Shown: piece after piece, positions 1 to 64,000 of the stretch
Layout: every line of letters begins with the position of its first letter
Position numbering within the stretch: position 1 is the first letter of the stretch
Source: Anaerolineae bacterium
Lineage (GTDB): Bacteria > Chloroflexota > Anaerolineae > Promineifilales > Promineifilaceae
DNA length: 64,000 bases
NCBI GenBank assembly: GCA_007123775.1
Contig: SLGK01000072.1
Coordinates: forward strand, 62,001 to 126,000
Direction of reading: 5' to 3'
The notes under the pieces: generated by a model
Told to the model about the DNA's origin: nothing
The model's input: the letters and a program-made list of their open reading frames with translations, nothing else
Databases searched by the model: none
Position numbers and translations under genes: made by a program

Positions 1-2595
1 CTTTAGATTGGCGGCGGTCATCAGCAGCGGCGCGGCCGGTATTTCCAGGCCGCCGCGAGCCGCTTTTTCCCACTCTACTTCGTTGGGCAGCAGCACCCGG
101 CAGCCGTCGGGCAGCCAACCTTTGTCTCGCCAACGCTGGTCCAGCCAGTTGGCAAAGGCCAGGGCGTCATACCAGTTTACGTAGACCACCGGCCAGTTGG
201 CGGGCAACCTTTCAATACGGTCCAGAGTGTATGGTTTATGATCCTTTTTATCGGCCAGAAATTCGTGAAATTGGGCGGCGGTGACGGGGTAACGGCCGAT
301 CCAGTAAGGTTTGTCCAGGCCATCGTAGACAACACCCTGCCCTTCCTCATCCCAATTCGCCAGCCAGAAGGGGCCGGCCGGGACAGCGCAAAAAACCATC
401 TCGTCGCAGGTGAGAATGCCGGGCCGGTCATCGCCCAGGGCGGCCAGGGTTTCGCCAGCCAGGGCGCGGTCGCGGGGGGGCAGCCAGCCCCGGCTGATAA
501 TGGCTTTGTGCCAGCGCAGCAGCCGCTGCCGCGTTTGCTGTTCGCTCTCGATTTGGGCCTCGTCAGGCGCGGTCAGTTCCGTTTCCAACAACGACTGTCC
601 GGCCAAAAACGCGCCCCACAGCGCTTCTTCGTGGGCCGTGTCCGGGGCCGTCTCCGGGGTTCTTTCTGCGGGCGGGTCGCTCTGACAAAGGGCGCTGGCC
701 AGCAGCCAGACGGAAGCGGGCAGCTTTTTCTTGACGCTGGCGGCGGCCAGCAGCAGGCTTTCGCGCCAGCGGGTGGGATCCTGGCGGGCAAATTGGGCCA
801 GTTCGTAGGGAAAGCGCTGCTTCAACAGGTGCAGCCCGGCCAGATATTCTTGAAACGTGCGGTGGGGAAAGCGGTAAACGTGGTCGCTTTTATCGGCATT
901 GAGGCCATGATCTTCCAGCAGGCCGGCCCGATCGCGCACGTAGTTGATAATCTCGTCAACGCTGGCCTGGCTCTGCCGTCCTTTGTGCTTGTGGAGCTTG
1001 CCGGCCAGGATTTCGCCGGGGATGTCGGCCGTTTGTTCCTGTTCCGGCTGGTCACGATGAGCTACAAAAGCAACTTCGGCCAGAGCGTCTAGCAGTCTGG
1101 GGGTGTCCATGCCCAGCTCATCATCCAGCGTCTGCGTCTCCTGGCCGGGCACAACTTTGGAGCGTCGCCACAAATCGAGCAGGAGAATAACGCTGAGTTC
1201 GTACAGCTCCTCGCGCCGCTGCGGCAGCGCGCCCCCTTCCCGGCCGCGATGGATATAGACCATCATCGTCAACAGCAGCGGATGGCGGGCCAGCTCGCGC
1301 AGGCTGCGGTTTTGTTCCACCTGCCGCACCAGACCAGCGGCATAATTTTTGGCGTTTTCCGGTCCCAGGGCGCCATCCTGCTGCCCCATAACCGTATACC
1401 ACTGCTCAATGAAGGCTTTGATCTGTTCATCGCTAAAGGGGAGCAGGCGCGTGACCTGGAAGCCGCTTAATTCCCAACCGCTGCCGTAAGCGTAGGGGCG
1501 GCTGGTAACGACAACACGCACGCGGGGGAAGTCGCGGGCAAATTGCTCAATGTATTGTTTGAGCGGATCGCGCACGCTGGCTGCTTTGTCTACTTCGTCC
1601 AGCCCGTCCAGCAGCAAGATGCCGCCTTCGCCCTGCAACTGCTGTTTAAGGTGGGGGGCGTAATCGGCCAGCCCTACCGCCTCACGGCTGAGGTCGGCAG
1701 CGACGTAGTCCCAAATCGTCTGCCGGCGGGGGAGGCCACGGGCAGCATATTCGCGCAGAATGACGCGCACGGGGCGCAGTCGTTGGGGGCTGAGGCCCCA
1801 CTGGTGCTGCCGCAGATGCTCCTGGGTCACGGCCAGATTTTCACCGTAGTCGCCGACCAGTCGCTCGCCGGCCAGGCAGAGGGTGAGGTAGTTGACCAGG
1901 GTTGATTTGCCGGAACCGGGCGCGCCCAGGATGACCAGGCGGCTGTTTTCTTGCCGACTAATGGCGGCCAGGGCCGGTTCGCGCTGGAGGCTTTCGCGCT
2001 GGCCGGCGTCCAGTTGGTCGAAGTTGAGAATGGCGTGGTTGGGGGTGGAACGGCCGTCGCTGGCCGGTACGTCGAGCGTGGTAAAGATCCGTTCCAGGGC
2101 CAGCTTGTGGCCACCCAGCCCCGCTTCTTTGATGTCTACCAGAGCCATTGAGGGGGGATAGCCGCACAGGTGGACCAGGTGGCGTAAATAGCTACGTTCC
2201 AGTTGGGCGGGGGTTAGGTTGTCTTTCGTTTCCGGTGTGGGAGTTGGAGATGGTTCTGGCGCAGGCGTGGGGCTTTTCTGGTTCAGCCGGGCCATTTCCT
2301 GCTGGTGGCGTAGTTCCTGGGCCAGCCTGTCCAGTTCATACTGCCGTTTAGCTTTTTCCTCACTAAACTGCATATAGGCGTAGATGAGGAAGGCAACAAT
2401 GGCGATGACCGGTATCCAGGCCAGGGCTTCGGGCAAGACGCCAAAGAGGGTGAGGCCAAAGATGAGCAGGACGGCGATGAGGCCGCCATAGGCCAGTAAG
2501 GGGGGCAGGTCGGTAAAGGCCTGGGCCATCGTTTTGAACAGGTCAATTTCGGGGCTGGCCAGCTGCTTGTTGTCGGGTGCATCAGGTTGTGACAT
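1..2595 (-). CDS. NACHT NTPase with membrane anchor and C-terminal FGE/SUMF1-like domain (3' end beyond window)
   Basis: An uninterrupted reading frame of 865 codons runs off the left edge; the start ATG is preceded by GGAGG. Order: short N-terminus, two predicted membrane helices (about residues 32-76), a charged coiled stretch and a proline-rich linker (about 105-125), then a NACHT NTPase. Walker A is GAPGSGKST (224-232) and Walker B is ILLLDGLDEVD (326-336), the acidic form typical of NACHT. A helical region follows to about 700. From about residue 720 the sequence matches the formylglycine-generating-enzyme/SUMF1 fold (GRYPVTAAQFHEF, NWYDALAFANWL, LPNEVEWEKAARGG), cut by the edge. NACHT proteins are STAND-type sensors, and several bacterial ones are antiphage. 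Signalling or defence is therefore a reasonable inference, but no ligand or effector can be named. FGE-fold C-termini are also known diversity-generating-retroelement targets; no reverse transcriptase lies in this window. Confidence 0.9.
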   Translation of the reverse strand, partial: MSQPDAPDNKQLASPEIDLFKTMAQAFTDLPPLLAYGGLIAVLLIFGLTLFGVLPEALAWIPVIAIVAFLIYAYMQFSEEKAKRQYELDRLAQELRHQQEMARLNQKSPTPAPEPSPTPTPETKDNLTPAQLERSYLRHLVHLCGYPPSMALVDIKEAGLGGHKLALERIFTTLDVPASDGRSTPNHAILNFDQLDAGQRESLQREPALAAISRQENSRLVILGAPGSGKSTLVNYLTLCLAGERLVGDYGENLAVTQEHLRQHQWGLSPQRLRPVRVILREYAARGLPRRQTIWDYVAADLSREAVGLADYAPHLKQQLQGEGGILLLDGLDEVDKAASVRDPLKQYIEQFARDFPRVRVVVTSRPYAYGSGWELSGFQVTRLLPFSDEQIKAFIEQWYTVMGQQDGALGPENAKNYAAGLVRQVEQNRSLRELARHPLLLTMMVYIHRGREGGALPQRREELYELSVILLLDLWRRSKVVPGQETQTLDDELGMDTPRLLDALAEVAFVAHRDQPEQEQTADIPGEILAGKLHKHKGRQSQASVDEIINYVRDRAGLLEDHGLNADKSDHVYRFPHRTFQEYLAGLHLLKQRFPYELAQFARQDPTRWRESLLLAAASVKKKLPASVWLLASALCQSDPPAERTPETAPDTAHEEALWGAFLAGQSLLETELTAPDEAQIESEQQTRQRLLRWHKAIISRGWLPPRDRALAGETLAALGDDRPGILTCDEMVFCAVPAGPFWLANWDEEGQGVVYDGLDKPYWIGRYPVTAAQFHEFLADKKDHKPYTLDRIERLPANWPVVYVNWYDALAFANWLDQRWRDKGWLPDGCRVLLPNEVEWEKAARGGLEIPAAPLLMTAANLK

Positions 2596-2672
2596 CGGTT
2601 TCCTCCGTTGGGTGGCTGGGTCAACGGGGGGATTATACCATACTGTGGGGGAGAACAACGGATTGGGTTGGC

Positions 2673-2723
2673 AACGTATTGCGTATTGCGTAACCAGAGA
2701 GAACTACGCAATACGGAATACGG
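2673..2723. repeat. Intergenic stutter palindrome, TACGCAATACG family
   Basis: Two arms of a degenerate 8-bp word (GTATTGCG on the left, TACGCAATACGG on the right) face each other around a short AT-poor loop. It lies between the 5' end of the NACHT gene and the 3' end of the ROK gene. It could fold as a hairpin in RNA but has no following T-run. Confidence 0.75.
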
Positions 2724-2783
2724 CTGAACTGACCCCTTTCCGCCTACTTCGGCTGCGCTCAGCACAAGTTTGCGTTGAATCTT

Positions 2784-3698
2784 TTACACGGCCGTTATTA
2801 AAGCCACAGCCCCCCACAACGGCGCATCATCCCCCAGTTGGGCCGGGTGCAGACTGACGCTGACTTCGGGCAGGATGGTGGCCCGGACGGTGCGGCGCAG
2901 TTCCTCCCACCAGAGGTCGCCCGCTTTGGTGACGCCGCCGCCGAGAATGATCCGGGCCGGGTTGATCAGGTTGGTGGCGTTGCCCAGACCCAGGCCGAGG
3001 GCGTTGGCCCCACGCAGCAGGATGCGCTGGGCGGTGGGGTCGCCGCCGGCGGCTTCAGCGGCCACCCGTTTACCTGTGACCGGTTTGGTAAACGGCCGTT
3101 TCTCCTCCCCCCACGCCGCCGCCAAATCCTGGGCCATGTAGGGACCAGACGCCATCCGCTCCACACAGCCCCGTTTGCCGCATAGACAAAGCGGCCCGTC
3201 CGGCGCAACAACCGTGTGGCCAATTTCGCCAGCCATGCCCTCGTGACCGCGCCAGATACGGCCGTTTAACACCCAACCACCCCCCACACCGGTACTCACC
3301 GTAACGTACAGCAAATCGTCCACACCTTGCCCTGCCCCGTAGCGCCATTCGCCCAGAGCGGCCACATTGGCGTCATTGTCCACCCAAACCGGCGCGTTAA
3401 ATTCGGCCGTGAGCCAGTCACGCAGCGGTGTGTTTTCCCAGCCGGGTACGTGGTGGGAGAGGCGAACCAGTCCGCGCTCAAAATCAACCGGTCCGCCAAA
3501 GCTGACGCCAACTGCCTGGGGAGAACGGCCGTTGAGCAGCTTGTGGGCCAGGGTAAGCATCTGACGGAAATCGTCAACGGCCGTTGCGCCAGGCTGCGAG
3601 AAATGGCGTTCGTGGGCCAGCCAGGTCTGTGAATCGGCCGTTACGGCCGCCGACAGCTTGGTACCGCCAAAATCGAGGGCTAATATTAGTGAGGACAT
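2784..3698 (-). CDS. ROK-family sugar kinase
   Basis: 304 residues, the normal size for a ROK kinase with no N-terminal DNA-binding domain, so an enzyme rather than a NagC/XylR-type repressor. DFGGTK at residues 9-14 is the ATP phosphate-binding motif, WVDNDANVAALGE covers the catalytic aspartate region, and GEIGHTVV followed by CLCGKRGCVE is the ROK zinc-binding signature. The substrate is probably glucose, N-acetylglucosamine or N-acetylmannosamine; the sequence alone does not decide. It stands alone, transcribed toward the NACHT gene's upstream region. Confidence 0.9.
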   Translation of the reverse strand: MSSLILALDFGGTKLSAAVTADSQTWLAHERHFSQPGATAVDDFRQMLTLAHKLLNGRSPQAVGVSFGGPVDFERGLVRLSHHVPGWENTPLRDWLTAEFNAPVWVDNDANVAALGEWRYGAGQGVDDLLYVTVSTGVGGGWVLNGRIWRGHEGMAGEIGHTVVAPDGPLCLCGKRGCVERMASGPYMAQDLAAAWGEEKRPFTKPVTGKRVAAEAAGGDPTAQRILLRGANALGLGLGNATNLINPARIILGGGVTKAGDLWWEELRRTVRATILPEVSVSLHPAQLGDDAPLWGAVALITAV

Positions 3699-3758
3699 TT
3701 CTCAGGTTATCAAACTGGCTGAGCAAATTGTGATAGCAGGTGATTGCTTCCTTCAAAA

Positions 3759-3842
3759 ATTAACCACGGATTCGACGGATTGGGCAGATTGAGACTGATA
3801 AAAATCCGCGAAAATCTGTAAAATCCGTGCAATCTGCGTTCC
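3759..3842. repeat. Intergenic stutter palindrome, AAATCCGCG/CGGATT family
   Basis: The left part reads CACGGATTCGACGGATTGGGCAG; the right part repeats AAAATCCGCG, AAATCTGTAA, AATCCGTGC and AATCTGCGTTCC. It forms a loose inverted repeat between divergently transcribed genes (ROK kinase and the hypothetical protein). A member of the same family sits inside the YfhO gene near 20365. Confidence 0.7.
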
Positions 3843-3912
3843 ATTGTCAGTGTAGGTGAACGCTTACGTTAACAGTATAGCAAATTCTCGCTTTTCGCGT
3901 TACCCTTTGGCT

Positions 3913-5070
3913 ATGATGAACTATACCAGTATTGACGTCAACGAACGCTGGCAGGCTTTTCAGGCTGCCGCTTATGCCGAACAGGTCGCTCTGTTTGAGC
4001 AGTCGCTGCGTGAGGGGCTGCACCAGCCGGATATGATGCAGGATATGGTGCAGACGCTTTATGAACGCAGCTTGCGGGCCGGGGAATATGAACGCTTTGG
4101 GGGTTGGCTAACGGCCGTGCAGCAGCAGGCCCCCACTATTTTCGCGGAACATGGCGGGCAGTGGCTATACTGGCAGTTGCATCAAGCCCTGGCCAGCGGC
4201 CAGACTACCGCGCAAGAGGCGGCCATCCAGGCCTTGACTGACGCCGCGACCAACCATTACGGCTTCTTTTTGCGCGGGCTGGATTTGCTGGCTTATCGGG
4301 GAGAAACGGCCGTTATCGTGCAAATGATGCAAACTGCCTGGCCGTCCGTGCAGGCTGACCAGACCATCTACCGCAGCGCGACCGACCAGTTTGCCGCCCG
4401 CGCCACCGACCAGATTATCTTTCGCTACCTGACAGAAACGGCCGTACCTGACCCCCACGACCCCACCCTCCTGGCCGAACTGGGCCAATTCTTCCCCATC
4501 GATCCGGCCGGGCTGGGCCGCTTTTTTGACCATTTACAGGGGCGTTCGGGGCAAACCTGGCGCGTGACCGACCTGTCCGGCGACGAGATAAACAGCCAGA
4601 CGCTCGCCCAAAACTGGAACGCGCTGATGGTCGAGTTTTTGGGCTACCTTTACTATGAAGAAGGCGTCCCCTTGAGTAAGGGCGATCTGGCCCGGCACCA
4701 GTTCCCCCACTACTTCACCTCGCGGCGCACCGGCCAGCTTGAGCCGCGGGTGGATATAGGCAATCTGATGGCCCAAAACCGACCCATTCCCATCAAACCG
4801 GATGAATCCCGCCACCCGCTTTGCCCCGACCCGGACACGCTCAAGGAGTACATCAGCAAGCTGCTCCACTACGCCAGGCCACAACTGGTGCAGGCGGCGG
4901 TCGTTTTTGAGCTGACCCCCACCTGGCTGCGCTTTTTGCAGAAGCAGCAGATTATTGACGCGGCCAAACAAGAGGAAATCTGGCACAAGCTGCAACCATT
5001 AGCCACTAACCTGGCCGACTTCTGGCAGGAGCAGCATTGGGACCTGCGTTGGGAGAACCAGGCGGCTTAA
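3913..5070 (+). CDS. Hypothetical protein, 385 aa
   Basis: I do not recognise a family. The reading frame extends upstream to a GTG at 3856, but the ATG-ATG pair at 3913/3916 is the more likely start because the upstream codons cover the promoter-like AT-rich leader. The protein is soluble, without signal peptide or membrane helix, rich in Gln/Ala helices at the N-terminus, and has an aromatic-rich middle (residues about 215-290). The C-terminal half has acidic/proline loops (for example RHPLCPDPDTLKEY). ACGGCCGT occurs in the gene, so it looks native. Function unknown. Confidence 0.75.
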   Translation: MMNYTSIDVNERWQAFQAAAYAEQVALFEQSLREGLHQPDMMQDMVQTLYERSLRAGEYERFGGWLTAVQQQAPTIFAEHGGQWLYWQLHQALASGQTTAQEAAIQALTDAATNHYGFFLRGLDLLAYRGETAVIVQMMQTAWPSVQADQTIYRSATDQFAARATDQIIFRYLTETAVPDPHDPTLLAELGQFFPIDPAGLGRFFDHLQGRSGQTWRVTDLSGDEINSQTLAQNWNALMVEFLGYLYYEEGVPLSKGDLARHQFPHYFTSRRTGQLEPRVDIGNLMAQNRPIPIKPDESRHPLCPDPDTLKEYISKLLHYARPQLVQAAVVFELTPTWLRFLQKQQIIDAAKQEEIWHKLQPLATNLADFWQEQHWDLRWENQAA

Positions 5071-5085
5071 AAGTTGTGTATAATA

Positions 5086-5155
5086 GTATTGCGTATTCCG
5101 TATTGCGTAAGGCATGACGGAATACGCAATACGAAATACGCAATACGCAATTCGG
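5086..5155. repeat. Intergenic stutter palindrome, TACGCAATACG family
   Basis: GTATTGCGTATTCCGTATTGCG on the left is answered by repeated AATACGCAATACG-type words on the right, making a long imperfect hairpin between the unknown protein and the Uma2 gene. A TATAAT at 5079-5084 immediately precedes it, so the repeat may be transcribed as the leader of the Uma2 mRNA. Confidence 0.75.
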
Positions 5156-5168
5156 AAAAGAGGTCACT

Positions 5169-5939
5169 ATGTTACAAGAACCGGTAACGATGGAAGGGGA
5201 AGAAACGGCCGTATTAGACCCCCCCATTATCCTGCCGCCAACGTCGGCGGAATTACCCACAGAGGATGGTGTACCCTTGGAATCCCCCTGGCATCGCTCA
5301 GAAATCAATCTGTTGTTAGAGTCGCTGGATTATCATTGGCAAGAGCGGGATGATTATTACGCTGGCGGCAATATGTACGTTTATTTCAGCATTCAGCAGG
5401 TTCGCAATCAGGATTATCGCGGCCCTGACTTTTTCGTGGTGACGGGCGTAGACGGCCGTAAACCGCGTGATGCCTGGATAGTGTGGGAAGAAGACGGCCG
5501 TTATCCTGACCTGATTATCGAGCTGATTTCGCCCAGCACGGCCCATACCGACCGCACCGTCAAAAAAGAACTGTACGAACGCACTTTCAACACCCACGAA
5601 TATTTCTGCTACGATCCGGCCACCAACCAGTTGGAAGGATGGCGGCTGGCCTGGCAAGGCTATCAGCCCATTGTTGCCGACGAAAACGGCCGTATGTGGA
5701 GCGAAGTTCTCAATGTCTGGCTGGGCAAGTGGGAGGGCGTATTCATCGGCCAACCGGCCACCTGGCTGCGCTTTTTTGACGAAGAGAACCAACTCATCCC
5801 CATCGCGGCCGAAGCCAACGCTGCCCGCGCTGAAGAGGCGGCCAGATTAGCCCAACAGGAAGCTGCCCGCGCCGACGAAGCCGAAGCCAGAGCCGCCCGT
5901 CTGGAAGCGGAACTGGCCCGCGTGCGCCGGCAAGATTAA
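5169..5939 (+). CDS. Uma2-family (DUF820) putative endonuclease with C-terminal coiled coil
   Basis: The core (about residues 40-215) follows the Uma2/DUF820 pattern of the PD-(D/E)XK nuclease fold: GPDFFVVTGV, then YPDLIIELISPST with the active-site Asp and Glu, a conserved Lys in TVKKELYERTF, and HEYFCYDP. The last 45 residues are an Ala/Glu/Arg-rich coiled coil, common in this family. Such genes are abundant in Chloroflexota and cyanobacteria and their biological role is unsettled. A ribosome-binding AAGAGG precedes the ATG. Confidence 0.85.
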   Translation: MLQEPVTMEGEETAVLDPPIILPPTSAELPTEDGVPLESPWHRSEINLLLESLDYHWQERDDYYAGGNMYVYFSIQQVRNQDYRGPDFFVVTGVDGRKPRDAWIVWEEDGRYPDLIIELISPSTAHTDRTVKKELYERTFNTHEYFCYDPATNQLEGWRLAWQGYQPIVADENGRMWSEVLNVWLGKWEGVFIGQPATWLRFFDEENQLIPIAAEANAARAEEAARLAQQEAARADEAEARAARLEAELARVRRQD

Positions 5940-5976
5940 GCGAAGACCTGACAGGTCTCCGACCGCCCCATCCGGT

Positions 5977-7107
5977 ATGAAAATAGGCAGCGAGACACAA
6001 CTCGACACAATAGACACAACCGATAACGGCCGTATCAACCTCTACGATCTGACCTACGACGAGCTGACCGACCGGCTGGCCGCCTGGGGTTACAGCCACT
6101 ATTGGGCCGACAAGGTGTGGCGCTATCTGTATGGGGAGTTGGCCACGGCCGTTGCCGCCATGCCCGATTTGCGCCCCGATTTACAAGAGCGGCTGGTCCA
6201 GCACACCCACCTCAAGCCGCTCTCAACCCAACTGGCCATAGACAGCAGCGACGGTTACACCCGCAAGTTCCTGCTGGGCCTGGTCGACGATGAAGCGATA
6301 GAAACGGTCCTGATGCACTTTGAAGGGCAAGAGGAGACCGGCGATGCGGCGGGGCGAGCCACAGTCTGTATCAGCACCCAGGCGGGCTGCGCCATGGGCT
6401 GCGTCTTTTGCGCCACGGGGCAGATGGGCTTTCGCCGCCACCTGACGCCGGGCGAGATTGTGGGCCAAGTGGTGCATGTGGCGCGGCTGCTGCGGGCGCA
6501 AGGGGACAGCTTACGCAATATTGTCCTGATGGGCATGGGCGAGCCGCTGCACAATTATGACCAAACCATGACGGCCGTTTCCATCCTGATGGACCACAAA
6601 GGGCTGGCCATTGCGCCCAAACATATCACGCTGAGTACGGTCGGGGTTGTGCCGGGGATTAAACGATTGGCCGATGAGGAACGGCCGTTTCGTCTGGCCG
6701 TCAGTCTACATGCGGCTACCGATGAGGAGCGCATGGCCCTGGTGCCGCCCGCTCGCCGCTGGCCCCTGGCCGACCTGATGGACGCCTGCCGCTACTACAT
6801 TGAGAAGCGGGGTCGCCGCATCTTTTTTGAATGGACGCTAATCGAGGGCAAAAACGACACGCCGGTACAGGCCCACGCCGTCGGTCAACTGCTGCAAGGC
6901 ATGGACGCCCATCTGAATCTGATTCCGCTCAACCCCACTACCGGCTACGACGGCCAACCCACGCGGGGAACGGCCGTGCGCCAATTCCAGGCTATTTTGG
7001 CCGATTACGGCCTGCCCAGCACCGTGCGCCAGCGGCGCGGCATCGATGTGGACGCCGGCTGCGGCCAGCTCCACACCAAACACATAACGATAAACAACGG
7101 ACCATAG
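5977..7107 (+). CDS. rlmN: Dual-specificity rRNA/tRNA adenine-C2 methyltransferase RlmN (copy 1)
   Basis: A radical-SAM methyltransferase that would methylate C2 of A2503 in 23S rRNA and A37 of some tRNAs. The CxxxCxxC cluster is CAMGCVFC in the block STQAGCAMGCVFCATGQMGF. The GMGEPLHNY motif follows, and the methyl-carrying cysteine lies near the C-terminus in DVDAGCGQL. At 376 residues it has normal length, with an N-terminal extension of about 20 residues relative to the second copy at 25505. Both copies keep all catalytic cysteines, so this is a true duplication of function rather than a relic. Confidence 0.95.
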   Translation: MKIGSETQLDTIDTTDNGRINLYDLTYDELTDRLAAWGYSHYWADKVWRYLYGELATAVAAMPDLRPDLQERLVQHTHLKPLSTQLAIDSSDGYTRKFLLGLVDDEAIETVLMHFEGQEETGDAAGRATVCISTQAGCAMGCVFCATGQMGFRRHLTPGEIVGQVVHVARLLRAQGDSLRNIVLMGMGEPLHNYDQTMTAVSILMDHKGLAIAPKHITLSTVGVVPGIKRLADEERPFRLAVSLHAATDEERMALVPPARRWPLADLMDACRYYIEKRGRRIFFEWTLIEGKNDTPVQAHAVGQLLQGMDAHLNLIPLNPTTGYDGQPTRGTAVRQFQAILADYGLPSTVRQRRGIDVDAGCGQLHTKHITINNGP

Positions 7108-7206
7108 ACCACCCGCCCCCCGACCACCCGACCACCCGACCATCCGACCACCTGACTACCAGACCACCAGACTACCAGACTACCCGACCACCCGACTACC
7201 AGACTA
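7108..7206. repeat. Tandem array of CCGACCACC / ACCAGACTA words
   Basis: About 100 bp of head-to-tail degenerate 7-8-bp words (GACCACCC, GACTACCA, GACCATCC) between convergent rlmN and thiamine pyrophosphokinase. There is no inverted arm, unlike most intergenic repeats here. The copies are too short and too uneven for CRISPR. Confidence 0.85.
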
Positions 7207-7860
7207 CCTCCCCCACCCCCCATCCGTATGGACAATGAGCAAATGACCGCTGCTGATAGCGACGGTGGCCGCATCGGCCGTTAGTCGATTACTAACCCCC
7301 CTGGCCGGACCAAAGGCCAATTCCTCCCCATGCAGAGGCCATTGTAGCCCCGCCGTATTGGCCACCATTACCGCACCACCCAGAGGTAGTAAGGACACAA
7401 TATCATCCACCTGACCCGCAATATGGGCCGGGGATGTGGCAGGGGTAAGCAGCCAGGCTCGCTGGTGGGCAGTCTTTACAATCAAGCGACGGCCTTGCAA
7501 CTCAGGATGAGCCAGCAGCATCAGATTAGACAGCAATTGGTCCAGGCGACCGCCGAGCAAGCCAAAGAGATATAGCTCGCTTTCAGGGAACTTTTCGGCA
7601 GCAAAGAGCAGGGCCAGTTCCAGATCGGTTTCGTCCTTAGCGGTGGGGTGGGTAATCAGGTGGACGTCGGTGGCAGAAACGGCCGTTTTCTGCGCCGCTG
7701 TCAAGGAATCCAAATCCCCGATCAGGTAGTGGGGCAGTACAGCCAATCGCTCTAAATGAGCCAGACCACCATCTATAGCGATGATTGCTTCTGCCTCTTG
7801 CAGATACGGCCGTAACCACGCCCCTGCCTCCAAATCACCGTTCGCAACGATAGCAATCAT
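7204..7860 (-). CDS. Thiamine pyrophosphokinase
   Basis: Transfers pyrophosphate from ATP to thiamine to make thiamine diphosphate. The family motifs are in order: AIIAIDGG near residue 30, LIGDLDS near 47, KDETDLELAL near 75, and LFGLLGGRLDQLLSN near 98-112. Its 218 residues match the family, with an all-beta C-terminal thiamine-binding domain (GVSNRLTADAATV). Only 3 bp separate it from the upstream kinase gene, so the two are probably co-transcribed. Confidence 0.93.
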   Translation of the reverse strand: MIAIVANGDLEAGAWLRPYLQEAEAIIAIDGGLAHLERLAVLPHYLIGDLDSLTAAQKTAVSATDVHLITHPTAKDETDLELALLFAAEKFPESELYLFGLLGGRLDQLLSNLMLLAHPELQGRRLIVKTAHQRAWLLTPATSPAHIAGQVDDIVSLLPLGGAVMVANTAGLQWPLHGEELAFGPARGVSNRLTADAATVAISSGHLLIVHTDGGWGR

Positions 7861-7863
7861 GGC

Positions 7864-10545
7864 CTAGAACAAGAATCCCCGGCGGCTCTCTTGAGCCTGT
7901 TCGATATCGTTGAGCATCAGTTGCAGCGTGTCGATCATCTCCTGATCGTCCAGGGCCTTAAACGCGGCCAGTGCCTGACGAGCCAGCAACGCCGCCTGTG
8001 GCCACTTACGCCGCTTCATGTAGAGGTTGGCAACCCGAAAGGCAACCCCCGCCGCTGCGGCCGTTTCCCGATCATCCCCCACCAGCTTCAATGCCTTATC
8101 GGCCGTACGCGCTGCCCGCCACCGGCTGCCTAAACGATACTGCACCAGCGCCAGGCGGCTTAGCAAATCGGCCTCCGCCAACGGGAGTGAGGCTTCATGC
8201 GCCGCTGAGACGCCCAATTTATACAAATCGGCCGCCGCCTTGAATTCTAGCAGCGCCAGGAGCGTATCACCCAGCTTGCCCATGACCCGGATGCGGTCGT
8301 CGAGCAAGCCGGATTCATTCAAATGCGCCAGGCATTGCTCATACAGCGGCCTGGCTGGCTTGTGCTGCTTGGACTGAACGTAAACGTCTGCCAACGTCTC
8401 TAGCATCTCAATCTGGTTGGCCTCATCCTGCTGCTGTCGGGCCAGCGCCAGATACTGCTCATAATAGCGGGCCGTTCGCCCCAGGTCACCCCAACGCCGG
8501 TAAGCGTGGCCCAAAGCCAGCGCAGCCTCTTTCTGGGCTGTAACGTTGCCTTGTTCACGGGCCAGTCGCAACACCCGTCGCTGCAACTGGGCCGATTCCA
8601 TGTAATCACCTAATGTGAAACACGCCTGGGCCAGACCAGCCAGTACGTGACGCTCTTGCTCCTGGTTGCCGATTTCTATGGCTGCCGCCAGGCCACGTTG
8701 ATAGTGAGTGACAGCCTCGGTGGCGTGGCCTAGCTGCAAATGCAAATCACCAAGATGGCGTAGTGCTCGCCCCAGACCCCGCCAATCGGAGTTTTCCTCA
8801 GCAATATGCAGCGCCTTATGGTAATACTCAATGGCTTTCAGATCATAGCCCAACTGCCGATATAGATTGGCAATATCGCTCAACGACTCGCCCTCGCCCA
8901 TGCGGTCGCCTAGCTTTTGGGCAATCTTAAGCGACTGAATGAGCAGCGCCAGGGCCTCATTGGGCTGATTGGTCGCCTGAAAAATGCGTCCCATCCCGCG
9001 CAAGACGCTGCGAATGCGCACCTGATCTTCAAGCTGGCGAGCCAGGGTCAATGATTGCTGGTGGAGTTTGCTGGCCTGGTGCCATTTTCCCAGGCGGCGA
9101 TAAGCATCACCTAAATGGTACAAAGCGGCCGCCTCCCCGTATTGGTCGGACAGCCCTCGTGTCAGGGTCAACTCTTGCTTGTGATAGGAAATCGCCTTGT
9201 CCAGCTCATCGCGGTAGCGATAGCTTGTGCCCAGGTTGCCCAAAGCGGCGGCCGCTTCGGCCTGTGACCCGGTTTCGCGGGCAATAGCCAACTGTTCCTG
9301 ATAGAAATCAATGGCACGCCCACTGTAACCCGCTGCGGAGTAGGCCTGTCCCAGATAACCCAGGCTACTGGCTTCTAACTCCAGCGATTTCTCTTGACGA
9401 CCCAGCCAGACGGCCTGCTCAAAATAGGTGATGGCCACCGGCAGCTTGCCAATATCCAGATAGGAACGGCCCATCATGTTATAGGATCGGCCCATAGCCA
9501 ACCGTTCGTCACGAGTAACGGCCGTTGTCTGCTTCACAGGCGGCGGTGGACTGCCAGTAACAAGCTCGTAAATCGCTGCCAGCGTTGACTCGACCTCGGA
9601 CCAGGAGCGAATACGGCGTGTGCGCCGGGTCATCATGGAATGTTGCAAAAAGGCGACCAGTTCCGGTAACAATGTGTTGGGCGGCGGCTGTATCTTGCCC
9701 TCTACGTGGGCCGCTTTGAGGGCAGAGCGGCTCTTACCCTGGGCCGCATAGCGACCTGTGAGCATCTCATACAATATGCAGCCGAGAGCGTAAATATCGG
9801 CACGCGGATCGATTGGCTGGCTCAACCATTGTTCAGGCGCCATGTAAAGCGGTGTACCGGCGACACCCTGCGTTATTTGGGTGCGGGTGAAATGGTCGGT
9901 TGTATCGGGCAAACTGGTCAACACGCCGGAACCCAGGCCCAACAAACTCCGGGCCAGGCCAAAATCGGTAATGCGGGCATTGCCATCAAAGTCGACCAAC
10001 ACGTTTTCCGGCTTCAGGTCACAATGTATCAGGCCGGGTATTTTTTGGGTGGCATAGTTCATGCCTCGGGCAATGTGCAGCGCGAAGAGAACGGCCGTAT
10101 CGACCGGCAGCGGTTGACCAGGATACATCCAGGACCGAAGGGATGGTTTGCGCCGGTCCGGCGGCTGCACCACCCATTCCAGGACCAGGTACAGTTCACG
10201 GCCGTCGCCAATTCGTTCCACCCGATAGGCAGGAACAATGTGGGGGTGTTGGCCCAACTGCACCCACGTGGTCCCTTCACGCAAGAACAGGTCCCGCGCC
10301 GCTCGATTGGGCAAGAATTCTGGCTTGAAGGTTTTGAGCGCAACCAGGTCATTGGTGCGCTGGTCGCGACAGAGATGGACCAGGGCCATGCCCCCTGTCT
10401 GGGTATTGACAACTTCGTAGCGATCAGCAATTAGTAGACGAAAATCGCCCTCGTCTCGCTGACCAGCGGAACCAGGCACTCCTTGTTCTATCGTTGGCTG
10501 GGCCTCATGCCCTGCGGCAGCCCGTGAAAATGGTGTGGTGGTCAT
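7864..10545 (-). CDS. Serine/threonine protein kinase with C-terminal TPR array
   Basis: N-terminal Hanks-type kinase (about residues 40-310): a glycine-poor loop GGMALVHL, the VAIK-type lysine in VALKTFKPE, the catalytic loop IHCDLKPENVLVD, the metal-binding DFGLA, and the activation-segment end GTPLYMAPEQW. No transmembrane helix is evident. From about residue 350 to 880 there is a long run of tetratricopeptide repeats (for example ALGNLGTSYRYRDELDKAI), suggesting a protein-interaction scaffold. Kinase-TPR fusions are common in Chloroflexota and cyanobacteria. The substrate is unknown. It is followed at once by thiamine pyrophosphokinase. Confidence 0.93.
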   Translation of the reverse strand: MTTTPFSRAAAGHEAQPTIEQGVPGSAGQRDEGDFRLLIADRYEVVNTQTGGMALVHLCRDQRTNDLVALKTFKPEFLPNRAARDLFLREGTTWVQLGQHPHIVPAYRVERIGDGRELYLVLEWVVQPPDRRKPSLRSWMYPGQPLPVDTAVLFALHIARGMNYATQKIPGLIHCDLKPENVLVDFDGNARITDFGLARSLLGLGSGVLTSLPDTTDHFTRTQITQGVAGTPLYMAPEQWLSQPIDPRADIYALGCILYEMLTGRYAAQGKSRSALKAAHVEGKIQPPPNTLLPELVAFLQHSMMTRRTRRIRSWSEVESTLAAIYELVTGSPPPPVKQTTAVTRDERLAMGRSYNMMGRSYLDIGKLPVAITYFEQAVWLGRQEKSLELEASSLGYLGQAYSAAGYSGRAIDFYQEQLAIARETGSQAEAAAALGNLGTSYRYRDELDKAISYHKQELTLTRGLSDQYGEAAALYHLGDAYRRLGKWHQASKLHQQSLTLARQLEDQVRIRSVLRGMGRIFQATNQPNEALALLIQSLKIAQKLGDRMGEGESLSDIANLYRQLGYDLKAIEYYHKALHIAEENSDWRGLGRALRHLGDLHLQLGHATEAVTHYQRGLAAAIEIGNQEQERHVLAGLAQACFTLGDYMESAQLQRRVLRLAREQGNVTAQKEAALALGHAYRRWGDLGRTARYYEQYLALARQQQDEANQIEMLETLADVYVQSKQHKPARPLYEQCLAHLNESGLLDDRIRVMGKLGDTLLALLEFKAAADLYKLGVSAAHEASLPLAEADLLSRLALVQYRLGSRWRAARTADKALKLVGDDRETAAAAGVAFRVANLYMKRRKWPQAALLARQALAAFKALDDQEMIDTLQLMLNDIEQAQESRRGFLF

Positions 10546-10765
10546 TGCTTTTGCCTGGGGTGGCTAAGAAACTCGCGCCGGTGGCGGTCAATACACCCCT
10601 ACCTCTTGATACTTGCTACAACTATATCCAAAAATCGGCCGTTCTCCCACCCTAAGGTACTAATGACATCAACTTGTCGTTCATGATACACTGTGGCTAT
10701 ACGTTACGGTAATCTGTGAGCTTTGTCCGGGTTTGACAAAGACCACACGCAGGAATGGTAATCTT

Positions 10766-10930
10766 ATGGTCACATTACTAATTGTCACAGCACTCTTAGC
10801 ACCCTCGGTGTTGGTCGTGTCAGCCTGTATGCTTTCCTCTCGTATAAGCCAAAGAGAGGAACTGGTCGAGTATTACGAAACGGCACGTACGGAAAAATTC
10901 GAGCTGGCTCGTGCTACTTCTGGTGACTAA
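10766..10930 (+). CDS. Small single-pass membrane protein, 54 aa
   Basis: The frame is open from a TTG at 10733, but the ATG at 10766 with AGGA nine bases upstream is preferred. One hydrophobic helix (LLIVTALLAPSVLVVSA) is followed by a polar, charged tail rich in Glu and Arg. No family is recognised. A textbook terminator follows about 80 bp downstream, supporting a monocistronic real gene. Confidence 0.55.
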   Translation: MVTLLIVTALLAPSVLVVSACMLSSRISQREELVEYYETARTEKFELARATSGD

Positions 10931-11012
10931 CGCCTGCCGCTGTTATTATTCAATATCTATTTATCCTTCCATCCGTATACGGGAGCCTATCCACTCCTAT
11001 CATTAGCGAAGA

Positions 11013-11040
11013 AGCCGCCCTGAGGGCGGCTTTTTCTTTT
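11013..11040 (+). terminator. Rho-independent terminator
   Basis: A GCCGCCC/GGGCGGC stem with a TGA loop is followed by TTTTTCTTTTT. It lies after the small membrane protein and just before the DUF2723 gene, separating the two transcripts. Confidence 0.92.
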
Positions 11041-11062
11041 TCCCCAATACGGCCGTTCCCGC

Positions 11063-11068
11063 TATAAT
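11063..11068 (+). promoter_or_regulatory. -10 box placed for a leaderless transcript
   Basis: A perfect TATAAT lies six bases before the ATG of the DUF2723 gene. Transcription starting about seven bases downstream of the box would begin at or near the A of the start codon. No Shine-Dalgarno sequence is present and no convincing -35 is seen. Confidence 0.5.
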
Positions 11069-11074
11069 CTCCCC

Positions 11075-13945
11075 ATGCACTTATGGTTAACACTATGGCA
11101 CAAGCTGCCCCCCGTCACCCTGGGCCTGTTCTTGGCTCGCATCCTGGCAGAAACTGTCGCTAACTGGTGGGGCGCACTGGCCTGGCCCTGGGTAGTGGTT
11201 ATCGGTCTGGTGGGCATGGTTTTGGGGTTGGTTAGTAGCCAGTATTCGGTGGGCAGTAGGCAGTGGGCAGTGGGCAGATGGCCGCTGCTCCTGCTCTGGC
11301 TTTACGTGGCCTGGCCCCAGCCGGATTGGAGCTGGGCAGCCACGGTGGGGCTGCTGACCGGGCTGACTATTTTGCTAATTGTGTTGGGGCAGTCCACCTG
11401 GCCGCGCCCCACGCCGGGGCAGGCGGGGGCGGTGCTGGCCGGGCTGGGCGGTCTGCTTTACTGGCACACGCTGGCCCCCGGCCTGCTGCCGGCCGACGCG
11501 GGCGAGTTTCAACTGGTGGCCGCCACGCTGGGGGTGGCCCATCCACCCGGCTTTCCCCTCTACACGCTGCTGGGCCACCTGTTTACCCGGCTGCCCGGCC
11601 TGACGCCCGCCTATGGTCTGAATCTATTCGCCGCGCTGACCAGCAGCCTGACGCTTTATCTGGTCTACCTGACCGCCTATCGCCTGACCCGGCAGCATAT
11701 AGCCAGCACAACGGCCGTACTCGCTCTGGCCACCGCTACCACCTTCTGGTCACAGGCCACCACCGCCAACGTCCGCAGCCTGACCGCCCTCTTCGCCGCT
11801 TTTATCATCTACCACCTGATCCGCTTCTACCAAACGCGAGATGAGTCGGTGACAACGGCCGACCAACATCTATTATGGGCGGCGCTGGGGCTGGGCTTTG
11901 GCCTGACCCACCACGCCTCGCTGCTCTTTATGGGGCTGATTTTTGGCCTGGCCCTGCTCGTTTTCGACCCGACATTTATCCGGCAGCCGCGCCGCTGGCT
12001 GCGCCCCATTCTGGCGGGATTGGCCGGCCTGCTGCCCTGGCTCTACCTGCCCTGGCGGGCCTGGGCCGGTGCGCCCGATGCGGCCGGGCTGGCTACCTGG
12101 CGGGGCTTTTGGGACCATGTGCTGGCGCGGGGCTTTAGCGGCGACTTTTTCTACTTTGCCCAACCCGATCTGCTCTGGCAGCGATTGGGCGTCATGGGCA
12201 ATGTGCTGACTTTTCAGTTTAACGGCTGGCTGCTGCTGGGGATGGCCCTAGGTGGCCTGCTGCTTCTCTGGCACGAGCGGCGGCTGGCGCTGCTGCTGCT
12301 GGGATCGTTTGGGCTGCATACGCTGATAACGGCCGTTTACCGCGCCCCCCAAACGGTCGAATATATGCTGCCGGCATACATACCGCTGGTGTTGATGTTG
12401 GCTTATGGGACGTATTGCGTAGTGCGTAGTGCGTATGCGTCAGTCTACGCACTACGCACTACCCACTACGCATCCTTGCTAACGGCCGTTTTTCTCACTG
12501 CTACCCTGGTACAAGGCTATACCCATTACCTCAGCTTTGCGGCTCTCAGCCAGCAGGAGGACGCCCGCCACTATGCCCAAACGCTGCTTACTGAGGCCCC
12601 GCCTGACAGCCTGATCCTGGCCCACTGGCATTGGTTCGCGCCGCTGCGTTACCTGCAAACGGTCGAAGGGCAGCGGCCAGACGTGGCCGTTGAATTCGTC
12701 TTCCCCAGGGGTGAGCCGTATGATGAGACGTGGGGGCGACTGGCGCGAGAGGGGTGGGAAAACGGCCGTTCTGTCATCACCACCCATTACGCCGAATTTG
12801 TCTATGAGGGGCTGCCTCCGCCCCAACCCATCGGCGAAGCGTTCCTCTTTGCCCAGACGCCAATGACTGATTTGCCCGCCGTATTTGGGGCGCTGGATTT
12901 GGCGTTGGGGGAACGGATTCAGGTGCGGGGGATCAGCAGTCAGTATGCAGTAGGCAGTAGTCAGCGTGCGACAGGTCTGGCTGTGGGGGAAACGACCGTA
13001 TTCACGCTCGCCTGGGAACCGGTTGGGGCAGGGGACGAGTCGCTCAGTCTGTTTGCCCATCTGGTGGGGCCGGATGGCCGGCTCTATGCCCAGGCCGATC
13101 TGCCCGCCAACCCCCAGCCGGACGGCCTGACGCTGACCCGCTTTTACCTGACGCCCAGACCAGGCGCACAGCCAGGCGAGTATGCGTTGATGATTGGCGG
13201 CTATGGGGCTGAGCCGCTGCTGCATGAAGGGGAAACAAGAACGGCCGTTTCCACTCTTACCCTCACGCCCCGCGCCACGCCCCTCTATACGCAAAACCGG
13301 CTGCGCCGCCCGTTGGCCGGTGCGCTGGCTCAACAGCAACAGTTGGTTGGTTACGATTGGGACCATACGCTGGCGGACAGTCCCCGCCTCTACCTCCATT
13401 GGCGCACGCCGGAAGGCTATTTCAGTCAGGTCTACGATAGCTCCGAACCGGTCAGTTTGCCCGCCACCAGCGGCCCCTGGGGAATACGTCAGGACTGGCC
13501 AATCCCGCGCTCAACAGGTAGCGGCCATTACGTGCCGCTGGGTCAGGGGCTGATCTGGCTAGGGGAAAACCGCCTGCCGCAGCCCGTCACCCAGCCGGAG
13601 ATCGCCCTGCCGCAGCGGTTAGCCAGCAGCCAGCCCATCCTGCGCGATCTGGTGATTTCGGTGCGGCTGGTCGGCTATGAGCCAGACGGCTTTCACTGGG
13701 CCTGGACCGATTTGCAGGATGGCGTACCGGCGATGGGGGCTATACCGACACTAAAATGGATTGAGGGATCAGAAGTGGTGTCGCCTTATCGGCTGGAAGT
13801 GGGGGAAACGGCCGTATCCGGTCAAACCATCGGCGGCTTCATACGCTTCTACGACGCCTTCACCAACGAGCCACTGCCCATCCTCGACGAACGATTAACG
13901 GACGAACAGCCGGGCATCCCGTTATCCGTGAGCCGTTATCAGTAA
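11075..13945 (+). CDS. DUF2723 (TMEM260-like) polytopic membrane protein
   Basis: 956 residues. The N-terminal half has about a dozen membrane helices and the DUF2723 signature DAGEFQLVAATLGVAHPPG (near residue 139), with the conserved Asp/Glu of the glycosyltransferase-C-like first loop. The C-terminal half is a soluble, probably extracytoplasmic region. The family is related to protein O-mannosyltransferases, so glycan transfer at the envelope is a reasonable inference. Unusually, three micro-repeats typical of intergenic DNA here lie in frame inside the gene, at the codons for VSSQYSVGSRQWAVG, VVRSAYASVYALRTTHYAS and ISSQYAVGSSQRATG. The last codons (SRYQ) also come from a repeat. Confidence 0.88.
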   Translation: MHLWLTLWHKLPPVTLGLFLARILAETVANWWGALAWPWVVVIGLVGMVLGLVSSQYSVGSRQWAVGRWPLLLLWLYVAWPQPDWSWAATVGLLTGLTILLIVLGQSTWPRPTPGQAGAVLAGLGGLLYWHTLAPGLLPADAGEFQLVAATLGVAHPPGFPLYTLLGHLFTRLPGLTPAYGLNLFAALTSSLTLYLVYLTAYRLTRQHIASTTAVLALATATTFWSQATTANVRSLTALFAAFIIYHLIRFYQTRDESVTTADQHLLWAALGLGFGLTHHASLLFMGLIFGLALLVFDPTFIRQPRRWLRPILAGLAGLLPWLYLPWRAWAGAPDAAGLATWRGFWDHVLARGFSGDFFYFAQPDLLWQRLGVMGNVLTFQFNGWLLLGMALGGLLLLWHERRLALLLLGSFGLHTLITAVYRAPQTVEYMLPAYIPLVLMLAYGTYCVVRSAYASVYALRTTHYASLLTAVFLTATLVQGYTHYLSFAALSQQEDARHYAQTLLTEAPPDSLILAHWHWFAPLRYLQTVEGQRPDVAVEFVFPRGEPYDETWGRLAREGWENGRSVITTHYAEFVYEGLPPPQPIGEAFLFAQTPMTDLPAVFGALDLALGERIQVRGISSQYAVGSSQRATGLAVGETTVFTLAWEPVGAGDESLSLFAHLVGPDGRLYAQADLPANPQPDGLTLTRFYLTPRPGAQPGEYALMIGGYGAEPLLHEGETRTAVSTLTLTPRATPLYTQNRLRRPLAGALAQQQQLVGYDWDHTLADSPRLYLHWRTPEGYFSQVYDSSEPVSLPATSGPWGIRQDWPIPRSTGSGHYVPLGQGLIWLGENRLPQPVTQPEIALPQRLASSQPILRDLVISVRLVGYEPDGFHWAWTDLQDGVPAMGAIPTLKWIEGSEVVSPYRLEVGETAVSGQTIGGFIRFYDAFTNEPLPILDERLTDEQPGIPLSVSRYQ
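11234..11277. repeat. In-gene stutter repeat, GGGCAGTAGGCAGT family
   Basis: Head-to-tail GGCAGTA/GGCAGTG words inside the DUF2723 reading frame, encoding a polar stretch between two membrane helices. A second member of the family lies later in the same gene at 12933. Confidence 0.8.
12410..12472. repeat. In-gene stutter palindrome, TACGCACTACG family
   Basis: The same GTAGTGCG...CTACGCAC hairpin found between many genes of the window. Here it is read in frame inside DUF2723, in the loop after a membrane helix. The left arm is GTATTGCGTAGTGCGTAGTG; the right arm is CTACGCACTACGCACTACCC. Confidence 0.9.
12933..12970. repeat. In-gene stutter repeat, GGCAGTAG family (second copy)
   Basis: CAGCAGTCAGTATGCAGTAG and following words, in frame within the soluble part of DUF2723. 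It translates as SSQYAVGSSQRA, nearly the same peptide as the first copy (SSQYSVGSRQWA). Confidence 0.75.
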
Positions 13946-13973
13946 TTGGTGAACGGTAATCGGTAAGAGAAAC

Positions 13974-14432
13974 ATGACAACAATTTCAGTAATAGTTGTG
14001 GGAATCAGTCTATTGCTTTGGTTGACCTTGCTCGTCTTGCTGATTCGAGCCGTTTGGCTGGCTGTCAAAAGCAGGCAGTGGCCCCAAACAAACGGCAAGA
14101 TAACCCATTCGGGCACAGAAGCTGTCGGCAATCGATACCGCGTTTTGCTCCAATATGAATACACCGTCAATGGCTCCCGCTATAACTCCCACATCCTATC
14201 ATACCTTGATACGTTTCTACTTTTCTTTCTGAGTGGAACACGTAGCGCAAGGGCAGCCAATCACCTTGCTGCTAAATATCCCGTTGATACCGAAGTGTTC
14301 GTACATTACGATCCAAAAAATCCAAAGCGATCTGTGTTAGAAACTGAACTTTGGAACGGCAACGTTGCCATCATTGCCATAATACTGGCTATTATGGGTG
14401 GGATATTTCTGCTTGGATTGGGGCTTCGGTAA
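13974..14432 (+). CDS. DUF3592 membrane protein
   Basis: 152 residues with an N-terminal membrane helix, a small beta-rich extracytoplasmic domain containing RVLLQYEYTVNGSRY and VFVHYDPKNPKRSVLE, and a C-terminal helix. This is the DUF3592 arrangement. The biochemical role of the family is unknown. It follows the DUF2723 gene by 28 bp but lies before a tRNA cluster on the other strand. Confidence 0.8.
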   Translation: MTTISVIVVGISLLLWLTLLVLLIRAVWLAVKSRQWPQTNGKITHSGTEAVGNRYRVLLQYEYTVNGSRYNSHILSYLDTFLLFFLSGTRSARAANHLAAKYPVDTEVFVHYDPKNPKRSVLETELWNGNVAIIAIILAIMGGIFLLGLGLR

Positions 14433-14445
14433 AGAAAAATGGTGA

Positions 14446-14517
14446 TGGGCCCGCTAGGATTCGAACCTAGAACCGATCGGTTATGAGCCGACTGCTCTGC
14501 CCTTGAGCTACGGGCCC
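14446..14517 (-). tRNA. tRNA with CAT anticodon, probably tRNA-Ile2 (lysidine-type)
   Basis: A 72-nt cloverleaf: acceptor GGGCCCG/CGGGCCC, D arm GCTC/GAGC, anticodon loop CTCATAA, T arm CTAGG-TTCGAAT-CCTAG; CCA is not encoded. The anticodon is CAT. The GGGCCC acceptor and GCTCATAACC arm resemble bacterial tRNA-Ile2 more than elongator tRNA-Met, and the tilS gene lies about 400 bp away. Initiator is excluded by the base-paired first position. Confidence 0.9.
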
Positions 14518-14521
14518 GGAA

Positions 14522-14569
14522 GAATTGACAATTGATAATTAACAATTGCCAATTGTCAATTGTCAATTT
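14522..14569. repeat. Stutter palindrome, AATTGACAATTG family
   Basis: Repeated AATTGACAATTGATAATTAAC words followed by their complement, between two tRNA genes. The same AT-rich family flanks the IVP gene near 25 kb. Confidence 0.8.
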
Positions 14570-14573
14570 AGAA

Positions 14574-14644
14574 AGCGGCAGACGGGACTCGAACCCGTAA
14601 CGAGAGCTTGGAAGGCTCTAGTGTTACCGTTACACCACTGCCGC
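14574..14644 (-). tRNA. tRNA-Gly(TCC)
   Basis: A 71-nt cloverleaf with acceptor GCGGCAG/CTGCCGC, anticodon stem AGAGC/GCTCT, loop CTTCCAA and T arm ACGGG-TTCGAGT-CCCGT. CCA is not encoded. Confidence 0.95.
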
Positions 14645-14650
14645 ATGTTA

Positions 14651-14720
14651 ATGGCAGTGGTCCACCACTGCCGCAGGTTAATAATTAATTGATGAATTGA
14701 TGAATTGATGAATTATTAAC
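14651..14720. repeat. Partial duplication of the tRNA-Gly 5' end and TGAATTGA tandem repeat
   Basis: A 13-nt copy of the tRNA-Gly 5' terminal sequence plus its flank (CACCACTGCCGCA) recurs 30 bp upstream of the gene. It is preceded by an inverted GGCAGTGG. It is followed by a head-to-tail TGAATTGA array. Confidence 0.65.
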
Positions 14721-14726
14721 TCTCTG

Positions 14727-14800
14727 TCGGGGCGGCCAGATTTGAACTGACGACCTCTCGGACCCAAACCGAGCGCTCTACCAAGCTGAGCTACGCCCCG
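14727..14800 (-). tRNA. tRNA-Pro(TGG)
   Basis: A 74-nt cloverleaf: acceptor CGGGGCG/CGCCCCG, anticodon stem CTCGG/CCGAG with loop TTTGGGT, T-loop TTCAAAT. CCA is not encoded. Confidence 0.95.
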
Positions 14801-14875
14801 TGTTGTTAAGATAGCACATCAAGTATACTGAGGGCAGGCAGTCGCGTCAACCACAACTCAGGATCGATCGACGCA

Positions 14876-14926
14876 TACCTGACAGGTTTGGAGCCATCCC
14901 GTGATTGCCAACCTGTCAGGTCTCGG
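14876..14926. repeat. ACCTGACAGGT inverted repeat
   Basis: ACCTGACAGGTTTG and CAACCTGTCAGGTCTC form a 12-bp inverted repeat at the 3' end of tilS; the right arm overlaps its last codons. A single ACCTGACAGGT also follows the Uma2 gene at about 5946. Confidence 0.75.
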
Positions 14927-16355
14927 TCCAGTTAGGCGGATGGCAGGTAATGCGCCACACCTGGCGCGTAACGGCCGTGACACCCACCCGTTCATCCAGC
15001 ACATGACCTACCAGCCAGAGCGCGTGGTCATCATGGGCGACCACAGGCCACCGCGCCCGCAGCGCGGCCGGAATTTTGCGATTGATCATGATCTCTTTGA
15101 GTTTGGCCGAACGGCCGTTTAACCCCAACGGCTGCATTCGTTCCCCCAGACGGCGCGGACGCAGGCAGAGCGATCCGGCCTGCGCCGCGTCCAGATAGAC
15201 CGTCCAGGGGTCGGGGTTATGCTGAATGGCTGCCAGGTTGAAACGGTCGAGAACGGCCATTTCCAACCACCAGCGATGAGCCAGCGCGACCTGACCCGGC
15301 ACGGGCAAGGTTAGCGATTCGTCGCTTGCTAACTGGGGCAGTTCAGGGATGATAACGGCCGTATCGCGGCGCAAAATCATTTCTTCATAGCCGATTTCTA
15401 ATAACAGACCGCCCGGCAAAACGGCCGTGGTGCCGCTCCCCTTCGCTTCGGCCAGCAGGCGAGCCTGCTCCAGCGTGCGGAAGTTGATTTCAGCCTGAGG
15501 TGCAAGCTCGCGTACCGCCGCTCGCAGCACACGGCGGCGCAGGGCCAGCCGCTGCCGCTGCCAGATAGGCCGGTCCAGAGCCAGCCAATCTTCATCAATA
15601 TCGTTCAGTACCCCCAGCCAGGCATCAATAAACTTGTCGTCCAAAATCTCCAGATTGGCATCGACCAGGTCGGCCAACTGTTGCATATTGCGCTTGATTT
15701 GAGGATTAAAGGCGACCAGTTGGGGCAGCAGCTCATGGCGCACCCAGTTACGCCGGAACCGGGTGTCTCTGTTGGTCTCATCGTGGCGGGGCTGTAACTC
15801 ATGGTCCCGGCAGTAGGCTTCAATATCGGCCCGGCTGACGTAAAGTAGCGGACGGAGCAGCAAACCATCAAGCTCGGCGGGCAATCGTTGTGTCAATTTC
15901 ATCCCGCGCAAGCCGCGCAAGCTAGTGCCCCGCAGCAGGTGTAGCAGCAGCGTCTCTACCTGGTCATCGGCGTGGTGGCCGACGGCAATCAGCCTGGTAC
16001 CAACCTGGTGGGCCAGATTGGCCAGAAAAGTGTACCGGGCCTGACGGCCGGCCGCTTCCAGCGATAGGCCGGCCTCACGGGCCAGGGCGGCTACGTCGTA
16101 GGTTTGCAGGGTGAAGGGGATTTGCCAGGCAGCGGCCGTTTCGGCAACAAAATGGGCATCGGCCGCCGCTTCGGGGCGCAGCTTGTGGTTCAAGTGGGCC
16201 GCCACCAGCCGCTTTGGCCCCACAATCTGCCGTAGAATATGGAGCAGCGCCAGCGAATCCGGCCCGCCGGAAACGCCCACCACCCATTTTTCGTTGCTGT
16301 AGAAGTAGGGGTGGAGGGGGGTTACGGCCGTTATCTGTTCAACCAATGGGTGCAT
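14916..16355 (-). CDS. tilS: tRNA(Ile)-lysidine synthase TilS
   Basis: Ligates lysine to C34 of tRNA-Ile2(CAU), converting its reading from AUG to AUA. The PP-loop is VVGVSGGPDSLALLH (near residues 25-39). HLNHKLRPEA and the GHHADDQVETLLLHLLRGT block complete the ATP and tRNA site. The 479 residues include the C-terminal substrate-recognition domains (LCLRPRRLGERMQPLG). A CAT tRNA that looks like its substrate lies just downstream. The last codons fall in an ACCTGACAGGT repeat. Confidence 0.95.
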   Translation of the reverse strand: MHPLVEQITAVTPLHPYFYSNEKWVVGVSGGPDSLALLHILRQIVGPKRLVAAHLNHKLRPEAAADAHFVAETAAAWQIPFTLQTYDVAALAREAGLSLEAAGRQARYTFLANLAHQVGTRLIAVGHHADDQVETLLLHLLRGTSLRGLRGMKLTQRLPAELDGLLLRPLLYVSRADIEAYCRDHELQPRHDETNRDTRFRRNWVRHELLPQLVAFNPQIKRNMQQLADLVDANLEILDDKFIDAWLGVLNDIDEDWLALDRPIWQRQRLALRRRVLRAAVRELAPQAEINFRTLEQARLLAEAKGSGTTAVLPGGLLLEIGYEEMILRRDTAVIIPELPQLASDESLTLPVPGQVALAHRWWLEMAVLDRFNLAAIQHNPDPWTVYLDAAQAGSLCLRPRRLGERMQPLGLNGRSAKLKEIMINRKIPAALRARWPVVAHDDHALWLVGHVLDERVGVTAVTRQVWRITCHPPNWTET

Positions 16356-16400
16356 GGCTTATCCGGCTAAAAGAAAAAAGCCCGCTGAGGGCCTTGTTCG

Positions 16401-16584
16401 TAGTGCGTAGTGCATAACGTGGCGTAGCCACAACCAAAAGCAGTTACGCGGAGATACGCGGAGGACACGCAGAGCTTCGCGGAGATAAGCGGAGAAAAAG
16501 CTTTGCGTATTTACCTTCTTCCCGCTTTTGCATCAGAAATTAACGCATATGGCGCAAATTTTGCGGCGTAACGCCGTAGTGCGC
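16401..16584. repeat. Composite nested repeat, copy 1
   Basis: The outer arms are GTAGTGCGTAGTGCATAACG and GTAACGCCGTAGTGCGC. Inside are a GTGGCGTAGCCAC palindrome, the segment CAACCAAAAGCAGTTACGCG, a run of CGCGGAGATAAGCGGAG words, then ATTAACGCATATGGCGC and AAATTTTGC. The whole arrangement recurs at 58477-58673 with clear sequence identity at both ends and a more divergent centre. No ORF is evident. It fills most of the gap between tilS and tRNA-Leu. Confidence 0.85.
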
Positions 16585-16636
16585 AGAAGAATCACTGACT
16601 ATTGACTACGGACTAATGACTATGGACTACCGCAAA

Positions 16637-16719
<83 letters not shown>

Positions 16720-16773
16720 ACTTTTGAAGAACGGCCGTATTGTACCTGCTATTGGGTGATGAAACAAGCCATG

Positions 16774-16870
16774 ACTGCGTAAAACGTAAAACGTAATATG
16801 ACACCGCCACAACTAAAAGAGTTAACGCCAAAAAGCAAAGGGAGAAAAGGGGCCAAGAAGAAGAATTTTG
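16774..16870. repeat. Divergent fragment of the composite repeat
   Basis: The segment GCCACAACTAAAAGAGTTA with flanking AACGTAAAACGTAAT matches the first part of the composite element at 16.4 and 58.5 kb with several substitutions. It lies directly before the promoter of the TerB cassette. Confidence 0.5.
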
Positions 16871-16871
16871 C

Positions 16872-16900
16872 TTGACCAGGCAAGCCACCTATCTTATACT
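16872..16900 (+). promoter_or_regulatory. Sigma-70-type promoter of the TerB-like cassette
   Basis: TTGACC, a 17-bp spacer, then TATACT: five of six consensus bases in each hexamer at ideal spacing. It is about 220 bp upstream of the first gene and implies a long untranslated leader carrying the 19-bp inverted repeat. Confidence 0.75.
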
Positions 16901-17039
16901 CTGGCTGTGCATAAGTTTGGGATATTGTAGCGATTTAGCCAGCGTTTTTGCACAACAAGCTCCCAGATTTCATCCTGTCCCACAGCTTTTGCACAAATTT
17001 ATCCGAAATCAGAAGTTCATGCAGCAAAACACGCCGCAT

Positions 17040-17100
17040 AACGAACAAGGATTCATGCAGCGGCTCCGCAACCTCCGCGCCGCATGAATCCTTGTTCGTT
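17040..17100. repeat. Perfect 19-bp inverted repeat in the leader of the TerB-like cassette
   Basis: AACGAACAAGGATTCATGC at 17040-17058 is exactly complementary to 17082-17100, with a 23-nt GC-rich loop. The right arm ends 18 bp before the start codon and 4 bp before the AAGGAG ribosome-binding site. A strong RNA hairpin (attenuator or translational control) or a protein-binding operator are both possible. Confidence 0.85.
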
Positions 17101-17118
17101 CGTCAAGGAGTGATAGAT

Positions 17119-17871
17119 ATGTCAGAAGAACAGAAAAAACATCCATTAGAAGAATACGCTGAAAACGAACGGGTAGTTTATCTGAGTATTTTATCTGCCA
17201 TCTGTTATGTGGATAAAGAATTTTCTGATAAGGAAAAGCACCAATTAGATGTTTTATTGGAGCAACTTGAGATTTCGGACGAAGGAAAATCAAAAATCTA
17301 TTCGTCAATATTTGGCCTTCAACACGAGGATAAAATTGCCAATCTTGAAGCATTTCAAGAGCTTGACAATACGGAATTGAAATACACACTAATCTCAGAT
17401 TTGTGTCTCTTTGCTTTATCTGACTCAACATTTTCTGATGAAGAATATCAATATATTCTTGGGATTGGGGCCATCTTGGGCATAACTCAAGAACAAGTTG
17501 ACGCTATAAAATCTATCCAGGAGAACCTTGTTAAAATAAAAGATATTCCCCCAACTTCTGAGAGATTTAGGTTTGTTATTAAAGATAGTGCGGCAAGACT
17601 TGCAGCGGTTGGCGTGCCTATAGGAGCAATTGCCGTAAGTGGTTCAGTTACTGGGTTAAGCGCTGCTGGAATGACTTCTGGTTTAGCTGCACTTGGCGTA
17701 TTAGTTGGTGGGGGAATGTTGGCAGGGGCGGTTATTGTCGTTCCTGCAATCGCAGTTGGGTCTGCTTATGGCGTTAAGAAGCTCTTTGATGTTGTATGGA
17801 AAGAGAACTCAGACAATAAGAAAACCTCTCAGGAAAAAGGACGAAAATGGACATGGACGAAAAAATCGTAA
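17119..17871 (+). CDS. TerB-like protein with glycine-rich hydrophobic C-terminus
   Basis: The frame opens upstream at 16948, but the start is set at the ATG after AAGGAGTGATAGAT, which gives MSEEQKKH. Residues about 20-150 form two halves of acidic helices of TerB type (ICYVDKEFSDKEKHQL; LFALSDSTFSDEEYQYI). Residues about 165-230 are an unbroken Gly/Ala/Val-rich hydrophobic region with many small-residue spacings (ALGVLVGGGMLAGAVIV), then a Lys-rich tail. TerB domains occur in tellurite-resistance and phage-response systems. A membrane-acting effector is my inference. The gene is clearly more AT-rich than its neighbours and lacks ACGGCCGT. It overlaps the next gene by 25 bp. Confidence 0.75.
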   Translation: MSEEQKKHPLEEYAENERVVYLSILSAICYVDKEFSDKEKHQLDVLLEQLEISDEGKSKIYSSIFGLQHEDKIANLEAFQELDNTELKYTLISDLCLFALSDSTFSDEEYQYILGIGAILGITQEQVDAIKSIQENLVKIKDIPPTSERFRFVIKDSAARLAAVGVPIGAIAVSGSVTGLSAAGMTSGLAALGVLVGGGMLAGAVIVVPAIAVGSAYGVKKLFDVVWKENSDNKKTSQEKGRKWTWTKKS

Positions 17872-18206
17872 GCAGTGAAATGCAGCCTGTATCAGCCGAA
17901 CTTGTGATCGCAAAAGGGATCGTTCAAAACCTGCCGGAAATTATTGGGGCAATAAAGGAAATCTACACCCTCAACAAAAAAGAACAGCTATCTGGCCGAG
18001 TTTTACAATCTCAGCTTGATGAGTTGAATATTAACAAAGAGAATTTTAAGGTCTTGGTCGAGAGTTTGACCGAATTATCAAAATCAGAAGACACTGATGC
18101 TGAGACAAAAGCTATGTATCGAGATATGATAAAAACATTATTTGAAATCTTCACAACCAATATGCGCAGTTCGCAGGACATTTCCAATTATTTGAAAGGA
18201 TTTTAA
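17847..18206 (+). CDS. Hypothetical helical protein, cassette gene 2
   Basis: 119 residues, all-helical by composition, acidic, with no signal peptide or membrane helix. It starts inside the 3' end of the TerB-like gene (25-bp overlap), with AAAAAGG before the ATG, so the two are translationally coupled. The C-terminal helices (ETKAMYRDMIKTLFEIF) suggest a partner-binding adaptor. No family recognised. Confidence 0.65.
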   Translation: MDMDEKIVSSEMQPVSAELVIAKGIVQNLPEIIGAIKEIYTLNKKEQLSGRVLQSQLDELNINKENFKVLVESLTELSKSEDTDAETKAMYRDMIKTLFEIFTTNMRSSQDISNYLKGF

Positions 18207-18209
18207 CAA

Positions 18210-18467
18210 ATGTACGGAATTAATTTGTTGGAAGTTGCCAAAATACTAGGAGCTACTGTGGCCAGCAATGCTGTTTTTAACAAGTATGGCGTAATCAGCT
18301 CTATACATCAGGAAATTATAAAGTATTCGGCCCAGCAAAATATTGATATGGTTAAAGTAATGATGCGAACGCTGGCACAACAAAACGAGCAAGCATATAA
18401 AGATGTTGTTGAAATTCTTCAGAGGCATTTTCCTGAACAAGAATTACAAGAAATTTTGCCTCAATAA
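18210..18467 (+). CDS. Hypothetical small helical protein, cassette gene 3
   Basis: 85 residues, starting 3 bp after the previous stop with AAAGGA as ribosome-binding site. It has a weakly hydrophobic N-terminal helix (LLEVAKILGATVASNAVF), then amphipathic helices. No family recognised. The strict spacing of the three genes and their shared AT-rich base use say they are one unit. Confidence 0.6.
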   Translation: MYGINLLEVAKILGATVASNAVFNKYGVISSIHQEIIKYSAQQNIDMVKVMMRTLAQQNEQAYKDVVEILQRHFPEQELQEILPQ

Positions 18468-18578
18468 ACAAAACTCGAAAACTAAACCAGCATGATTCGG
18501 CCAAATGATTGTCTGAACTGAAACGGCCGCCGGGCAATCAATTGGGGAGCTTTGGGAATTCAGGTGATTAGCAATGCT

Positions 18579-18635
18579 GCGGGTGGCGAGTATACGTTTT
18601 GGTCACTCGCCACCCGCAACCCGCAACCCGCTACA
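18579..18635. repeat. Stutter palindrome, GCGGGTGGCGAG family
   Basis: GCGGGTGGCGAGT faces ACTCGCCACCCGC, followed by two further AACCCGC words. It lies between the AT-rich cassette and the convergent YfhO gene, in a 225-bp gap with no other feature seen. Confidence 0.75.
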
Positions 18636-18692
18636 AAGTTGCATAAAACTCCGCGAAATCCAAAAGGTCCACAGCTCTTTAGAATTGACCTG

Positions 18693-21521
18693 CTACGGCC
18701 GTTTACCCCAATTCATCAACGCCAACAACAGCCACAGGCCCAGGCCCAACATCGTCAAGATACGGCCGGTCTGGTAGGTGATGGGGAAGTAGGTAAACAC
18801 CACCTCATGGCTGCCGGCCGGCACCTCAATGGCGCGAAAGAGGCCGTTGGCCTGGTAGATGGGGGTGTTTGTGCCACTGACGCTGGCCCGCCAGCCGGGA
18901 TAGTTGGCGTCGCTGAGGAGCAGCAAGGCCGGGGCGTCGCTCTCGACGGCGATGACAACTTGCTCCGGGTCGTAGCTGAGGATGGTGGCGGTGCCGCCGG
19001 TGCCTGGCTGAGCCGGGGGCAAGGGCGCGGGGGCCGGCGGTTCGGGGGCCAACACAACGGCCGTTTGCCACGGATCAAACTCAGGCGAGCGCAGGGCGGT
19101 GTAAACGGCCGTTTCGTCCGGCCACACCTGCCACTCGTGATACAAAACCGCCCGCGGCAGCAGGTCCAGCTTCTCGTAAATCTTCACATCGCCCGAATAG
19201 ATGAGACGGAACGGCCCCGGCACCAGCGTTTGAAACGTCTCGTCTCGCCCATCGACCAGCGCCAGGCCCGACACCTGCCACGCCCCATCCCCGGCCACCA
19301 ACGCGACAGTCTCAGCCAGCAGCGGCTCGTCAAAAGCCACCTGCCAAAACCATTCACCCTCATCCCCCAACTGCCCTCCGTTTACCCCATACTGCTCACC
19401 GTTTACCTCTACAAATCCCGCTTCACCCTGCCCCAGCAGCCAGATTTCCGTGGCTTCATAGGCCGGAATGTGGCCTACCGCCACCCGCTCGCCCGCTGCC
19501 AGCCGGGCGGGATGCTGCCGGTCGAAAAAGACCCGCCCCTCGCGCCAGACGTCGCCCACCTTGTCGGTGATGATGTATTGCACGTTGAACAGATCGAGCC
19601 AGTGGGCGTCAGGTACGGCCGTTAAATGCTCACGTAAACGGCCGTCGGTGGTCCGCACCCCGTCAGGCAGTATGAGCGCTACCGCGTCACTATACGCGGC
19701 TAGAGGCAGAATCCCTCCATCAAAGCCGTCAACCGAAGGCAACTGCCAGACCAGCGGTAGATTGGGGGCCACAATCTCCTGCTGCTTGGCGGCAATGAGG
19801 TAGTCGTAAAGAGCGGCGGGCGGCAGTTGGTCGCGGTAGATGGTCTCGATTTCCGCCTGATCGCCCAGGTCAAAAAAGATGTGGGAGAGGCTGAGCAGGC
19901 GTCCGGGAGGCACGGCCGTTTCTGTCTCGGCCAGCAAACGGGCCACCGGCGGGCGGCGGTCAAAATAGGCGTCGGGCGTGGTCACGTTGTGGTAGGGCTG
20001 GCTGCGCGAGGCAATAAACAGAACAAGAGCCGCCAGCGGAATGAGTAGGTAGGCAATATTTTTAACCGCAAAGACGCGAAGAACGCGAAGAGGAAGAAAT
20101 AAATCTTTGCGCTCTTTGCGTCTTGGCGGTGAATCTTTTTGACCAATGCCGCCCCACCACCACAGCAGGCCAACCAGCCCCAACAGCAGCAGTTCCCCAG
20201 CCCACAGCAGCCCGGTGGCCAATGAGGGCAGTTCATACGGCGATTCCGGACCCAGCGGCAACCGGCCGCTCAACGGCTCTGCCAAAAAGCTCCAGCCCAT
20301 CAGCACCAAAATCAACAACAACGCAACGAAGAACGGCCGTTTAATATCAAAGAATCCGCGTTTATCTGCGTTTATCTGCGTCCTATCAAACCCCACGCCA
20401 GCCAGCAGCGACAGCCCCAGGCTGACCAGCACCAACCAGCGGGCCGGCACGCGGAACAGGTTGAAGCCGGGCAGTTGGGCCAACAGCCAGTTGGCCGGAT
20501 TGAAGATACCCAGCGCCAAAAACAGACCGACGCCGACGAGCAAAATGGTGGGCAGAATGAACGGCTTCTGCCGCCAGCGCCAGGCCCCCAACACCGCCAG
20601 CAATAATCCGGTCAGGGGCACAAAGGCCACATACTCGCTAAAGAGCGACTGGCCGTAAGCGGGTAAAAAGGTCCGCCCCAGCAGCAGCGGATGGAGCGAA
20701 AAGGACAACACCTCATTGACCGCCAATCCCCCCTCGCGGCTGGACAAGGTGGTCAGTTCCAGCGTGGGCAGCAGTTGCACGGCGGCCATCAGCAGGGCCA
20801 AAATCAAACCCAGCCCCAACGCCCCCCACAGGCTCAACCAGGACCACAGCCCATCCCGCTCCACGCGATTCAGACGCAACTGTACCCCATACCCTAACAG
20901 CCAAACCCCAACCCCCACCCCAGTGATGAAGCTGGTCTGGCTGTGGCCGGCCACCAACTGCAAGCTGAAAAAGAGGGCGAGCAAAAAGCAGCGCTGCCAG
21001 ACAGCCAGGCCAGGTGCCAGGGCCACCAGAAACCAGGGCAGCCAGGCCAATCCCTGCAACTGGTTGACGTGTTCTACCTGGGCCGTCAGATAGCCGCCGA
21101 GGGCGAACAGCAGCGCGGCCAAAAACGCCCCGCCCCGGCTCAGGTCAAACAGTCGCCGCCCGGCCAGGTAAGTCCCCCAGCCGGCGATGGTCAGGTGCAG
21201 CAGAATAGTGGCACTGACAGCGTAGGGAATGGGGAACCACAACCAGAGCGGCCAGTTGAGCGGGTAGAAAAACCCAACCTGGCTGTTGGCCAGCAGGGGT
21301 GCGCCCATAAAAAGAGTGGGATTCCAGTGGGGTAAACGGCCGTTGCTCAACGCCACCACCGCCGCTTCCCAGTAGGGATAAAAATAAAGAAACGTATCTC
21401 CCCTGGCCAGAATCAAATTACCAAACGCCAGCCGGTGCGAAAAAAGCAAAACCAGCAGCGGCAGCAGGATGAGGGGCCAGTAGCGGTGCAACAATCGTAG
21501 CAAGCGCATCATTTTTTGCAT
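18693..21521 (-). CDS. YfhO-family polytopic membrane protein
   Basis: 942 residues from the ATG after the repeat (the frame extends 16 codons upstream, but those codons are a TACGCACTACG repeat). The first periplasmic loop has ARGDTFLYFYPYWE and PHWNPTLFMGAPLLANSQ, the YfhO/GT-C pattern. About 12 helices follow, then a soluble C-terminal domain and a final helix. YfhO proteins are proposed to glycosylate lipoteichoic acid or related polymers; here a role in envelope glycan transfer is inferred. Two cytoplasmic or loop stretches come from in-frame micro-repeats: DSPPRRKERKDLFLPLRV and RTQINADKRGFFDIK. Confidence 0.88.
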   Translation of the reverse strand: MQKMMRLLRLLHRYWPLILLPLLVLLFSHRLAFGNLILARGDTFLYFYPYWEAAVVALSNGRLPHWNPTLFMGAPLLANSQVGFFYPLNWPLWLWFPIPYAVSATILLHLTIAGWGTYLAGRRLFDLSRGGAFLAALLFALGGYLTAQVEHVNQLQGLAWLPWFLVALAPGLAVWQRCFLLALFFSLQLVAGHSQTSFITGVGVGVWLLGYGVQLRLNRVERDGLWSWLSLWGALGLGLILALLMAAVQLLPTLELTTLSSREGGLAVNEVLSFSLHPLLLGRTFLPAYGQSLFSEYVAFVPLTGLLLAVLGAWRWRQKPFILPTILLVGVGLFLALGIFNPANWLLAQLPGFNLFRVPARWLVLVSLGLSLLAGVGFDRTQINADKRGFFDIKRPFFVALLLILVLMGWSFLAEPLSGRLPLGPESPYELPSLATGLLWAGELLLLGLVGLLWWWGGIGQKDSPPRRKERKDLFLPLRVLRVFAVKNIAYLLIPLAALVLFIASRSQPYHNVTTPDAYFDRRPPVARLLAETETAVPPGRLLSLSHIFFDLGDQAEIETIYRDQLPPAALYDYLIAAKQQEIVAPNLPLVWQLPSVDGFDGGILPLAAYSDAVALILPDGVRTTDGRLREHLTAVPDAHWLDLFNVQYIITDKVGDVWREGRVFFDRQHPARLAAGERVAVGHIPAYEATEIWLLGQGEAGFVEVNGEQYGVNGGQLGDEGEWFWQVAFDEPLLAETVALVAGDGAWQVSGLALVDGRDETFQTLVPGPFRLIYSGDVKIYEKLDLLPRAVLYHEWQVWPDETAVYTALRSPEFDPWQTAVVLAPEPPAPAPLPPAQPGTGGTATILSYDPEQVVIAVESDAPALLLLSDANYPGWRASVSGTNTPIYQANGLFRAIEVPAGSHEVVFTYFPITYQTGRILTMLGLGLWLLLALMNWGKRP
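20060..20135. repeat. In-gene stutter palindrome, CGCAAAGACGCGAAG family
   Basis: CGCAAAGACGCGAAGAACGCG and its facing arm CTTTGCGCTCTTTGCGTCTTG lie in frame in YfhO, in a charged loop between membrane helices (PPRRKERKDLFLPLRVLRVF). It is the same type as the intergenic CTCTGCG elements at 34.9 and 37.0 kb. Confidence 0.88.
20349..20382. repeat. In-gene stutter repeat, ATCCGCGTTTATCTGCG family
   Basis: AATCCGCGTTTATCTGCG followed by TTTATCTGCGTCC, in frame in YfhO just after a membrane helix. It encodes DRTQINADKRGFFD on the minus strand. Confidence 0.75.
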
Positions 21522-21586
21522 AGTGCGTAGTGCGTGGTGCGTAGCGCGTAGCAATGTTGGTCTACGCACTACGTACTACGCACTAT
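21522..21586. repeat. Stutter palindrome, TACGCACTACG family
   Basis: The repeat fills the whole gap between the YfhO gene and the upstream GT39 gene. The GTAGTGCG arm touches the YfhO start codon and the CTACGCAC arm ends at the GT39 stop codon. Confidence 0.88.
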
Positions 21587-23232
21587 TTGCAGTTCACAAT
21601 TAAAAACAGTTCAATCCCTTCCGCTTCATACACCGTTTCCAGGCAAAACCCGGCTTCGCTGACGGCGCGGCGGAAGGGGAGCGCGGCCGGCGTGTGGGGC
21701 AGTGACAGGTAGCGGGCGTGGCCGTCACTGCCAAAGACAAGGAGTTCCTCGGTCAGTTGGGCCGGATGGGGCAGCCAACTGTGGTGGACGCGCCTGTCAA
21801 ACAGATGGTAGCGCCACTGCCAACTGTGCCAATGGTCATAAAGGACAGTACCATAAGGTGCTTCTTCCAAATAGGCGGCGGCTGTCGCTATACCCTGATC
21901 GGCATCGGCCTGACCCCCGATCGGTAAACGGCCTGCACTGAGCCAGTCGAAGTGGCCGTTGCGTCCCGACCAGGCCCCCGGCAGCAGCAGTAAGACAACG
22001 ACCGCCGGCAAAACAATCTGCCCCATTTTGCCACGAAAGCTGAATAATGTCCCGCTCAGAACGCGAGCCAGCAGCAGGGCCAGAATGGGAACCAGCAGCA
22101 GCAAGTAGCGGTCCCAGACCGGAATAGCCAGCAGCCAGTGGAGGGCCAGATAGGCCAGGCTAAATAGAATCAACAGTCGGTCGGGGAAACGGCCGTAAAC
22201 CCACAGCCAGATCATCCCCCCACCAAGCAGCAGGAGGAACACCGCCCCCGGCCAACCGCCCGCCCACACCATCTGCCCCAGTTCAGCCCAGGCCAGCAAC
22301 CGCGGCCCCAGCTCCCACGACCAGATCAGGCGCGTACCGCCAAAGTTGCTCACCTGCAAGCCCCAGAGCGCCAGCGAGCCGGTCCGCAGCCACTCCCACA
22401 GCAGCAAGGTGGTCAAAAAGGGCAACATACCGGCCAGCCAGCGCATAGCGGCCAGACCCGCCCACCGATAAATCGGCGGGCTATCTAACAACGCCCGCTG
22501 AACCGGGCTGGCTGGCTGGTCTGGGCCATCAGCCGGATTTATCCGGCGTTGGTGGCTAGTGCAACTAGCCCCAATAGCCTGGTCGTTCACGGCCAGGCGA
22601 TCCGGAGCCGCCAACCAGCCCCACCGCCACCAACCCACCATCAATAGGAGCGGCAAAAAGAGCCACGCCTGGTGCTTGGTCAGCAGCGCCAGCCCAAACA
22701 ACACACCCGACCAGCCCGGCCGGTCAATCAGGGCCAGACTGCCCACCAACCAAAACAGCAGCAGCGGGTCCAAAAAAGCAGTCGCGCTAAACTGAATGGC
22801 ATAGGGGGATAGCGCAATCAGGACGGCGACGAGAATCGGTTGAATTACTAACAATGACGGAGGACCGAAGACAGAGGACCGAGACCGCCCTCCGTCTGCC
22901 GTCTGCCGTCTTTCGTCTTTAACATACCAACGCCACACCCACTGCGCCGTCAGCGGCACCAGCAAAATCGAGGCGATCCAGTTGGGCAAGCGGGCCGCCC
23001 ATTCCACCGGCCCTTGCAGCGGGTAAAAGAAGGCCTGTAAATAAAAAAGCAGCGGCGGCTTATCCACCAACTGCGTTTGCAGCAGCGGGTCACGCCAGAC
23101 GGCGATCAGTCGCGCCCAGGTAGCAAAAAGCGCTTCATCCCCCTGAAACGTATTGGCAAACAGCCCCGGCAGCCGCAGCCAAAAAGCCAGGAGGGTGATG
23201 GCGACTAGCAGCCAGCGCGTTTTCGGGGGCAT
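21583..23232 (-). CDS. GT39/ArnT-like membrane glycosyltransferase
   Basis: 549 residues; the start is set at MPPKTRW because the nine upstream codons are repeat DNA. The first loop carries FQGDEALFATWARL, the GT-C acidic motif, and LVDKPPLLFYLQAFFYPL, typical of PMT/ArnT enzymes that use polyprenyl-phosphate sugars. About 10-12 helices. Two micro-repeats are read in frame: ERRQTADGGRSRSSVFGP in a loop near residue 120, and FDWLSAGRLP, from a CTTCGACTGGCTCAG element, in the C-terminal domain. It forms a glycan group with YfhO and the GT2. Confidence 0.87.
   Translation of the reverse strand: MPPKTRWLLVAITLLAFWLRLPGLFANTFQGDEALFATWARLIAVWRDPLLQTQLVDKPPLLFYLQAFFYPLQGPVEWAARLPNWIASILLVPLTAQWVWRWYVKDERRQTADGGRSRSSVFGPPSLLVIQPILVAVLIALSPYAIQFSATAFLDPLLLFWLVGSLALIDRPGWSGVLFGLALLTKHQAWLFLPLLLMVGWWRWGWLAAPDRLAVNDQAIGASCTSHQRRINPADGPDQPASPVQRALLDSPPIYRWAGLAAMRWLAGMLPFLTTLLLWEWLRTGSLALWGLQVSNFGGTRLIWSWELGPRLLAWAELGQMVWAGGWPGAVFLLLLGGGMIWLWVYGRFPDRLLILFSLAYLALHWLLAIPVWDRYLLLLVPILALLLARVLSGTLFSFRGKMGQIVLPAVVVLLLLPGAWSGRNGHFDWLSAGRLPIGGQADADQGIATAAAYLEEAPYGTVLYDHWHSWQWRYHLFDRRVHHSWLPHPAQLTEELLVFGSDGHARYLSLPHTPAALPFRRAVSEAGFCLETVYEAEGIELFLIVNCK
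21931..21954. repeat. In-gene CTTCGA-CTCAG micro-element
   Basis: On the minus strand CTTCGACTGGCTCAGTGCAGG lies in frame within GT39. It resembles the 24-bp and 23-bp insertions seen in the two RHS copies at 60373 and 63164. Confidence 0.55.
22856..22920. repeat. In-gene stutter palindrome, GACCGAAGACGGAGG family
   Basis: GACGGAGGACCGAAGACAGAGG and facing CCGTCTGCCGTCTTTCGTC words lie in frame in a loop of the GT39 protein. Identical-type elements are intergenic at 33.9 and 42.2 kb. Confidence 0.88.
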
Positions 23233-23238
23233 GGGTGT

Positions 23239-23292
23239 ACAGCGTGATACGTGGACCATTACGCATTACGCAATACGCAATACGCATCACGT
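23239..23292. repeat. Stutter repeat, TACGCAATACGCATCACG family
   Basis: GCGTGATACGTGGACC then ATTACGCATTACGCAATACG words, a mix of the TACGCAATACG and CACGTTTCACG families. It separates GT39 from the upstream GT2 gene. Confidence 0.8.
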
Positions 23293-23295
23293 CTA

Positions 23296-23985
23296 TCAGT
23301 CAACAAAGCGGTACTTCACCAAATAGTACAACGCCTTCGGCCCCTCGACCCAGGGGTTGAGCTTTTTGCCCTCGTCGAATTCACGGCCGTTATAAGAAAT
23401 CGGCACCTCGTAGATACGGTGGCCGCGTTTCAACACTTTCGACGTAATCTCCGGTTCAAACTCAAAGCCGCGCGAGCGTAGAGGAATATCTTCGATCACG
23501 TCGGCGCGAAACACCTTATAGCAGGTTTCCATGTCGGATAGGATGGTGTTATACATGATATTGGTCACAAACGTCAGGAATTTGTTGCCCACCATGTGCC
23601 AGAAGAACATCGTCTTGGTTGGTCCGCCGCGAAAACGAGAGCCGTAGACAACAGTGGCCCGGTTTTCCACAATCGGCCGTATCAACGCCTCATAATCACG
23701 CGGATCATATTCCAAATCAGCATCTTGAATCAGGTAAATATCGCCCGTAGCTTTCTCAAAGCCAGTGCGAACGGCCGCACCCTTACCCTGATTCTTCGCG
23801 TGCATAAATATGCGGATGCGGTCGCTCAACGCCTGAATGTCAGGATACAGTTCCCGTGTGCCATCGGTCGAGCCATCATCAACAACAACGATTTCATCCG
23901 CTTTATCCACGGCCAAGATGGCCTCAATCGCCGGCTTAACCGTTTCATATTCGTTATAAACAGGAACAATTACAGATAATTTCAC
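23296..23985 (-). CDS. Family 2 glycosyltransferase
   Basis: 229 residues from a GTG start with AAGGAGACA ahead of it; the longer frame upstream is repeat DNA (AQWQGGAATPPL). KLSVIVPVYNEYETV opens a GT-A fold, EIVVVDDGSTDGT supplies the first acidic motif, LIQDADLEYDP the DXD, and CYKVFRADVI plus the EVPISYNGREF block are typical of DPM1/DPMS-like polyprenyl-phosphate sugar synthases. It could make the lipid-linked donor used by the neighbouring GT39 and YfhO proteins; that link is inferred from position. Confidence 0.9.
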   Translation of the reverse strand: MKLSVIVPVYNEYETVKPAIEAILAVDKADEIVVVDDGSTDGTRELYPDIQALSDRIRIFMHAKNQGKGAAVRTGFEKATGDIYLIQDADLEYDPRDYEALIRPIVENRATVVYGSRFRGGPTKTMFFWHMVGNKFLTFVTNIMYNTILSDMETCYKVFRADVIEDIPLRSRGFEFEPEITSKVLKRGHRIYEVPISYNGREFDEGKKLNPWVEGPKALYYLVKYRFVD

Positions 23986-24001
23986 AAGCTGTCTCCTTGT
24001 A

Positions 24002-24046
24002 CAAAGTGGCGGGGTTGCCGCACCACCTTGCCACTGCGCCACTTTG
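24002..24046. repeat. Stutter palindrome, AAGTGGCGCAGTGGC family
   Basis: CAAAGTGGCG and CGCCACTTTG form perfect 10-bp outer arms around TTGCCGCACCACCTTGCCAC words. It lies just upstream of the GT2 ribosome-binding site. A second member forms the 3' end of rfbH at 33.05 kb. Confidence 0.85.
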
Positions 24047-24079
24047 CTATTTTGCCCGGCGGATTATAACATCTTAATC

Positions 24080-24123
24080 CTTACGCATCACGTTTCACGC
24101 TTCACGTTTCACGCTTCACGTTC
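24080..24123. repeat. CACGTTTCACGCTTCACG tandem words
   Basis: Head-to-tail CACGTTTCACGC / TTCACG words ahead of the HAD gene. The word TTCACG at 24108-24113 sits 17 bp upstream of a perfect TATAAT at 24131-24136, so the repeat may supply the -35 element. Confidence 0.75.
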
Positions 24124-24130
24124 CATCCGC

Positions 24131-24136
24131 TATAAT
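24131..24136 (+). promoter_or_regulatory. -10 box placed for a leaderless transcript of the HAD gene
   Basis: TATAAT ends seven bases before the ATG, so initiation would fall at or next to the start codon. No Shine-Dalgarno sequence is present. The same spacing is seen before the DUF2723 gene. Confidence 0.5.
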
Positions 24137-24143
24137 CAAGCCC

Positions 24144-24971
24144 ATGTTAAAACATATACGAAACCTGATCTTAGATATGGATGGCGTGCTGTGGCGGGGC
24201 GAAACGCCTATGCCCGGCCTCAGCGCCTTTTTTGAGACATTAGACAAACTGGGGATTAATTTCGTGCTGGCCACCAATAACGCCAGCAAAAATGCGACCC
24301 AATATGTGAGCAAGCTCAACGGCTTTAGCCTGGACATCCCGGAACGTCAGATTTTGAATTCGGCCGACGCCACGGCCGATTTTCTGCGCGACCAGTTTGG
24401 CAGCGAAAACGGACAGGCCATTTACGCCGTTGGTGATGAGGGACTGCGCCAATCGCTGACCAACCGGGGCTTTACCCTGCTCACCCCCGAAGCAGTCTAC
24501 AAAGGGGCTACCGCACCGGTTGTCGTCGTCGGCTTTACTCGCTATGCCACCTACCCTGATCTGGCTATGGCCGCGCTGCTGGTGCATAAAGGAGCCACGT
24601 TTGTCGGCACTAATCCTGACGTGGCCTTTCCCAGCGAGGTTGGGCCGCTGCCCGGTGCCGGTGCTTTGCAGGCCGTTATCACCGCGGCCACCGGCCGGCC
24701 GCCGGACTATATGGTGGGCAAACCCGGCCCCATTATCTTCCGCGAGGCACTGCGCCGTCTCAACGGCACGGCCGAAAACACAGCTATGGTGGGCGACCGG
24801 TTGGAAACCGACATCCTGGGGGCCAAAAACGCCGGCCTGCCCGCCATCCTGCTCCTATCTGGCATCACCCAACCCGGCGACTGGGAGCAGGCTGGTAAGC
24901 CGCAGCCGGATTTTGTTTTTGAGGATATTACCGCCCTGGCTAGGCAGTTGATAATTGCTAGTGGACAATGA
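24144..24971 (+). CDS. HAD-IIA family (NagD-like) phosphatase
   Basis: 275 residues. LILDMDGVLWRGETP carries the nucleophile Asp and the acid/base Asp of HAD motif I; FVLATNNASKN is motif II; the cap region VVVVGFTRYATY and GATFVGTNPDVAFP are type IIA; KPGPIIF and MVGDRLETDILGAKNAG are motifs III and IV. The family dephosphorylates small phosphoesters such as sugar phosphates, nucleotides or glycerol-phosphate. The exact substrate is not readable. Confidence 0.92.
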   Translation: MLKHIRNLILDMDGVLWRGETPMPGLSAFFETLDKLGINFVLATNNASKNATQYVSKLNGFSLDIPERQILNSADATADFLRDQFGSENGQAIYAVGDEGLRQSLTNRGFTLLTPEAVYKGATAPVVVVGFTRYATYPDLAMAALLVHKGATFVGTNPDVAFPSEVGPLPGAGALQAVITAATGRPPDYMVGKPGPIIFREALRRLNGTAENTAMVGDRLETDILGAKNAGLPAILLLSGITQPGDWEQAGKPQPDFVFEDITALARQLIIASGQ

Positions 24972-25021
24972 GTGTGTGGTAAAACTGGCGTGGCGTATGG
25001 TTGGCTTGTGGGTTAAACCGA

Positions 25022-25066
25022 AGAAATAATTAATTCGTGAATTGTTGAATTTGTGAATTGTTAATG
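25022..25066. repeat. Left arm of the AT-rich inverted repeat bracketing the IVP gene
   Basis: AAATAATTAATTCGTGAATTG and following GAATTTGTGAATTGTTAATG words. Its reverse complement matches the right arm at 25439-25481 over about 43 bp with few mismatches. Confidence 0.85.
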
Positions 25067-25081
25067 GGGGTTGCGCTCACT

Positions 25082-25444
25082 ATGGCTAGAGGCGATGATA
25101 TTGAAGAACGGCTGATTGATTTTGCTGTGCGTATTATCCGCGTTTGTGAAGCCTTACCTAACAAACCAGCCGAAAGACACATTCGGGGACAATTATTGCG
25201 GTGTGGCACCTCTGTAGCCCCTAACTATGCCGAGGCGCGTGGCGCTGAAAGCGGCAAAGATTTTGTTCATAAACTCAAGTTGGTCCTCAAAGAACTCAAT
25301 GAGTCTCGCGTCTGGCTCAAAATCATGATTCAGGCCGGGTTTTTACCCGAAAACCGGCTGGAAGCTCTGCTAGATGAGTGCGATCAACTGTGTCGCATTA
25401 TCAGCGCCAGCATCCAGACCGCTCGGCAAACAACACACAATTAA
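25082..25444 (+). CDS. Four-helix-bundle protein of the 23S rRNA IVP/S23 family
   Basis: 120 residues from the ATG of MARGDDIEERL (the frame opens slightly earlier, at 25058). IRGQLLRCGTSVAPNYAEAR near residues 42-61 and KDFVHKLKLVLKELNES are the hallmark of the family found inside 23S rRNA intervening sequences and, more widely, free-standing. The Avd protein of diversity-generating retroelements has the same fold. Here the gene lies between two protein genes and is enclosed by 43-bp inverted repeats: the right arm starts at the stop codon. Confidence 0.9.
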   Translation: MARGDDIEERLIDFAVRIIRVCEALPNKPAERHIRGQLLRCGTSVAPNYAEARGAESGKDFVHKLKLVLKELNESRVWLKIMIQAGFLPENRLEALLDECDQLCRIISASIQTARQTTHN

Positions 25445-25481
25445 CCATTCAACAATTCAACAATTCAACAATTAATTATTG
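25439..25481. repeat. Right arm of the AT-rich inverted repeat bracketing the IVP gene
   Basis: CAATTAACCATTCAACAATTC and further CAACAATTC words ending in AATTAATTATTGC. It overlaps the stop codon of the IVP gene. The transcript could fold into a long stem closing the ORF, as in rRNA intervening sequences. Confidence 0.85.
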
Positions 25482-25504
25482 CTTTTCCGAATACTACAAA
25501 TACA

Positions 25505-26554
25505 ATGAATAAACCAACAAACCTCTACGACCTCAACTACGACGAACTGACCAACCTGCTGCACAACCTGGGCGAGCCATCCTTCCGGGCGCGGCAGGTG
25601 TGGAACTGGCTGTACCGTCACCTGGCCGGCAGCGTTGACGAAATGACCAACCTGCCCCAATCGCTGCGTGAAAAGCTGGCCGGGCAGACGACGCTGGGCA
25701 CGGCCGTTATCGCCAGCCAACAGTTTTCCAGCGACGACCAGACCAAAAAGCTGCTCTTCCGCCTGCCCGACGGTCAGTATATCGAGACAGTCCTGATGCG
25801 CTACGAAAAGCGGCGTACCCTCTGTATCAGCACCCAGGCCGGCTGCGCCATGGGCTGCGTCTTTTGCGCCACGGGACAGATGGGCTTCTTTCGCAACCTG
25901 AGCGTGGGCGAGATTGTGGCCCAGGTCATCCACTTTGCCCGCGAACTGGCCCAAACGGGCGAGCATGTGACCAACATTGTCATGATGGGCATGGGGGAAC
26001 CGCTGCACAACTACGAGGCGACGTTAACGGCCGTTGACCGCCTGACCGACAATGAAGGCTTCAACCTGGGCGCCCGCAAAATCACCATCTCCACCGTGGG
26101 GTTGGTTCCCGCCATGCGCCGCTACGCCGACGAGCAGCGCCAGACCCCCCTGGCTGTCTCCCTCCACGCCGCCACCGACGAGGAGCGGGATAAGCTGATT
26201 CCCATCAACCGCAAGTGGCCCATCGCCGAGCTAATGGCCGCCTGCCACTACTACATCGAAAAGACCGGCCGGCGGCTGACCTTTGAGTGGGCCTTAATCA
26301 ATGGCGAAAACGATACCATCGAGCAGGCGCAAAAGCTGGGTCAACTGGTGCAGGGGATGCTCTGCCACGTCAATCTGATTCCGCTAAATCCCACACAGGG
26401 CTACGGCGGCGCGCCCTCCTCACGGGAGCGGGTAGAGGCGTTTCAGGCGGAACTGGCCCGCTACGGCGTCAGCAGCACCGTCCGCGTGCGGCGCGGCATT
26501 GATATTCAGGCGGGCTGTGGGCAGTTACGCGATAGGACAGTTGATAGTGGATAG
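25505..26554 (+). CDS. rlmN: Dual-specificity rRNA/tRNA adenine-C2 methyltransferase RlmN (copy 2)
   Basis: 349 residues, a second complete RlmN. The radical-SAM cysteines are in CAMGCVFC, GMGEPLHNYEATLT follows, and the methyl-carrying cysteine is in GIDIQAGCGQL. It begins NLYDLNYDELTNLLHNLGEP, matching copy 1 (NLYDLTYDELTDRL), so the two are paralogues. The last residues (RTVDSG) are encoded by a GATAGTTGATAG stutter repeat that also forms the hairpin after the gene. Confidence 0.95.
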   Translation: MNKPTNLYDLNYDELTNLLHNLGEPSFRARQVWNWLYRHLAGSVDEMTNLPQSLREKLAGQTTLGTAVIASQQFSSDDQTKKLLFRLPDGQYIETVLMRYEKRRTLCISTQAGCAMGCVFCATGQMGFFRNLSVGEIVAQVIHFARELAQTGEHVTNIVMMGMGEPLHNYEATLTAVDRLTDNEGFNLGARKITISTVGLVPAMRRYADEQRQTPLAVSLHAATDEERDKLIPINRKWPIAELMAACHYYIEKTGRRLTFEWALINGENDTIEQAQKLGQLVQGMLCHVNLIPLNPTQGYGGAPSSRERVEAFQAELARYGVSSTVRVRRGIDIQAGCGQLRDRTVDSG

Positions 26555-26574
26555 TTGATAGCTGTCAACTATCC
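26549..26574. terminator. Hairpin shared by convergent rlmN and pyrF ends
   Basis: GGATAGTTGA pairs perfectly with TCAACTATCC around a 6-nt loop. It overlaps the stop codons of both genes. There is no T-run on either side, so bidirectional Rho-independent termination is only possible, not shown. Confidence 0.5.
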
Positions 26575-27384
26575 CCGCGCCGCGTTAATCTGGTCGCGCA
26601 GCTTTTGGGCGGCGGCGCGGGCCGCCTCGGCAAAATCCAGCCCGGCCGAAGCGTAGATCACGGCTCGGCTGGCACTGATCACTGGTCCGGCCACGCTGTC
26701 AGGCCCATAGCGCACGGCCGTTTCCAGATCACCCCCCTGCGCCCCAATCCCCGGAATCAAAAAGCTGGCCTCAGGGACTAACTCACGGGCAATGGCCATC
26801 TCTTCAGGATAGGTAGCACCAATCACGTATCCCTTGTGCCCGGCGGTGGCCCAACCCTGGCTGCGGCGCAGCACCTCGGCCGACAGCCCTTGCTGCTGGC
26901 GTAAGTCACCCTGAAAGTCAACCGCACTGGGGTTAGAGGTACGGGCCAGCATATAAACCGCTTTAGACGGCCGTTCCCCAATCATGGGCAGCACCGCCTC
27001 CGCCCCCACAAAAGGATTCACCGTCACCGCATCCACGCCCCAATGCTCAAAGAGACCCTTAGCCCAGGCCGCCTGCGTGTGGCCAATATCACCCGTTTTG
27101 CAATCAACGATAATGGGGATGTGATCAGGAATGTAGGCTATCGTCCGTTCCAGGGCAATGATACCGGCCGCCCCCCACTGCAAATAAAAGCCCAGATTCG
27201 GCTTATAGGCACAGACCAGATCGGCCGTGGCGTCAATGATCGCCTTGTTGAAAGGCAGGATTGGCTCATCCCATTTCCAGACCGCCTCCAGCGGTAAACG
27301 GTCCGGCTGCGGGTCTAAACCCACACAGAGCCAGGAATTGTTGCGTTCTTGCGCGGATTTCAGTTTTTCAAGATAGCTTTTCAT
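26569..27384 (-). CDS. pyrF: Orotidine 5'-phosphate decarboxylase
   Basis: Last step of de novo UMP synthesis, OMP to UMP and CO2. 271 residues of the type 2 (archaeal/mycobacterial-like) form. LCVGLDPQPDRLP opens the barrel, KPNLGFYLQWG holds the first lysine, IPIIVDCKTGDIGHT is the catalytic Asp-Lys-Asp motif, VTVNPFVGAEAVLP and LIPGIGAQGGD complete the phosphate site. It stands alone, convergent with the second rlmN. Confidence 0.95.
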   Translation of the reverse strand: MKSYLEKLKSAQERNNSWLCVGLDPQPDRLPLEAVWKWDEPILPFNKAIIDATADLVCAYKPNLGFYLQWGAAGIIALERTIAYIPDHIPIIVDCKTGDIGHTQAAWAKGLFEHWGVDAVTVNPFVGAEAVLPMIGERPSKAVYMLARTSNPSAVDFQGDLRQQQGLSAEVLRRSQGWATAGHKGYVIGATYPEEMAIARELVPEASFLIPGIGAQGGDLETAVRYGPDSVAGPVISASRAVIYASAGLDFAEAARAAAQKLRDQINAARG

Positions 27385-27458
27385 GGGCTACATTGTAGCA
27401 AAAATGGCAAAGTCCCCAAATGTACTATTGGCGATTGGGTCAGTTTCTTGCACACTAA

Positions 27459-27902
27459 ATGATGACGCAAGAAGCTCGTTCGTTCCTTAACGTCGAACCA
27501 ATAGAGCATGATCTAGTAGGACGGAATGAGATGGTCACAATCGCAACAATTCTACTCCTGATCGGCATCTGGCTCGTGCTAGATGCGTTGGCCGGAATCT
27601 GGCGCACGCGCAACCTGTTTTTTGCCTGGCAGCTTGTGGGAGTCAGCCTCATACGCATACCCCTGGAAACCTTTGTTTATTCCGGCCTAGAAACGGTGCC
27701 CCTATGGAGTCTGCTGCTGGGCCTTCTGGGCACCTTTGGGCTGCTGATTGGTCTGGTGGCGGCCATTATCAGCCTGCTGACAGAGGCCAACGCTATTGCT
27801 GATTATGTTCGTGTCAAGCAGAATCGCCGGCTACTGGACCGGCTACTTTGTATCTACCCGGCACGAGTAGAGGCAAAGATGCCGATGCCCCGCTCCCGTT
27901 AA
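27459..27902 (+). CDS. Hypothetical membrane protein, 147 aa
   Basis: Three predicted helices (TIATILLLIGIWLVLDAL; a middle one near residue 57; LLLGLLGTFGLLIGLVAAII), then a basic tail (RVKQNRRLLDRLL). No family recognised. An earlier or later ATG (MVTIATIL at residue 25) is possible. It is about 180 bp upstream of the histidine kinase on the same strand, but not clearly in an operon with it. Confidence 0.6.
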   Translation: MMTQEARSFLNVEPIEHDLVGRNEMVTIATILLLIGIWLVLDALAGIWRTRNLFFAWQLVGVSLIRIPLETFVYSGLETVPLWSLLLGLLGTFGLLIGLVAAIISLLTEANAIADYVRVKQNRRLLDRLLCIYPARVEAKMPMPRSR

Positions 27903-28080
27903 TTGCGCGCTTCCAACGTCACCAGCATTACTGACCAATTCCCATTTTGCTTGAATTCACTCCATTTTACTGCAAAATACGGCCGTTTTTGGTATCCTAT
28001 ACGCGTGACATACCAGCGTCGCCAGCAGCCCCCGTAGCTTTGTTGGGGCTCAAAACTGAGCGTATCGTCAAGGACGTACC

Positions 28081-30552
28081 ATGCTACCCAACCTGATCGA
28101 ATTGGTAAGCCAGCCGCCCGGCAACATCATATACCATCTCATCACCCTGTTCGCGCTGCAAATTGTCTTTGCGGTCTCGTTTTCCCGCTGGCAGCGCAAT
28201 CGGCATGATGGTCAGGCCATGCGGATGGTTTGGGCAGCCGGCACTATCTTTATGCTGCGTCTGCTGCTATTACTGGTTGGGCTGGTGCAACCAATGCTGG
28301 CACCAACCACCGCTTCCATTTTGCCCCCGCTCGAACAAGCCCTGCACACGGTAACGGCCGTCCTTCTAATTTGGGCCATCATCCCCCATTCCCAAAATCC
28401 TGAGTTTGTTCGTGTCAGCCACACCATCCTGTTTACCCTCCTGGGTATCATCACCATTGCCACCATCTTCTTCGCCCAATCCTGGCAGGTCGAGGCCCTT
28501 AACCAGGTTCCTTATAACGAATCGGACCAGGCCACGGTTTGGGGACTGGTGCAGATTGCTTTACTGGGACTTGGCCTGATGCTGGTGCTGGTTAATCGCA
28601 GCACCCGCTTTAGCCTGCGTACCAGTATCGTTGGTGTTTTGCTGCTCGCACATCTAATCCACTTTTGGAACGCCCCGGAAATTATCCTTACCCAAACCGA
28701 CGTACCCTACCTTCTGCGGCTGGGCGATCTGGTCGCCTTCCCCCTGTGGGCCGTGCTGGCCTACCAGCTTACCCTCATTCCCTTGCTGAAGGGCCAGGAT
28801 GGTCAACAGGTCAACATCAACCGCCGCACCTTTCAACTGGCCACGCATGTCATCCAGCAGCAGCAAGAAGTACCAGCCCTAAGGTCCGGTCTGGAAATGG
28901 TATCGGAACTGGTGCCCGCCCATTTCATTGGTCTGCTCACCTTTGAAGCCAACACACCCAACCATCTTTACCTGGTGCGCCAGGTGGGGCAGACTGGTTT
29001 GGAACCACAGCAGTGGCAGCTCAACCGGGACGACTGGCCCGCGCTGCGTGAGGTACTGGAAAAAGGAGCGTCTCTGGAACTTCAACCCGGCGGCACGGGT
29101 TCCCGCCAGCTTCGGTTACTGTATGAAGAATTGGGCATTGGCGATAACGGTTCCCTTCTTCTGGAACCGCTCCTGGGCACGGACAAAGTAGAAGGAATCC
29201 TGTTATTAGGACGCGGGCCGGGCTATCGTCAGTGGCCCGACGTGGATACAGCGTTGGCGCGGCCAATTGCAGCTTATATAGGTCAGGTGTTGAGCACACT
29301 GCGCCGCCCCAGCTCGCCGGCCACAGCAGGGTCAGCGATACCCCCCGACCCTTCCGCCACCGCCATTCTGAACAACGGCCGTCTGGTTGCGCTGGAAGAA
29401 GAGCGTGACCGCCTGGCAGTCGATTTAGAAGCAGCCCAGAACCGGGTCAGGCAGGCCGAACGCCAGGCAGCTCAGGCGCAAAAGCAGGTTCAAGAGTTGA
29501 GCGCGATGGTGGCAACGTTGGAAAGTATTCAGCCCCAGGCCGATCCCATCGAGTTGCAATCTTTGGAAACTGAACTGGACAGTCTGCGTGAATCTTTAGC
29601 TGTGGCTGAAGAAGCGATGGCCATTGCCGCGGCCAGCGAAGGTGGCTTATCTACCGAATGGATCATGATGACCATTACCCGCTATTCCGGGCAATTGGAG
29701 GAAGCGCAGTCCCAAATACAACGACTGCAACAAGAGTTAGAAGACCGCAGCCAGTCGGACAGCAGGGAGATTGTGGCCTCGCTGGCTCAGGAGTTGCGTA
29801 CACCTATGACCTCAATTGGCGGCTACACCGAACTGCTGCTGAGTGGGTCAGTGGGTATGTTGGGCAGCCGGCAGCGGGAATTTTTGCAGCGGGTGCAGGC
29901 GAACGTGGAGCGCATGAACGCGCTCATCAACCAGCTCGTGCAGCTTACCAGCACCGAGGCAATCTCTGACATAGACGTAAACCTGACAGGCACAGCCGAT
30001 TTGTACACCGCTCTGGACACAGCTATTCAATCCATCTTAAACCAGGTGCGAGAAAAGAAGCTGCGCCTTAACGTTAACGTGAACAACAACCTGCCTCATC
30101 TGGCCGTGCCCCAGCATACGCTCCAGCAAATCCTTAACTTGCTGCTGTACAATGCGTGCCGCTCATCACAGCAGCAAAAGCGCGTGGCTATTGACGTGAC
30201 GACGTATGAAAGCCCGGATACCGGCAAAGGCAAAGAGGCCCACGAGGATATTACGCGCTTTGTTCACATTGCCGTTAGAGACAGCGGCGAAGGGATTGCT
30301 ACGGATGATCAGGCCAGGGTTTTTGACCCACAATATCTGGCCGACCACCCGCTGATTGCCGGAGTAGGCGATACCGGTCCGGGGTTGGCCATGGCTTATA
30401 CATTGGCCCAAAATTACGGAGGGCGCATGTGGGTCGAAAGCCAGTCGGGTCAGGGCAGCATCTTTTCGGTACTCTTTCCGCTCAGCCGGCCAGCTACGGA
30501 TGAGGAATATGAGCCAGACTTGCCAGGCCATAACGGGCACCATGAATCATGA
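28081..30552 (+). CDS. Membrane-bound histidine-kinase-like protein lacking the phospho-acceptor histidine
   Basis: 823 residues. Six to eight N-terminal helices (to about 235), a GAF-like region (about 250-410), a coiled coil (about 440-540), a HisKA-like helix pair, and a HATPase domain with N box (ILNLLLYNA), G1 (DSGEGI) and G2 (GPGLAMAYTLAQNYGG). The H box reads SLAQELRTPMTSIGGY: the invariant histidine of SHELRTP is Gln570 (CAG). ATP binding looks intact, so it may be a pseudokinase or signal by another route. It overlaps the LysM protein gene by 4 bp (ATGA), so the two are coupled. Confidence 0.88.
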   Translation: MLPNLIELVSQPPGNIIYHLITLFALQIVFAVSFSRWQRNRHDGQAMRMVWAAGTIFMLRLLLLLVGLVQPMLAPTTASILPPLEQALHTVTAVLLIWAIIPHSQNPEFVRVSHTILFTLLGIITIATIFFAQSWQVEALNQVPYNESDQATVWGLVQIALLGLGLMLVLVNRSTRFSLRTSIVGVLLLAHLIHFWNAPEIILTQTDVPYLLRLGDLVAFPLWAVLAYQLTLIPLLKGQDGQQVNINRRTFQLATHVIQQQQEVPALRSGLEMVSELVPAHFIGLLTFEANTPNHLYLVRQVGQTGLEPQQWQLNRDDWPALREVLEKGASLELQPGGTGSRQLRLLYEELGIGDNGSLLLEPLLGTDKVEGILLLGRGPGYRQWPDVDTALARPIAAYIGQVLSTLRRPSSPATAGSAIPPDPSATAILNNGRLVALEEERDRLAVDLEAAQNRVRQAERQAAQAQKQVQELSAMVATLESIQPQADPIELQSLETELDSLRESLAVAEEAMAIAAASEGGLSTEWIMMTITRYSGQLEEAQSQIQRLQQELEDRSQSDSREIVASLAQELRTPMTSIGGYTELLLSGSVGMLGSRQREFLQRVQANVERMNALINQLVQLTSTEAISDIDVNLTGTADLYTALDTAIQSILNQVREKKLRLNVNVNNNLPHLAVPQHTLQQILNLLLYNACRSSQQQKRVAIDVTTYESPDTGKGKEAHEDITRFVHIAVRDSGEGIATDDQARVFDPQYLADHPLIAGVGDTGPGLAMAYTLAQNYGGRMWVESQSGQGSIFSVLFPLSRPATDEEYEPDLPGHNGHHES

Positions 30553-31589
30553 GTGACCAGCCGCTGACCTCACAATGGCGCACAAACGCGCTCATAACTT
30601 CGGCCGTATTTCTGGCGGTCTTGTTGGCGCTCATGCTGGCCCAGACAGACCAGCTTTTTTTGCGTCCGCTACCCTTGCCCGCTACCGTGCCCGTTGCCGT
30701 TGTGGTAGATACGGTTACGCCCGAGCTGGTTGCCTTGCCCAGTGCCACCAGCACCGCTCTGCCAGCTTCACCTACCCTTACTCCCGCAGTCACATTGGCA
30801 GCAACGGCCGTTGCTGTCCAGGCTATCTGCCCTGACATACCCTCAGGCTGGGTAGCTTATACCATCCGGCCAGGTGATACGCTGGCCCGTCTGGCCCTCA
30901 ACTCCGGGGCGACCATTAGTGAGTTACGCCAGGCAAACTGTCTCGATTCGCACTTGCTGCTGGTGGGTATGACCCTCTATTTACCAACGGCACCGCCCCA
31001 GCGTCCCGTCTGCGGCCCACCCGGTCACTGGACACGCTATCTGGTACAGGCCGGGGATACAAAGTATAGTCTGGCCCGCACCTACAGAACAACGATTTAT
31101 GCTATCGATCTGGCCAACTGTTTTCGGCCTTTGTTAGCGGGCAGCTATATTTTTCTGCCGCCGCTGGCCGCTACGGCAACGCCACTACCCACTGCTACAA
31201 CAGCGGCTACAGCTACTGCACCGGCTACGGCTACGGCCACGGCCACCACCACGGTTACGCCAACGGTCACCCCAACCATGACGGCTTCGCCCACCATTCC
31301 CAGCACCATCACACCAACCAATACGGCTACAGCGACCGCCACCCAAACGGCCGTGCCTACAGTCACAGCCACACCAACCGTATCGCCAACCAATACGCCA
31401 ACGCCATCGGTTACACCGACCGTCTCTGCCACACCAACAGCGACCCCGACGCCGACAACGACGCCCATTGTCGTCACCCCCTCGGCCACCCCGTCACCCA
31501 CGGCCACAGCGCCGCCATCGCCTGCGCCAACTGAAACCAGCGAGCCGACCGCTACCTTTGCAACCACCGCTAGCCCAACGCCCGATTAA
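30549..31589 (+). CDS. LysM-domain protein with signal anchor and Thr/Pro-rich tail
   Basis: 346 residues: an N-terminal membrane anchor (about 15-32), a Thr/Pro linker, two LysM modules (AYTIRPGDTLARLALNSG and RYLVQAGDTKYSLARTYR), each with paired cysteines nearby, and a C-terminal tail of over 130 residues almost entirely Thr, Pro, Ala, Ser and Val. LysM binds peptidoglycan or other GlcNAc polymers; the tail looks like a wall-spanning or glycosylated stalk. Translational coupling to the kinase-like protein suggests envelope sensing. Confidence 0.85.
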   Translation: MSDQPLTSQWRTNALITSAVFLAVLLALMLAQTDQLFLRPLPLPATVPVAVVVDTVTPELVALPSATSTALPASPTLTPAVTLAATAVAVQAICPDIPSGWVAYTIRPGDTLARLALNSGATISELRQANCLDSHLLLVGMTLYLPTAPPQRPVCGPPGHWTRYLVQAGDTKYSLARTYRTTIYAIDLANCFRPLLAGSYIFLPPLAATATPLPTATTAATATAPATATATATTTVTPTVTPTMTASPTIPSTITPTNTATATATQTAVPTVTATPTVSPTNTPTPSVTPTVSATPTATPTPTTTPIVVTPSATPSPTATAPPSPAPTETSEPTATFATTASPTPD

Positions 31590-31595
31590 CGAAAG

Positions 31596-31623
31596 TTGGA
31601 GATGATCGCGGCTGTGCTATAAT
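31596..31623 (+). promoter_or_regulatory. Promoter of the rfbH gene
   Basis: TTGGAG, 16-bp spacer, TATAAT. It lies about 110 bp before the rfbH start, with a TACGCACTACG palindrome in the presumed leader. Confidence 0.6.
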
Positions 31624-31643
31624 TCCAGGCTGGTTTACAAAAA

Positions 31644-31711
31644 GCATAGTGCGTAGTTCGTAGTGCGTAACGGCCAGGGCCATGCTACGCACTACGAACT
31701 GCGCACTATTT
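31644..31711. repeat. Stutter palindrome, TACGCACTACG family
   Basis: GCATAGTGCGTAGTTCGTAG and CTACGCACTACGAACTGCGC face each other around a CGGCCAGGGCCATG loop. It lies in the leader of rfbH. Confidence 0.88.
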
Positions 31712-31734
31712 GAATCCATCAACGACTAAGTTTT

Positions 31735-33078
31735 ATGAACGACACCGAAGAACTGCGCCAGGCGATTCTGGCCCAGGTAGCTGAATATTACGAGCGGGTC
31801 CATGCCGAACGGCCGTTTACCCCCGGTGAAACGCGCGTCAACTACGCCGGCCGCGTCTTTGACGCCACCGAAATGCAAAACATGGTCAGCGCCACCCTCG
31901 ACTTCTGGCTGACGGCCGGCCCCTACGCCCAACAGTTCGAGAAAAAACTGGGCGATTTCCTGGGCGTGCGTGAGGTCATTCCCGTCAATTCCGGCTCTTC
32001 GGCCAACCTGGTGGCCGTCACCACCCTCTGCTCGCCCCAGTTGAGCAACCCCTTACGGCCGGGTGATGAGGTGATCGTACCCGCTGCCAGCTTCCCTACG
32101 ACCGTCAGTCCCATCATCCAAAACCGGCTCATCCCCGTTTTTATCGACAGCCAGTTGGGTAACTACAACCTGGACGTGGATCAGTTGGAAACGGCCGTTT
32201 CTGACCGCACTCGCGCCCTCTTCTTCGCCCATACCCTGGGCAACCCGGCCGACATGGACAAGGTGATGGCCTTCGTCAAGAAACACAATCTCTATCTGCT
32301 GGAAGACACCTGCGACGCGCTCGGCTCTACCTGGGATGGTAAAATGTTGGGCACGTTCGGTCAGATGGCCACCCTCAGCTTCTACCCCGCCCACCACATC
32401 ACCATGGGCGAAGGGGGTGCGGTCTACACCAACAGCCGCCGCCTGGCCAAAATCGGCCGGGCCATTCGCGACTGGGGCCGCGACTGCTGGTGCGGCTACG
32501 ATAACCCGGTGAATGGCAAATGCGGCCGTCGCTTTGAGCGGGAAGTGCCCGGCATTCCCGGCTATTACGACCACCGTTACTTTTACACCGAAATCGGCTA
32601 CAATCTGAAGACAACCGACCCCCAACTGGCGATGGGCATTGCCCAGTTGGACAAAGCCCCCGCCTTCATCGAACGGCGCAAGCACAATTTCCATTACCTC
32701 TATAAAGGCCTCAAACAGTTCGAAGAGTACCTGATGCTGCCCACCTGGCACGAGAAGGCCGACCCTTCCTGGTTTGCCTTTCCCATGCTGGTCCGACCGG
32801 ATGCGCCTTTTATGCGCCACGAACTGACCCGCTTCCTGGAGTACAACCAGGTAGAAACGCGCCTGATTTTTGCCGGCAATATCCTGAAGCAGCCCGGCTA
32901 TCGCCACATCGAGCACCGCGTGATTGGCGATTTGCCCATCGCCGATGAAATCATGCGCGGGGCTTTCTTCGTTGGTGTCTACCCCGGCCTCGACGATGCC
33001 CGCCTGGATTATATGATTGAGATGTTTGAGAAGTTTTTCAAAAAGGCAAAGTGGCGCAGTGGCGAGGTGGCGAAGTAA
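31735..33078 (+). CDS. rfbH: CDP-4-keto-6-deoxyglucose-3-dehydratase, RfbH/E1-like
   Basis: 447 residues of the DegT/DnrJ/StrS fold. The active-site block reads SFYPAHHITMGEGG with His at 220/221 where aminotransferases have the PLP lysine: this is the mark of the PMP-dependent dehydratase E1. The cysteine cluster DCWCGYDNPVNGKCGRRF fits the [2Fe-2S] site of this group. The enzyme removes the C3 hydroxyl of CDP-4-keto-6-deoxy-D-glucose on the way to 3,6-dideoxyhexoses of surface polysaccharide. The last residues (KWRSGEVAK) are encoded by an AAGTGGCGCAGTGGC repeat, so its C-terminus has been rewritten by an insertion. Confidence 0.93.
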   Translation: MNDTEELRQAILAQVAEYYERVHAERPFTPGETRVNYAGRVFDATEMQNMVSATLDFWLTAGPYAQQFEKKLGDFLGVREVIPVNSGSSANLVAVTTLCSPQLSNPLRPGDEVIVPAASFPTTVSPIIQNRLIPVFIDSQLGNYNLDVDQLETAVSDRTRALFFAHTLGNPADMDKVMAFVKKHNLYLLEDTCDALGSTWDGKMLGTFGQMATLSFYPAHHITMGEGGAVYTNSRRLAKIGRAIRDWGRDCWCGYDNPVNGKCGRRFEREVPGIPGYYDHRYFYTEIGYNLKTTDPQLAMGIAQLDKAPAFIERRKHNFHYLYKGLKQFEEYLMLPTWHEKADPSWFAFPMLVRPDAPFMRHELTRFLEYNQVETRLIFAGNILKQPGYRHIEHRVIGDLPIADEIMRGAFFVGVYPGLDDARLDYMIEMFEKFFKKAKWRSGEVAK

Positions 33079-33108
33079 CTTCGCCACCTCGCCACTCTGC
33101 CACTCCGC
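33046..33108. repeat. Stutter palindrome at the rfbH 3' end, GTGGCGAGGTGGCG family
   Basis: AAGTGGCGCAGTGGCGAGG and facing CTTCGCCACCTCGCCAC words; the left arm is translated as the end of RfbH and contains its stop codon, the right arm fills the gap to the GT2 start. Confidence 0.9.
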
Positions 33109-33115
33109 AACCATT

Positions 33116-33877
33116 ATGTTACAATTATCCGTCATTATTTGCTGTTATAACGAGAAAGATACCATTGCTGACGTGATCGGCCGTACTCAGGCGGTTGATT
33201 TGGGGCCTGGCTGGACGCGAGAAATTATTGTGGTGGACAATTTCTCGACCGACGGCACCCGCGAGATTTTGCAGCAAGTTGACAACCCGGAGATTAGGGT
33301 CATTTTCCACGAGCGCAATATGGGCAAAGGGATGTCTATTCGTACCGGCATTGCCCACATGAGCGGCGACTATATGCTGATTCAGGATGCCGATGCGGAA
33401 TATGATCCGGCTGAACACGCGCGTTTTTGCCGCAAGGCAGCCGAGACGAAAGCAGCCGCTATTTTTGGCTCGCGGGTATTAGGTGGGCAGGTGAAGTATG
33501 AGTATGCCCATGCGTATCTGGGGGTGCGGCTGTTAACGGCCGTTACCAACCTCCTCTTTGGCGGCAACCTGACCGACGTGGCCACCGCCACCAAAATGGT
33601 CCGGGGCGACGTGGTCAAATCGCTCAACCTGACCACCACCGACTTTAACCTGGATTTTGAGCTACCCAACAAAATCCTGCTGGCTGGCCACGACATCCTG
33701 GAAATTCCCATCAGCTATAACCCGCGCACCTACGCCGAGGGCAAAAAGATCACCAGCCGCGACGGTATCAAAGCCTTGCTCGTTATGCTGCGGGATCGGT
33801 TGGGGTTAACGACCGTTTTCAAAAAAGAGGTGGGGGCGGTACGGCCGTCGGCCAACGAAGTACAGATCACGGAATAA
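33116..33877 (+). CDS. Family 2 glycosyltransferase
   Basis: 253 residues from the ATG just beyond the repeat; the longer frame upstream overlaps rfbH and is not used. QLSVIICCYNEKDTI, EIIVVDNFSTDGT and MLIQDADAEYDP (DXD) define the GT-A fold; ATATKMVRGDVV and LEIPISYNPRTYAEGKKI are typical of polyprenyl-phosphate-hexose synthases. It is paired with rfbH and probably works on the same surface glycan. It is similar in layout to the GT2 at 23.3 kb. Confidence 0.9.
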   Translation: MLQLSVIICCYNEKDTIADVIGRTQAVDLGPGWTREIIVVDNFSTDGTREILQQVDNPEIRVIFHERNMGKGMSIRTGIAHMSGDYMLIQDADAEYDPAEHARFCRKAAETKAAAIFGSRVLGGQVKYEYAHAYLGVRLLTAVTNLLFGGNLTDVATATKMVRGDVVKSLNLTTTDFNLDFELPNKILLAGHDILEIPISYNPRTYAEGKKITSRDGIKALLVMLRDRLGLTTVFKKEVGAVRPSANEVQITE

Positions 33878-33945
33878 TGACCGAGGACCGAAGACCGAAG
33901 ACGGAGCAGACGACATTCGTCCTTCGTCGTCGGTCGTCCGTCTTG
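33878..33945. repeat. Stutter palindrome, GACCGAAGACGGAG family
   Basis: GACCGAGGACCGAAGACCG words and facing CGTCCTTCGTCGTCGGTCG words directly after the GT2 stop codon. Confidence 0.88.
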
Positions 33946-33960
33946 TGAAGGATTCAATTG

Positions 33961-36322
<2,362 letters not shown>

Positions 36323-36385
36323 GCGTGAAACGTGATGCGTGATAGGCTTCACAAAGACATCACGCATCACGTTTCACGTTTCACC
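36323..36385. repeat. Stutter palindrome, GTGAAACGTGATGCG family
   Basis: GCGTGAAACGTGATGCGTGAT faces ATCACGCATCACGTTTCACG. It begins immediately after the ahcY stop codon and ends just before the next start codon. Confidence 0.9.
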
Positions 36386-36388
36386 ACG

Positions 36389-37009
36389 ATGCACTCCCCC
36401 CTGGACCGCGATCTGGCCAGGCGCATTGGCCCGGTCAAAGCGGCGCGACTCTACTCCAATATTGTCAGCCCCCCGGTGATGTTTGCCGTGCTGGGGCTGA
36501 TTTTGGCTTTGACGGCGCTGCCCAACTGGCAGGGCTGGGCCTGGGCGGCCATCTACGGCTTTTTTATCTCGCTGCTGCCGATTTTGTTTGTGCTGTACCT
36601 GCTGCGCCGGGGCATCATCAGCGAACTGCACATGAGCGACACGCGTGAGCGGCACCTGCCCTACATTTCGGCCGTTTTGTCTGCCCTCTTTGCTTATGGT
36701 TTGGTACAATGGCTCAATGGGCCACCGCTGCTGGCCTGTCTGACCCTCTTTAACACGATTGAACTGGCCGCTCTGGGCGCGATCAACGTCTTTTGGCTGA
36801 TTAGTTTGCACAGTACGGCCGTTGCCGCTGTCACTATCATTGTGGGATTGGTCTACGGGTGGGGTTATGCCCTGCTGCTAATCCCGCTGGTCCTAAGCGT
36901 CTGCTACGTGCGCCTCTACCTGCGCCGCCACACGCTGGGCCAGGTGCTGGCCGGGCTGGGGCTGGGCGTGGCCTCCGTCCTCAGCCTGACGCTCATCGGC
37001 TGCTGGTAA
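36389..37009 (+). CDS. Polytopic membrane protein, PAP2-like
   Basis: 206 residues from the ATG that follows the repeat; the longer frame upstream (MMRDRLHKDITHHV) is repeat-derived. Five to six helices, with a conserved-looking HMSDTRERHLPYI segment between helices two and three. The layout recalls PAP2-related membrane proteins of archaea and Chloroflexota, but the PAP2 phosphatase motifs (KxxxxxxRP, PSGH) are not seen. Function unknown. Confidence 0.6.
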   Translation: MHSPLDRDLARRIGPVKAARLYSNIVSPPVMFAVLGLILALTALPNWQGWAWAAIYGFFISLLPILFVLYLLRRGIISELHMSDTRERHLPYISAVLSALFAYGLVQWLNGPPLLACLTLFNTIELAALGAINVFWLISLHSTAVAAVTIIVGLVYGWGYALLLIPLVLSVCYVRLYLRRHTLGQVLAGLGLGVASVLSLTLIGCW

Positions 37010-37010
37010 A

Positions 37011-37096
37011 GATAACAAAAAAGCTAACGCAGAGACGCGGAGACGCAGAGAAATGTTTGTTATCTCCGCGCCTCTGCGCCTCTGCGTCAATTTTTT
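37011..37096. repeat. Stutter palindrome, ACGCAGAGACGCGGAG family
   Basis: ACGCAGAGACGCGGAGACGC faces ATCTCCGCGCCTCTGCGCC and TCTGCGTC words. It ends next to the ACGGAG ribosome-binding site of the nucleotidyltransferase gene. Confidence 0.9.
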
Positions 37097-37107
37097 ACGG
37101 AGAAGCT

Positions 37108-37887
37108 ATGTTTGAACAAGACCGCGTCATTGTGCGTTTGCAACAGTATCTCATGCGGGATGAGTCGGTGGTGGCCTGCTTTTTGAGCGGCTCATTTGGC
37201 CGGCGCACGGCCGATGATTACTCTGACCTGGACGTGGCGTTGGTCTTTGGCAGCGACAACCAGCGGGAAACGGCCTGGTCACGCCGCCGCCAGATTGTCG
37301 AGGAAGCCATGCCTTACGTACCGGCCAAATCGTTTGACGCTGACCATATACGGCCGTTCTTCCACATCGCTCTCTACAGCAACGGAGCCAAAGTCGATTA
37401 CCGCTTCGAGACCCAGGCCGAACTCCAGCCCGGCTTTTGGGACAAAGATATCCGCATCCTCAAAGACACGCCCGACAAATGGGCCGAGCAGTTCCAGGCG
37501 TCCGCAGCCTACGCGCCGCTGGTCCAGCCCCGCCTCAGCAGCGAAGAACTGAAGCAGTTGGACGACCGCTTCTGGGTGCTGTTCATGGACGTCTTTCGGC
37601 TGCTGCTGCGCGGCGACAGCGACAAGCCGTTCACCATTTACCTGGAACTGCTCCACTTTACGCTGCCGCCCCTGCTCCATGTCCTGCCGCCCGAAGACCC
37701 CACCCGTACCCCGTTGCAGCAGGCCTATTTTGGCCAGGATACGGCCGTTACCCGCCAACATCTGGCCCAACTGTTAGAACATTACGTGGCGGCGCGAACG
37801 GCCGTTATTCGCCGCCTCAGCCTCGCCTTTACCGTCAACAGCGCCTTTGAGAACCAGATTCGGCAACTGGTCAATAAGAAGGCGTGA
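37108..37887 (+). CDS. Nucleotidyltransferase-domain protein
   Basis: 259 residues from the ATG with ACGGAG upstream (the frame opens at 36859 but that part overlaps the membrane protein and repeat). FLSGSFGRRTADDYSDLDVAL near residues 25-45 is the GS...DxD metal- and NTP-binding motif of the pol-beta-like nucleotidyltransferase fold; KVDYRFETQAEL supplies the third acidic residue. The C-terminal half is helical. It resembles stand-alone aminoglycoside-type or MNT-like transferases; the substrate is unknown. Confidence 0.82.
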   Translation: MFEQDRVIVRLQQYLMRDESVVACFLSGSFGRRTADDYSDLDVALVFGSDNQRETAWSRRRQIVEEAMPYVPAKSFDADHIRPFFHIALYSNGAKVDYRFETQAELQPGFWDKDIRILKDTPDKWAEQFQASAAYAPLVQPRLSSEELKQLDDRFWVLFMDVFRLLLRGDSDKPFTIYLELLHFTLPPLLHVLPPEDPTRTPLQQAYFGQDTAVTRQHLAQLLEHYVAARTAVIRRLSLAFTVNSAFENQIRQLVNKKA

Positions 37888-37956
37888 TACGTATTGCGTA
37901 TTGCGTAGTGCGTAGTGCGTAATAAACCGGCGCTACGAACTACGCACTACGCACTA
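37888..37956. repeat. Stutter palindrome, TACGCACTACG family
   Basis: GTATTGCGTATTGCGTAGTG then CTACGAACTACGCACTACGC. It begins directly after the nucleotidyltransferase stop codon and ends 7 bp before the nadE start. Confidence 0.88.
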
Positions 37957-37963
37957 AAAAACT

Positions 37964-40072
37964 ATGCGACTCGTAACCCTCGCCACCTGTAATCTGAACC
38001 AATGGGCCTTAGATTTTGAAGGCAACCTGGCCCGTATAGCCACCTCCATCCGGCAGGCCAAAGCGCTGGGCGCACGCTACCGGCTCGGCCCGGAACTGGA
38101 AATCAGCGGCTACGGCTGTGAGGACCATTTCCTGGAGGCCGACACGCTGCGCCACGCCTGGGAAGCGCTGGCCCACCTGCTCGACGGCGACCTGACCGAC
38201 GACATTTTGTGTGACGTGGGGCTGCCGGTGATGCACCAGGGAGTGCGCTATAACTGCCGCGCCCTACTGCTCAACCGGCAAATCCTGCTGCTGCGTCCCA
38301 AGATGGCCCTGGCCGACGACGGCAACTATCGGGAATCACGCTGGTTTACCGCCTGGCACCAACGGCGTACCCTGACCAGCCACCACCTGCCCCGCGCCAT
38401 CCAGGCCCTCACCGGCCAGCAGACGGTCCCCTTTGGCGACGGCGCCCTCGATTTGCGCGATACTGTCGTCGGCTGCGAAATCTGCGAGGAACTGTTCACG
38501 CCCGACAGCCCTCACATCACCCATTACCTGGACGGTGTGGAGATTATCGGCAACGGCTCCAGCTCCCACCACGAGTTACGCAAACTGCACAAGCGAATTG
38601 ACCTGATGCAGACGGCCACGGAGAAGAACGGCGGCATTTACGTCTACGCCAACCAGCAGGGATGTGACGGCGGGCGGCTCTATTTTGACGGCTGCGCCAT
38701 GATTGCCAGCAACGGCCGTTTTCTGGCCCAGGGTTCCCAATTTTCGCCCAAAGATGTGGAGGTGATTGTAGCCACCGTTGACCTGGACGAGGTGCGCTCT
38801 TTCCGCGGGGCCTTTGTCAGCCGCATGATCCAGGCCAGCCGTACGCCCCGCCTGCCCCGCGTCCCCGTTGATTTTGCCCTCAGCGATCCCGAAACGAGTT
38901 TGTCGCCCACGCCAGCCGTGCCCATCCGCACCCACACGCCCGAAGAGGAAATCGCCCACGGCCCGGCCTGCTGGTTGTGGGATTATTTGCGCCGGTCGGG
39001 CACGGGCGGCTTTTTCCTGCCGCTGTCGGGCGGGGCTGACAGTTCGGCCGTGGCCACGCTGGTTGGCTCGATGTGCCAACTGGTGGTGCGCGAAGCCCAG
39101 GCGGGCAACCAGGACGTCCTGGCCGACCTGCGCCGCCTGCTGGGACAACCGCCCGACAGCCAGGCAGTGCCCGACGACCCGCGCCAGTTGGCCCACCACC
39201 TGTTCCACACCTGCTACATGGCGACCGAAAACAGTTCGACGGAATCGCGGCAGCGGGCCAAAAAGCTGGCCTCGGAGATTGGGGCTTATCATCTGGATTT
39301 GGACATGGATACGGCCGTGACCGCTCTCGTCGCCATTTTCACCCGCCTGACAGGCAAAGAGCCGGCCTACAAGGTCCACGGCGGCACGGAAACGGAGAAT
39401 GTGGCTCTGCAAAACGTGCAGGCCCGGCTGCGGATGGTCCTGGCCTATTTGCTGGCCCAACTGCTGCCCTGGGTGCGCGGTCGGCAGACGGCGCTGCTGG
39501 TTCTGGGCACCTCCAACGTGGATGAAAGTTTGCGCGGTTACGTGACCAAGTATGACGCCAGCAGCGCCGACATCAACCCTATCGGCTCGATCAGCAAAAC
39601 CGACCTGCGCCGCTTTTTAGCCTGGGCGGCCGACCATCTGGGTTATGCCACGCTGCATGAGGTGGTAGCGGCGGCCCCGACTGCTGAACTGGAACCGATT
39701 ACGGCCGTTTACCGCCAGACCGACGAGGCGGATATGGGGATGACGTATGAGGAGTTGAGCCGATTCGGCCGTTTACGCAAAATCCACCGCTGCGGCCCCG
39801 TCAGTATGTTCGAGACGCTGGTGCGCGAATGGGACCACCTGCCCCCGCGTGAGGTGGCCAACAAGGTCAAACATTTCTTCCGCCATTACGCCATCAACCG
39901 GCACAAGATGACCGTCCTGACCCCCAGCTACCACGCCGAATCCTATTCGCCCGACGACAACCGCTTCGACCTGCGCCAGTTCCTCTACAACGCCCGCTGG
40001 AGCTGGCAGTTCCGCCAGATTGATGGGCTGGTGACAAAGTATGAAAACCGAAGAGTGAAGGATGAGGGATAG
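37964..40072 (+). CDS. nadE: Glutamine-dependent NAD+ synthetase
   Basis: 702 residues with an N-terminal nitrilase-type glutaminase (Glu in [13 protein letters not shown], Lys in [14 protein letters not shown], Cys in [11 protein letters not shown]) and a C-terminal synthetase whose PP-loop is [15 protein letters not shown]. Ammonia from glutamine is passed to the NaAD-adenylate to give NAD+. The length and NHxxK-type segments ([16 protein letters not shown]) match the eukaryote-like two-domain form. Confidence 0.95.
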
Positions 40073-40078
40073 AATGTA

Positions 40079-40741
40079 ATGGCACGCAATGACCTTAAAC
40101 TATTATACCAGAAACTGTTGAAGTCAGAGTTTGACTTTGTGCCTATTGGAGAGCATTCACTCCAAGCACTCTATAATATTGTTCAGAACCGGTTTCCAAC
40201 ATTATGCGACGACGACTACTTGTGTCGTACCAACTGTAAAAGTGGCAACAATAGCCCTGAATGGCAGCACGTTGTTAGAAAAGCACTCTATGAAATGCAG
40301 CGAAGGCAATCAACCAAAGCTATCACTGGCTCACAAAGGGGATATTGGTTGTTTACGGGGTCTCATTTGTCACCGGTGGCCAGTGATATAGTCGAAGTGC
40401 CGTCAGAACGTGTGGCCACTACCACTTACCGGATTGTTCGTGACACTGCTCTCTCAAAGCGACTAAAGCTTCTTCATGGCAATCAATGTCAGATTTGCGG
40501 GCAGTCAATTCCATTGCCAAATGACCAGACTTACTCAGAAGCGCATCATATAAGACCTTTAGGAGAGCCTCATAACGGACCGGACGTGGAAGAGAACATC
40601 TTGATTCTATGTCCAAACCATCATGCCATGTATGACTATGGCAGCATAAGGCTTGACCTTAGAAAACTTAACAATCATCCGGACCACAGAATAGATCAGG
40701 AATTTATCAACTACCATAACACCATTATTGCCAGTGCGTGA
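40079..40741 (+). CDS. HNH endonuclease with N-terminal winged-helix-like domain
   Basis: 220 residues. The C-terminal part is a zinc-bound HNH nuclease: CQICGQ, then EAHHIRPLG, ENILILCPNHHAMYD. The N-terminal 110 residues (EHSLQALYNIVQNRFP, WQHVVRKALYEMQRR) resemble the winged-helix modules of Mrr-type restriction enzymes. It starts 4 bp after nadE, but its base composition is clearly more AT-rich and it has no ACGGCCGT, so it looks acquired. It could be a solitary modification-dependent restriction enzyme; that is inference. Confidence 0.8.
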   Translation: MARNDLKLLYQKLLKSEFDFVPIGEHSLQALYNIVQNRFPTLCDDDYLCRTNCKSGNNSPEWQHVVRKALYEMQRRQSTKAITGSQRGYWLFTGSHLSPVASDIVEVPSERVATTTYRIVRDTALSKRLKLLHGNQCQICGQSIPLPNDQTYSEAHHIRPLGEPHNGPDVEENILILCPNHHAMYDYGSIRLDLRKLNNHPDHRIDQEFINYHNTIIASA

Positions 40742-40756
40742 TTTTTACTGCTGTAG

Positions 40757-40815
40757 GAAATACGGCCGTTTCACCCCAAGAAATCCTACACGCCCGGCAG
40801 CTTACGCCGGGGTGA
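40757..40815. repeat. Direct repeat flanking the toxin-antitoxin pair, left copy
   Basis: TACGGCCGTTTCACCCCAAG then ATCCTACACGCCCGGCAGC and TTACGCCGGGGTGAG. The right copy at 41565-41629 matches over about 58 bp with roughly ten differences. Confidence 0.85.
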
Positions 40816-40939
40816 GAACAACAGATTTGGAGATAAAACAGATTGATTGTAAGCCAAAAAATCTATTCCTTCCCCCCAATCACCTGTACTCTTTTGCACT
40901 TGCACCTGGGTGAGTACGACGGCGCGAGAACAAATATGA

Positions 40940-40945
40940 TATAAT
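40940..40945 (+). promoter_or_regulatory. -10 box of the toxin-antitoxin pair
   Basis: A perfect TATAAT 17 bp before the antitoxin ATG, leaving a short leader that holds GGTGA as ribosome-binding site. No clear -35 is seen. Confidence 0.5.
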
Positions 40946-40962
40946 TGGGCCAGGTGATGCTT

Positions 40963-41283
40963 ATGGACATAACAACATTTTCCAAAAACGAACAAGAATT
41001 GCTAAAGGTTGTACGCCGCTTGCCGGCCGAGCGTGTTTCGCAACTGGTCGAGTTTGCCGAATTTTTAGAATTCCAGATGCGGCGACAAGCCGAAGAAGAT
41101 TGGTCAGCAGAAGATGACAATGACGAAATGGATACGGCCGATGCCAAATGGGAAGCCCTGTTCGCCTCTGAAGAATCCCAACAACTGCTTGAAAAAATGG
41201 CTGATGAAGCCTGGGCGCAAATTCAGGCCGGCCAGGCCAGACCAATGGTGTTCACTGAAGATGGGGAAATCGTGCCCGGATGA
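40963..41283 (+). CDS. Putative type II antitoxin
   Basis: 106 residues, very acidic. The start is taken as the ATG of MDITTFSKNEQEL. The N-terminal helices (LLKVVRRLPAERVSQLVEFAEFLEFQ) look like the DUF2281-like antitoxin module. A disordered acidic middle and a C-terminal segment (MVFTEDGEIVPG) would wrap the toxin. The stop codon overlaps the toxin start (ATGA). Confidence 0.72.
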   Translation: MDITTFSKNEQELLKVVRRLPAERVSQLVEFAEFLEFQMRRQAEEDWSAEDDNDEMDTADAKWEALFASEESQQLLEKMADEAWAQIQAGQARPMVFTEDGEIVPG

Positions 41284-41552
41284 GGTCAGCCACCCTGCCA
41301 CAATTTTGGAACTTGTATCACCAGTTGCCAAAAAACGTTCAACACCAGGCAAACAACGCTTATCAACTATGGCTGCAAAATCCCCGAATGCCGGGCTTGC
41401 AGTTTAAGCGAGTCAGTCCAACGCGACCTGTTTACTCCGTTCGTGTTGGCATTACCTATCGTGCTTTGGGCTTGCTGCATGAAGACACCGTAACTTGGTT
41501 TTGGATTGGTCATCATGACGAATATGAGCGACTGCTCAAACAATTGCAGTAA
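41280..41552 (+). CDS. RelE/ParE-like toxin
   Basis: 90 residues, basic. LPKNVQHQANNAYQLWLQNP and RPVYSVRVGITYRALGLLH followed by WFWIGHHDEYERLLKQL is the RelE/ParE/HigB-type fold pattern. It is coupled to the upstream acidic gene by a 4-bp overlap, the classic antitoxin-toxin order. The target, ribosome-dependent mRNA cleavage or gyrase, cannot be told from the sequence. Confidence 0.85.
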   Translation: MRSATLPQFWNLYHQLPKNVQHQANNAYQLWLQNPRMPGLQFKRVSPTRPVYSVRVGITYRALGLLHEDTVTWFWIGHHDEYERLLKQLQ

Positions 41553-41564
41553 TTAGAGCCGCCT

Positions 41565-41629
41565 GAAATTATACGGCCGTTTCCCCCCCAAGAGATCCCA
41601 CACGCCCGACAACCTACGCTGGAGTCAGT
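41565..41629. repeat. Direct repeat flanking the toxin-antitoxin pair, right copy
   Basis: TACGGCCGTTTCCCCCCCAAG then ATCCCACACGCCCGACAAC and CTACGCTGGAGTCAG. It starts 12 bp after the toxin stop and ends close to the GNAT start. Confidence 0.85.
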
Positions 41630-41637
41630 AAAGCAAA

Positions 41638-42138
41638 ATGAACATCACCATCAGACGTACCGAACCCGACGATTACAAGGCTGTCTGGCAAGTTTACGCC
41701 GGACCGCGGGCCGTCTGGGGCACATTACAGGTCCCCTTTCCCTCGATGGCGCAGTGGCGCAAGAAATTGGCTGAGCCGCCGCCCGGTCTGTTCAGCCTGG
41801 TAGCCTGCGTAGAAAACGATGAAATCGTCGGTGAAGCCAGCCTGCGTACCTTCCCCAACGCCCTGCGCCGCCGCCACGTGGGGGCTATCGGCATGGCCGT
41901 GCGTGACGATTGGCACGGCAAAGGCGTAGGCACGGCGCTGATGCAGGCCATCGTAGACCTGGCCGACAACTGGTTCAACCTGACGCGGCTGGAGCTAGAG
42001 GTTTACACTGACAACGAAACGGCCGTTCATCTTTACAAAAAGTTTGGCTTCCAGATTGAGGGTACGCTGGTGGATTTCGCCTTTCGTGACGGACAGTATG
42101 TGGGTGCCTACACCATGGCCCGTTTGCGGCGGGGATGA
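41638..42138 (+). CDS. GNAT-family N-acetyltransferase
   Basis: 166 residues. GAIGMAVRDDWHGKGVGTALM is the acetyl-CoA pyrophosphate-binding motif A, and LELEVYTDNETAVHLYKKFGFQIEG is motif B with the usual Tyr. It is closest in style to the YhhY/L-amino-acid acetyltransferase group; the acceptor is unknown. Confidence 0.9.
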   Translation: MNITIRRTEPDDYKAVWQVYAGPRAVWGTLQVPFPSMAQWRKKLAEPPPGLFSLVACVENDEIVGEASLRTFPNALRRRHVGAIGMAVRDDWHGKGVGTALMQAIVDLADNWFNLTRLELEVYTDNETAVHLYKKFGFQIEGTLVDFAFRDGQYVGAYTMARLRRG

Positions 42139-42173
42139 TTGGTGAAGGCTTGAATAAATCCGCTCCTTAAATA

Positions 42174-42246
42174 GGACGGAAGACGGAGGACAGAAGACGG
42201 AGGAATCCCCGCACTCGTCCATCGTCGGTCATCGGTCGTCCGTCGT
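42174..42246. repeat. Stutter palindrome, GACGGAAGACGGAGG family
   Basis: GGACGGAAGACGGAGGACAG and facing CATCGTCGGTCATCGGTCG words, between convergent GNAT and DUF58 genes. Confidence 0.88.
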
Positions 42247-42260
42247 TTTCTCTGCTGTTC

Positions 42261-43571
42261 TCACAACTGGGAGCGGGCTTTGAGAGCCAGGTAGCGATTG
42301 ATGACGGCCAACGACAACTGGTTGGCCGGTACGTCCAGCGTCAGCACACCCCGCCGGCCGAGCTGCTCTAGCGTCAGTTGGCGCTCGTCCAACAGTTGGG
42401 CGGCCGCGGCCCTCTGGTAGACCGCAGCCGAATCGGCCGGAATCTGGCGGGAAGCAGCCACCACATCCGGGTCGCTAATGGTAACGACCAGAGGCAGGCT
42501 TCGTTTGGCCAGGGGGGTTACGCTCTCAATCAGACTGCTCAAGCCCGCGCCGCCGCTAATGTCGGTAAAAATAAGAATGAGGGATCGTTTGCGCTGCTTG
42601 TGGGCCAGGTAGGTGAGGGCACGGCCGTAATCAGGCTCAACCGGCTGGGCATCAACAGCATAAAGCATCTCCAACATGCGGTAAAACTGGCCGCGACCCT
42701 GCTTGGGCGCCAGAAAGCGGTCCACGTCGGCGGCAAAGCTCATCATGCCCACCTTGTCCCCCTTGCCACTGGCTACGTAGCTCAGCAGCAGCACGGCATT
42801 GACGGCATAATCCAGCTTGGCCATTTGCTGGACGGGGCTTTGCATCATGCGGCCGCAGTCGAGAATGGCAATGACGTTCTGGCTGCGCTCGGTCTGGTAT
42901 TCGATGGTGATGGGACGATGGCGGCGGGCGGTCGCTTTCCAGTTGATGCGCCGGTATTCGTCATCGGGGGTATATTCGCGCAGCCGTTCAAACTCGGTAC
43001 CTTCGCCAAACTGGCGGGCGCTGCGCAGACCCAGTTCTTGCAGCCGGTTGCGGCGCAGCATCAGGTCATAGCGGCGCACGTCGATCAGGTTGGGGTAGAC
43101 TTTGACGGGAACGGCCGTAGCCACCTTCCCCTGCCGCACCACCAACCCCAGCGGCCCTAACCAGCGCAAACTGGTATCGCCAAACCGGTAATCCCCCCGG
43201 CGGCGGGGGCGCACATGATAGCTGCCGCTCCAAGTCTGGCGCGGCGAGGCGGCCCCGGTCAGAATGCGCTGCTCAATTTCAAACGCTTCGGGTGGTTCGT
43301 CGCGGACCCAGAAAACGGCCGTTCTCAGCCCCCGATTCCGCACCACCACCTGGATCAAATTCTCAGCCCCCAGGCTCAGGCGGTTGTCGTGAATGCGCCT
43401 TACTTCAAAACGGCTCACCGGCTGCGCCAGGGAATAATCCAGCCCCAACACCAGCAGCGCCAACACAAAATAAGCCAGCGCCACCCAGGCCAGCAGCGGC
43501 AGCCAGGTAGCCAGCGCCAAAATCGGTGCCGTCAGCAGCAGTAATAAGAGTCCTCGCGTCGTTAGATGCAC
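42261..43571 (-). CDS. DUF58 protein of the MoxR cluster
   Basis: 436 residues: two N-terminal membrane helices, a beta-rich region, then the DUF58 core EFERLREYTPDDEYRRINWKA near residue 210. After that comes a vWA-like domain with VIAILDCGRMMQ (the metal site DxGxx deviates from DxSxS) and IFTDISGG. Such proteins partner MoxR AAA+ ATPases. It is the last gene of the minus-strand envelope operon; a BrnT relic lies between it and moxR. Confidence 0.9.
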   Translation of the reverse strand: MHLTTRGLLLLLLTAPILALATWLPLLAWVALAYFVLALLVLGLDYSLAQPVSRFEVRRIHDNRLSLGAENLIQVVVRNRGLRTAVFWVRDEPPEAFEIEQRILTGAASPRQTWSGSYHVRPRRRGDYRFGDTSLRWLGPLGLVVRQGKVATAVPVKVYPNLIDVRRYDLMLRRNRLQELGLRSARQFGEGTEFERLREYTPDDEYRRINWKATARRHRPITIEYQTERSQNVIAILDCGRMMQSPVQQMAKLDYAVNAVLLLSYVASGKGDKVGMMSFAADVDRFLAPKQGRGQFYRMLEMLYAVDAQPVEPDYGRALTYLAHKQRKRSLILIFTDISGGAGLSSLIESVTPLAKRSLPLVVTISDPDVVAASRQIPADSAAVYQRAAAAQLLDERQLTLEQLGRRGVLTLDVPANQLSLAVINRYLALKARSQL

Positions 43572-43849
43572 GACAGATAATTACCTTTTCGCCAATATCC
43601 GGCACCAAATATTCGAATACGTTCTTCTCGATAAGTGAACCGCACCGTCAAAATGCCATCCCCTACTTTGCCCAAGCAAAAGAACCGCTCCTCAGATTCC
43701 GTACTATGGGTCACATCTGCCAGAATCACACGATTGGGATCGGCAAAAGCATACTGTGCCACCGCAAAAGATACGCCTACTGCTTTAACGCGGCACCTCA
43801 ACTTGTTGCAATAGACGACGAATAACGGCGTCGGCATCCAGCCCTTCAA
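43562..43849 (-). pseudogene. BrnT-family toxin remnant
   Basis: From residue about 23 the translation follows BrnT closely: GVSFAVAQYAFADPNRV, then DVTHSTESEERFFCLGKV and LTVRFTYREERIRIFGAGYW. The usual first 20 or so residues (a strand, then NxxKHG) are missing: the frame there overlaps the end of moxR in another register. The C-terminus stops at YLSCI and no BrnA antitoxin gene follows. It fills the 213 bp between moxR and DUF58. Best read as a decayed toxin gene. Confidence 0.7.
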
Positions 43850-44741
43850 TTTCCGCTTCCGGCTTGAGCAGGATGCGGTGACGGTAAACGGCCGGGGTCA
43901 CGTACTTCACGTCATCCGGCGTGACGTAATCGCGGCCCTGGATGGCGGCGAAGGTTTTAGCCGCCAGAAGGGAATGGGTGGCGGCTCGCATACTGCCGCC
44001 CAGCGTCAGGTCGGGTGAGCGACGCGAGGCGGCAGCAATCTGGGCCACGTAGGTCAGAATCCCTTCTTCGACGACCACATCGTTGACCAGGCGGCGCAAT
44101 TGTACAACCTGTTCGGCTGTTATCACCGGCTCTATGCCCGACTCTTCCAGCCTGTGGGGGTCAAAGCCCTGATGGAAGCGGCGCAGTACCTCGACCTCGA
44201 CCTCTAGCGGCGAGTAAGGGACCAACACCTTAAAAAGAAAGCGGTCCAGTTGGGCTTCGGGCAGGGGGTAGGTGCCCTCATACTCAATCGGATTTTGGGT
44301 AGCGATGACCATAAATGGCGGTGTAAGGATGTGGTGTTCCCCCTCGAGATTGACCTGTTTTTCTTCCATTGCTTCCAGCAGGGCAGATTGGGTCTTGGCC
44401 GGGGCGCGGTTGATTTCGTCGGCCAGCAGCAGTTGGGTGAAGATGGGGCCGCGCCGCAGGTAGAACTGGCTGCTCTGCATGTCAAAGACGCTGGTTCCCA
44501 GAATATCGGAAGGCATCAGGTCGGGGGTGAACTGGATGCGGGTAAACTTTGCCTGCACCAGGTGGGCCAGCGTCTTGGCCATGAGCGTTTTGGCCGTGCC
44601 GGGTACGCCTTCCAGCAGCACGTGGCCGCCGGTAATCAGAGCGATGGCCAACAGCTCAAACGGCTCGTCCAGGCCGACAATGACCTTATTGGCCTCCTGG
44701 CGCATTTTTTGGAAAACGGTTTGTAGTTGGGCTGGTTGCAT
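43785..44741 (-). CDS. MoxR-family AAA+ ATPase
   Basis: 318 residues. Walker A is [18 protein letters not shown], Walker [28 protein letters not shown] region, sensor 1 [20 protein letters not shown], and the MoxR lid ([14 protein letters not shown]). It is expected to act as a chaperone with the DUF58 protein next to it. Upstream lies a GTGAAGC palindrome, then the DUF4350 gene. Confidence 0.95.
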
Positions 44742-44771
44742 AGGTTATCCTCGTGTTTGTTGTAATTTTAT

Positions 44772-44828
44772 GGCGTGAAGCGTGAAGCGTGAAGCGTGAT
44801 CGCCAAACCTTCACGCATCACGTTTCAC
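44772..44828. repeat. Stutter palindrome, GCGTGAAGCGTGAAG family
   Basis: Three GCGTGAA words face TTCACGCATCACGTTTCACC. On the minus strand the GGTGAAACGTGA arm encodes the last two residues and the stop codon of the DUF4350 protein. Confidence 0.9.
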
Positions 44829-45978
44829 CTTCTGTCCAGCGGGCCACGGCCGTTGCTAATCTTACCAACTCTGCTTCTGTGAGGCGAGGCTGGGAAAGCT
44901 GGTTGAGCAACCGGAGCAGCGCGTCGGCGTCCAGATTGGGGTCGTAGGCGACCAACTGCTCAACAAATTCGGCGTGGGGCAGGTTGGGGTTAAGCCGGTA
45001 GCGGCGGGCCAGATGGCGCTTGAGCCGCTGCTGATAATCGTGGGCCACGGCCTGGGTATGACCGGCGCGGCGGCTGAGATTGGCAATGGCCGTAATGTAT
45101 TCCAGCGGGGCGCGGCGGCGGGTGGTGTCGGGCAGAGGCACGGGTGGGCCAAACGGCCGTCCCCGCAGCAGCAACCCCATAAACAAAACAGCGGCAAAGA
45201 GCAGAATCGCCTGCCCCAATGGCGTCTGGCGCAGCCAATCGTTGAGGTCGGTAATGGTCGCTTCCTGGGGCCGGATGCCACGATGCCAATCGTCAAACCA
45301 GATACGACCGGTAGGGCCAATCAGGCTGACCAGATTTTGCACCAGTTCGGCGCTGCCCCGCTGCTGCAAGCCCTCGTTGGTGAATATGGTTGCGTCGGCC
45401 ACCAGCCAGACCTGCCCCTCACCCAGCGGGCGGGAGAGAATGACGGGGCGGCCGTTTACCACTCCTTCTACCACAAAATCAACCACTTCGGTATGCAAAT
45501 AGGGTGCGGCCGGCCAGGTGGGCGGCTCGGTCAGGGGTGGTGACTGCCAGCGGGGGGTGGTGGGGTGGAATTCGGCCGTTTCGGGCACGGCCCGAATGCG
45601 CCGTTCGGCCTCGAAATAAACCAGGGCACTTTGCGTAGACCAGGACCGGCCGGCAAGCAGCAAAATGCCGCCGGCCTCGACCCACTCTTCTAACAGGCGC
45701 AGTTCCCCGTCTTGCGGGGGGAGCGGCGGTTCTAGCAACAGAACCATGTCAGCTTCGTCGGGAATGGTGTACAAGGCCTGGCTCTGGTTGTCAGGCGTGT
45801 AACCCAGCTCACTGAGCCAGAGATAGAGGGCGCGGCTGCCGTCTGGCTGGTTAGAAAAGCTGGTAAGCGGCGGTAGTTGCTGCTGGCGCTGCTCTTGCAT
45901 GACCGTAAAAACAACCAGGGCCAGCAAAATGGCAAAAAGGCCGACGGCCAGCCATTGGTCGCGGGACAGTCTGCTCAC
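44818..45978 (-). CDS. DUF4350 membrane protein
   Basis: 386 residues from a GTG that overlaps the previous stop (GTGA). One N-terminal helix (WLAVGLFAILLALVVFTVM), an extracytoplasmic DUF4350 region (SNQPDGSRALYLWLSELGYT, EEWVEAGGILLLAGR), and a second helix near residue 285, then a cytoplasmic helical tail. The domain resembles the ABC-transporter-linked GldG/intracellular-trafficking fold. The stop codon and the residues before it lie in a GTGAAACG repeat. Confidence 0.85.
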   Translation of the reverse strand: MSRLSRDQWLAVGLFAILLALVVFTVMQEQRQQQLPPLTSFSNQPDGSRALYLWLSELGYTPDNQSQALYTIPDEADMVLLLEPPLPPQDGELRLLEEWVEAGGILLLAGRSWSTQSALVYFEAERRIRAVPETAEFHPTTPRWQSPPLTEPPTWPAAPYLHTEVVDFVVEGVVNGRPVILSRPLGEGQVWLVADATIFTNEGLQQRGSAELVQNLVSLIGPTGRIWFDDWHRGIRPQEATITDLNDWLRQTPLGQAILLFAAVLFMGLLLRGRPFGPPVPLPDTTRRRAPLEYITAIANLSRRAGHTQAVAHDYQQRLKRHLARRYRLNPNLPHAEFVEQLVAYDPNLDADALLRLLNQLSQPRLTEAELVRLATAVARWTEGET

Positions 45979-46982
45979 GGCCGGCCTCCTTTTTGCTGTT
46001 TGAGGGATTGTACCTGGTCGGCAAAACGGCCGTATTCCCCTTCGCTCAACGGCTGATACCCATACCAAACCCGGTCAAACACATCCACCACATCCTGCAA
46101 AATAGCGGCCAGATCAGGCCGGTGAGCCAGCCGGCTCAAATATTCCCGATTCGTCAGGGCGCGATCATAGCGCAGCAGGTCACGCTCTTCGAGCAGGAGC
46201 AGGGTAGAGAGGTAGAGGTAACGGACTGCCTGCCGATAATCTCCCAGACCAGACGATTCTTGGGCACGTTGCCAGGCGGCATCGGCCGTTATGTTGTCCA
46301 GATGGGGATCATCGCCCAGGTTAAAGCGGGCCTCCGCTGCAAAGTCGGCCCGCAGACGGCGCAGCACGTAGAGCAAGACCAGCAGAATCAGGAAGGCAGT
46401 CGTTACCAGCACCATCAATTGTACCCAGCCAGCCGCCATTGTGTTGGGGGCGATCCGGCTGACCTGTTCCCAAAACCAGAGCTGCACCCTTTCCCAGATG
46501 CGCTGCCACCAGGTTGGTTCGGCCACCTCGTAGCGAAATTCAGGACGGTCAAGGATAGCTTGCAGCGTCTGCCGGTCTAGCGCGTCAACCAGGGCCGGCG
46601 GCCACTGTTCACGGCTGTCTAACTGCTGGCGCAGGGTAGCGGCAATCAAGTCGGGGTCGCTGTCCATATCGGCCAGCAGCAGTTGCAGATGGGCCTGACT
46701 AACGGGGATTATCTGGCCATCGGGGAGAGAAACGGCCGTTAGTTCATCTAGCTGCTCAATCAGGTCAGCTCGTACATCGGCCTGCTCGTCCGCGGGTAGA
46801 GCAGCCAGGCCTTCCACCTGGGGCAGCAAATCGCTCAGAGCGGCCCAATAGTCGTCAACGGAGAGGGGTGATTGGGCCTGAACGAAACCCAACGGCCAGA
46901 TGAGGAGGAGGCCCAACAACAACCAGGCAATACCCAGCCCTCGCGGAGGATACGGCCGTTTCTGCCTAAAACCCATCACCAA
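45975..46982 (-). CDS. DUF4129 membrane protein
   Basis: 335 residues: signal peptide or first helix (LLLGLLLIWPLGFVQA), an extracytoplasmic helical region, a second helix (about 190-210), then the DUF4129 domain near the C-terminus (SSGLGDYRQAVRYLYLSTLLLLEERD, NREYLSRL, VFDRVWYGYQPLSEGEY). DUF4129 is otherwise the C-terminal part of TgpA-like transglutaminases. A 4-bp overlap joins it to the DUF4350 gene. Confidence 0.85.
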   Translation of the reverse strand: MVMGFRQKRPYPPRGLGIAWLLLGLLLIWPLGFVQAQSPLSVDDYWAALSDLLPQVEGLAALPADEQADVRADLIEQLDELTAVSLPDGQIIPVSQAHLQLLLADMDSDPDLIAATLRQQLDSREQWPPALVDALDRQTLQAILDRPEFRYEVAEPTWWQRIWERVQLWFWEQVSRIAPNTMAAGWVQLMVLVTTAFLILLVLLYVLRRLRADFAAEARFNLGDDPHLDNITADAAWQRAQESSGLGDYRQAVRYLYLSTLLLLEERDLLRYDRALTNREYLSRLAHRPDLAAILQDVVDVFDRVWYGYQPLSEGEYGRFADQVQSLKQQKGGRP

Positions 46983-47006
46983 ACCTAACGCGCTTGATTG
47001 TCAGGC

Positions 47007-48062
47007 TCATGATAACAACGCCAGGCCGCCAAACACCAGCAGCATAAAGAGACCCACAAGCAGAATATACAAGACAACCAGGCCTACAGATATGGCGATG
47101 AAATTGATCCATTCGTCGCGGGTGGGCGTCAGACTTTGGGGCGGGGCAGGCACGTTGGTTAAATGGGCCGTCAGGGTTGGGGGGGAAACGGCCGTTTTTT
47201 CTTCTTCCCCCGCTGGCTCAGCCCGGCTGGCCGCCAGCAGCGCCAGGTCTAGCCCTTCCGTTCGCACGCGAATATCAAAATAAAGCAGGGCGACACAGGC
47301 GGTATAAAGCGGCAAATACAAAATATTCAGCAGCACTGAACTGACCGACTGCACCACATTCTGCGCTATCAGACCCAGGTCAGAATCCAGCAAGGGCAAA
47401 ACCAGAGATGAAGCCAGCAAACTGGGGCCAGTGACAATGATTTGAGACAAGAGGGAAAGCAGCAGCATAAAGCCCAACAGCCACCAGAAGCGACGCCGGG
47501 CCAACTGCCAGGCCCGCCCAATGGCGTCAACCCCAGATCCCCGCTCCAGGACCACCACCGGCACGATCAATGGTACGGCCACCACCGCTCCAAAAATCAT
47601 GATGCCCGGACCGGTTAGCCAGCCGACACAGGGAATCAAGGTCCATATGAACAAGACAATACTCAGCACAAAGAGCAGGATAAAAGCAACCAAAAGCTGC
47701 CACCAGGCACTGCCGATGCGGCTAAAGGCTTCAATAATGGTTGTGGGCCGGCCGAGATAGGTGTCGCCAATTGCCTGGGTCATGGCGGCGGCCGCTACCT
47801 GCGTCAGCACCGCCCCCACCAAAACGCTGACCATCGACAACACACCCAATCCCAGAAACGATTCGATCTGCATATCCAGCGCCGCGCTTTCCATCCCCAG
47901 CGTAAACAGGGGAAAGGTTGCGCTGAAGATTAACATAGGGATTTGGGCCAGAGCCACAATACCCACGTATTGCACAAAGTTTTGGCGATACAGACGGACG
48001 GCCCGGTCAATAATCTGGCCCATGCCCAACGGTTTCAAATGCGCGGCCGGATTTGTTTCCAT
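47007..48062 (-). CDS. Polytopic membrane protein, first gene of the MoxR cluster
   Basis: 351 residues; six to seven helices, starting with an amphipathic segment (MGQIIDRAVRLYRQNF) typical of the membrane domain of the GlpQ/YciC-like group. It has a soluble Thr/Pro-rich loop before the last helix. It is 24 bp upstream of the DUF4129 gene. The five genes from here to DUF58 read as one operon, probably for envelope assembly or stress. Confidence 0.75.
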   Translation of the reverse strand: METNPAAHLKPLGMGQIIDRAVRLYRQNFVQYVGIVALAQIPMLIFSATFPLFTLGMESAALDMQIESFLGLGVLSMVSVLVGAVLTQVAAAAMTQAIGDTYLGRPTTIIEAFSRIGSAWWQLLVAFILLFVLSIVLFIWTLIPCVGWLTGPGIMIFGAVVAVPLIVPVVVLERGSGVDAIGRAWQLARRRFWWLLGFMLLLSLLSQIIVTGPSLLASSLVLPLLDSDLGLIAQNVVQSVSSVLLNILYLPLYTACVALLYFDIRVRTEGLDLALLAASRAEPAGEEEKTAVSPPTLTAHLTNVPAPPQSLTPTRDEWINFIAISVGLVVLYILLVGLFMLLVFGGLALLS

Positions 48063-48191
48063 TGTTTCTCCCCGATTATTACGGATGATGGCCTTTCAAA
48101 CTAAAATCTCGCAGACCCTGGTAGCTTAACCTTTGCATGAGCCGTAGTGTAGCATAAAACAGCCTTAGCAGAAAAGCGTACATACAACCTA

Positions 48192-48833
48192 CTACGCCTC
48201 ACTATTGATCACCAGAATCTCAGCCAATCCCCGCTGAAACGCCCTCTTGCCCCCTTGTGAGGGATGGCGCACCTTGACAAAATCTAGCCCCCAGCGACTG
48301 AGGGCGGTTTCCGCTTTGTTGCCCACAGCCACGATGGTTTGAATGGGAAAGAGGACCAACAATTGGGTCACAAACGGCTGTCCCAGCGCCAATTCACTGG
48401 TTTTAGGCGGGCGGTTGGATTGCGGCTGGCCGGGACGATGGGGGTGGAAAGGGAAAGCATTCCACAGGAGCGGCAACCGCTCAAAACGAGGCAGCGTTTG
48501 CCAGACAATAGTGGCACTGGCTTCGCGCCGTATGTGAGGCCATTCGGCGGGCAGCCGGTAGCCGTGCTGCGTACCGTAAAGACCCACCCCATCCAGGCCA
48601 TGCTGCAAAATGTGGGGGCTGGAAAAGGGCACACCGGTGAGGCGACAGCCGCGGTAGCCAGGCGCTTCGGCCACTAACAGGCAGCGCGGCTGCCGGGCAA
48701 TCATCTGGTCCAGGTAACGGCGCAGATTGTGGCGGCGGTCGTCGTTGGCCGGCCGGTCGTAGCTGTAGGGGTTGTAGACGTGGCGCGGCACGGCCGTTTG
48801 GGCCAATTGGTCTACGAACGTGTTGATGGACAC
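48192..48833 (-). CDS. Uracil-DNA-glycosylase-like protein
   Basis: 213 residues. CLLVAEAPGYRGCRLTGVPF is the nucleotide-binding start of the UDG superfamily, WNAFPFHPHRPGQP is motif 2, and VRHPSQGGKRAFQRGL the HPS/T motif 3. It would remove uracil or a related damaged base. The first motif (EAPGYRG) differs from classical UDG (GQDPYHG), so substrate range is open. Confidence 0.8.
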   Translation of the reverse strand: MSINTFVDQLAQTAVPRHVYNPYSYDRPANDDRRHNLRRYLDQMIARQPRCLLVAEAPGYRGCRLTGVPFSSPHILQHGLDGVGLYGTQHGYRLPAEWPHIRREASATIVWQTLPRFERLPLLWNAFPFHPHRPGQPQSNRPPKTSELALGQPFVTQLLVLFPIQTIVAVGNKAETALSRWGLDFVKVRHPSQGGKRAFQRGLAEILVINSEA

Positions 48834-48837
48834 AGGG

Positions 48838-48888
48838 CGTATTGCGTAGTGCGTAGTACGTAATAAGGCTACGCACTACGCACTACGA
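48838..48888. repeat. Stutter palindrome, TACGCACTACG family
   Basis: GTATTGCGTAGTGCGTAGTACG faces CTACGCACTACGCACTACG. It fills the gap between the UDG-like gene and the baeRF gene. Confidence 0.9.
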
Positions 48889-48893
48889 TCTAG

Positions 48894-49994
48894 CTAGTAG
48901 CGCAAAATGGCCCCAATGTGGCCAATGCGGACCAGGTCGGGGTTGTCGCTAATGACTTCGACGTGGCCACCCTGGGCCATTGTCTGAGCCACGGCCGTAT
49001 CAATCACGTCAGGAACGGCCGTCAATTCCGATTCAGGCAGCGGGCTTTTGGCCAGGTGAGCCACCACAAAACCAGAGTCGGGATGCAGATAACCCGGCGT
49101 ACGAAAACCATCACTGATAATCAAGGTCTGCACTCGTTTTTCGGAAATAGCCTGCAACGTATCATCCAGGCCCACAACGGCATTGTGGCCGCCGGCCTCA
49201 GCACCCAACATTGTGGCCACCAGCTTCTTTTCACGCTCCTCATTGGCCTGCTGCAACAGCTTCAAGGCCCGCTGCCGCACCTCTCCTTCACCGGCCGTCA
49301 TGTCGATAGGAAACGTACCGGCTATCCGACTTTGCCACTGCTTGGGCAACATCTCACGGAACTGGCTGACCGTTTCGGCCGTACCGCCCAGAAACAGGCG
49401 GCGAATCGACTTGCGGCTGAAGAAGATGGTAGCCGAGGCGGCGGCCGCCCGCAGGTTGTGTTGCACCCATTCCGCATCATGGCGACCACCACTATCACCG
49501 CCGCGCATACCGGTAGCGGCTGAACCGCCACCCCGCTTCGATTTGCGTATCTCTTCACCCATAAAGCCTTCCTGCTGCTGCAATTCGCCCAGATGGAAGT
49601 GGAAGAAACGGGCGCCCACCTGGTCTACCAGGGCCACGCCAAAGTGAGCATAATGGTCAAGCAAATGGGCCAATGGCTTGACATACGGTTTGTCGCCGGT
49701 ACGAATACGGTTGCGGAAGGAAACGGCCGTGGGGAATGTCTCAAAAAAGTCGCCACCATTGCTGCAAAATACCACCAGCCCCGGCTGCGACCAATCATAT
49801 TGATGCAGCAGGTACCGTTCAATAAAATCAGCATCCACTCTCAGGCCGTTCTCTACCTCACGTAAAAGGCCACGCGCCTGCTGCTTAATGGTGTCAATCG
49901 GCTGTTTGGCACCATCAGTGTCCAGGTAGAGGCTAACAACGGCCGACGGACCATCGTAAGATAATAATTGTTGCATATCTTCTTGGGTAAACAT
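48894..49994 (-). CDS. Bacterial archaeo-eukaryotic release-factor-like protein (baeRF/VLRF1 group)
   Basis: 366 residues from the ATG after GAGGAGGTAGT; the longer frame upstream includes a terminator hairpin and is not used. VSLYLDTDGAKQPIDTIKQQAR opens the eRF1-like N-terminal domain. The middle domain RRLFLGGTAETVSQFREML with a GGxxH-like loop, and the C-terminal SDGFRTPGYLHPDSG and EVISDNPDLVRIGHIGAILRY follow the release-factor layout. A role in releasing stalled peptides or in ribosome rescue is inferred from the fold. A Gly-rich loop (RGGGSAATGMRGGDSGG) is notable. Confidence 0.8.
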   Translation of the reverse strand: MFTQEDMQQLLSYDGPSAVVSLYLDTDGAKQPIDTIKQQARGLLREVENGLRVDADFIERYLLHQYDWSQPGLVVFCSNGGDFFETFPTAVSFRNRIRTGDKPYVKPLAHLLDHYAHFGVALVDQVGARFFHFHLGELQQQEGFMGEEIRKSKRGGGSAATGMRGGDSGGRHDAEWVQHNLRAAAASATIFFSRKSIRRLFLGGTAETVSQFREMLPKQWQSRIAGTFPIDMTAGEGEVRQRALKLLQQANEEREKKLVATMLGAEAGGHNAVVGLDDTLQAISEKRVQTLIISDGFRTPGYLHPDSGFVVAHLAKSPLPESELTAVPDVIDTAVAQTMAQGGHVEVISDNPDLVRIGHIGAILRY

Positions 49995-50042
49995 ACTACC
50001 TCCTCTAGTGTTATAGTATGAACTGACCCTACCCCTGCCAGA

Positions 50043-50078
50043 ACAAAAGCGGCAACGAAAAACGTTGCCTGCTTTTGT
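50043..50078 (-). terminator. Hairpin terminator after the HtrA gene
   Basis: ACAAAAGC + GGCAACG pairs with CGTTGCC + GCTTTTGT across a 5-nt loop, with one bulged base: a 15-bp stem. It lies between the HtrA and baeRF genes and would work for transcripts from the minus strand. Confidence 0.75.
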
Positions 50079-50135
50079 CATCTCTCTAATTGTATGAAAG
50101 AAGCATCATACTGGCAATGATGCGAATAGTTCAGT

Positions 50136-51419
50136 TCATGGTCGGGGGGCCAGAGTCAGGGGCAGGGTTAACTCTTCGCCATTACGCAGCACCGTCAACT
50201 CTATGGTATCCCCAACCTGCGTTTCAAAAACCAGATAGCTGATCAGCTCGGCCGAATCCGATAACGGCTGGCCATCGACGGCAATAATATAGTCACCACC
50301 GCTCCGAAAAGCCCCGCCGCCGCTACAACAGCCAATGATGCCCGCTTCTGCTGCTGGGGTGTTAGGCACAACCGTGGTTACGTAAATGCCGCTACCCGTT
50401 ACGCCGACCTCCTCGCGCTGGTCTAATGTCAAGATTGGTGCCATGCTGATACCCATGAAGGGGTAAACATATTCGCCATGCTCAATCAACTCTGGCACAA
50501 TGAGCTGAACCGCTCTGGAGGGAACCGAAAAGCCAACGCCGGTATTGGTGCCAGTGCGGGTTAGGATTGCGCTGTTAACACCCACAACTTCACCTTGTAA
50601 ACTGAGTAGCGGCCCGCCGGAATTACCGGGGTTAATAGCCGCGTCGGTCTGAATTACCTGGGGTATAGAATAGCTACTGCCGCCATCAGCCGCACGCTGC
50701 GTAGGCAAGGTACGACCCAACCCGCTTATAACGCCCACCGACATAGAGCCGGCTTCGCCAAATGGGTTGCCAATAGCGACGACAAATTGACCCACTTCTA
50801 CCGCATCAGAATCTCCTACGGGAATGGGGCGCACGTTGGCCGGTAGGTTGTCTACCTTAATAACAGCCAGGTCGCTGTCAGGATCGGCGCCAACAATAGT
50901 GGCCCGCAGCCGGTCGCCGTTGGCGAAGGCCACTTCCACTTGTTCGCCACCCTCTACGACATGGTTGTTGGTAACAATGTGGCCAGCCGAGTCATAGACA
51001 AAGCCGCTGCCGGTCCCCAACAAGGTGGTCAGGTTAGGGCCAAACGTTCCGTAAACAAAAATATGAACAACAGACGGGTTGAGTTCGCGGTACAGCTTGA
51101 CCAGGGTTTGTTCCAGGTCTAAGTCAAGGGAAGTGACGGCTGGGGGCAAGGGTGCTTCGACTTCTGCCACATCATCGGCCGTTTCCACTTCTGGCGTTTC
51201 CACAATGACGGCTTCCGCCTCACTTACCTGTACCTGTGCTTGGGCTGCCGTCAGCGTGGCCACGGCGCTGCTCAGCAATTCTTCATCGCTGCTTCTGACT
51301 TCTTCAGGCCCGCCTAACGTCACGCTAGACAGTTGGCAAGCCAGTCCCGTCAGCATTATCAGGATTACAACGAACAACACCGAGTATCTGATTCGAGGTT
51401 TCGATTGATTTGTAGTCAT
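50136..51419 (-). CDS. HtrA/DegQ-type serine protease lipoprotein
   Basis: 427 residues. The signal sequence ends in LTGLAC, a lipobox (Cys28), so it is membrane-tethered. An acidic linker is followed by a trypsin-like domain with His in IVTNNHVV, Asp in DPDSDLAVIKV, and Ser in NPGNSGGPLL. A C-terminal PDZ domain follows (YVTTVVPNTPAAEAGI, DYIIAVDGQPL) with an unusual CCSGGGAFRSG insertion. It would degrade or refold damaged envelope proteins. Confidence 0.93.
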   Translation of the reverse strand: MTTNQSKPRIRYSVLFVVILIMLTGLACQLSSVTLGGPEEVRSSDEELLSSAVATLTAAQAQVQVSEAEAVIVETPEVETADDVAEVEAPLPPAVTSLDLDLEQTLVKLYRELNPSVVHIFVYGTFGPNLTTLLGTGSGFVYDSAGHIVTNNHVVEGGEQVEVAFANGDRLRATIVGADPDSDLAVIKVDNLPANVRPIPVGDSDAVEVGQFVVAIGNPFGEAGSMSVGVISGLGRTLPTQRAADGGSSYSIPQVIQTDAAINPGNSGGPLLSLQGEVVGVNSAILTRTGTNTGVGFSVPSRAVQLIVPELIEHGEYVYPFMGISMAPILTLDQREEVGVTGSGIYVTTVVPNTPAAEAGIIGCCSGGGAFRSGGDYIIAVDGQPLSDSAELISYLVFETQVGDTIELTVLRNGEELTLPLTLAPRP

Positions 51420-51520
51420 TACATCTTCCTTACCATATTGGTCGCATACAATTTCAGTAAGGATTCTAGTAACCCGCCTACCCCACTGTCAAGGGATGAA
51501 GCCATCTATATAGCGAACCC

Positions 51521-53746
51521 TTATACCGGGGCTGTTCCAGGCCCTGGCTGAGCCAGGACGCGGGCAATGGGACGCAGATCGAGCCACCACTGCTGTTTCG
51601 GCCGATCGTTCTCCAGGTCCATCAATCGTGGCAAATCATCAAAGTCCGTATAGGTCACTTTACCCCCCATAAGGCCGATACAGGCACTCTCTTTCTGACC
51701 AGCCAAAATGCGTTCTTCTAACGTACTAATGCAGTCAGTAGCTAGGCGCGTGGCCAGATTGCGGTCGAACGGTTTGGGATTGCCACCCTGCTGCAAGTGG
51801 CCCAGCACGGCCTGGCGCACGTCGAACAAATCGCCTGCTTCCTCACGGAACAGAGACGTCATAAAGTCTGTGGAATAGGTTTGGTTAGCCCCTTCGCTGC
51901 GAATAATCAGCCCCAAACGCTTGCCTTCTTTAAAGCCGGCCGTCAACTGGTTGACATCTTCGACCATGTCGGTCAGCGCGACCCCTTCTTCGTGCATGTA
52001 GACCCGCTCAGCCCCAGTGGCCAGAGCCGACATCAAGGCCAGATAACCACAACGCCGCCCCATCACCTCTACGACAAAGACACGACGTGAAGCCACGGCC
52101 GATTGTTTGATCTTATCTACGGCGTCCATAATGCTGTTCAGGGCGGTATCAGCTCCGACGCTTAGTTCGCTACCGGGCAAATCGTTGTCAATCGTGGCTG
52201 GCAGACAAATGATGGGTATATCAAAGACGGGGTAGTTTTTGCGCTGGTTGTAAAGGACCTGGGCGGCCTGGTAAGCGGCCCAGCCCCCAACTACTAGCAG
52301 CCCGTCAATTTTCCACTCTTCCAGGTTGCGGGCAATGGCATACAGGTCACTGCCGCCGGGAATGTGCCGGTTGGTGCCCAATTCAGAGCCACCCAGTGGC
52401 GCCCAACCACTAACGCTCATCCAGTTAAACTCCTGGATGTCGTTGTTGATTAGCCCCTGAAAGCCATTGTAGACGCCCATCATGGTATGGCCTTTGTCTA
52501 GCCCCAACCGGACGGCAACGCGAACGGCCGTATTCATGCCTGGGGCCGGTGCGCCGCCGTGAACAACGGCCAGCCGCAGCACCCGCTGACCGGCCTCGCG
52601 TGCATGGGGCTGTGTTCGCACCATTGTTCGCATTACCCGAAAAGCCGACCGGAAACTGCTGCCGCGCAGTTCCATAGCCCGCTTATAATCGTTGCCCTCG
52701 ATGGCAGCCGCCATCTGGCGCGTCCTTTTCAGGCAATCGGCCAGATCGACTCGAACGATATTGTTATTTTGCATGGCAATCAGGTAAGATTTGCCCGCCT
52801 CATCGTCATCTAGCACAGTTTTGACGGCCATTTCGCCCAGCAGGGTACTCAAGTTGCGGTCAAATACGCTAGGAGAACCACCCCGCTGCACGTGGCCCAA
52901 AATCGTGACCCGCGCATCCTCCTGCAGCCGTTCTTCCAAGACCTGTTTGACATAATCACAAGTAATCAGGTTGCCGTGCCGGTCGCGGGCACCTTCAGCC
53001 ACCACCACAATGCTATCACGCCGGCCGATTTCTCGACCCTGACGCAGCACTTGACACATCTTCTCTTCCCACTCGTCCAGGTCAGGCGGGCTTTCAGGAA
53101 TCAGCACCCAGTCGGCCCCGGATGCCAACGCACCCATCAGGGCCAGATAGCCACAGTTGCGTCCCATTACTTCGACCACAAAGGCGCGTTGATGGCTGGC
53201 TGCGGTTGAAGTGAGGGCATCGATAGCGTCAGTAATACGGTGCAGGGCCGTATCGGCCCCTATTGAAATGTCAGTACCCAGGAGATCGTTGTCGATAGAG
53301 CCGGGCAGGCCGGCAATCGTTAGTTGCTGGTGTCGCTCGGCTTCAGCGGGGGAGATCTGGCCGTCTTCAACCAATTCTTCCAATAAGCCTGACCATTCCT
53401 GGCGCAGCACATCAGCGCCGGTCAGGCTGCCATCGCCGCCGATAATGACCAGCCGGTCAATCTTGTTCTTAATCAGATTTTGTGCCGCTTTGAGCCGACC
53501 GGAACGCTCGCGGAACTCGGGACTGCGGGCGGTGCCGATGATCGTACCACCCTGGTACAAGATACCGCCGACCTCGTTCCAGCCAATGGGCCGAATTTGG
53601 TCACCACCGTCTACCATACCCTGGTATCCTTCATAAATGGCCAACAGTTCGGCCCCCAGATTCAAGCCAGTGCGTACGACTGAGCGCACGGCTGCGTTCA
53701 TACCGGGAGCATCACCACCGCTTGTTAGAACACCGATTCGTTTCAT
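51521..53746 (-). CDS. Tandem-domain 6-phosphofructokinase
   Basis: 741 residues with two PFK domains in a row, as in eukaryotic PFK. The N-half is catalytic in appearance: LTSGGDAPGMNA, IIGGDGSLTGA, GLPGSIDNDLLGTD, VEVMGRNCGYLAL and GHVQRGGSPSVFDRNL. Gly before SIDND favours ATP over PPi. The C-half has lost key residues: GGAPAPGMN for GGDAPGMN and VVGGWAAYQ for GGDGS, though TIDND, MGRRCGY and GHLQQGGNP remain. It is thus likely to be a regulatory half. This is the committing step of glycolysis. Confidence 0.93.
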   Translation of the reverse strand: MKRIGVLTSGGDAPGMNAAVRSVVRTGLNLGAELLAIYEGYQGMVDGGDQIRPIGWNEVGGILYQGGTIIGTARSPEFRERSGRLKAAQNLIKNKIDRLVIIGGDGSLTGADVLRQEWSGLLEELVEDGQISPAEAERHQQLTIAGLPGSIDNDLLGTDISIGADTALHRITDAIDALTSTAASHQRAFVVEVMGRNCGYLALMGALASGADWVLIPESPPDLDEWEEKMCQVLRQGREIGRRDSIVVVAEGARDRHGNLITCDYVKQVLEERLQEDARVTILGHVQRGGSPSVFDRNLSTLLGEMAVKTVLDDDEAGKSYLIAMQNNNIVRVDLADCLKRTRQMAAAIEGNDYKRAMELRGSSFRSAFRVMRTMVRTQPHAREAGQRVLRLAVVHGGAPAPGMNTAVRVAVRLGLDKGHTMMGVYNGFQGLINNDIQEFNWMSVSGWAPLGGSELGTNRHIPGGSDLYAIARNLEEWKIDGLLVVGGWAAYQAAQVLYNQRKNYPVFDIPIICLPATIDNDLPGSELSVGADTALNSIMDAVDKIKQSAVASRRVFVVEVMGRRCGYLALMSALATGAERVYMHEEGVALTDMVEDVNQLTAGFKEGKRLGLIIRSEGANQTYSTDFMTSLFREEAGDLFDVRQAVLGHLQQGGNPKPFDRNLATRLATDCISTLEERILAGQKESACIGLMGGKVTYTDFDDLPRLMDLENDRPKQQWWLDLRPIARVLAQPGPGTAPV

Positions 53747-53941
53747 AGTTGTACTTCAGTCCTTGATACATAGCCACAAATAACACAAATGCCTTGAATG
53801 GCTGTGGATTTGTAGCCGGTGAAGTTAATACTGCCTGCGCCGTGGCGCATTTTGTGGCCGTCTGGTGGCTGGCGCTTGTTGCATCGTGTGGCAATAAACG
53901 GCCGTTTCTCATTTTACCGCAGTTTCTTCATGGGCAAAAGA

Positions 53942-54430
53942 TCAACGACCGTGCCGGCCAGCCACCGTGCGTACCAGACGCCACCAATCTTTCATCCGTC
54001 GCTGGCGGGCGACGGCGTATGTGACCCAATCGCCAGAAGGGATGGGGGGCAGGTTGGTTACAAACTCGGCCCGGCCGACATAAACCCAGGCCCATACCGT
54101 TCGCTTGGTCGGCTCATCCCGCGACCCCACCAGCACTTGACGTTGGAGGCGCCGGTAGGTGGCTTCTTGAGGCCGGGTTGGGTCGAAACGTTCCAGCATG
54201 TCAATTCGCTCAAGCAGATCGTTGTATTGGTCAGGATGGGGTGTCATAAGCTGGCCCTGGACTGGTAAAGCGGTCGTCTCTTCTACCAGCATAGGATAGG
54301 GACCGCAGTCGTATAAACGGCCGTTTTCAAACCAGGCCGTTTCCATTTTCAGAATCGAGTCACCCCACAGGTAGGCGTTAGGCTGACCTGGTCGCAGTGT
54401 GCCATAGACAAAAAAGGGAAGTTGCGTCAT
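53942..54430 (-). CDS. Gamma-glutamylcyclotransferase-like (AIG2) protein
   Basis: 162 residues. FFVYGTLRPGQPNAY at the N-terminus is the substrate-binding YGTLRxG loop. The active-site acid is most likely in the RIDMLERFDPTRP segment. The C-terminal RTVWAWVYVGR strand ends the barrel. It may cyclise gamma-glutamyl amines or act on glutathione-derived dipeptides. Confidence 0.85.
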   Translation of the reverse strand: MTQLPFFVYGTLRPGQPNAYLWGDSILKMETAWFENGRLYDCGPYPMLVEETTALPVQGQLMTPHPDQYNDLLERIDMLERFDPTRPQEATYRRLQRQVLVGSRDEPTKRTVWAWVYVGRAEFVTNLPPIPSGDWVTYAVARQRRMKDWWRLVRTVAGRHGR

Positions 54431-54433
54431 AGC

Positions 54434-54480
54434 GTGCCGGTTGTCGGTTGTTGCTGAACGGTTATCGGTAAGCGGTTGAT
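54434..54480. repeat. CGGTTGTCGGTTGTTG / CGGTTATCGGTAAG words
   Basis: Degenerate CGGTTATCGGTAAGCGG-type words after the start of the GGCT gene. The same family forms the 3' end of the DUF2723 gene at 13.92-13.97 kb. Confidence 0.65.
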
Positions 54481-54594
54481 ACCCCGCCTACAATGATGAG
54501 TATACAGCAAGCAGCCTCAAAAAAGCAGGGCTGAATTTTGCCCCGTACGCCACTTGCCGCTAGAATTGGACTGATTGTAGCGGTAAACCGATAT

Positions 54595-54668
54595 GCCCTC
54601 GTAGCTCAATTGGATAGAGCAACGCACTCCTAACGCGTAGGTTGCTGGTTCGAATCCGGCCGGGGGTA
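54595..54668 (+). tRNA. tRNA-Arg(CCT)
   Basis: A 74-nt cloverleaf: acceptor GCCCTCG/CGGGGGT with two G-U pairs, D arm GCTC/GAGC, anticodon loop CTCCTAA, T arm GCTGG-TTCGAAT-CCGGC. CCA is not encoded. The anticodon stem has one mismatch next to the loop. Confidence 0.92.
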
Positions 54669-54706
54669 TTATAATTTTACGGCCACAGGCAAAGGATGTA
54701 AGAGGG

Positions 54707-55048
54707 ATGCTGATAGAAAATCTTACTCAGACAGATATAACAGCCCAACAAGCACGTCTCATTGCTGAAACCTTTCTGCTTGATCATTTGGGCGATCAGT
54801 TAACCGCTGGTGAACCCTGGTCGGCCCAATCGGCCATTAGTCGCGCCTGGGTAGCGCCAATTTTGTTGACTCGCTCCGCCTATGGCCCGGTCGGTGCTGT
54901 TGGCGTAATCGTCATAGATGCCGCAACCGGCCAGGTCATTGCCGCCACGCCAAAAGATATAATGCAAGAACAAGCTGACCTGTTATTGAGCGCTCAGCAA
55001 TCAGAACTGGATACCGCGTTACAGAAGCTGGTCGCCACGCGCCCATGA
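54707..55048 (+). CDS. Hypothetical protein, 113 aa
   Basis: No family recognised with confidence. Predicted helix followed by strands; a single motif-like stretch GAVGVIVIDAATGQVIAATP suggests a small beta domain resembling a PepSY-type module. It overlaps the C39-like gene by 4 bp (ATGA), so the two probably act together. No ACGGCCGT occurs in either gene. They follow tRNA-Arg(CCT) directly. Confidence 0.65.
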   Translation: MLIENLTQTDITAQQARLIAETFLLDHLGDQLTAGEPWSAQSAISRAWVAPILLTRSAYGPVGAVGVIVIDAATGQVIAATPKDIMQEQADLLLSAQQSELDTALQKLVATRP

Positions 55049-55479
55049 CACCCCCCTTTTATCCACAAGAAACCGGCGAATCATGTGTGCCAGCCTGCAT
55101 TCGCATGGTCCTGGCTTATTGGGGTGTTGAATTAACAGAATCATATCTACGCGATTGCTGTTTGACCACATCATTAGGTACGAGTTTTATTGACGCGGCC
55201 TCGTGCATACGCCAGCTTGACTTGAAAGCAGATAGCATTACCAATGCTACGATAAGTGACCTGAGATTGTGGCTGGTAGATGGCTACTTTCCAGTTGTAT
55301 CCCTCAACCTGTTTCCGCTAACTACAAAATGGGCCGCACATGCCGTAGTGGTCGTCGCCGTCGGTGAAAGTACCGTGACTTATCTTGACCCTTTATGGGG
55401 TCAAAGAACAAGTGATCTCGTCCCTTTTGAGCAAGCGTGGCAAATGCGTCGCGGCAAAGCATTACTGGTCAACAAATAA
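55045..55479 (+). CDS. C39-like cysteine peptidase domain protein
   Basis: 144 residues forming a lone papain-fold C39-type domain. The oxyanion Gln and nucleophile Cys lie in PQETGESCVPACIRMVLAYWG, the His in KWAAHAVVVVAV, and the Asp in VTYLDPLWGQ. No ABC transporter or membrane helix is attached, so it is not a bacteriocin exporter. It may process a small peptide or another protein. The partner could be the overlapping upstream protein; that is inference. Confidence 0.82.
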   Translation: MTPPFYPQETGESCVPACIRMVLAYWGVELTESYLRDCCLTTSLGTSFIDAASCIRQLDLKADSITNATISDLRLWLVDGYFPVVSLNLFPLTTKWAAHAVVVVAVGESTVTYLDPLWGQRTSDLVPFEQAWQMRRGKALLVNK

Positions 55480-55487
55480 TCCATGAT

Positions 55488-58430
55488 TTACAACAAACTT
55501 ACCGGATCAATATCCACAATCCAGGGGGCCGGGATGGGGAAATCGGCCAACAAACGATGGGGGTCGGGGGAACGAATGACGATTTGCCAGCGATAACGGC
55601 CGTCTATCCGCCCAAAGAAAGGTGGCACAGGTCCCAAAATTTCCGTCGCCGCCAGTCCCAACTCCCGAATGTGCAAACGCAGTCCCTGCGCCAACTCCTC
55701 CGCCTGCCGCTTAGCCCGATCATTGACAGGGTCCACAATCACCAGCTTCGCCAGCCGCCGGAAGGGGGGCAGCATGTGCTGGGTGCGAAAGCGAATCTCA
55801 TCCACGTAAAAACCGGCGAAATCATGCTCGGCGGCGGCCTGGATGGCGTAATGCTCCGGCTTGTAGGTCTGGATGATAACCCGACCGCCTAACAGACCCC
55901 GGCCGGCCCGGCCCGCCACCTGCGCCAACACCTGAAAGGCTCGCTCCCCTGTGCGATAGTCGGGCAGCCCCAGCGACACGTCGGCCGAAATAACCCCCAC
56001 CAGCGTGACTAGGGGCAGGTCCAGCCCTTTGGCAATCATCTGCGTACCGACCAGAATATCCGCCTCCTGGTTGATGAAGCCAGCCAGCAGTGTCTCGTGG
56101 CTGTCCTTGCCCGCCGTCGTGTCCCGGTCCCAGCGGGTGATGCGGGCGTCGGGCCAGCGCTGCTGCACCCGTTGGGCCACCTCCTCCGTGCCCAGGCCAA
56201 AGTAGCGGATGCGCTTGGAGCCACATTGGGGGCAGTCGCCGTGAGGCGGTTCCTGCCGGCCGCAATAATGACACATTAAAGCCATGTGGGGACGGTGGTA
56301 GGTCAGCGGCATCTCGCAGCGGGGGCAGGCCAGGACGTGACCGCAGTCGCGGCAGATGATAAAGGTGGCCGTGCCGCGCCGGTTGAGGAAGAGGATCGCC
56401 TGCTCGCCCCGCTCCAGCGTTTCCGTGAGCGCTTTTTCCAGGGCGCGGCTAAAGATGGAACGGTTGCCCGCCCGCAATTCCTGACGCAAATCGACCACCT
56501 GAATGGGCGGCAGGGGGATGGTCAGGGCGTCGTCGGGATCGTCACCCAACTGCTGGCCGGGCAGCCGTTCGGCCGGAATTTGCAGCCGCTCGGCCTGGCC
56601 GGTGAGGCGCTGGCGGTGGCCCATGATGCGGCGCGGCAGTTCCAGAAGTTGGTAACGGCCGGCGCGGGCGCGGTGGTAGGTAACGACGTCGGGCGTGGCG
56701 CTGCCTAAAATGACGATGGCCCGTAAAATGCGCCCCATCTCAATGGCGGCAGCGCGGGCGTGGTAGTAGGGGGGCGGCACGGGCGGCGTCTGTTTGTAGC
56801 TGGGGTCATGCTCTTCGTCGAGGACGATGACGCCCAGATTGGGCAGCGGCGTAAAGAGGGCGCTGCGCGGTCCGACCACGATGTCGAACAAACCGGCCCG
56901 CGCCCGCCGCCAGGTGTCGTAACGCTCGCCGTCGCTGAGGCGGCTGTGCAGGACAGCGACGCGGCCGGGGAAGCGGGCAGCAAAGCGGCGCACCGTCTGT
57001 GGCGTGAGGGCGATTTCGGGCACGAGGACGATGGCGGTCTGGCCGCGGGTCAGGGCCAGCTCGATGGCTCGCATGTAAATTTCGGTCTTGCCGCTGCCGG
57101 TCACGCCGTGGAGGAGGAAGGGGGGGATTTCGGCCGTTTCTTCTTCGTCCTCAGCCAGGAGCATGGCTACTTTGATGCGCCCCCACACCCGCGCCTGGTC
57201 CGGCGTCAGCAGCGGGGCCTGGGCGGGCACAAAATCCCGGTCGGCCAGCGAATCGCGCCATACTTCCTCGGCCCCCAAGCGAATCAGGTCCAGTTCGGCC
57301 AGCTTTTTGAGGTGGTAGAGCTTGGCCTCGGCTGCTGCGTAAATGTCGCCGACCGGCACGGGCTGGGCCTGCTCGGCCAGGTAGTTGAGGACGCGCCAGT
57401 AGGTGGTCGCGCTCTGCCGTTCCAGGATGTGGGGCAGGGCGGCGTCGGGCGGGATGGTGAGGGAGAGGGTGGCGGGGGTGGGGTGAAGGTGGATGAGGCC
57501 GGATTCTTCTAAATTATGAAGGTTGAGGTCAGAATTATGAATTGTTAGTTGGTCGGCGGTGGTGGGGAGTTTTTCTAAAATTGCTTTGTGTTCGGCGGGA
57601 GCTTCGGCGGGGGGGATGGCGGGCAGGATGAGGGTGTGGGCGGGGGTGCGGGTGATGAGGTTGGCGTCGATGAGGGCCTGGATGTGGTGGTCTTGGGCGT
57701 TGGTGGCGGTGATTACGGCCGTTTCTGCCAACAGCGGATCGTCACTATCAGCCAGATAAGCCAGCACCTCGGCTTCCAGGCTTTTGCGACCCAGTTGGGC
57801 CACCTGACGGCGCACGCGGGGCCAGCTCGCGCTCAGTTCGGCCACCCGTATCCGCTTGGGCCGGACACGGGGCGGGTCGAGGACTGAGGCTTTGCGGAGG
57901 ATGTCTCGTTTGGCTAGTTGGTTAACGGCCGTTTGCCAATCCTTCTTCTTGATGCGCTGCTTTTTGGGCAGGTTGGCGTTCAGCAGCCGGGTCAACTGGC
58001 TGCCGCGCACGTCCCCCTCTTCCCGCAGTAGGGTGAGTATGCGCTGCTGGAGATCGGTTAAACGGCCGTCGCCCTCCCAATACGGGTTAACGTCTACCCG
58101 GACGTCCGACCATCGGGTCAGGCCGGGCGGCAGCATCAGGCGCAGGCAGCCGTTGAGCGGGGCCAGGTAGGTGGCGCTGAGCCATTGGGCCAGCTCAATC
58201 TGCCACCAGCCCACCACCGGCTGCTCATCAATCAGGCCGATGATCGGCTTGACCTCCGGCACGGGGGCTTCGTCGTCAAAGCCGATGATGATCCCCTGCG
58301 CCAGCCGCGAGCCAAACTCCACCTCGACCAGATGGCCCACGCGCAGCCGCGGCCGCATATCGGGCGGCACGGCGTAGTGAAAAGTGCCTTCCAGCGGCGC
58401 TTCGATGTTGATGACCAGTTCGGCAAACAT
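55488..58430 (-). CDS. priA: Primosomal protein N' (PriA) helicase
   Basis: 980 residues from the ATG of MFAELVINIEAPL; the 25 codons upstream are intergenic. An N-terminal 3'-DNA-binding domain and winged helix, then helicase motifs (HGVTGSGKTEIYMRAIE, VLDEEHDPSYKQT) and the zinc-binding insert CRDCGHVLACPRCEMPL and CHYCGRQEPPHGDCPQCG. The C-terminal motif VAGRAGRGLLGGRVIIQTY is present. PriA restarts stalled replication forks. The protein is longer than E. coli PriA by about 250 residues, the extra lying in the N-terminal third. Confidence 0.95.
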   Translation of the reverse strand: MFAELVINIEAPLEGTFHYAVPPDMRPRLRVGHLVEVEFGSRLAQGIIIGFDDEAPVPEVKPIIGLIDEQPVVGWWQIELAQWLSATYLAPLNGCLRLMLPPGLTRWSDVRVDVNPYWEGDGRLTDLQQRILTLLREEGDVRGSQLTRLLNANLPKKQRIKKKDWQTAVNQLAKRDILRKASVLDPPRVRPKRIRVAELSASWPRVRRQVAQLGRKSLEAEVLAYLADSDDPLLAETAVITATNAQDHHIQALIDANLITRTPAHTLILPAIPPAEAPAEHKAILEKLPTTADQLTIHNSDLNLHNLEESGLIHLHPTPATLSLTIPPDAALPHILERQSATTYWRVLNYLAEQAQPVPVGDIYAAAEAKLYHLKKLAELDLIRLGAEEVWRDSLADRDFVPAQAPLLTPDQARVWGRIKVAMLLAEDEEETAEIPPFLLHGVTGSGKTEIYMRAIELALTRGQTAIVLVPEIALTPQTVRRFAARFPGRVAVLHSRLSDGERYDTWRRARAGLFDIVVGPRSALFTPLPNLGVIVLDEEHDPSYKQTPPVPPPYYHARAAAIEMGRILRAIVILGSATPDVVTYHRARAGRYQLLELPRRIMGHRQRLTGQAERLQIPAERLPGQQLGDDPDDALTIPLPPIQVVDLRQELRAGNRSIFSRALEKALTETLERGEQAILFLNRRGTATFIICRDCGHVLACPRCEMPLTYHRPHMALMCHYCGRQEPPHGDCPQCGSKRIRYFGLGTEEVAQRVQQRWPDARITRWDRDTTAGKDSHETLLAGFINQEADILVGTQMIAKGLDLPLVTLVGVISADVSLGLPDYRTGERAFQVLAQVAGRAGRGLLGGRVIIQTYKPEHYAIQAAAEHDFAGFYVDEIRFRTQHMLPPFRRLAKLVIVDPVNDRAKRQAEELAQGLRLHIRELGLAATEILGPVPPFFGRIDGRYRWQIVIRSPDPHRLLADFPIPAPWIVDIDPVSLL

Positions 58431-58476
58431 GGGGGGATTGTAACATGAGTGGGGCCAGTAAGCAGTATTCGGCGGC

Positions 58477-58673
58477 ACGTATTGCATAACGTGGCGTAGC
58501 CACAACCAAAAGCAGTTACGCGGAGTTACGCAGAGGACCGCAGAGTTTCACGGAGAAAAGCGGAGAAAAACTCTGTTTCTCTGCTCCTCTGCTTCTCTGC
58601 GTCAAAAATTAACGCACAGTGTGCCCATATCGCGCAAATTTTGCAGAGTAACGCCGTAGTGCGTGTTGCGTAA
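58477..58673. repeat. Composite nested repeat, copy 2
   Basis: GCATAACGTGGCGTAGCCAC and CAACCAAAAGCAGTTACGCGG at the left, CGCAAATTTTGCAGAGTAACG and CCGTAGTGCG at the right, match copy 1 at 16401-16584 almost base for base. The middle is a CTCTGC/GCAGAG stutter hairpin that differs from copy 1. It fills the 374-bp gap between priA and the alpha/beta hydrolase. Confidence 0.85.
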
Positions 58674-58719
58674 TAGGTGGTGGGCATTTGGGTGTAACTC
58701 GGCCGTTACTAGAGTATAC

Positions 58720-58725
58720 TATAAT
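58720..58725 (+). promoter_or_regulatory. -10 box upstream of the alpha/beta hydrolase
   Basis: TATAAT within GTATACTATAATTAG, about 80 bp before the start codon; a GACGGAAGAC-family half-repeat (TCCGTCCTCAGTCCTTCG) lies between it and the gene. Confidence 0.45.
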
Positions 58726-58804
58726 TAGACAGCAAACAGCTTTGGGCGTATACGCTTCCGTCCTCAGTCCTTCGTCTTCCGTCCTATTCATAAAGGAGAA
58801 TTTT

Positions 58805-59854
58805 ATGTCAATCCCCACCTTGCCCGGCCTTAGTTCCCACCAAATCGAAACAGACCGCTTACAAGTTCATTTCCTTGCCTGCGGACCGGAGGATGGTGTT
58901 CCGGTCATTTTTGTACATGGCAACGGCTCCTCGGCCACCTTTTGGGAAGAGACGATGCTGGCCCTGCCCGACGGCTATCGCGCTATAGCCCCTGACCTGC
59001 GCGGCTATGGTTTTACCGAGGCCAAACCGATTGACGCCACGCAAGGCTTGGGCGATATGGCTGACGATTTGCACGCGCTGGTGGTGGCCCTGGGAATCGG
59101 CCGTCATCACATCGTGGGCCACAGCATGGGCGGCGGCGTGGTCATGAAATACGCCCTGACCCACGCGGCCGACTTGCTTTCTATCACCCTGGTCGCTCCG
59201 ATCTCGCCCTACGGCTATGGTGGCAGCAAGGGCGTCGAGGGTACGATGACCTACGACGACGGCTGCCCTGCCGGGATCAATCCCGAATTCGTGCAGTTGT
59301 TGGCGGCCGGCGAACGGAGCGCCGACAACCCGATGGCCCCCATCAACGTCCTGCGCCAGTTTTACTTCAAGCCGCCTTTTGTGCCAGAGCGTGAAGAGGA
59401 ACTGCTCAGCTCGATGCTGACCACCAAAGTGGGCGATGACTGGTATCCGGGCAGCTTTGTGCCCTCCGGCAACTGGCCGGGGGCCGCGCCGGGCACGACT
59501 GGCGTCTTACCCGCCTTTAATCGCAAATATTTCGACGCCAGCGGACTGGCCGATATTGACCACAAGCCGCCCATCTTGTGGCTGCGCGGTGCGGATGATT
59601 TGATCGTGTCCGACTACGCCATGTTTGACCTGGCCGCGCTGGGGGCGATGGGTGCCGTGCCCGGCTATCCGGGCGTTGAGGAGTGCCCGCCCCAGCCGAT
59701 GCTGCAACAAACCCGCGCCGTATTGGACCAATACGCAGCCAACGGCGGCCGCTATGAGGAAGTGGTCATTCAAGATGCCGGCCATTCCCCCTACCTGGAG
59801 CAGCCGGAGGCGTTTAACACGCCTTTCCATGCTCATTTGCAGCAAGCCGTTTAA
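58805..59854 (+). CDS. Alpha/beta hydrolase
   Basis: 349 residues with AAAGGAG ahead of the ATG. VIFVHGNGSSATFWEE is the oxyanion-hole HG motif, HIVGHSMGGGVVMKYAL the nucleophile elbow with Ser, ILWLRGADDLIV the acid strand, and QDAGHSPYLEQP the catalytic His. There is a long cap region (about residues 145-260). Substrate not predictable; esterase, epoxide hydrolase or haloalkane-dehalogenase-like enzymes share this layout. Confidence 0.9.
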   Translation: MSIPTLPGLSSHQIETDRLQVHFLACGPEDGVPVIFVHGNGSSATFWEETMLALPDGYRAIAPDLRGYGFTEAKPIDATQGLGDMADDLHALVVALGIGRHHIVGHSMGGGVVMKYALTHAADLLSITLVAPISPYGYGGSKGVEGTMTYDDGCPAGINPEFVQLLAAGERSADNPMAPINVLRQFYFKPPFVPEREEELLSSMLTTKVGDDWYPGSFVPSGNWPGAAPGTTGVLPAFNRKYFDASGLADIDHKPPILWLRGADDLIVSDYAMFDLAALGAMGAVPGYPGVEECPPQPMLQQTRAVLDQYAANGGRYEEVVIQDAGHSPYLEQPEAFNTPFHAHLQQAV

Positions 59855-59871
59855 GTGAAGAGTGCCTGTTG

Positions 59872-60141
59872 ATGTATTGGTTGCTTGGGATCCTTCGCGT
59901 GGTAGCATTTTCGTTTTTCCTGTGGATACCGGCCTGGATTAGAGTAATAGCCACGACATCATGGTCGGCAGCGACTAAAAAAACAGCTATGGCCGCAATG
60001 GTAATGATATCCTCTACAGTCACAGCTATTGTACTGCTGCGCGAACACCCTGATCGTACAACAGAGGCGATCGGAAATGCTGTTTGGATCCTTTACCTCT
60101 TGTTGGTTTTGGCAGCGGCTAAGTACTATTGGCCTCGGTAG
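59872..60141 (+). CDS. Small membrane protein, 89 aa
   Basis: Three predicted helices (ILRVVAFSFFLWIPAWI, a middle one, AVWILYLLLVLAAAK). The start is the ATG of MYWLLG, 17 bp after the hydrolase stop. No family recognised. AT-richer than the hydrolase, and probably part of the accessory region that continues to the right edge. Confidence 0.55.
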   Translation: MYWLLGILRVVAFSFFLWIPAWIRVIATTSWSAATKKTAMAAMVMISSTVTAIVLLREHPDRTTEAIGNAVWILYLLLVLAAAKYYWPR

Positions 60142-60150
60142 TGAAACCAC

Positions 60151-61533
60151 TTGTGGCATCTGAAAGGGCGATTGAAGCCGATTTCGTATCATTTATTGAT
60201 TTTTTGGCAAGGCCATTCGCCAACGGCCGAAAACCAACTCCACCGCGCCATTCGCTACAACGGCGACCATTGCGAGGCTGGAGCCAGCGACCCGGCTGAA
60301 CTCATCGCCTTCACCTACGACGCCGACGGGATGATGGTCTTGCGCAATGACAATGGCCAGCGCACTGTCTTCCCTTCGGCGGGGCTCAGGGCAAGCCTGG
60401 GCAACCTCTACCAGCGCAACCTGCCCACCGGCGTGCAGACCAGGCATTACTTCTTTGGCGGCAAGCTGGTTGCCACGCGCCAGAACAACAATGCCGCCCA
60501 CTTCCTGCTGACCGATCATTTAGGCAGTGTCAACGTGACCCGCAATAGCGATGGTACCGTCCATTCCCGGCTGCGCTATGATCCGTGGGGCAAACAGCGC
60601 TGGGCACACAATAACATACCCACCGATTACCGCTACACGGCGCAGCGGTTTGACGCCAAGCTGGGTATCTACGACTACCGCGCGCGTTATTATGACCCGC
60701 ATATAGCACGCTTTCTCAGCGCCGACCCCATCGTCCCCGACCCCAAGAACCCGCAACAGTTCAACCGGTACAGCTACGTTCTCAACAACGCCCTCCGCTA
60801 CACCGACCCCACGGGCCATTTCTGCTACGACCCCAGCTTTGGTGCCGCCGCCGGGCAGTGCTATAGTCAGGATGGCCACCATGTCAATCCACAGCATATC
60901 CTCGAAAAACGCCGTGCCAGTCTGGAGCCGCCGTCTAACTTACTTACACATTTACCTCTTGACAAGCGCGATATCAGAGGGCAAAGTGGATTTGGGCCGA
61001 ATTGGTTTGCAACTGTTGCTTGTAAACAAACAGGCTATGGAGGTTCTAGCAATATTCATACAGGCCTGGACTTTTTTGCCCCGGCTGGAAGCACAGTATA
61101 TGCTACGGTTAGTGGAACGATAGTTCAACGGTATCATAGAACTGACACCAGTCCTGGCGATGCATGGCCAAATGTTGTTATAGAAGTTATTGTAGGAGGT
61201 GTAACTTATTATGTAGTCCATGGTCATGTTGAGCGAAGCACAAATCTTAAAATCGGTGATTCTGTAAACGCTGGTGATGTTATTGGAACAGTAGAAGATG
61301 ACGGAGTAAATTCTCACGTTCATTTAGGCATCAGACGAACAACAACAGGCCAAGATAGAGCGTATAACCCGCTATTGTTTATGGACCCGGCATTAACCGT
61401 GGGCATGAACTTCGTTTCAAAGACGCGTCCATACTATGGTAATGAAACGCCAACTTCAATCCGATCCTTCCTTTTTGGCGGTGGTAGTTATTATGATGAA
61501 GCTAACCGAGGTTCTATAGGAATTGTAAGATGA
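60151..61533 (+). CDS. RHS tip with C-terminal M23/LytM peptidase domain (truncated at N-terminus)
   Basis: The frame opens at a TTG; the first in-frame ATG is at 60331, so the true N-terminus is missing. Residues about 60-210 are the conserved RHS core end: LVATRQNNNAAHFLLTDHLG, RYDPWGKQR, YDYRARYYDPHIARFLSADP, NRYSYVLNNALRYTDPTG. After this hypervariable junction the composition turns AT-rich. A metallopeptidase follows: HTGLDFFAPAGSTVYATVSG carries the H...D ligands and SHVHLGI the HxH, the M23 lysostaphin-type zinc site. It would cut peptidoglycan cross-links. A 24-bp micro-insertion adds PSAGLRAS within the RHS part. The lipoprotein gene overlaps its stop by 4 bp. Confidence 0.85.
   Translation: MWHLKGRLKPISYHLLIFWQGHSPTAENQLHRAIRYNGDHCEAGASDPAELIAFTYDADGMMVLRNDNGQRTVFPSAGLRASLGNLYQRNLPTGVQTRHYFFGGKLVATRQNNNAAHFLLTDHLGSVNVTRNSDGTVHSRLRYDPWGKQRWAHNNIPTDYRYTAQRFDAKLGIYDYRARYYDPHIARFLSADPIVPDPKNPQQFNRYSYVLNNALRYTDPTGHFCYDPSFGAAAGQCYSQDGHHVNPQHILEKRRASLEPPSNLLTHLPLDKRDIRGQSGFGPNWFATVACKQTGYGGSSNIHTGLDFFAPAGSTVYATVSGTIVQRYHRTDTSPGDAWPNVVIEVIVGGVTYYVVHGHVERSTNLKIGDSVNAGDVIGTVEDDGVNSHVHLGIRRTTTGQDRAYNPLLFMDPALTVGMNFVSKTRPYYGNETPTSIRSFLFGGGSYYDEANRGSIGIVR
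60373..60396. repeat. 24-bp micro-insertion in the RHS gene
   Basis: CCTTCGGCGGGGCTCAGG then GCAAGC, inserted in frame between codons for TVF and LGN. The paralogue at 63350 has TVFLGN with no insertion, so the ends are defined to the base. Confidence 0.88.
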
Positions 61534-62939
61534 AAAATTTACCTTTTGTAGCCGTGTTTATAAGTTTATGTATCTTTTTGTTCCTGGTTGGTTGTACGGG
61601 GGAGGGTTTTCAGGTTGGGATAGAACCAACGGTGTCTGTGGCGACGCTGTCACCAACACCAACGGCTTCTTTGCAATCAGCAACAGAAACTGCTTTGACT
61701 ACAGCTACCGCCACGGCAAAACCTGAACCGGTTAGCACGCCGACACTTGAACCCTCAGCTACGGTCTCCCCCATTACCCCGACACCAACGCCAACCATGC
61801 CTGCGTTGCTTCAGCCGAATACGGCTACAACGCCAGTTATGTGCCGCCAGTTCAAATCGTACATAAATATTCAACAGGAAACAGACAACGCAAGGTGGTT
61901 AATGGACTTTGTATTTGAACAAGAGGATGTGATTACCTTTTTGATGTGGTCAGATAGGCCCTACCCCGGGCCAACACCAACACCCTTTGTCGGCACAATC
62001 GAACCGGGTGGTCCACCTCCTGGTGAATTTAGCCAGTCTAGACGAGTTTTACTGAAAGGGCAAACCTGGGATTTCAATAGGGAAACCCTCGTAGAGACCC
62101 CGGTTATGGAGCAAGATGCTATACAAAACCCTTGTGATCAAGATTGTCCATTGGAGGTAATTGGTGTTGCGCCGGATAATAGCTGGCAGTTGTTGCAGAT
62201 AACAGAGGCGCCGGCGGAGTATCAAGGGCTTTGGTTGGTAAACGAGGAAACAGTCTACAATCTGGTTCCCTATGTACCGATTTTCAGCGATTGGCGGTGG
62301 TCAGCCGATAGTCGTATGTTATGGTTATTTTATATGTTACAGGACCGCGGTGGGGAAACTTATGGTTCTGAAAGATTGGTTGTGGATTTAGCCGCTCCGG
62401 CATTGCCACGGATTGTTTTTCGATCCTGGGATGCCGGTCAGTGGCAGTGGTTAAACTTACTTCCGCCTTCACGTGATGGGTATGAATTCGTTTTCTCCCC
62501 TGCAGACAAGACCGTGCTGGCGTATGAATATTTCGGGGCTCCCAGCCTGATTCCACAGGACAATCGCTTGTACGTCTATCATATTGACTTTTCAGCAGAT
62601 CCACCTCATCTCCAAGATGTTTATGAAGCCCGTTTCCCCACCCTGATTGATTGGAGTGAATCGCTACATGACTTCGTGGTCACAGAGTTAGGTTCAGCAG
62701 GAGCAGCAATTTATGCCTTGAATCATGAAGTTGTGTATGAGATTCCTATGGAAGTAGTTATTGGACAAATGCCTCAATTGCTAGGCAGAGATGGCCAAAC
62801 CAGAACCGATTTTGATGCCGAAGAGATCATGCTGCGCTTTTATTGGAACATAGAAAGAGTCGCCATATCACCTGATTTGCAACACGTTGTGTTGATGAGT
62901 GATAGAGGAGAAGCCTGGGCATTTTCTTGTTCCGATTAG
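61530..62939 (+). CDS. Lipoprotein overlapping the RHS-M23 gene, candidate immunity protein
   Basis: 469 residues. The signal peptide ends in FLVGC (lipobox, Cys22), so it is anchored outside the membrane. A Thr/Pro/Ala-rich linker (about 35-105) is followed by a large beta-rich region with repeated WxW/D blades (SDWRWSADSRMLWLFYMLQD, RFYWNIERVAISPDLQHVVL), probably a beta-propeller. The ATGA overlap with an RHS-M23 toxin, and the matching extracytoplasmic location, suggest an immunity or adaptor role. No family was recognised, so this is inference. AT-rich and free of ACGGCCGT. Confidence 0.75.
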   Translation: MKNLPFVAVFISLCIFLFLVGCTGEGFQVGIEPTVSVATLSPTPTASLQSATETALTTATATAKPEPVSTPTLEPSATVSPITPTPTPTMPALLQPNTATTPVMCRQFKSYINIQQETDNARWLMDFVFEQEDVITFLMWSDRPYPGPTPTPFVGTIEPGGPPPGEFSQSRRVLLKGQTWDFNRETLVETPVMEQDAIQNPCDQDCPLEVIGVAPDNSWQLLQITEAPAEYQGLWLVNEETVYNLVPYVPIFSDWRWSADSRMLWLFYMLQDRGGETYGSERLVVDLAAPALPRIVFRSWDAGQWQWLNLLPPSRDGYEFVFSPADKTVLAYEYFGAPSLIPQDNRLYVYHIDFSADPPHLQDVYEARFPTLIDWSESLHDFVVTELGSAGAAIYALNHEVVYEIPMEVVIGQMPQLLGRDGQTRTDFDAEEIMLRFYWNIERVAISPDLQHVVLMSDRGEAWAFSCSD

Positions 62940-63010
62940 TTTCTGTTGATTTCCATCTACTCCGGGACAGTGTTTGGGGTTGAGGGTCACACAGCTATCG
63001 GTACAATTGA

Positions 63011-63735
63011 CTGGGTAACCTGACCAACTATGCCGGCAGCAGTTACAGTTATGGGTTTGGCAGTTGGCACGGCAATAATTGTGAGGACCAACCTATACAC
63101 GCCCTGCCTCACGCCGTCAAGCGCATTGGCAGCCAATACTTCTGCTACGACCACAACGGCAACCCTTCGATTCCACTCAGGCAAGCATGACCCGGCGCAT
63201 CGACGAGAACAACAAGGATTGGACCTACACCTGGACAGTTGACAACCGGCTGGCCCGGGCCACCACAGCCGGCGGTGACGACGTGCGCTTTGTCTACGAT
63301 GCCGACGGCGCCATGGTGCTGCGTAACGACAATGGCCAGCGCACCGTCTTTCTAGGCAACCTCTACCAGCGCAACCTGGCCACCGGCGTGCAGACCAAAC
63401 ATTACTTCTTTGGCGGCAAGCTGGTTGCCACGCGCCAGAACAACAATGCCGCCCACTTCCTGCTGACCAATCATTTAGGCAGTGTCAACGTGACCCTCAA
63501 TGCCGACGGCACCATCCATTCCCGGCTGCGCTATGATCCCTGGGGTAAGCAGCGCTGGGCACACAATAACACACCCACCGATTACCGTTACACGGCGCAG
63601 CGGTTTGACGCCAAGCTGGGTATTTATGACTACCGGGCGCGCTATTATGACCTGCATATCGGCCGTTTCTTTCACTTACGGCTGGCTGAGAACGATTCTC
63701 AACCACTCCCATTTTATGCTACACTATCCCCATAA
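63011..63735 (+). pseudogene. Displaced RHS tip, broken by a 23-bp insertion and truncated
   Basis: The RHS frame starts abruptly at NLTNYAGSSYSYGFG and runs to FCYDHNGN, then a 23-bp insertion shifts the frame. It resumes at the ATG of MTRRIDENNKDWTYTW (63187), continues through VRFVYDADGAMVLRNDNG, LVATRQNNNAAHFLLTNHLG and YDYRARYYD, and breaks off after LHIGRFF where copy 1 has PHIARFLSADP. It is over 85 percent identical to copy 1 by eye in the shared part. This is an RHS tip left behind after exchange of the toxin end. Confidence 0.85.
63164..63186. repeat. 23-bp micro-insertion in the displaced RHS tip
   Basis: CCTTCGATTCCACTCAGG then CAAGC. Removing it restores the frame HNGN-MTRR. It has the same ends (CCTTCG...CTCAGG...CAAGC) as the 24-bp element at 60373. 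Confidence 0.85.
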
Positions 63736-64000
63736 GCGAAACGGACAATCCCCTCAAACTCCTGATTACCGAATTCGCCGACGCCTTTGCCGCCTGGCTC
63801 TTGCCGCAGCCGATTCAATGGATACGGTCGCTTAACGTCGAATTCCTGGCCACCCCTCTACGCAGCGATCTGCTGTTTGAGGTGATGGATGAAAACGGCC
63901 GTTTGCAATTACTCCACTACGAACTGCAAGGCCGCACCAGCCACAAACCGATGCCTTACCGGAAGTTGCAGCGCCAACTGGAAGCTGTTCACCACCCCGG
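63732..64000 (+). CDS. Rpn/PD-(D/E)XK-type nuclease, 5' part (continues beyond window)
   Basis: An open frame from the RHS tip's stop to the right edge: NPLKLLITEFADAFAAWLLP, FLATPLRSDLLFEVMDENG, LLHYELQGRTSHK. The Asp of SDLLFEV and the Glu-x-Gln of HYELQ fit the nuclease core of the Rpn/transposase-like (YhgA-type) proteins. No ATG precedes SETDNPLK; the expected position holds ATA, so either this rare codon is used or the start was destroyed at the RHS junction. ACGGCCGT is present, suggesting long residence. Confidence 0.72.
   Translation, partial: MSETDNPLKLLITEFADAFAAWLLPQPIQWIRSLNVEFLATPLRSDLLFEVMDENGRLQLLHYELQGRTSHKPMPYRKLQRQLEAVHHP

Follow-up and report, generated by a model that had tools for sequence, protein, structure and literature searches.

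A probably mobile, non-autonomous 23/24-nt micro-element of SDR kind in an Anaerolineae genome and in many other phyla

The right end of the window (the whole stretch of 64,000 nucleotides analysed here) carries two RHS copies, each interrupted by a short insert at a different place. Are these inserts ancestral codons, or units of DNA that move? An earlier note, made from the letters of this stretch, had argued for the latter, reading the first insert against an empty site in copy 2 and the second as a break of the copy 2 frame. The features in question are:

60226-60840, + strand: fragment of RHS copy 1 (open frame 60145-61533), aligning to copy 2, host of CCCTTCGGCGGGGCTCAGGGCAAG
60372-60395, + strand: 24-nt micro-element CCCTTCGGCGGGGCTCAGGGCAAG in RHS copy 1 between TVF and LGN, an exact gap against copy 2, empty in homologues
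63098-63690, + strand: fragment of RHS copy 2, frame broken at the insert, host of CCCTTCGATTCCACTCAGGCAAG
63163-63185, + strand: 23-nt micro-element CCCTTCGATTCCACTCAGGCAAG in RHS copy 2 between HNGN and MTRR, from sequence and frames, contiguous in homologues

Sequence and alignment of the pair bear out both observations. The surrounding DNA of copies 1 and 2 is nearly identical and is interrupted by a single gap of exactly 24 bp between TVF and LGN; the insert keeps the frame of copy 1 and adds eight codons (PSAGLRAS), with boundaries ambiguous by 1 nt (60373-60396 fits equally). The insert of copy 2, a relative of the 24-nt form that is one base shorter, sits as 23 bp between GGCAA and CATGACC, again with a 1-nt boundary ambiguity, and thereby shifts HNGN and MTRR into different frames. 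RHS proteins from 40 related genomes were aligned and judged on those covering the two sites. These homologues (L191, L192, L193, L212, L213, L197 and L204) are uninterrupted at both: YDxNGNM is contiguous, and the 8-aa insert after TVF-like residues is absent. Both RHS inserts are therefore derived, and the observation that would have spoken against mobility, relatives carrying identical segments, was not made in these homologues.

Taking RHS alone, the case comprises two sites only, and it might be held that the segments are immobile, being either ancestral RHS codons or the remainder of independent deletions in the empty copies. The homologues are empty at both sites, the same unit also occurs in unrelated contexts and nested within itself, and the genome-wide search proposed in the earlier note returned 50 matches of the core pattern in this genome versus 0 for the reversed pattern. 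We regard an immobile origin as scarcely credible.

A separate RHS array in a genome of another genus (G038, C3 and C31; L264, L265) consists of five to six tandem copies with the micro-element at a conserved TDHLGS, where they are frameshifted. Several copies are hit between TDH and LGS, before CCTGG, which is also the flank in RHS copy 1. The element-bearing copies of this array probably spread together with the duplicated RHS units.

Anatomy of the unit and its stem

The window contains two further copies of the micro-element. The third copy that had been suspected near 21931 is real and lies on the minus strand; the fourth belongs to a subfamily with a longer core:

21932-21954, - strand: 23-nt copy CACTTCGACTGGCTCAGTGCAGG with stem CACT/AGTG, central in an AACGGC/CCGTTT palindrome
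2745-2768, + strand: 24-nt copy TACTTCGGCTGCGCTCAGCACAAG of the 16-nt core subfamily

The pattern CCTTCGN6CTCAGG occurs twice in the window versus 0.11 occurrences expected. All copies fit the family consensus Y-N-CTTCG-RC-NN(N)-GC-TCAG-N'-R-CARG, whose units measure 23 nt with a 15-nt core and 24 nt with a 16-nt core. One foot of the stem carries a 4-nt tag, CARG (CYTG on the opposite strand). Tag and CTTCG/CTCAG are invariant; the outer stem bases vary in pairs, as CC..GG, AC..GT, TAC..GTA or TCC..GGA. The earlier proposal of defined ends, CCTTCG...CTCAGG.CAAGC, hence holds for the fixed parts and is corrected for CC...GG, which are covarying stem bases. Similarly, the inserts do share their ends and differ inside, with the refinement that the variable inside is the hairpin loop and the outer bases belong to the covarying stem.

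Covariation concerns positions -2/+2 and -3/+3. In the genome of the window, pair 3 is of Watson-Crick type in 49 of 56 units versus 20 expected (C-G 22, T-A 20, G-C 7), and pair 2 in 39 of 56, again versus 20 expected. Among 82 matches from named genomes, chosen by a pattern that leaves positions -2 and -3 unspecified, 69 form pair 2 and 58 form pair 3. Thermodynamic folding does not separate the units (0 to -1.9 kcal/mol) from shuffled sequences, because CT lies opposite TC within the stem (GA opposite AG on the complementary strand). It is thus the covariation that argues for a hairpin, whose predicted fold is weak. A comparison with Rfam matched no family at gathering score. In three loci of the same genome (L002, L014, L048) hairpins form inverted pairs, with a GGTT..AACC stem beside a CCCT..AGGG stem, similar to REPIN doublets.

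Nested copies and insertion sites

The unit is delimited most sharply where it has entered another copy of itself. In 26 nested insertions, excising exactly 23/24 nt makes the outer element whole again, and apart from an ambiguity of 1 nt the target is not duplicated, in agreement with the earlier note, which had seen no duplication. These cases stem mostly from one genome (G194) and two outer sites, hence do not represent 26 fully independent events, and some may have arisen by copying of a composite that was already nested. Examples are CTTCGA[CCCTTCGACAAGCTCAGGACAGG]CAAGCTCAG (L250), CCTGAG[TACTTCGACAAGCTCAGTACAGG]CTCTGTCGAAGG (L183) and, in the genome of the window, GCGC[TACTTCGACTGCGCTCAGTACAAG]TCAG (L033). 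The nested copies fix the unit to the nucleotide, bar the 1-nt ambiguity, and reveal a target preference. The unit usually starts with the same pyrimidine as its right flank (unit/flank in this genome: T/T 11, T/C 7, C/C 15, C/T 0). Each boundary is consequently ambiguous by 1 nt, which either microhomology or duplication of 1 nt could produce. Of the 14 sites characterised, 12 have Y-N-N-G as right flank, a sequence resembling the element's own CARG end. At AACGGC^CYGTT palindrome sites the net insert appears 1 nt longer than at other sites.

A second type of target are heptamer repeats. One such array of this genome is found empty in one locus (L012, GTGAAACTCTGCG) and filled in another (L234, GTGAAAC[unit]TCTGCG), and the unit likewise interrupts heptamer arrays in Nostoc sp. 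(L407, L351).

A third target is the palindrome AACGGCCGTT, which occurs 32 times in the window versus 0.1 expected (for example at 3091-3100, 12328-12337 and 63894-63903) and 3116 times in the genome versus 19 for a reversed control. About a quarter of 40 relatives, all of one family, harbor 1900-3700 copies; the others have only tens. AACGGCCGTT is a highly iterated palindrome with a patchy distribution within a family, like cyanobacterial HIP1, and a link to a methyltransferase is possible. Of the 34 tagged copies of the micro-element, about 11, belonging to the CAC..GTG subfamily, lie at the centre of AACGGCCGTT, in at least six different contexts (chance of at least 6 of 34 copies within AACGGCCGTT, P about 4e-14). 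A close parallel from another phylum is SDR5, which enters HIP1 exactly between nucleotides 3 and 4 (PMC4390886).

The palindrome also suggests a different account of the micro-element, namely a fixed regulatory or protein-binding motif (Chi- or HIP-like) multiplied by selection and point mutation, as AACGGCCGTT itself appears to behave in the same genome; high genome-specific copy numbers would fit. Against it, whole 23/24-nt units come and go en bloc, empty sites lack the entire block, and element copies disrupt genes; we consider this account very improbable.

Copy number and taxonomic spread

Among relatives, the copy number of the core pattern is patchy, ranging from 0 to 473. The tagged form is present in 63 of 301 genomes of the phylum; its reversed control is listed once. 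Within genera, 176 copies (G132) are set against 1-2, a contrast inflated by a longer repeat: most of the 176 copies lie within this amplified repeat (L130-L159), and we dropped the count as evidence of mobility.

A scan of named genomes returned at least 118 stretches with the element. The matches listed span Cyanobacteria, Chloroflexota, Bacteroidota, Patescibacteria, Spirochaetes, Planctomycetes, Omnitrophota, Gemmatimonadetes and others, and include Nostocales (Nostoc, Anabaena, Tolypothrix and others), with some copies within heptamer repeats. By our estimate, the 18 fixed bases would match about 15 times by chance in the whole collection of 257 Gb, and some records are metagenome bins, hence a single match in a phylum should not be over-read. 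That the stem pairs in 84% of cases shows most of the named matches to be real. A literature search with the literal element sequence returned nothing relevant.

Class of the element and its proposed mover

Defined ends, derived and nested insertions, a covarying stem, a patchy copy number and the lack of a linked gene in any genome are best accounted for by a family of non-autonomous mobile micro-elements of 23/24 nt, of SDR kind and mechanistically near REP, with an enzyme acting in trans as the working model (probability about 0.8). Transposition itself is supported by comparison of sequences. The suggestion that short sequences without coding capacity move at this locus has thus held up, on the strength of the empty RHS homologues, the 26 nested insertions, the filled and empty heptamer arrays and the patchy copy number. 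A hairpin unit of this size is among the smallest known classes of moving DNA.

SDRs of Nostoc and relatives, with eight published families, were reportedly described by Elhai et al. in 2008 (Genome Res). They are 21-27 nt in length, have a stem with compensatory changes and no linked gene, and their copies lie within other SDR copies and within heptamer repeats. To our knowledge, they have been described as confined to one group of cyanobacteria. In a comparison by features, every one that was tested places the micro-element in the SDR/REP class of non-autonomous elements: it is a dispersed unit of 23/24 nt, within the range of about 21-27 nt, with fixed ends that are exact in the 26 nested events; its stem shows compensatory changes, with pairs 2 and 3 far above independence (the folding energy is not significant); it is located in heptamer repeats, in its own copies and in a highly iterated palindrome; and it has no linked gene. 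Unlike SDRs, it occurs in Chloroflexota and many other phyla. The palindromic elements of Rickettsia likewise insert in frame inside genes but, at about 100-150 nt, are far larger and are known from Rickettsia only. IS200/IS605 elements and derived MITEs join beside a short target without duplication, which would look alike, whereas the micro-element has no left/right end pair, no internal sequence and no TnpA.

The closest mechanistic comparison is with REP/REPIN sequences moved by RAYT proteins. REPs are short imperfect hairpins with a 4-nt tag at the foot (PMC3116915, PMC2817692), and their superfamilies carry GTAG and CGTC tags (PMC3733652). The micro-element shares the short imperfect hairpin, the 4-nt foot tag, the lack of target duplication and, sometimes, inverted pairs (L002, L014). 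A RAYT-specific NCBIfam model, which altered the picture given by the Pfam profile Y1_Tnp (too insensitive for divergent RAYTs), identifies three divergent RAYT-like HuH genes in the genome of the window, all near the cut-off and one of them inspected directly:

G000 C171:17276-17665: RAYT-like gene (NCBIfam RAYT profile)
G000 C156:4129-4464: RAYT-like gene (NCBIfam RAYT profile)
G000 C179:1000-1431: RAYT-like gene (NCBIfam RAYT profile)

We note that a Y1_Tnp profile match in another locus (L018) appears to be a regulator-like protein and was dropped as a transposase candidate.

Hairpin, tag and resident RAYT-like genes would be expected of a REP of the classical kind, mobilised by a RAYT gene of its own next to it. 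However, the tag is CYTG and neither GTAG nor CGTC, the three RAYT-like genes are not flanked by the element, and copies lie within genes (RHS genes and other long ORFs) where REPs are extragenic. Across about 50 RAYT loci (190 kb) none is flanked by the element, and three scattered core-like matches were found. The micro-element, which is mobile as a single 23-24-nt unit, thus fails two defining features of the classical system, tag and linkage, and we consider such an origin improbable. The link to RAYT that the earlier note had suggested checking is only statistical: 29 of 40 genomes with at least five copies have a RAYT profile match versus 106 of 261 others (p = 2.5e-4, odds ratio about 4, 301 genomes, uncorrected for kinship). 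The other 11 of the 40 rich genomes are without a match, including six with at least 10 copies, and within one family (f31) the association vanishes (p = 0.32).

For the mobilising machinery of the non-autonomous element we infer the following steps. The strand CYTG-Y-N'-CTGAG-loop-CGAAG-N-R would fold on itself, and hairpin and 5' tag would be recognised in trans, most likely by a single-strand HuH transposase of RAYT/Y1 type encoded elsewhere. This enzyme would cut the element and join it beside a short target of YNNG type, similar to the element's own CARG tag, and would duplicate at most 1 nt of the target. Inside ORFs, units of 24 nt are frame-neutral and tolerated, while those of 23 nt break genes. 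A HuH enzyme in trans is our leading guess, held at somewhat less than even odds. Its main rival needs no transposase dedicated to the element: repair enzymes would fill breaks or gaps left by replication, copying in either a hairpin-forming transcript or single-stranded DNA. An RNA intermediate was reportedly once proposed for cyanobacterial SDRs. The lack of a linked gene in any genome, element-rich genomes without detectable RAYT, occurrence in many phyla, targets that include very short palindromes and heptamer arrays, and 1-nt microhomology at the ends are in line with this route, whereas nucleotide-exact ends in 26 nested events and recurring fixed sites suggest a sequence-specific enzyme; on balance, we consider the repair route rather unlikely.

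The work on cyanobacterial SDRs left the question of how units of about 20 nt move, and what stands out here is that the same micro-element lives far outside cyanobacteria, in many phyla and with no enzyme linked to it. Only tentatively, and at somewhat less than even odds, we propose that one family of 23-24 nt moves with nucleotide precision across many phyla without a linked or consistently co-occurring transposase. If so, either diverse host HuH enzymes are used in trans via the CYTG tag, or the mechanism is transposase-free and based on repair or RNA. Nested copies, target preference, taxonomic spread and pairs of high- and low-copy genomes make the search for the enzyme tractable by comparison. 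The micro-element also breaks or lengthens genes and will give rise to false peptide stretches in annotations. Finally, 42 stretches with the element were found in viral contigs (L088-L129), hence phages may ferry the micro-element between hosts.
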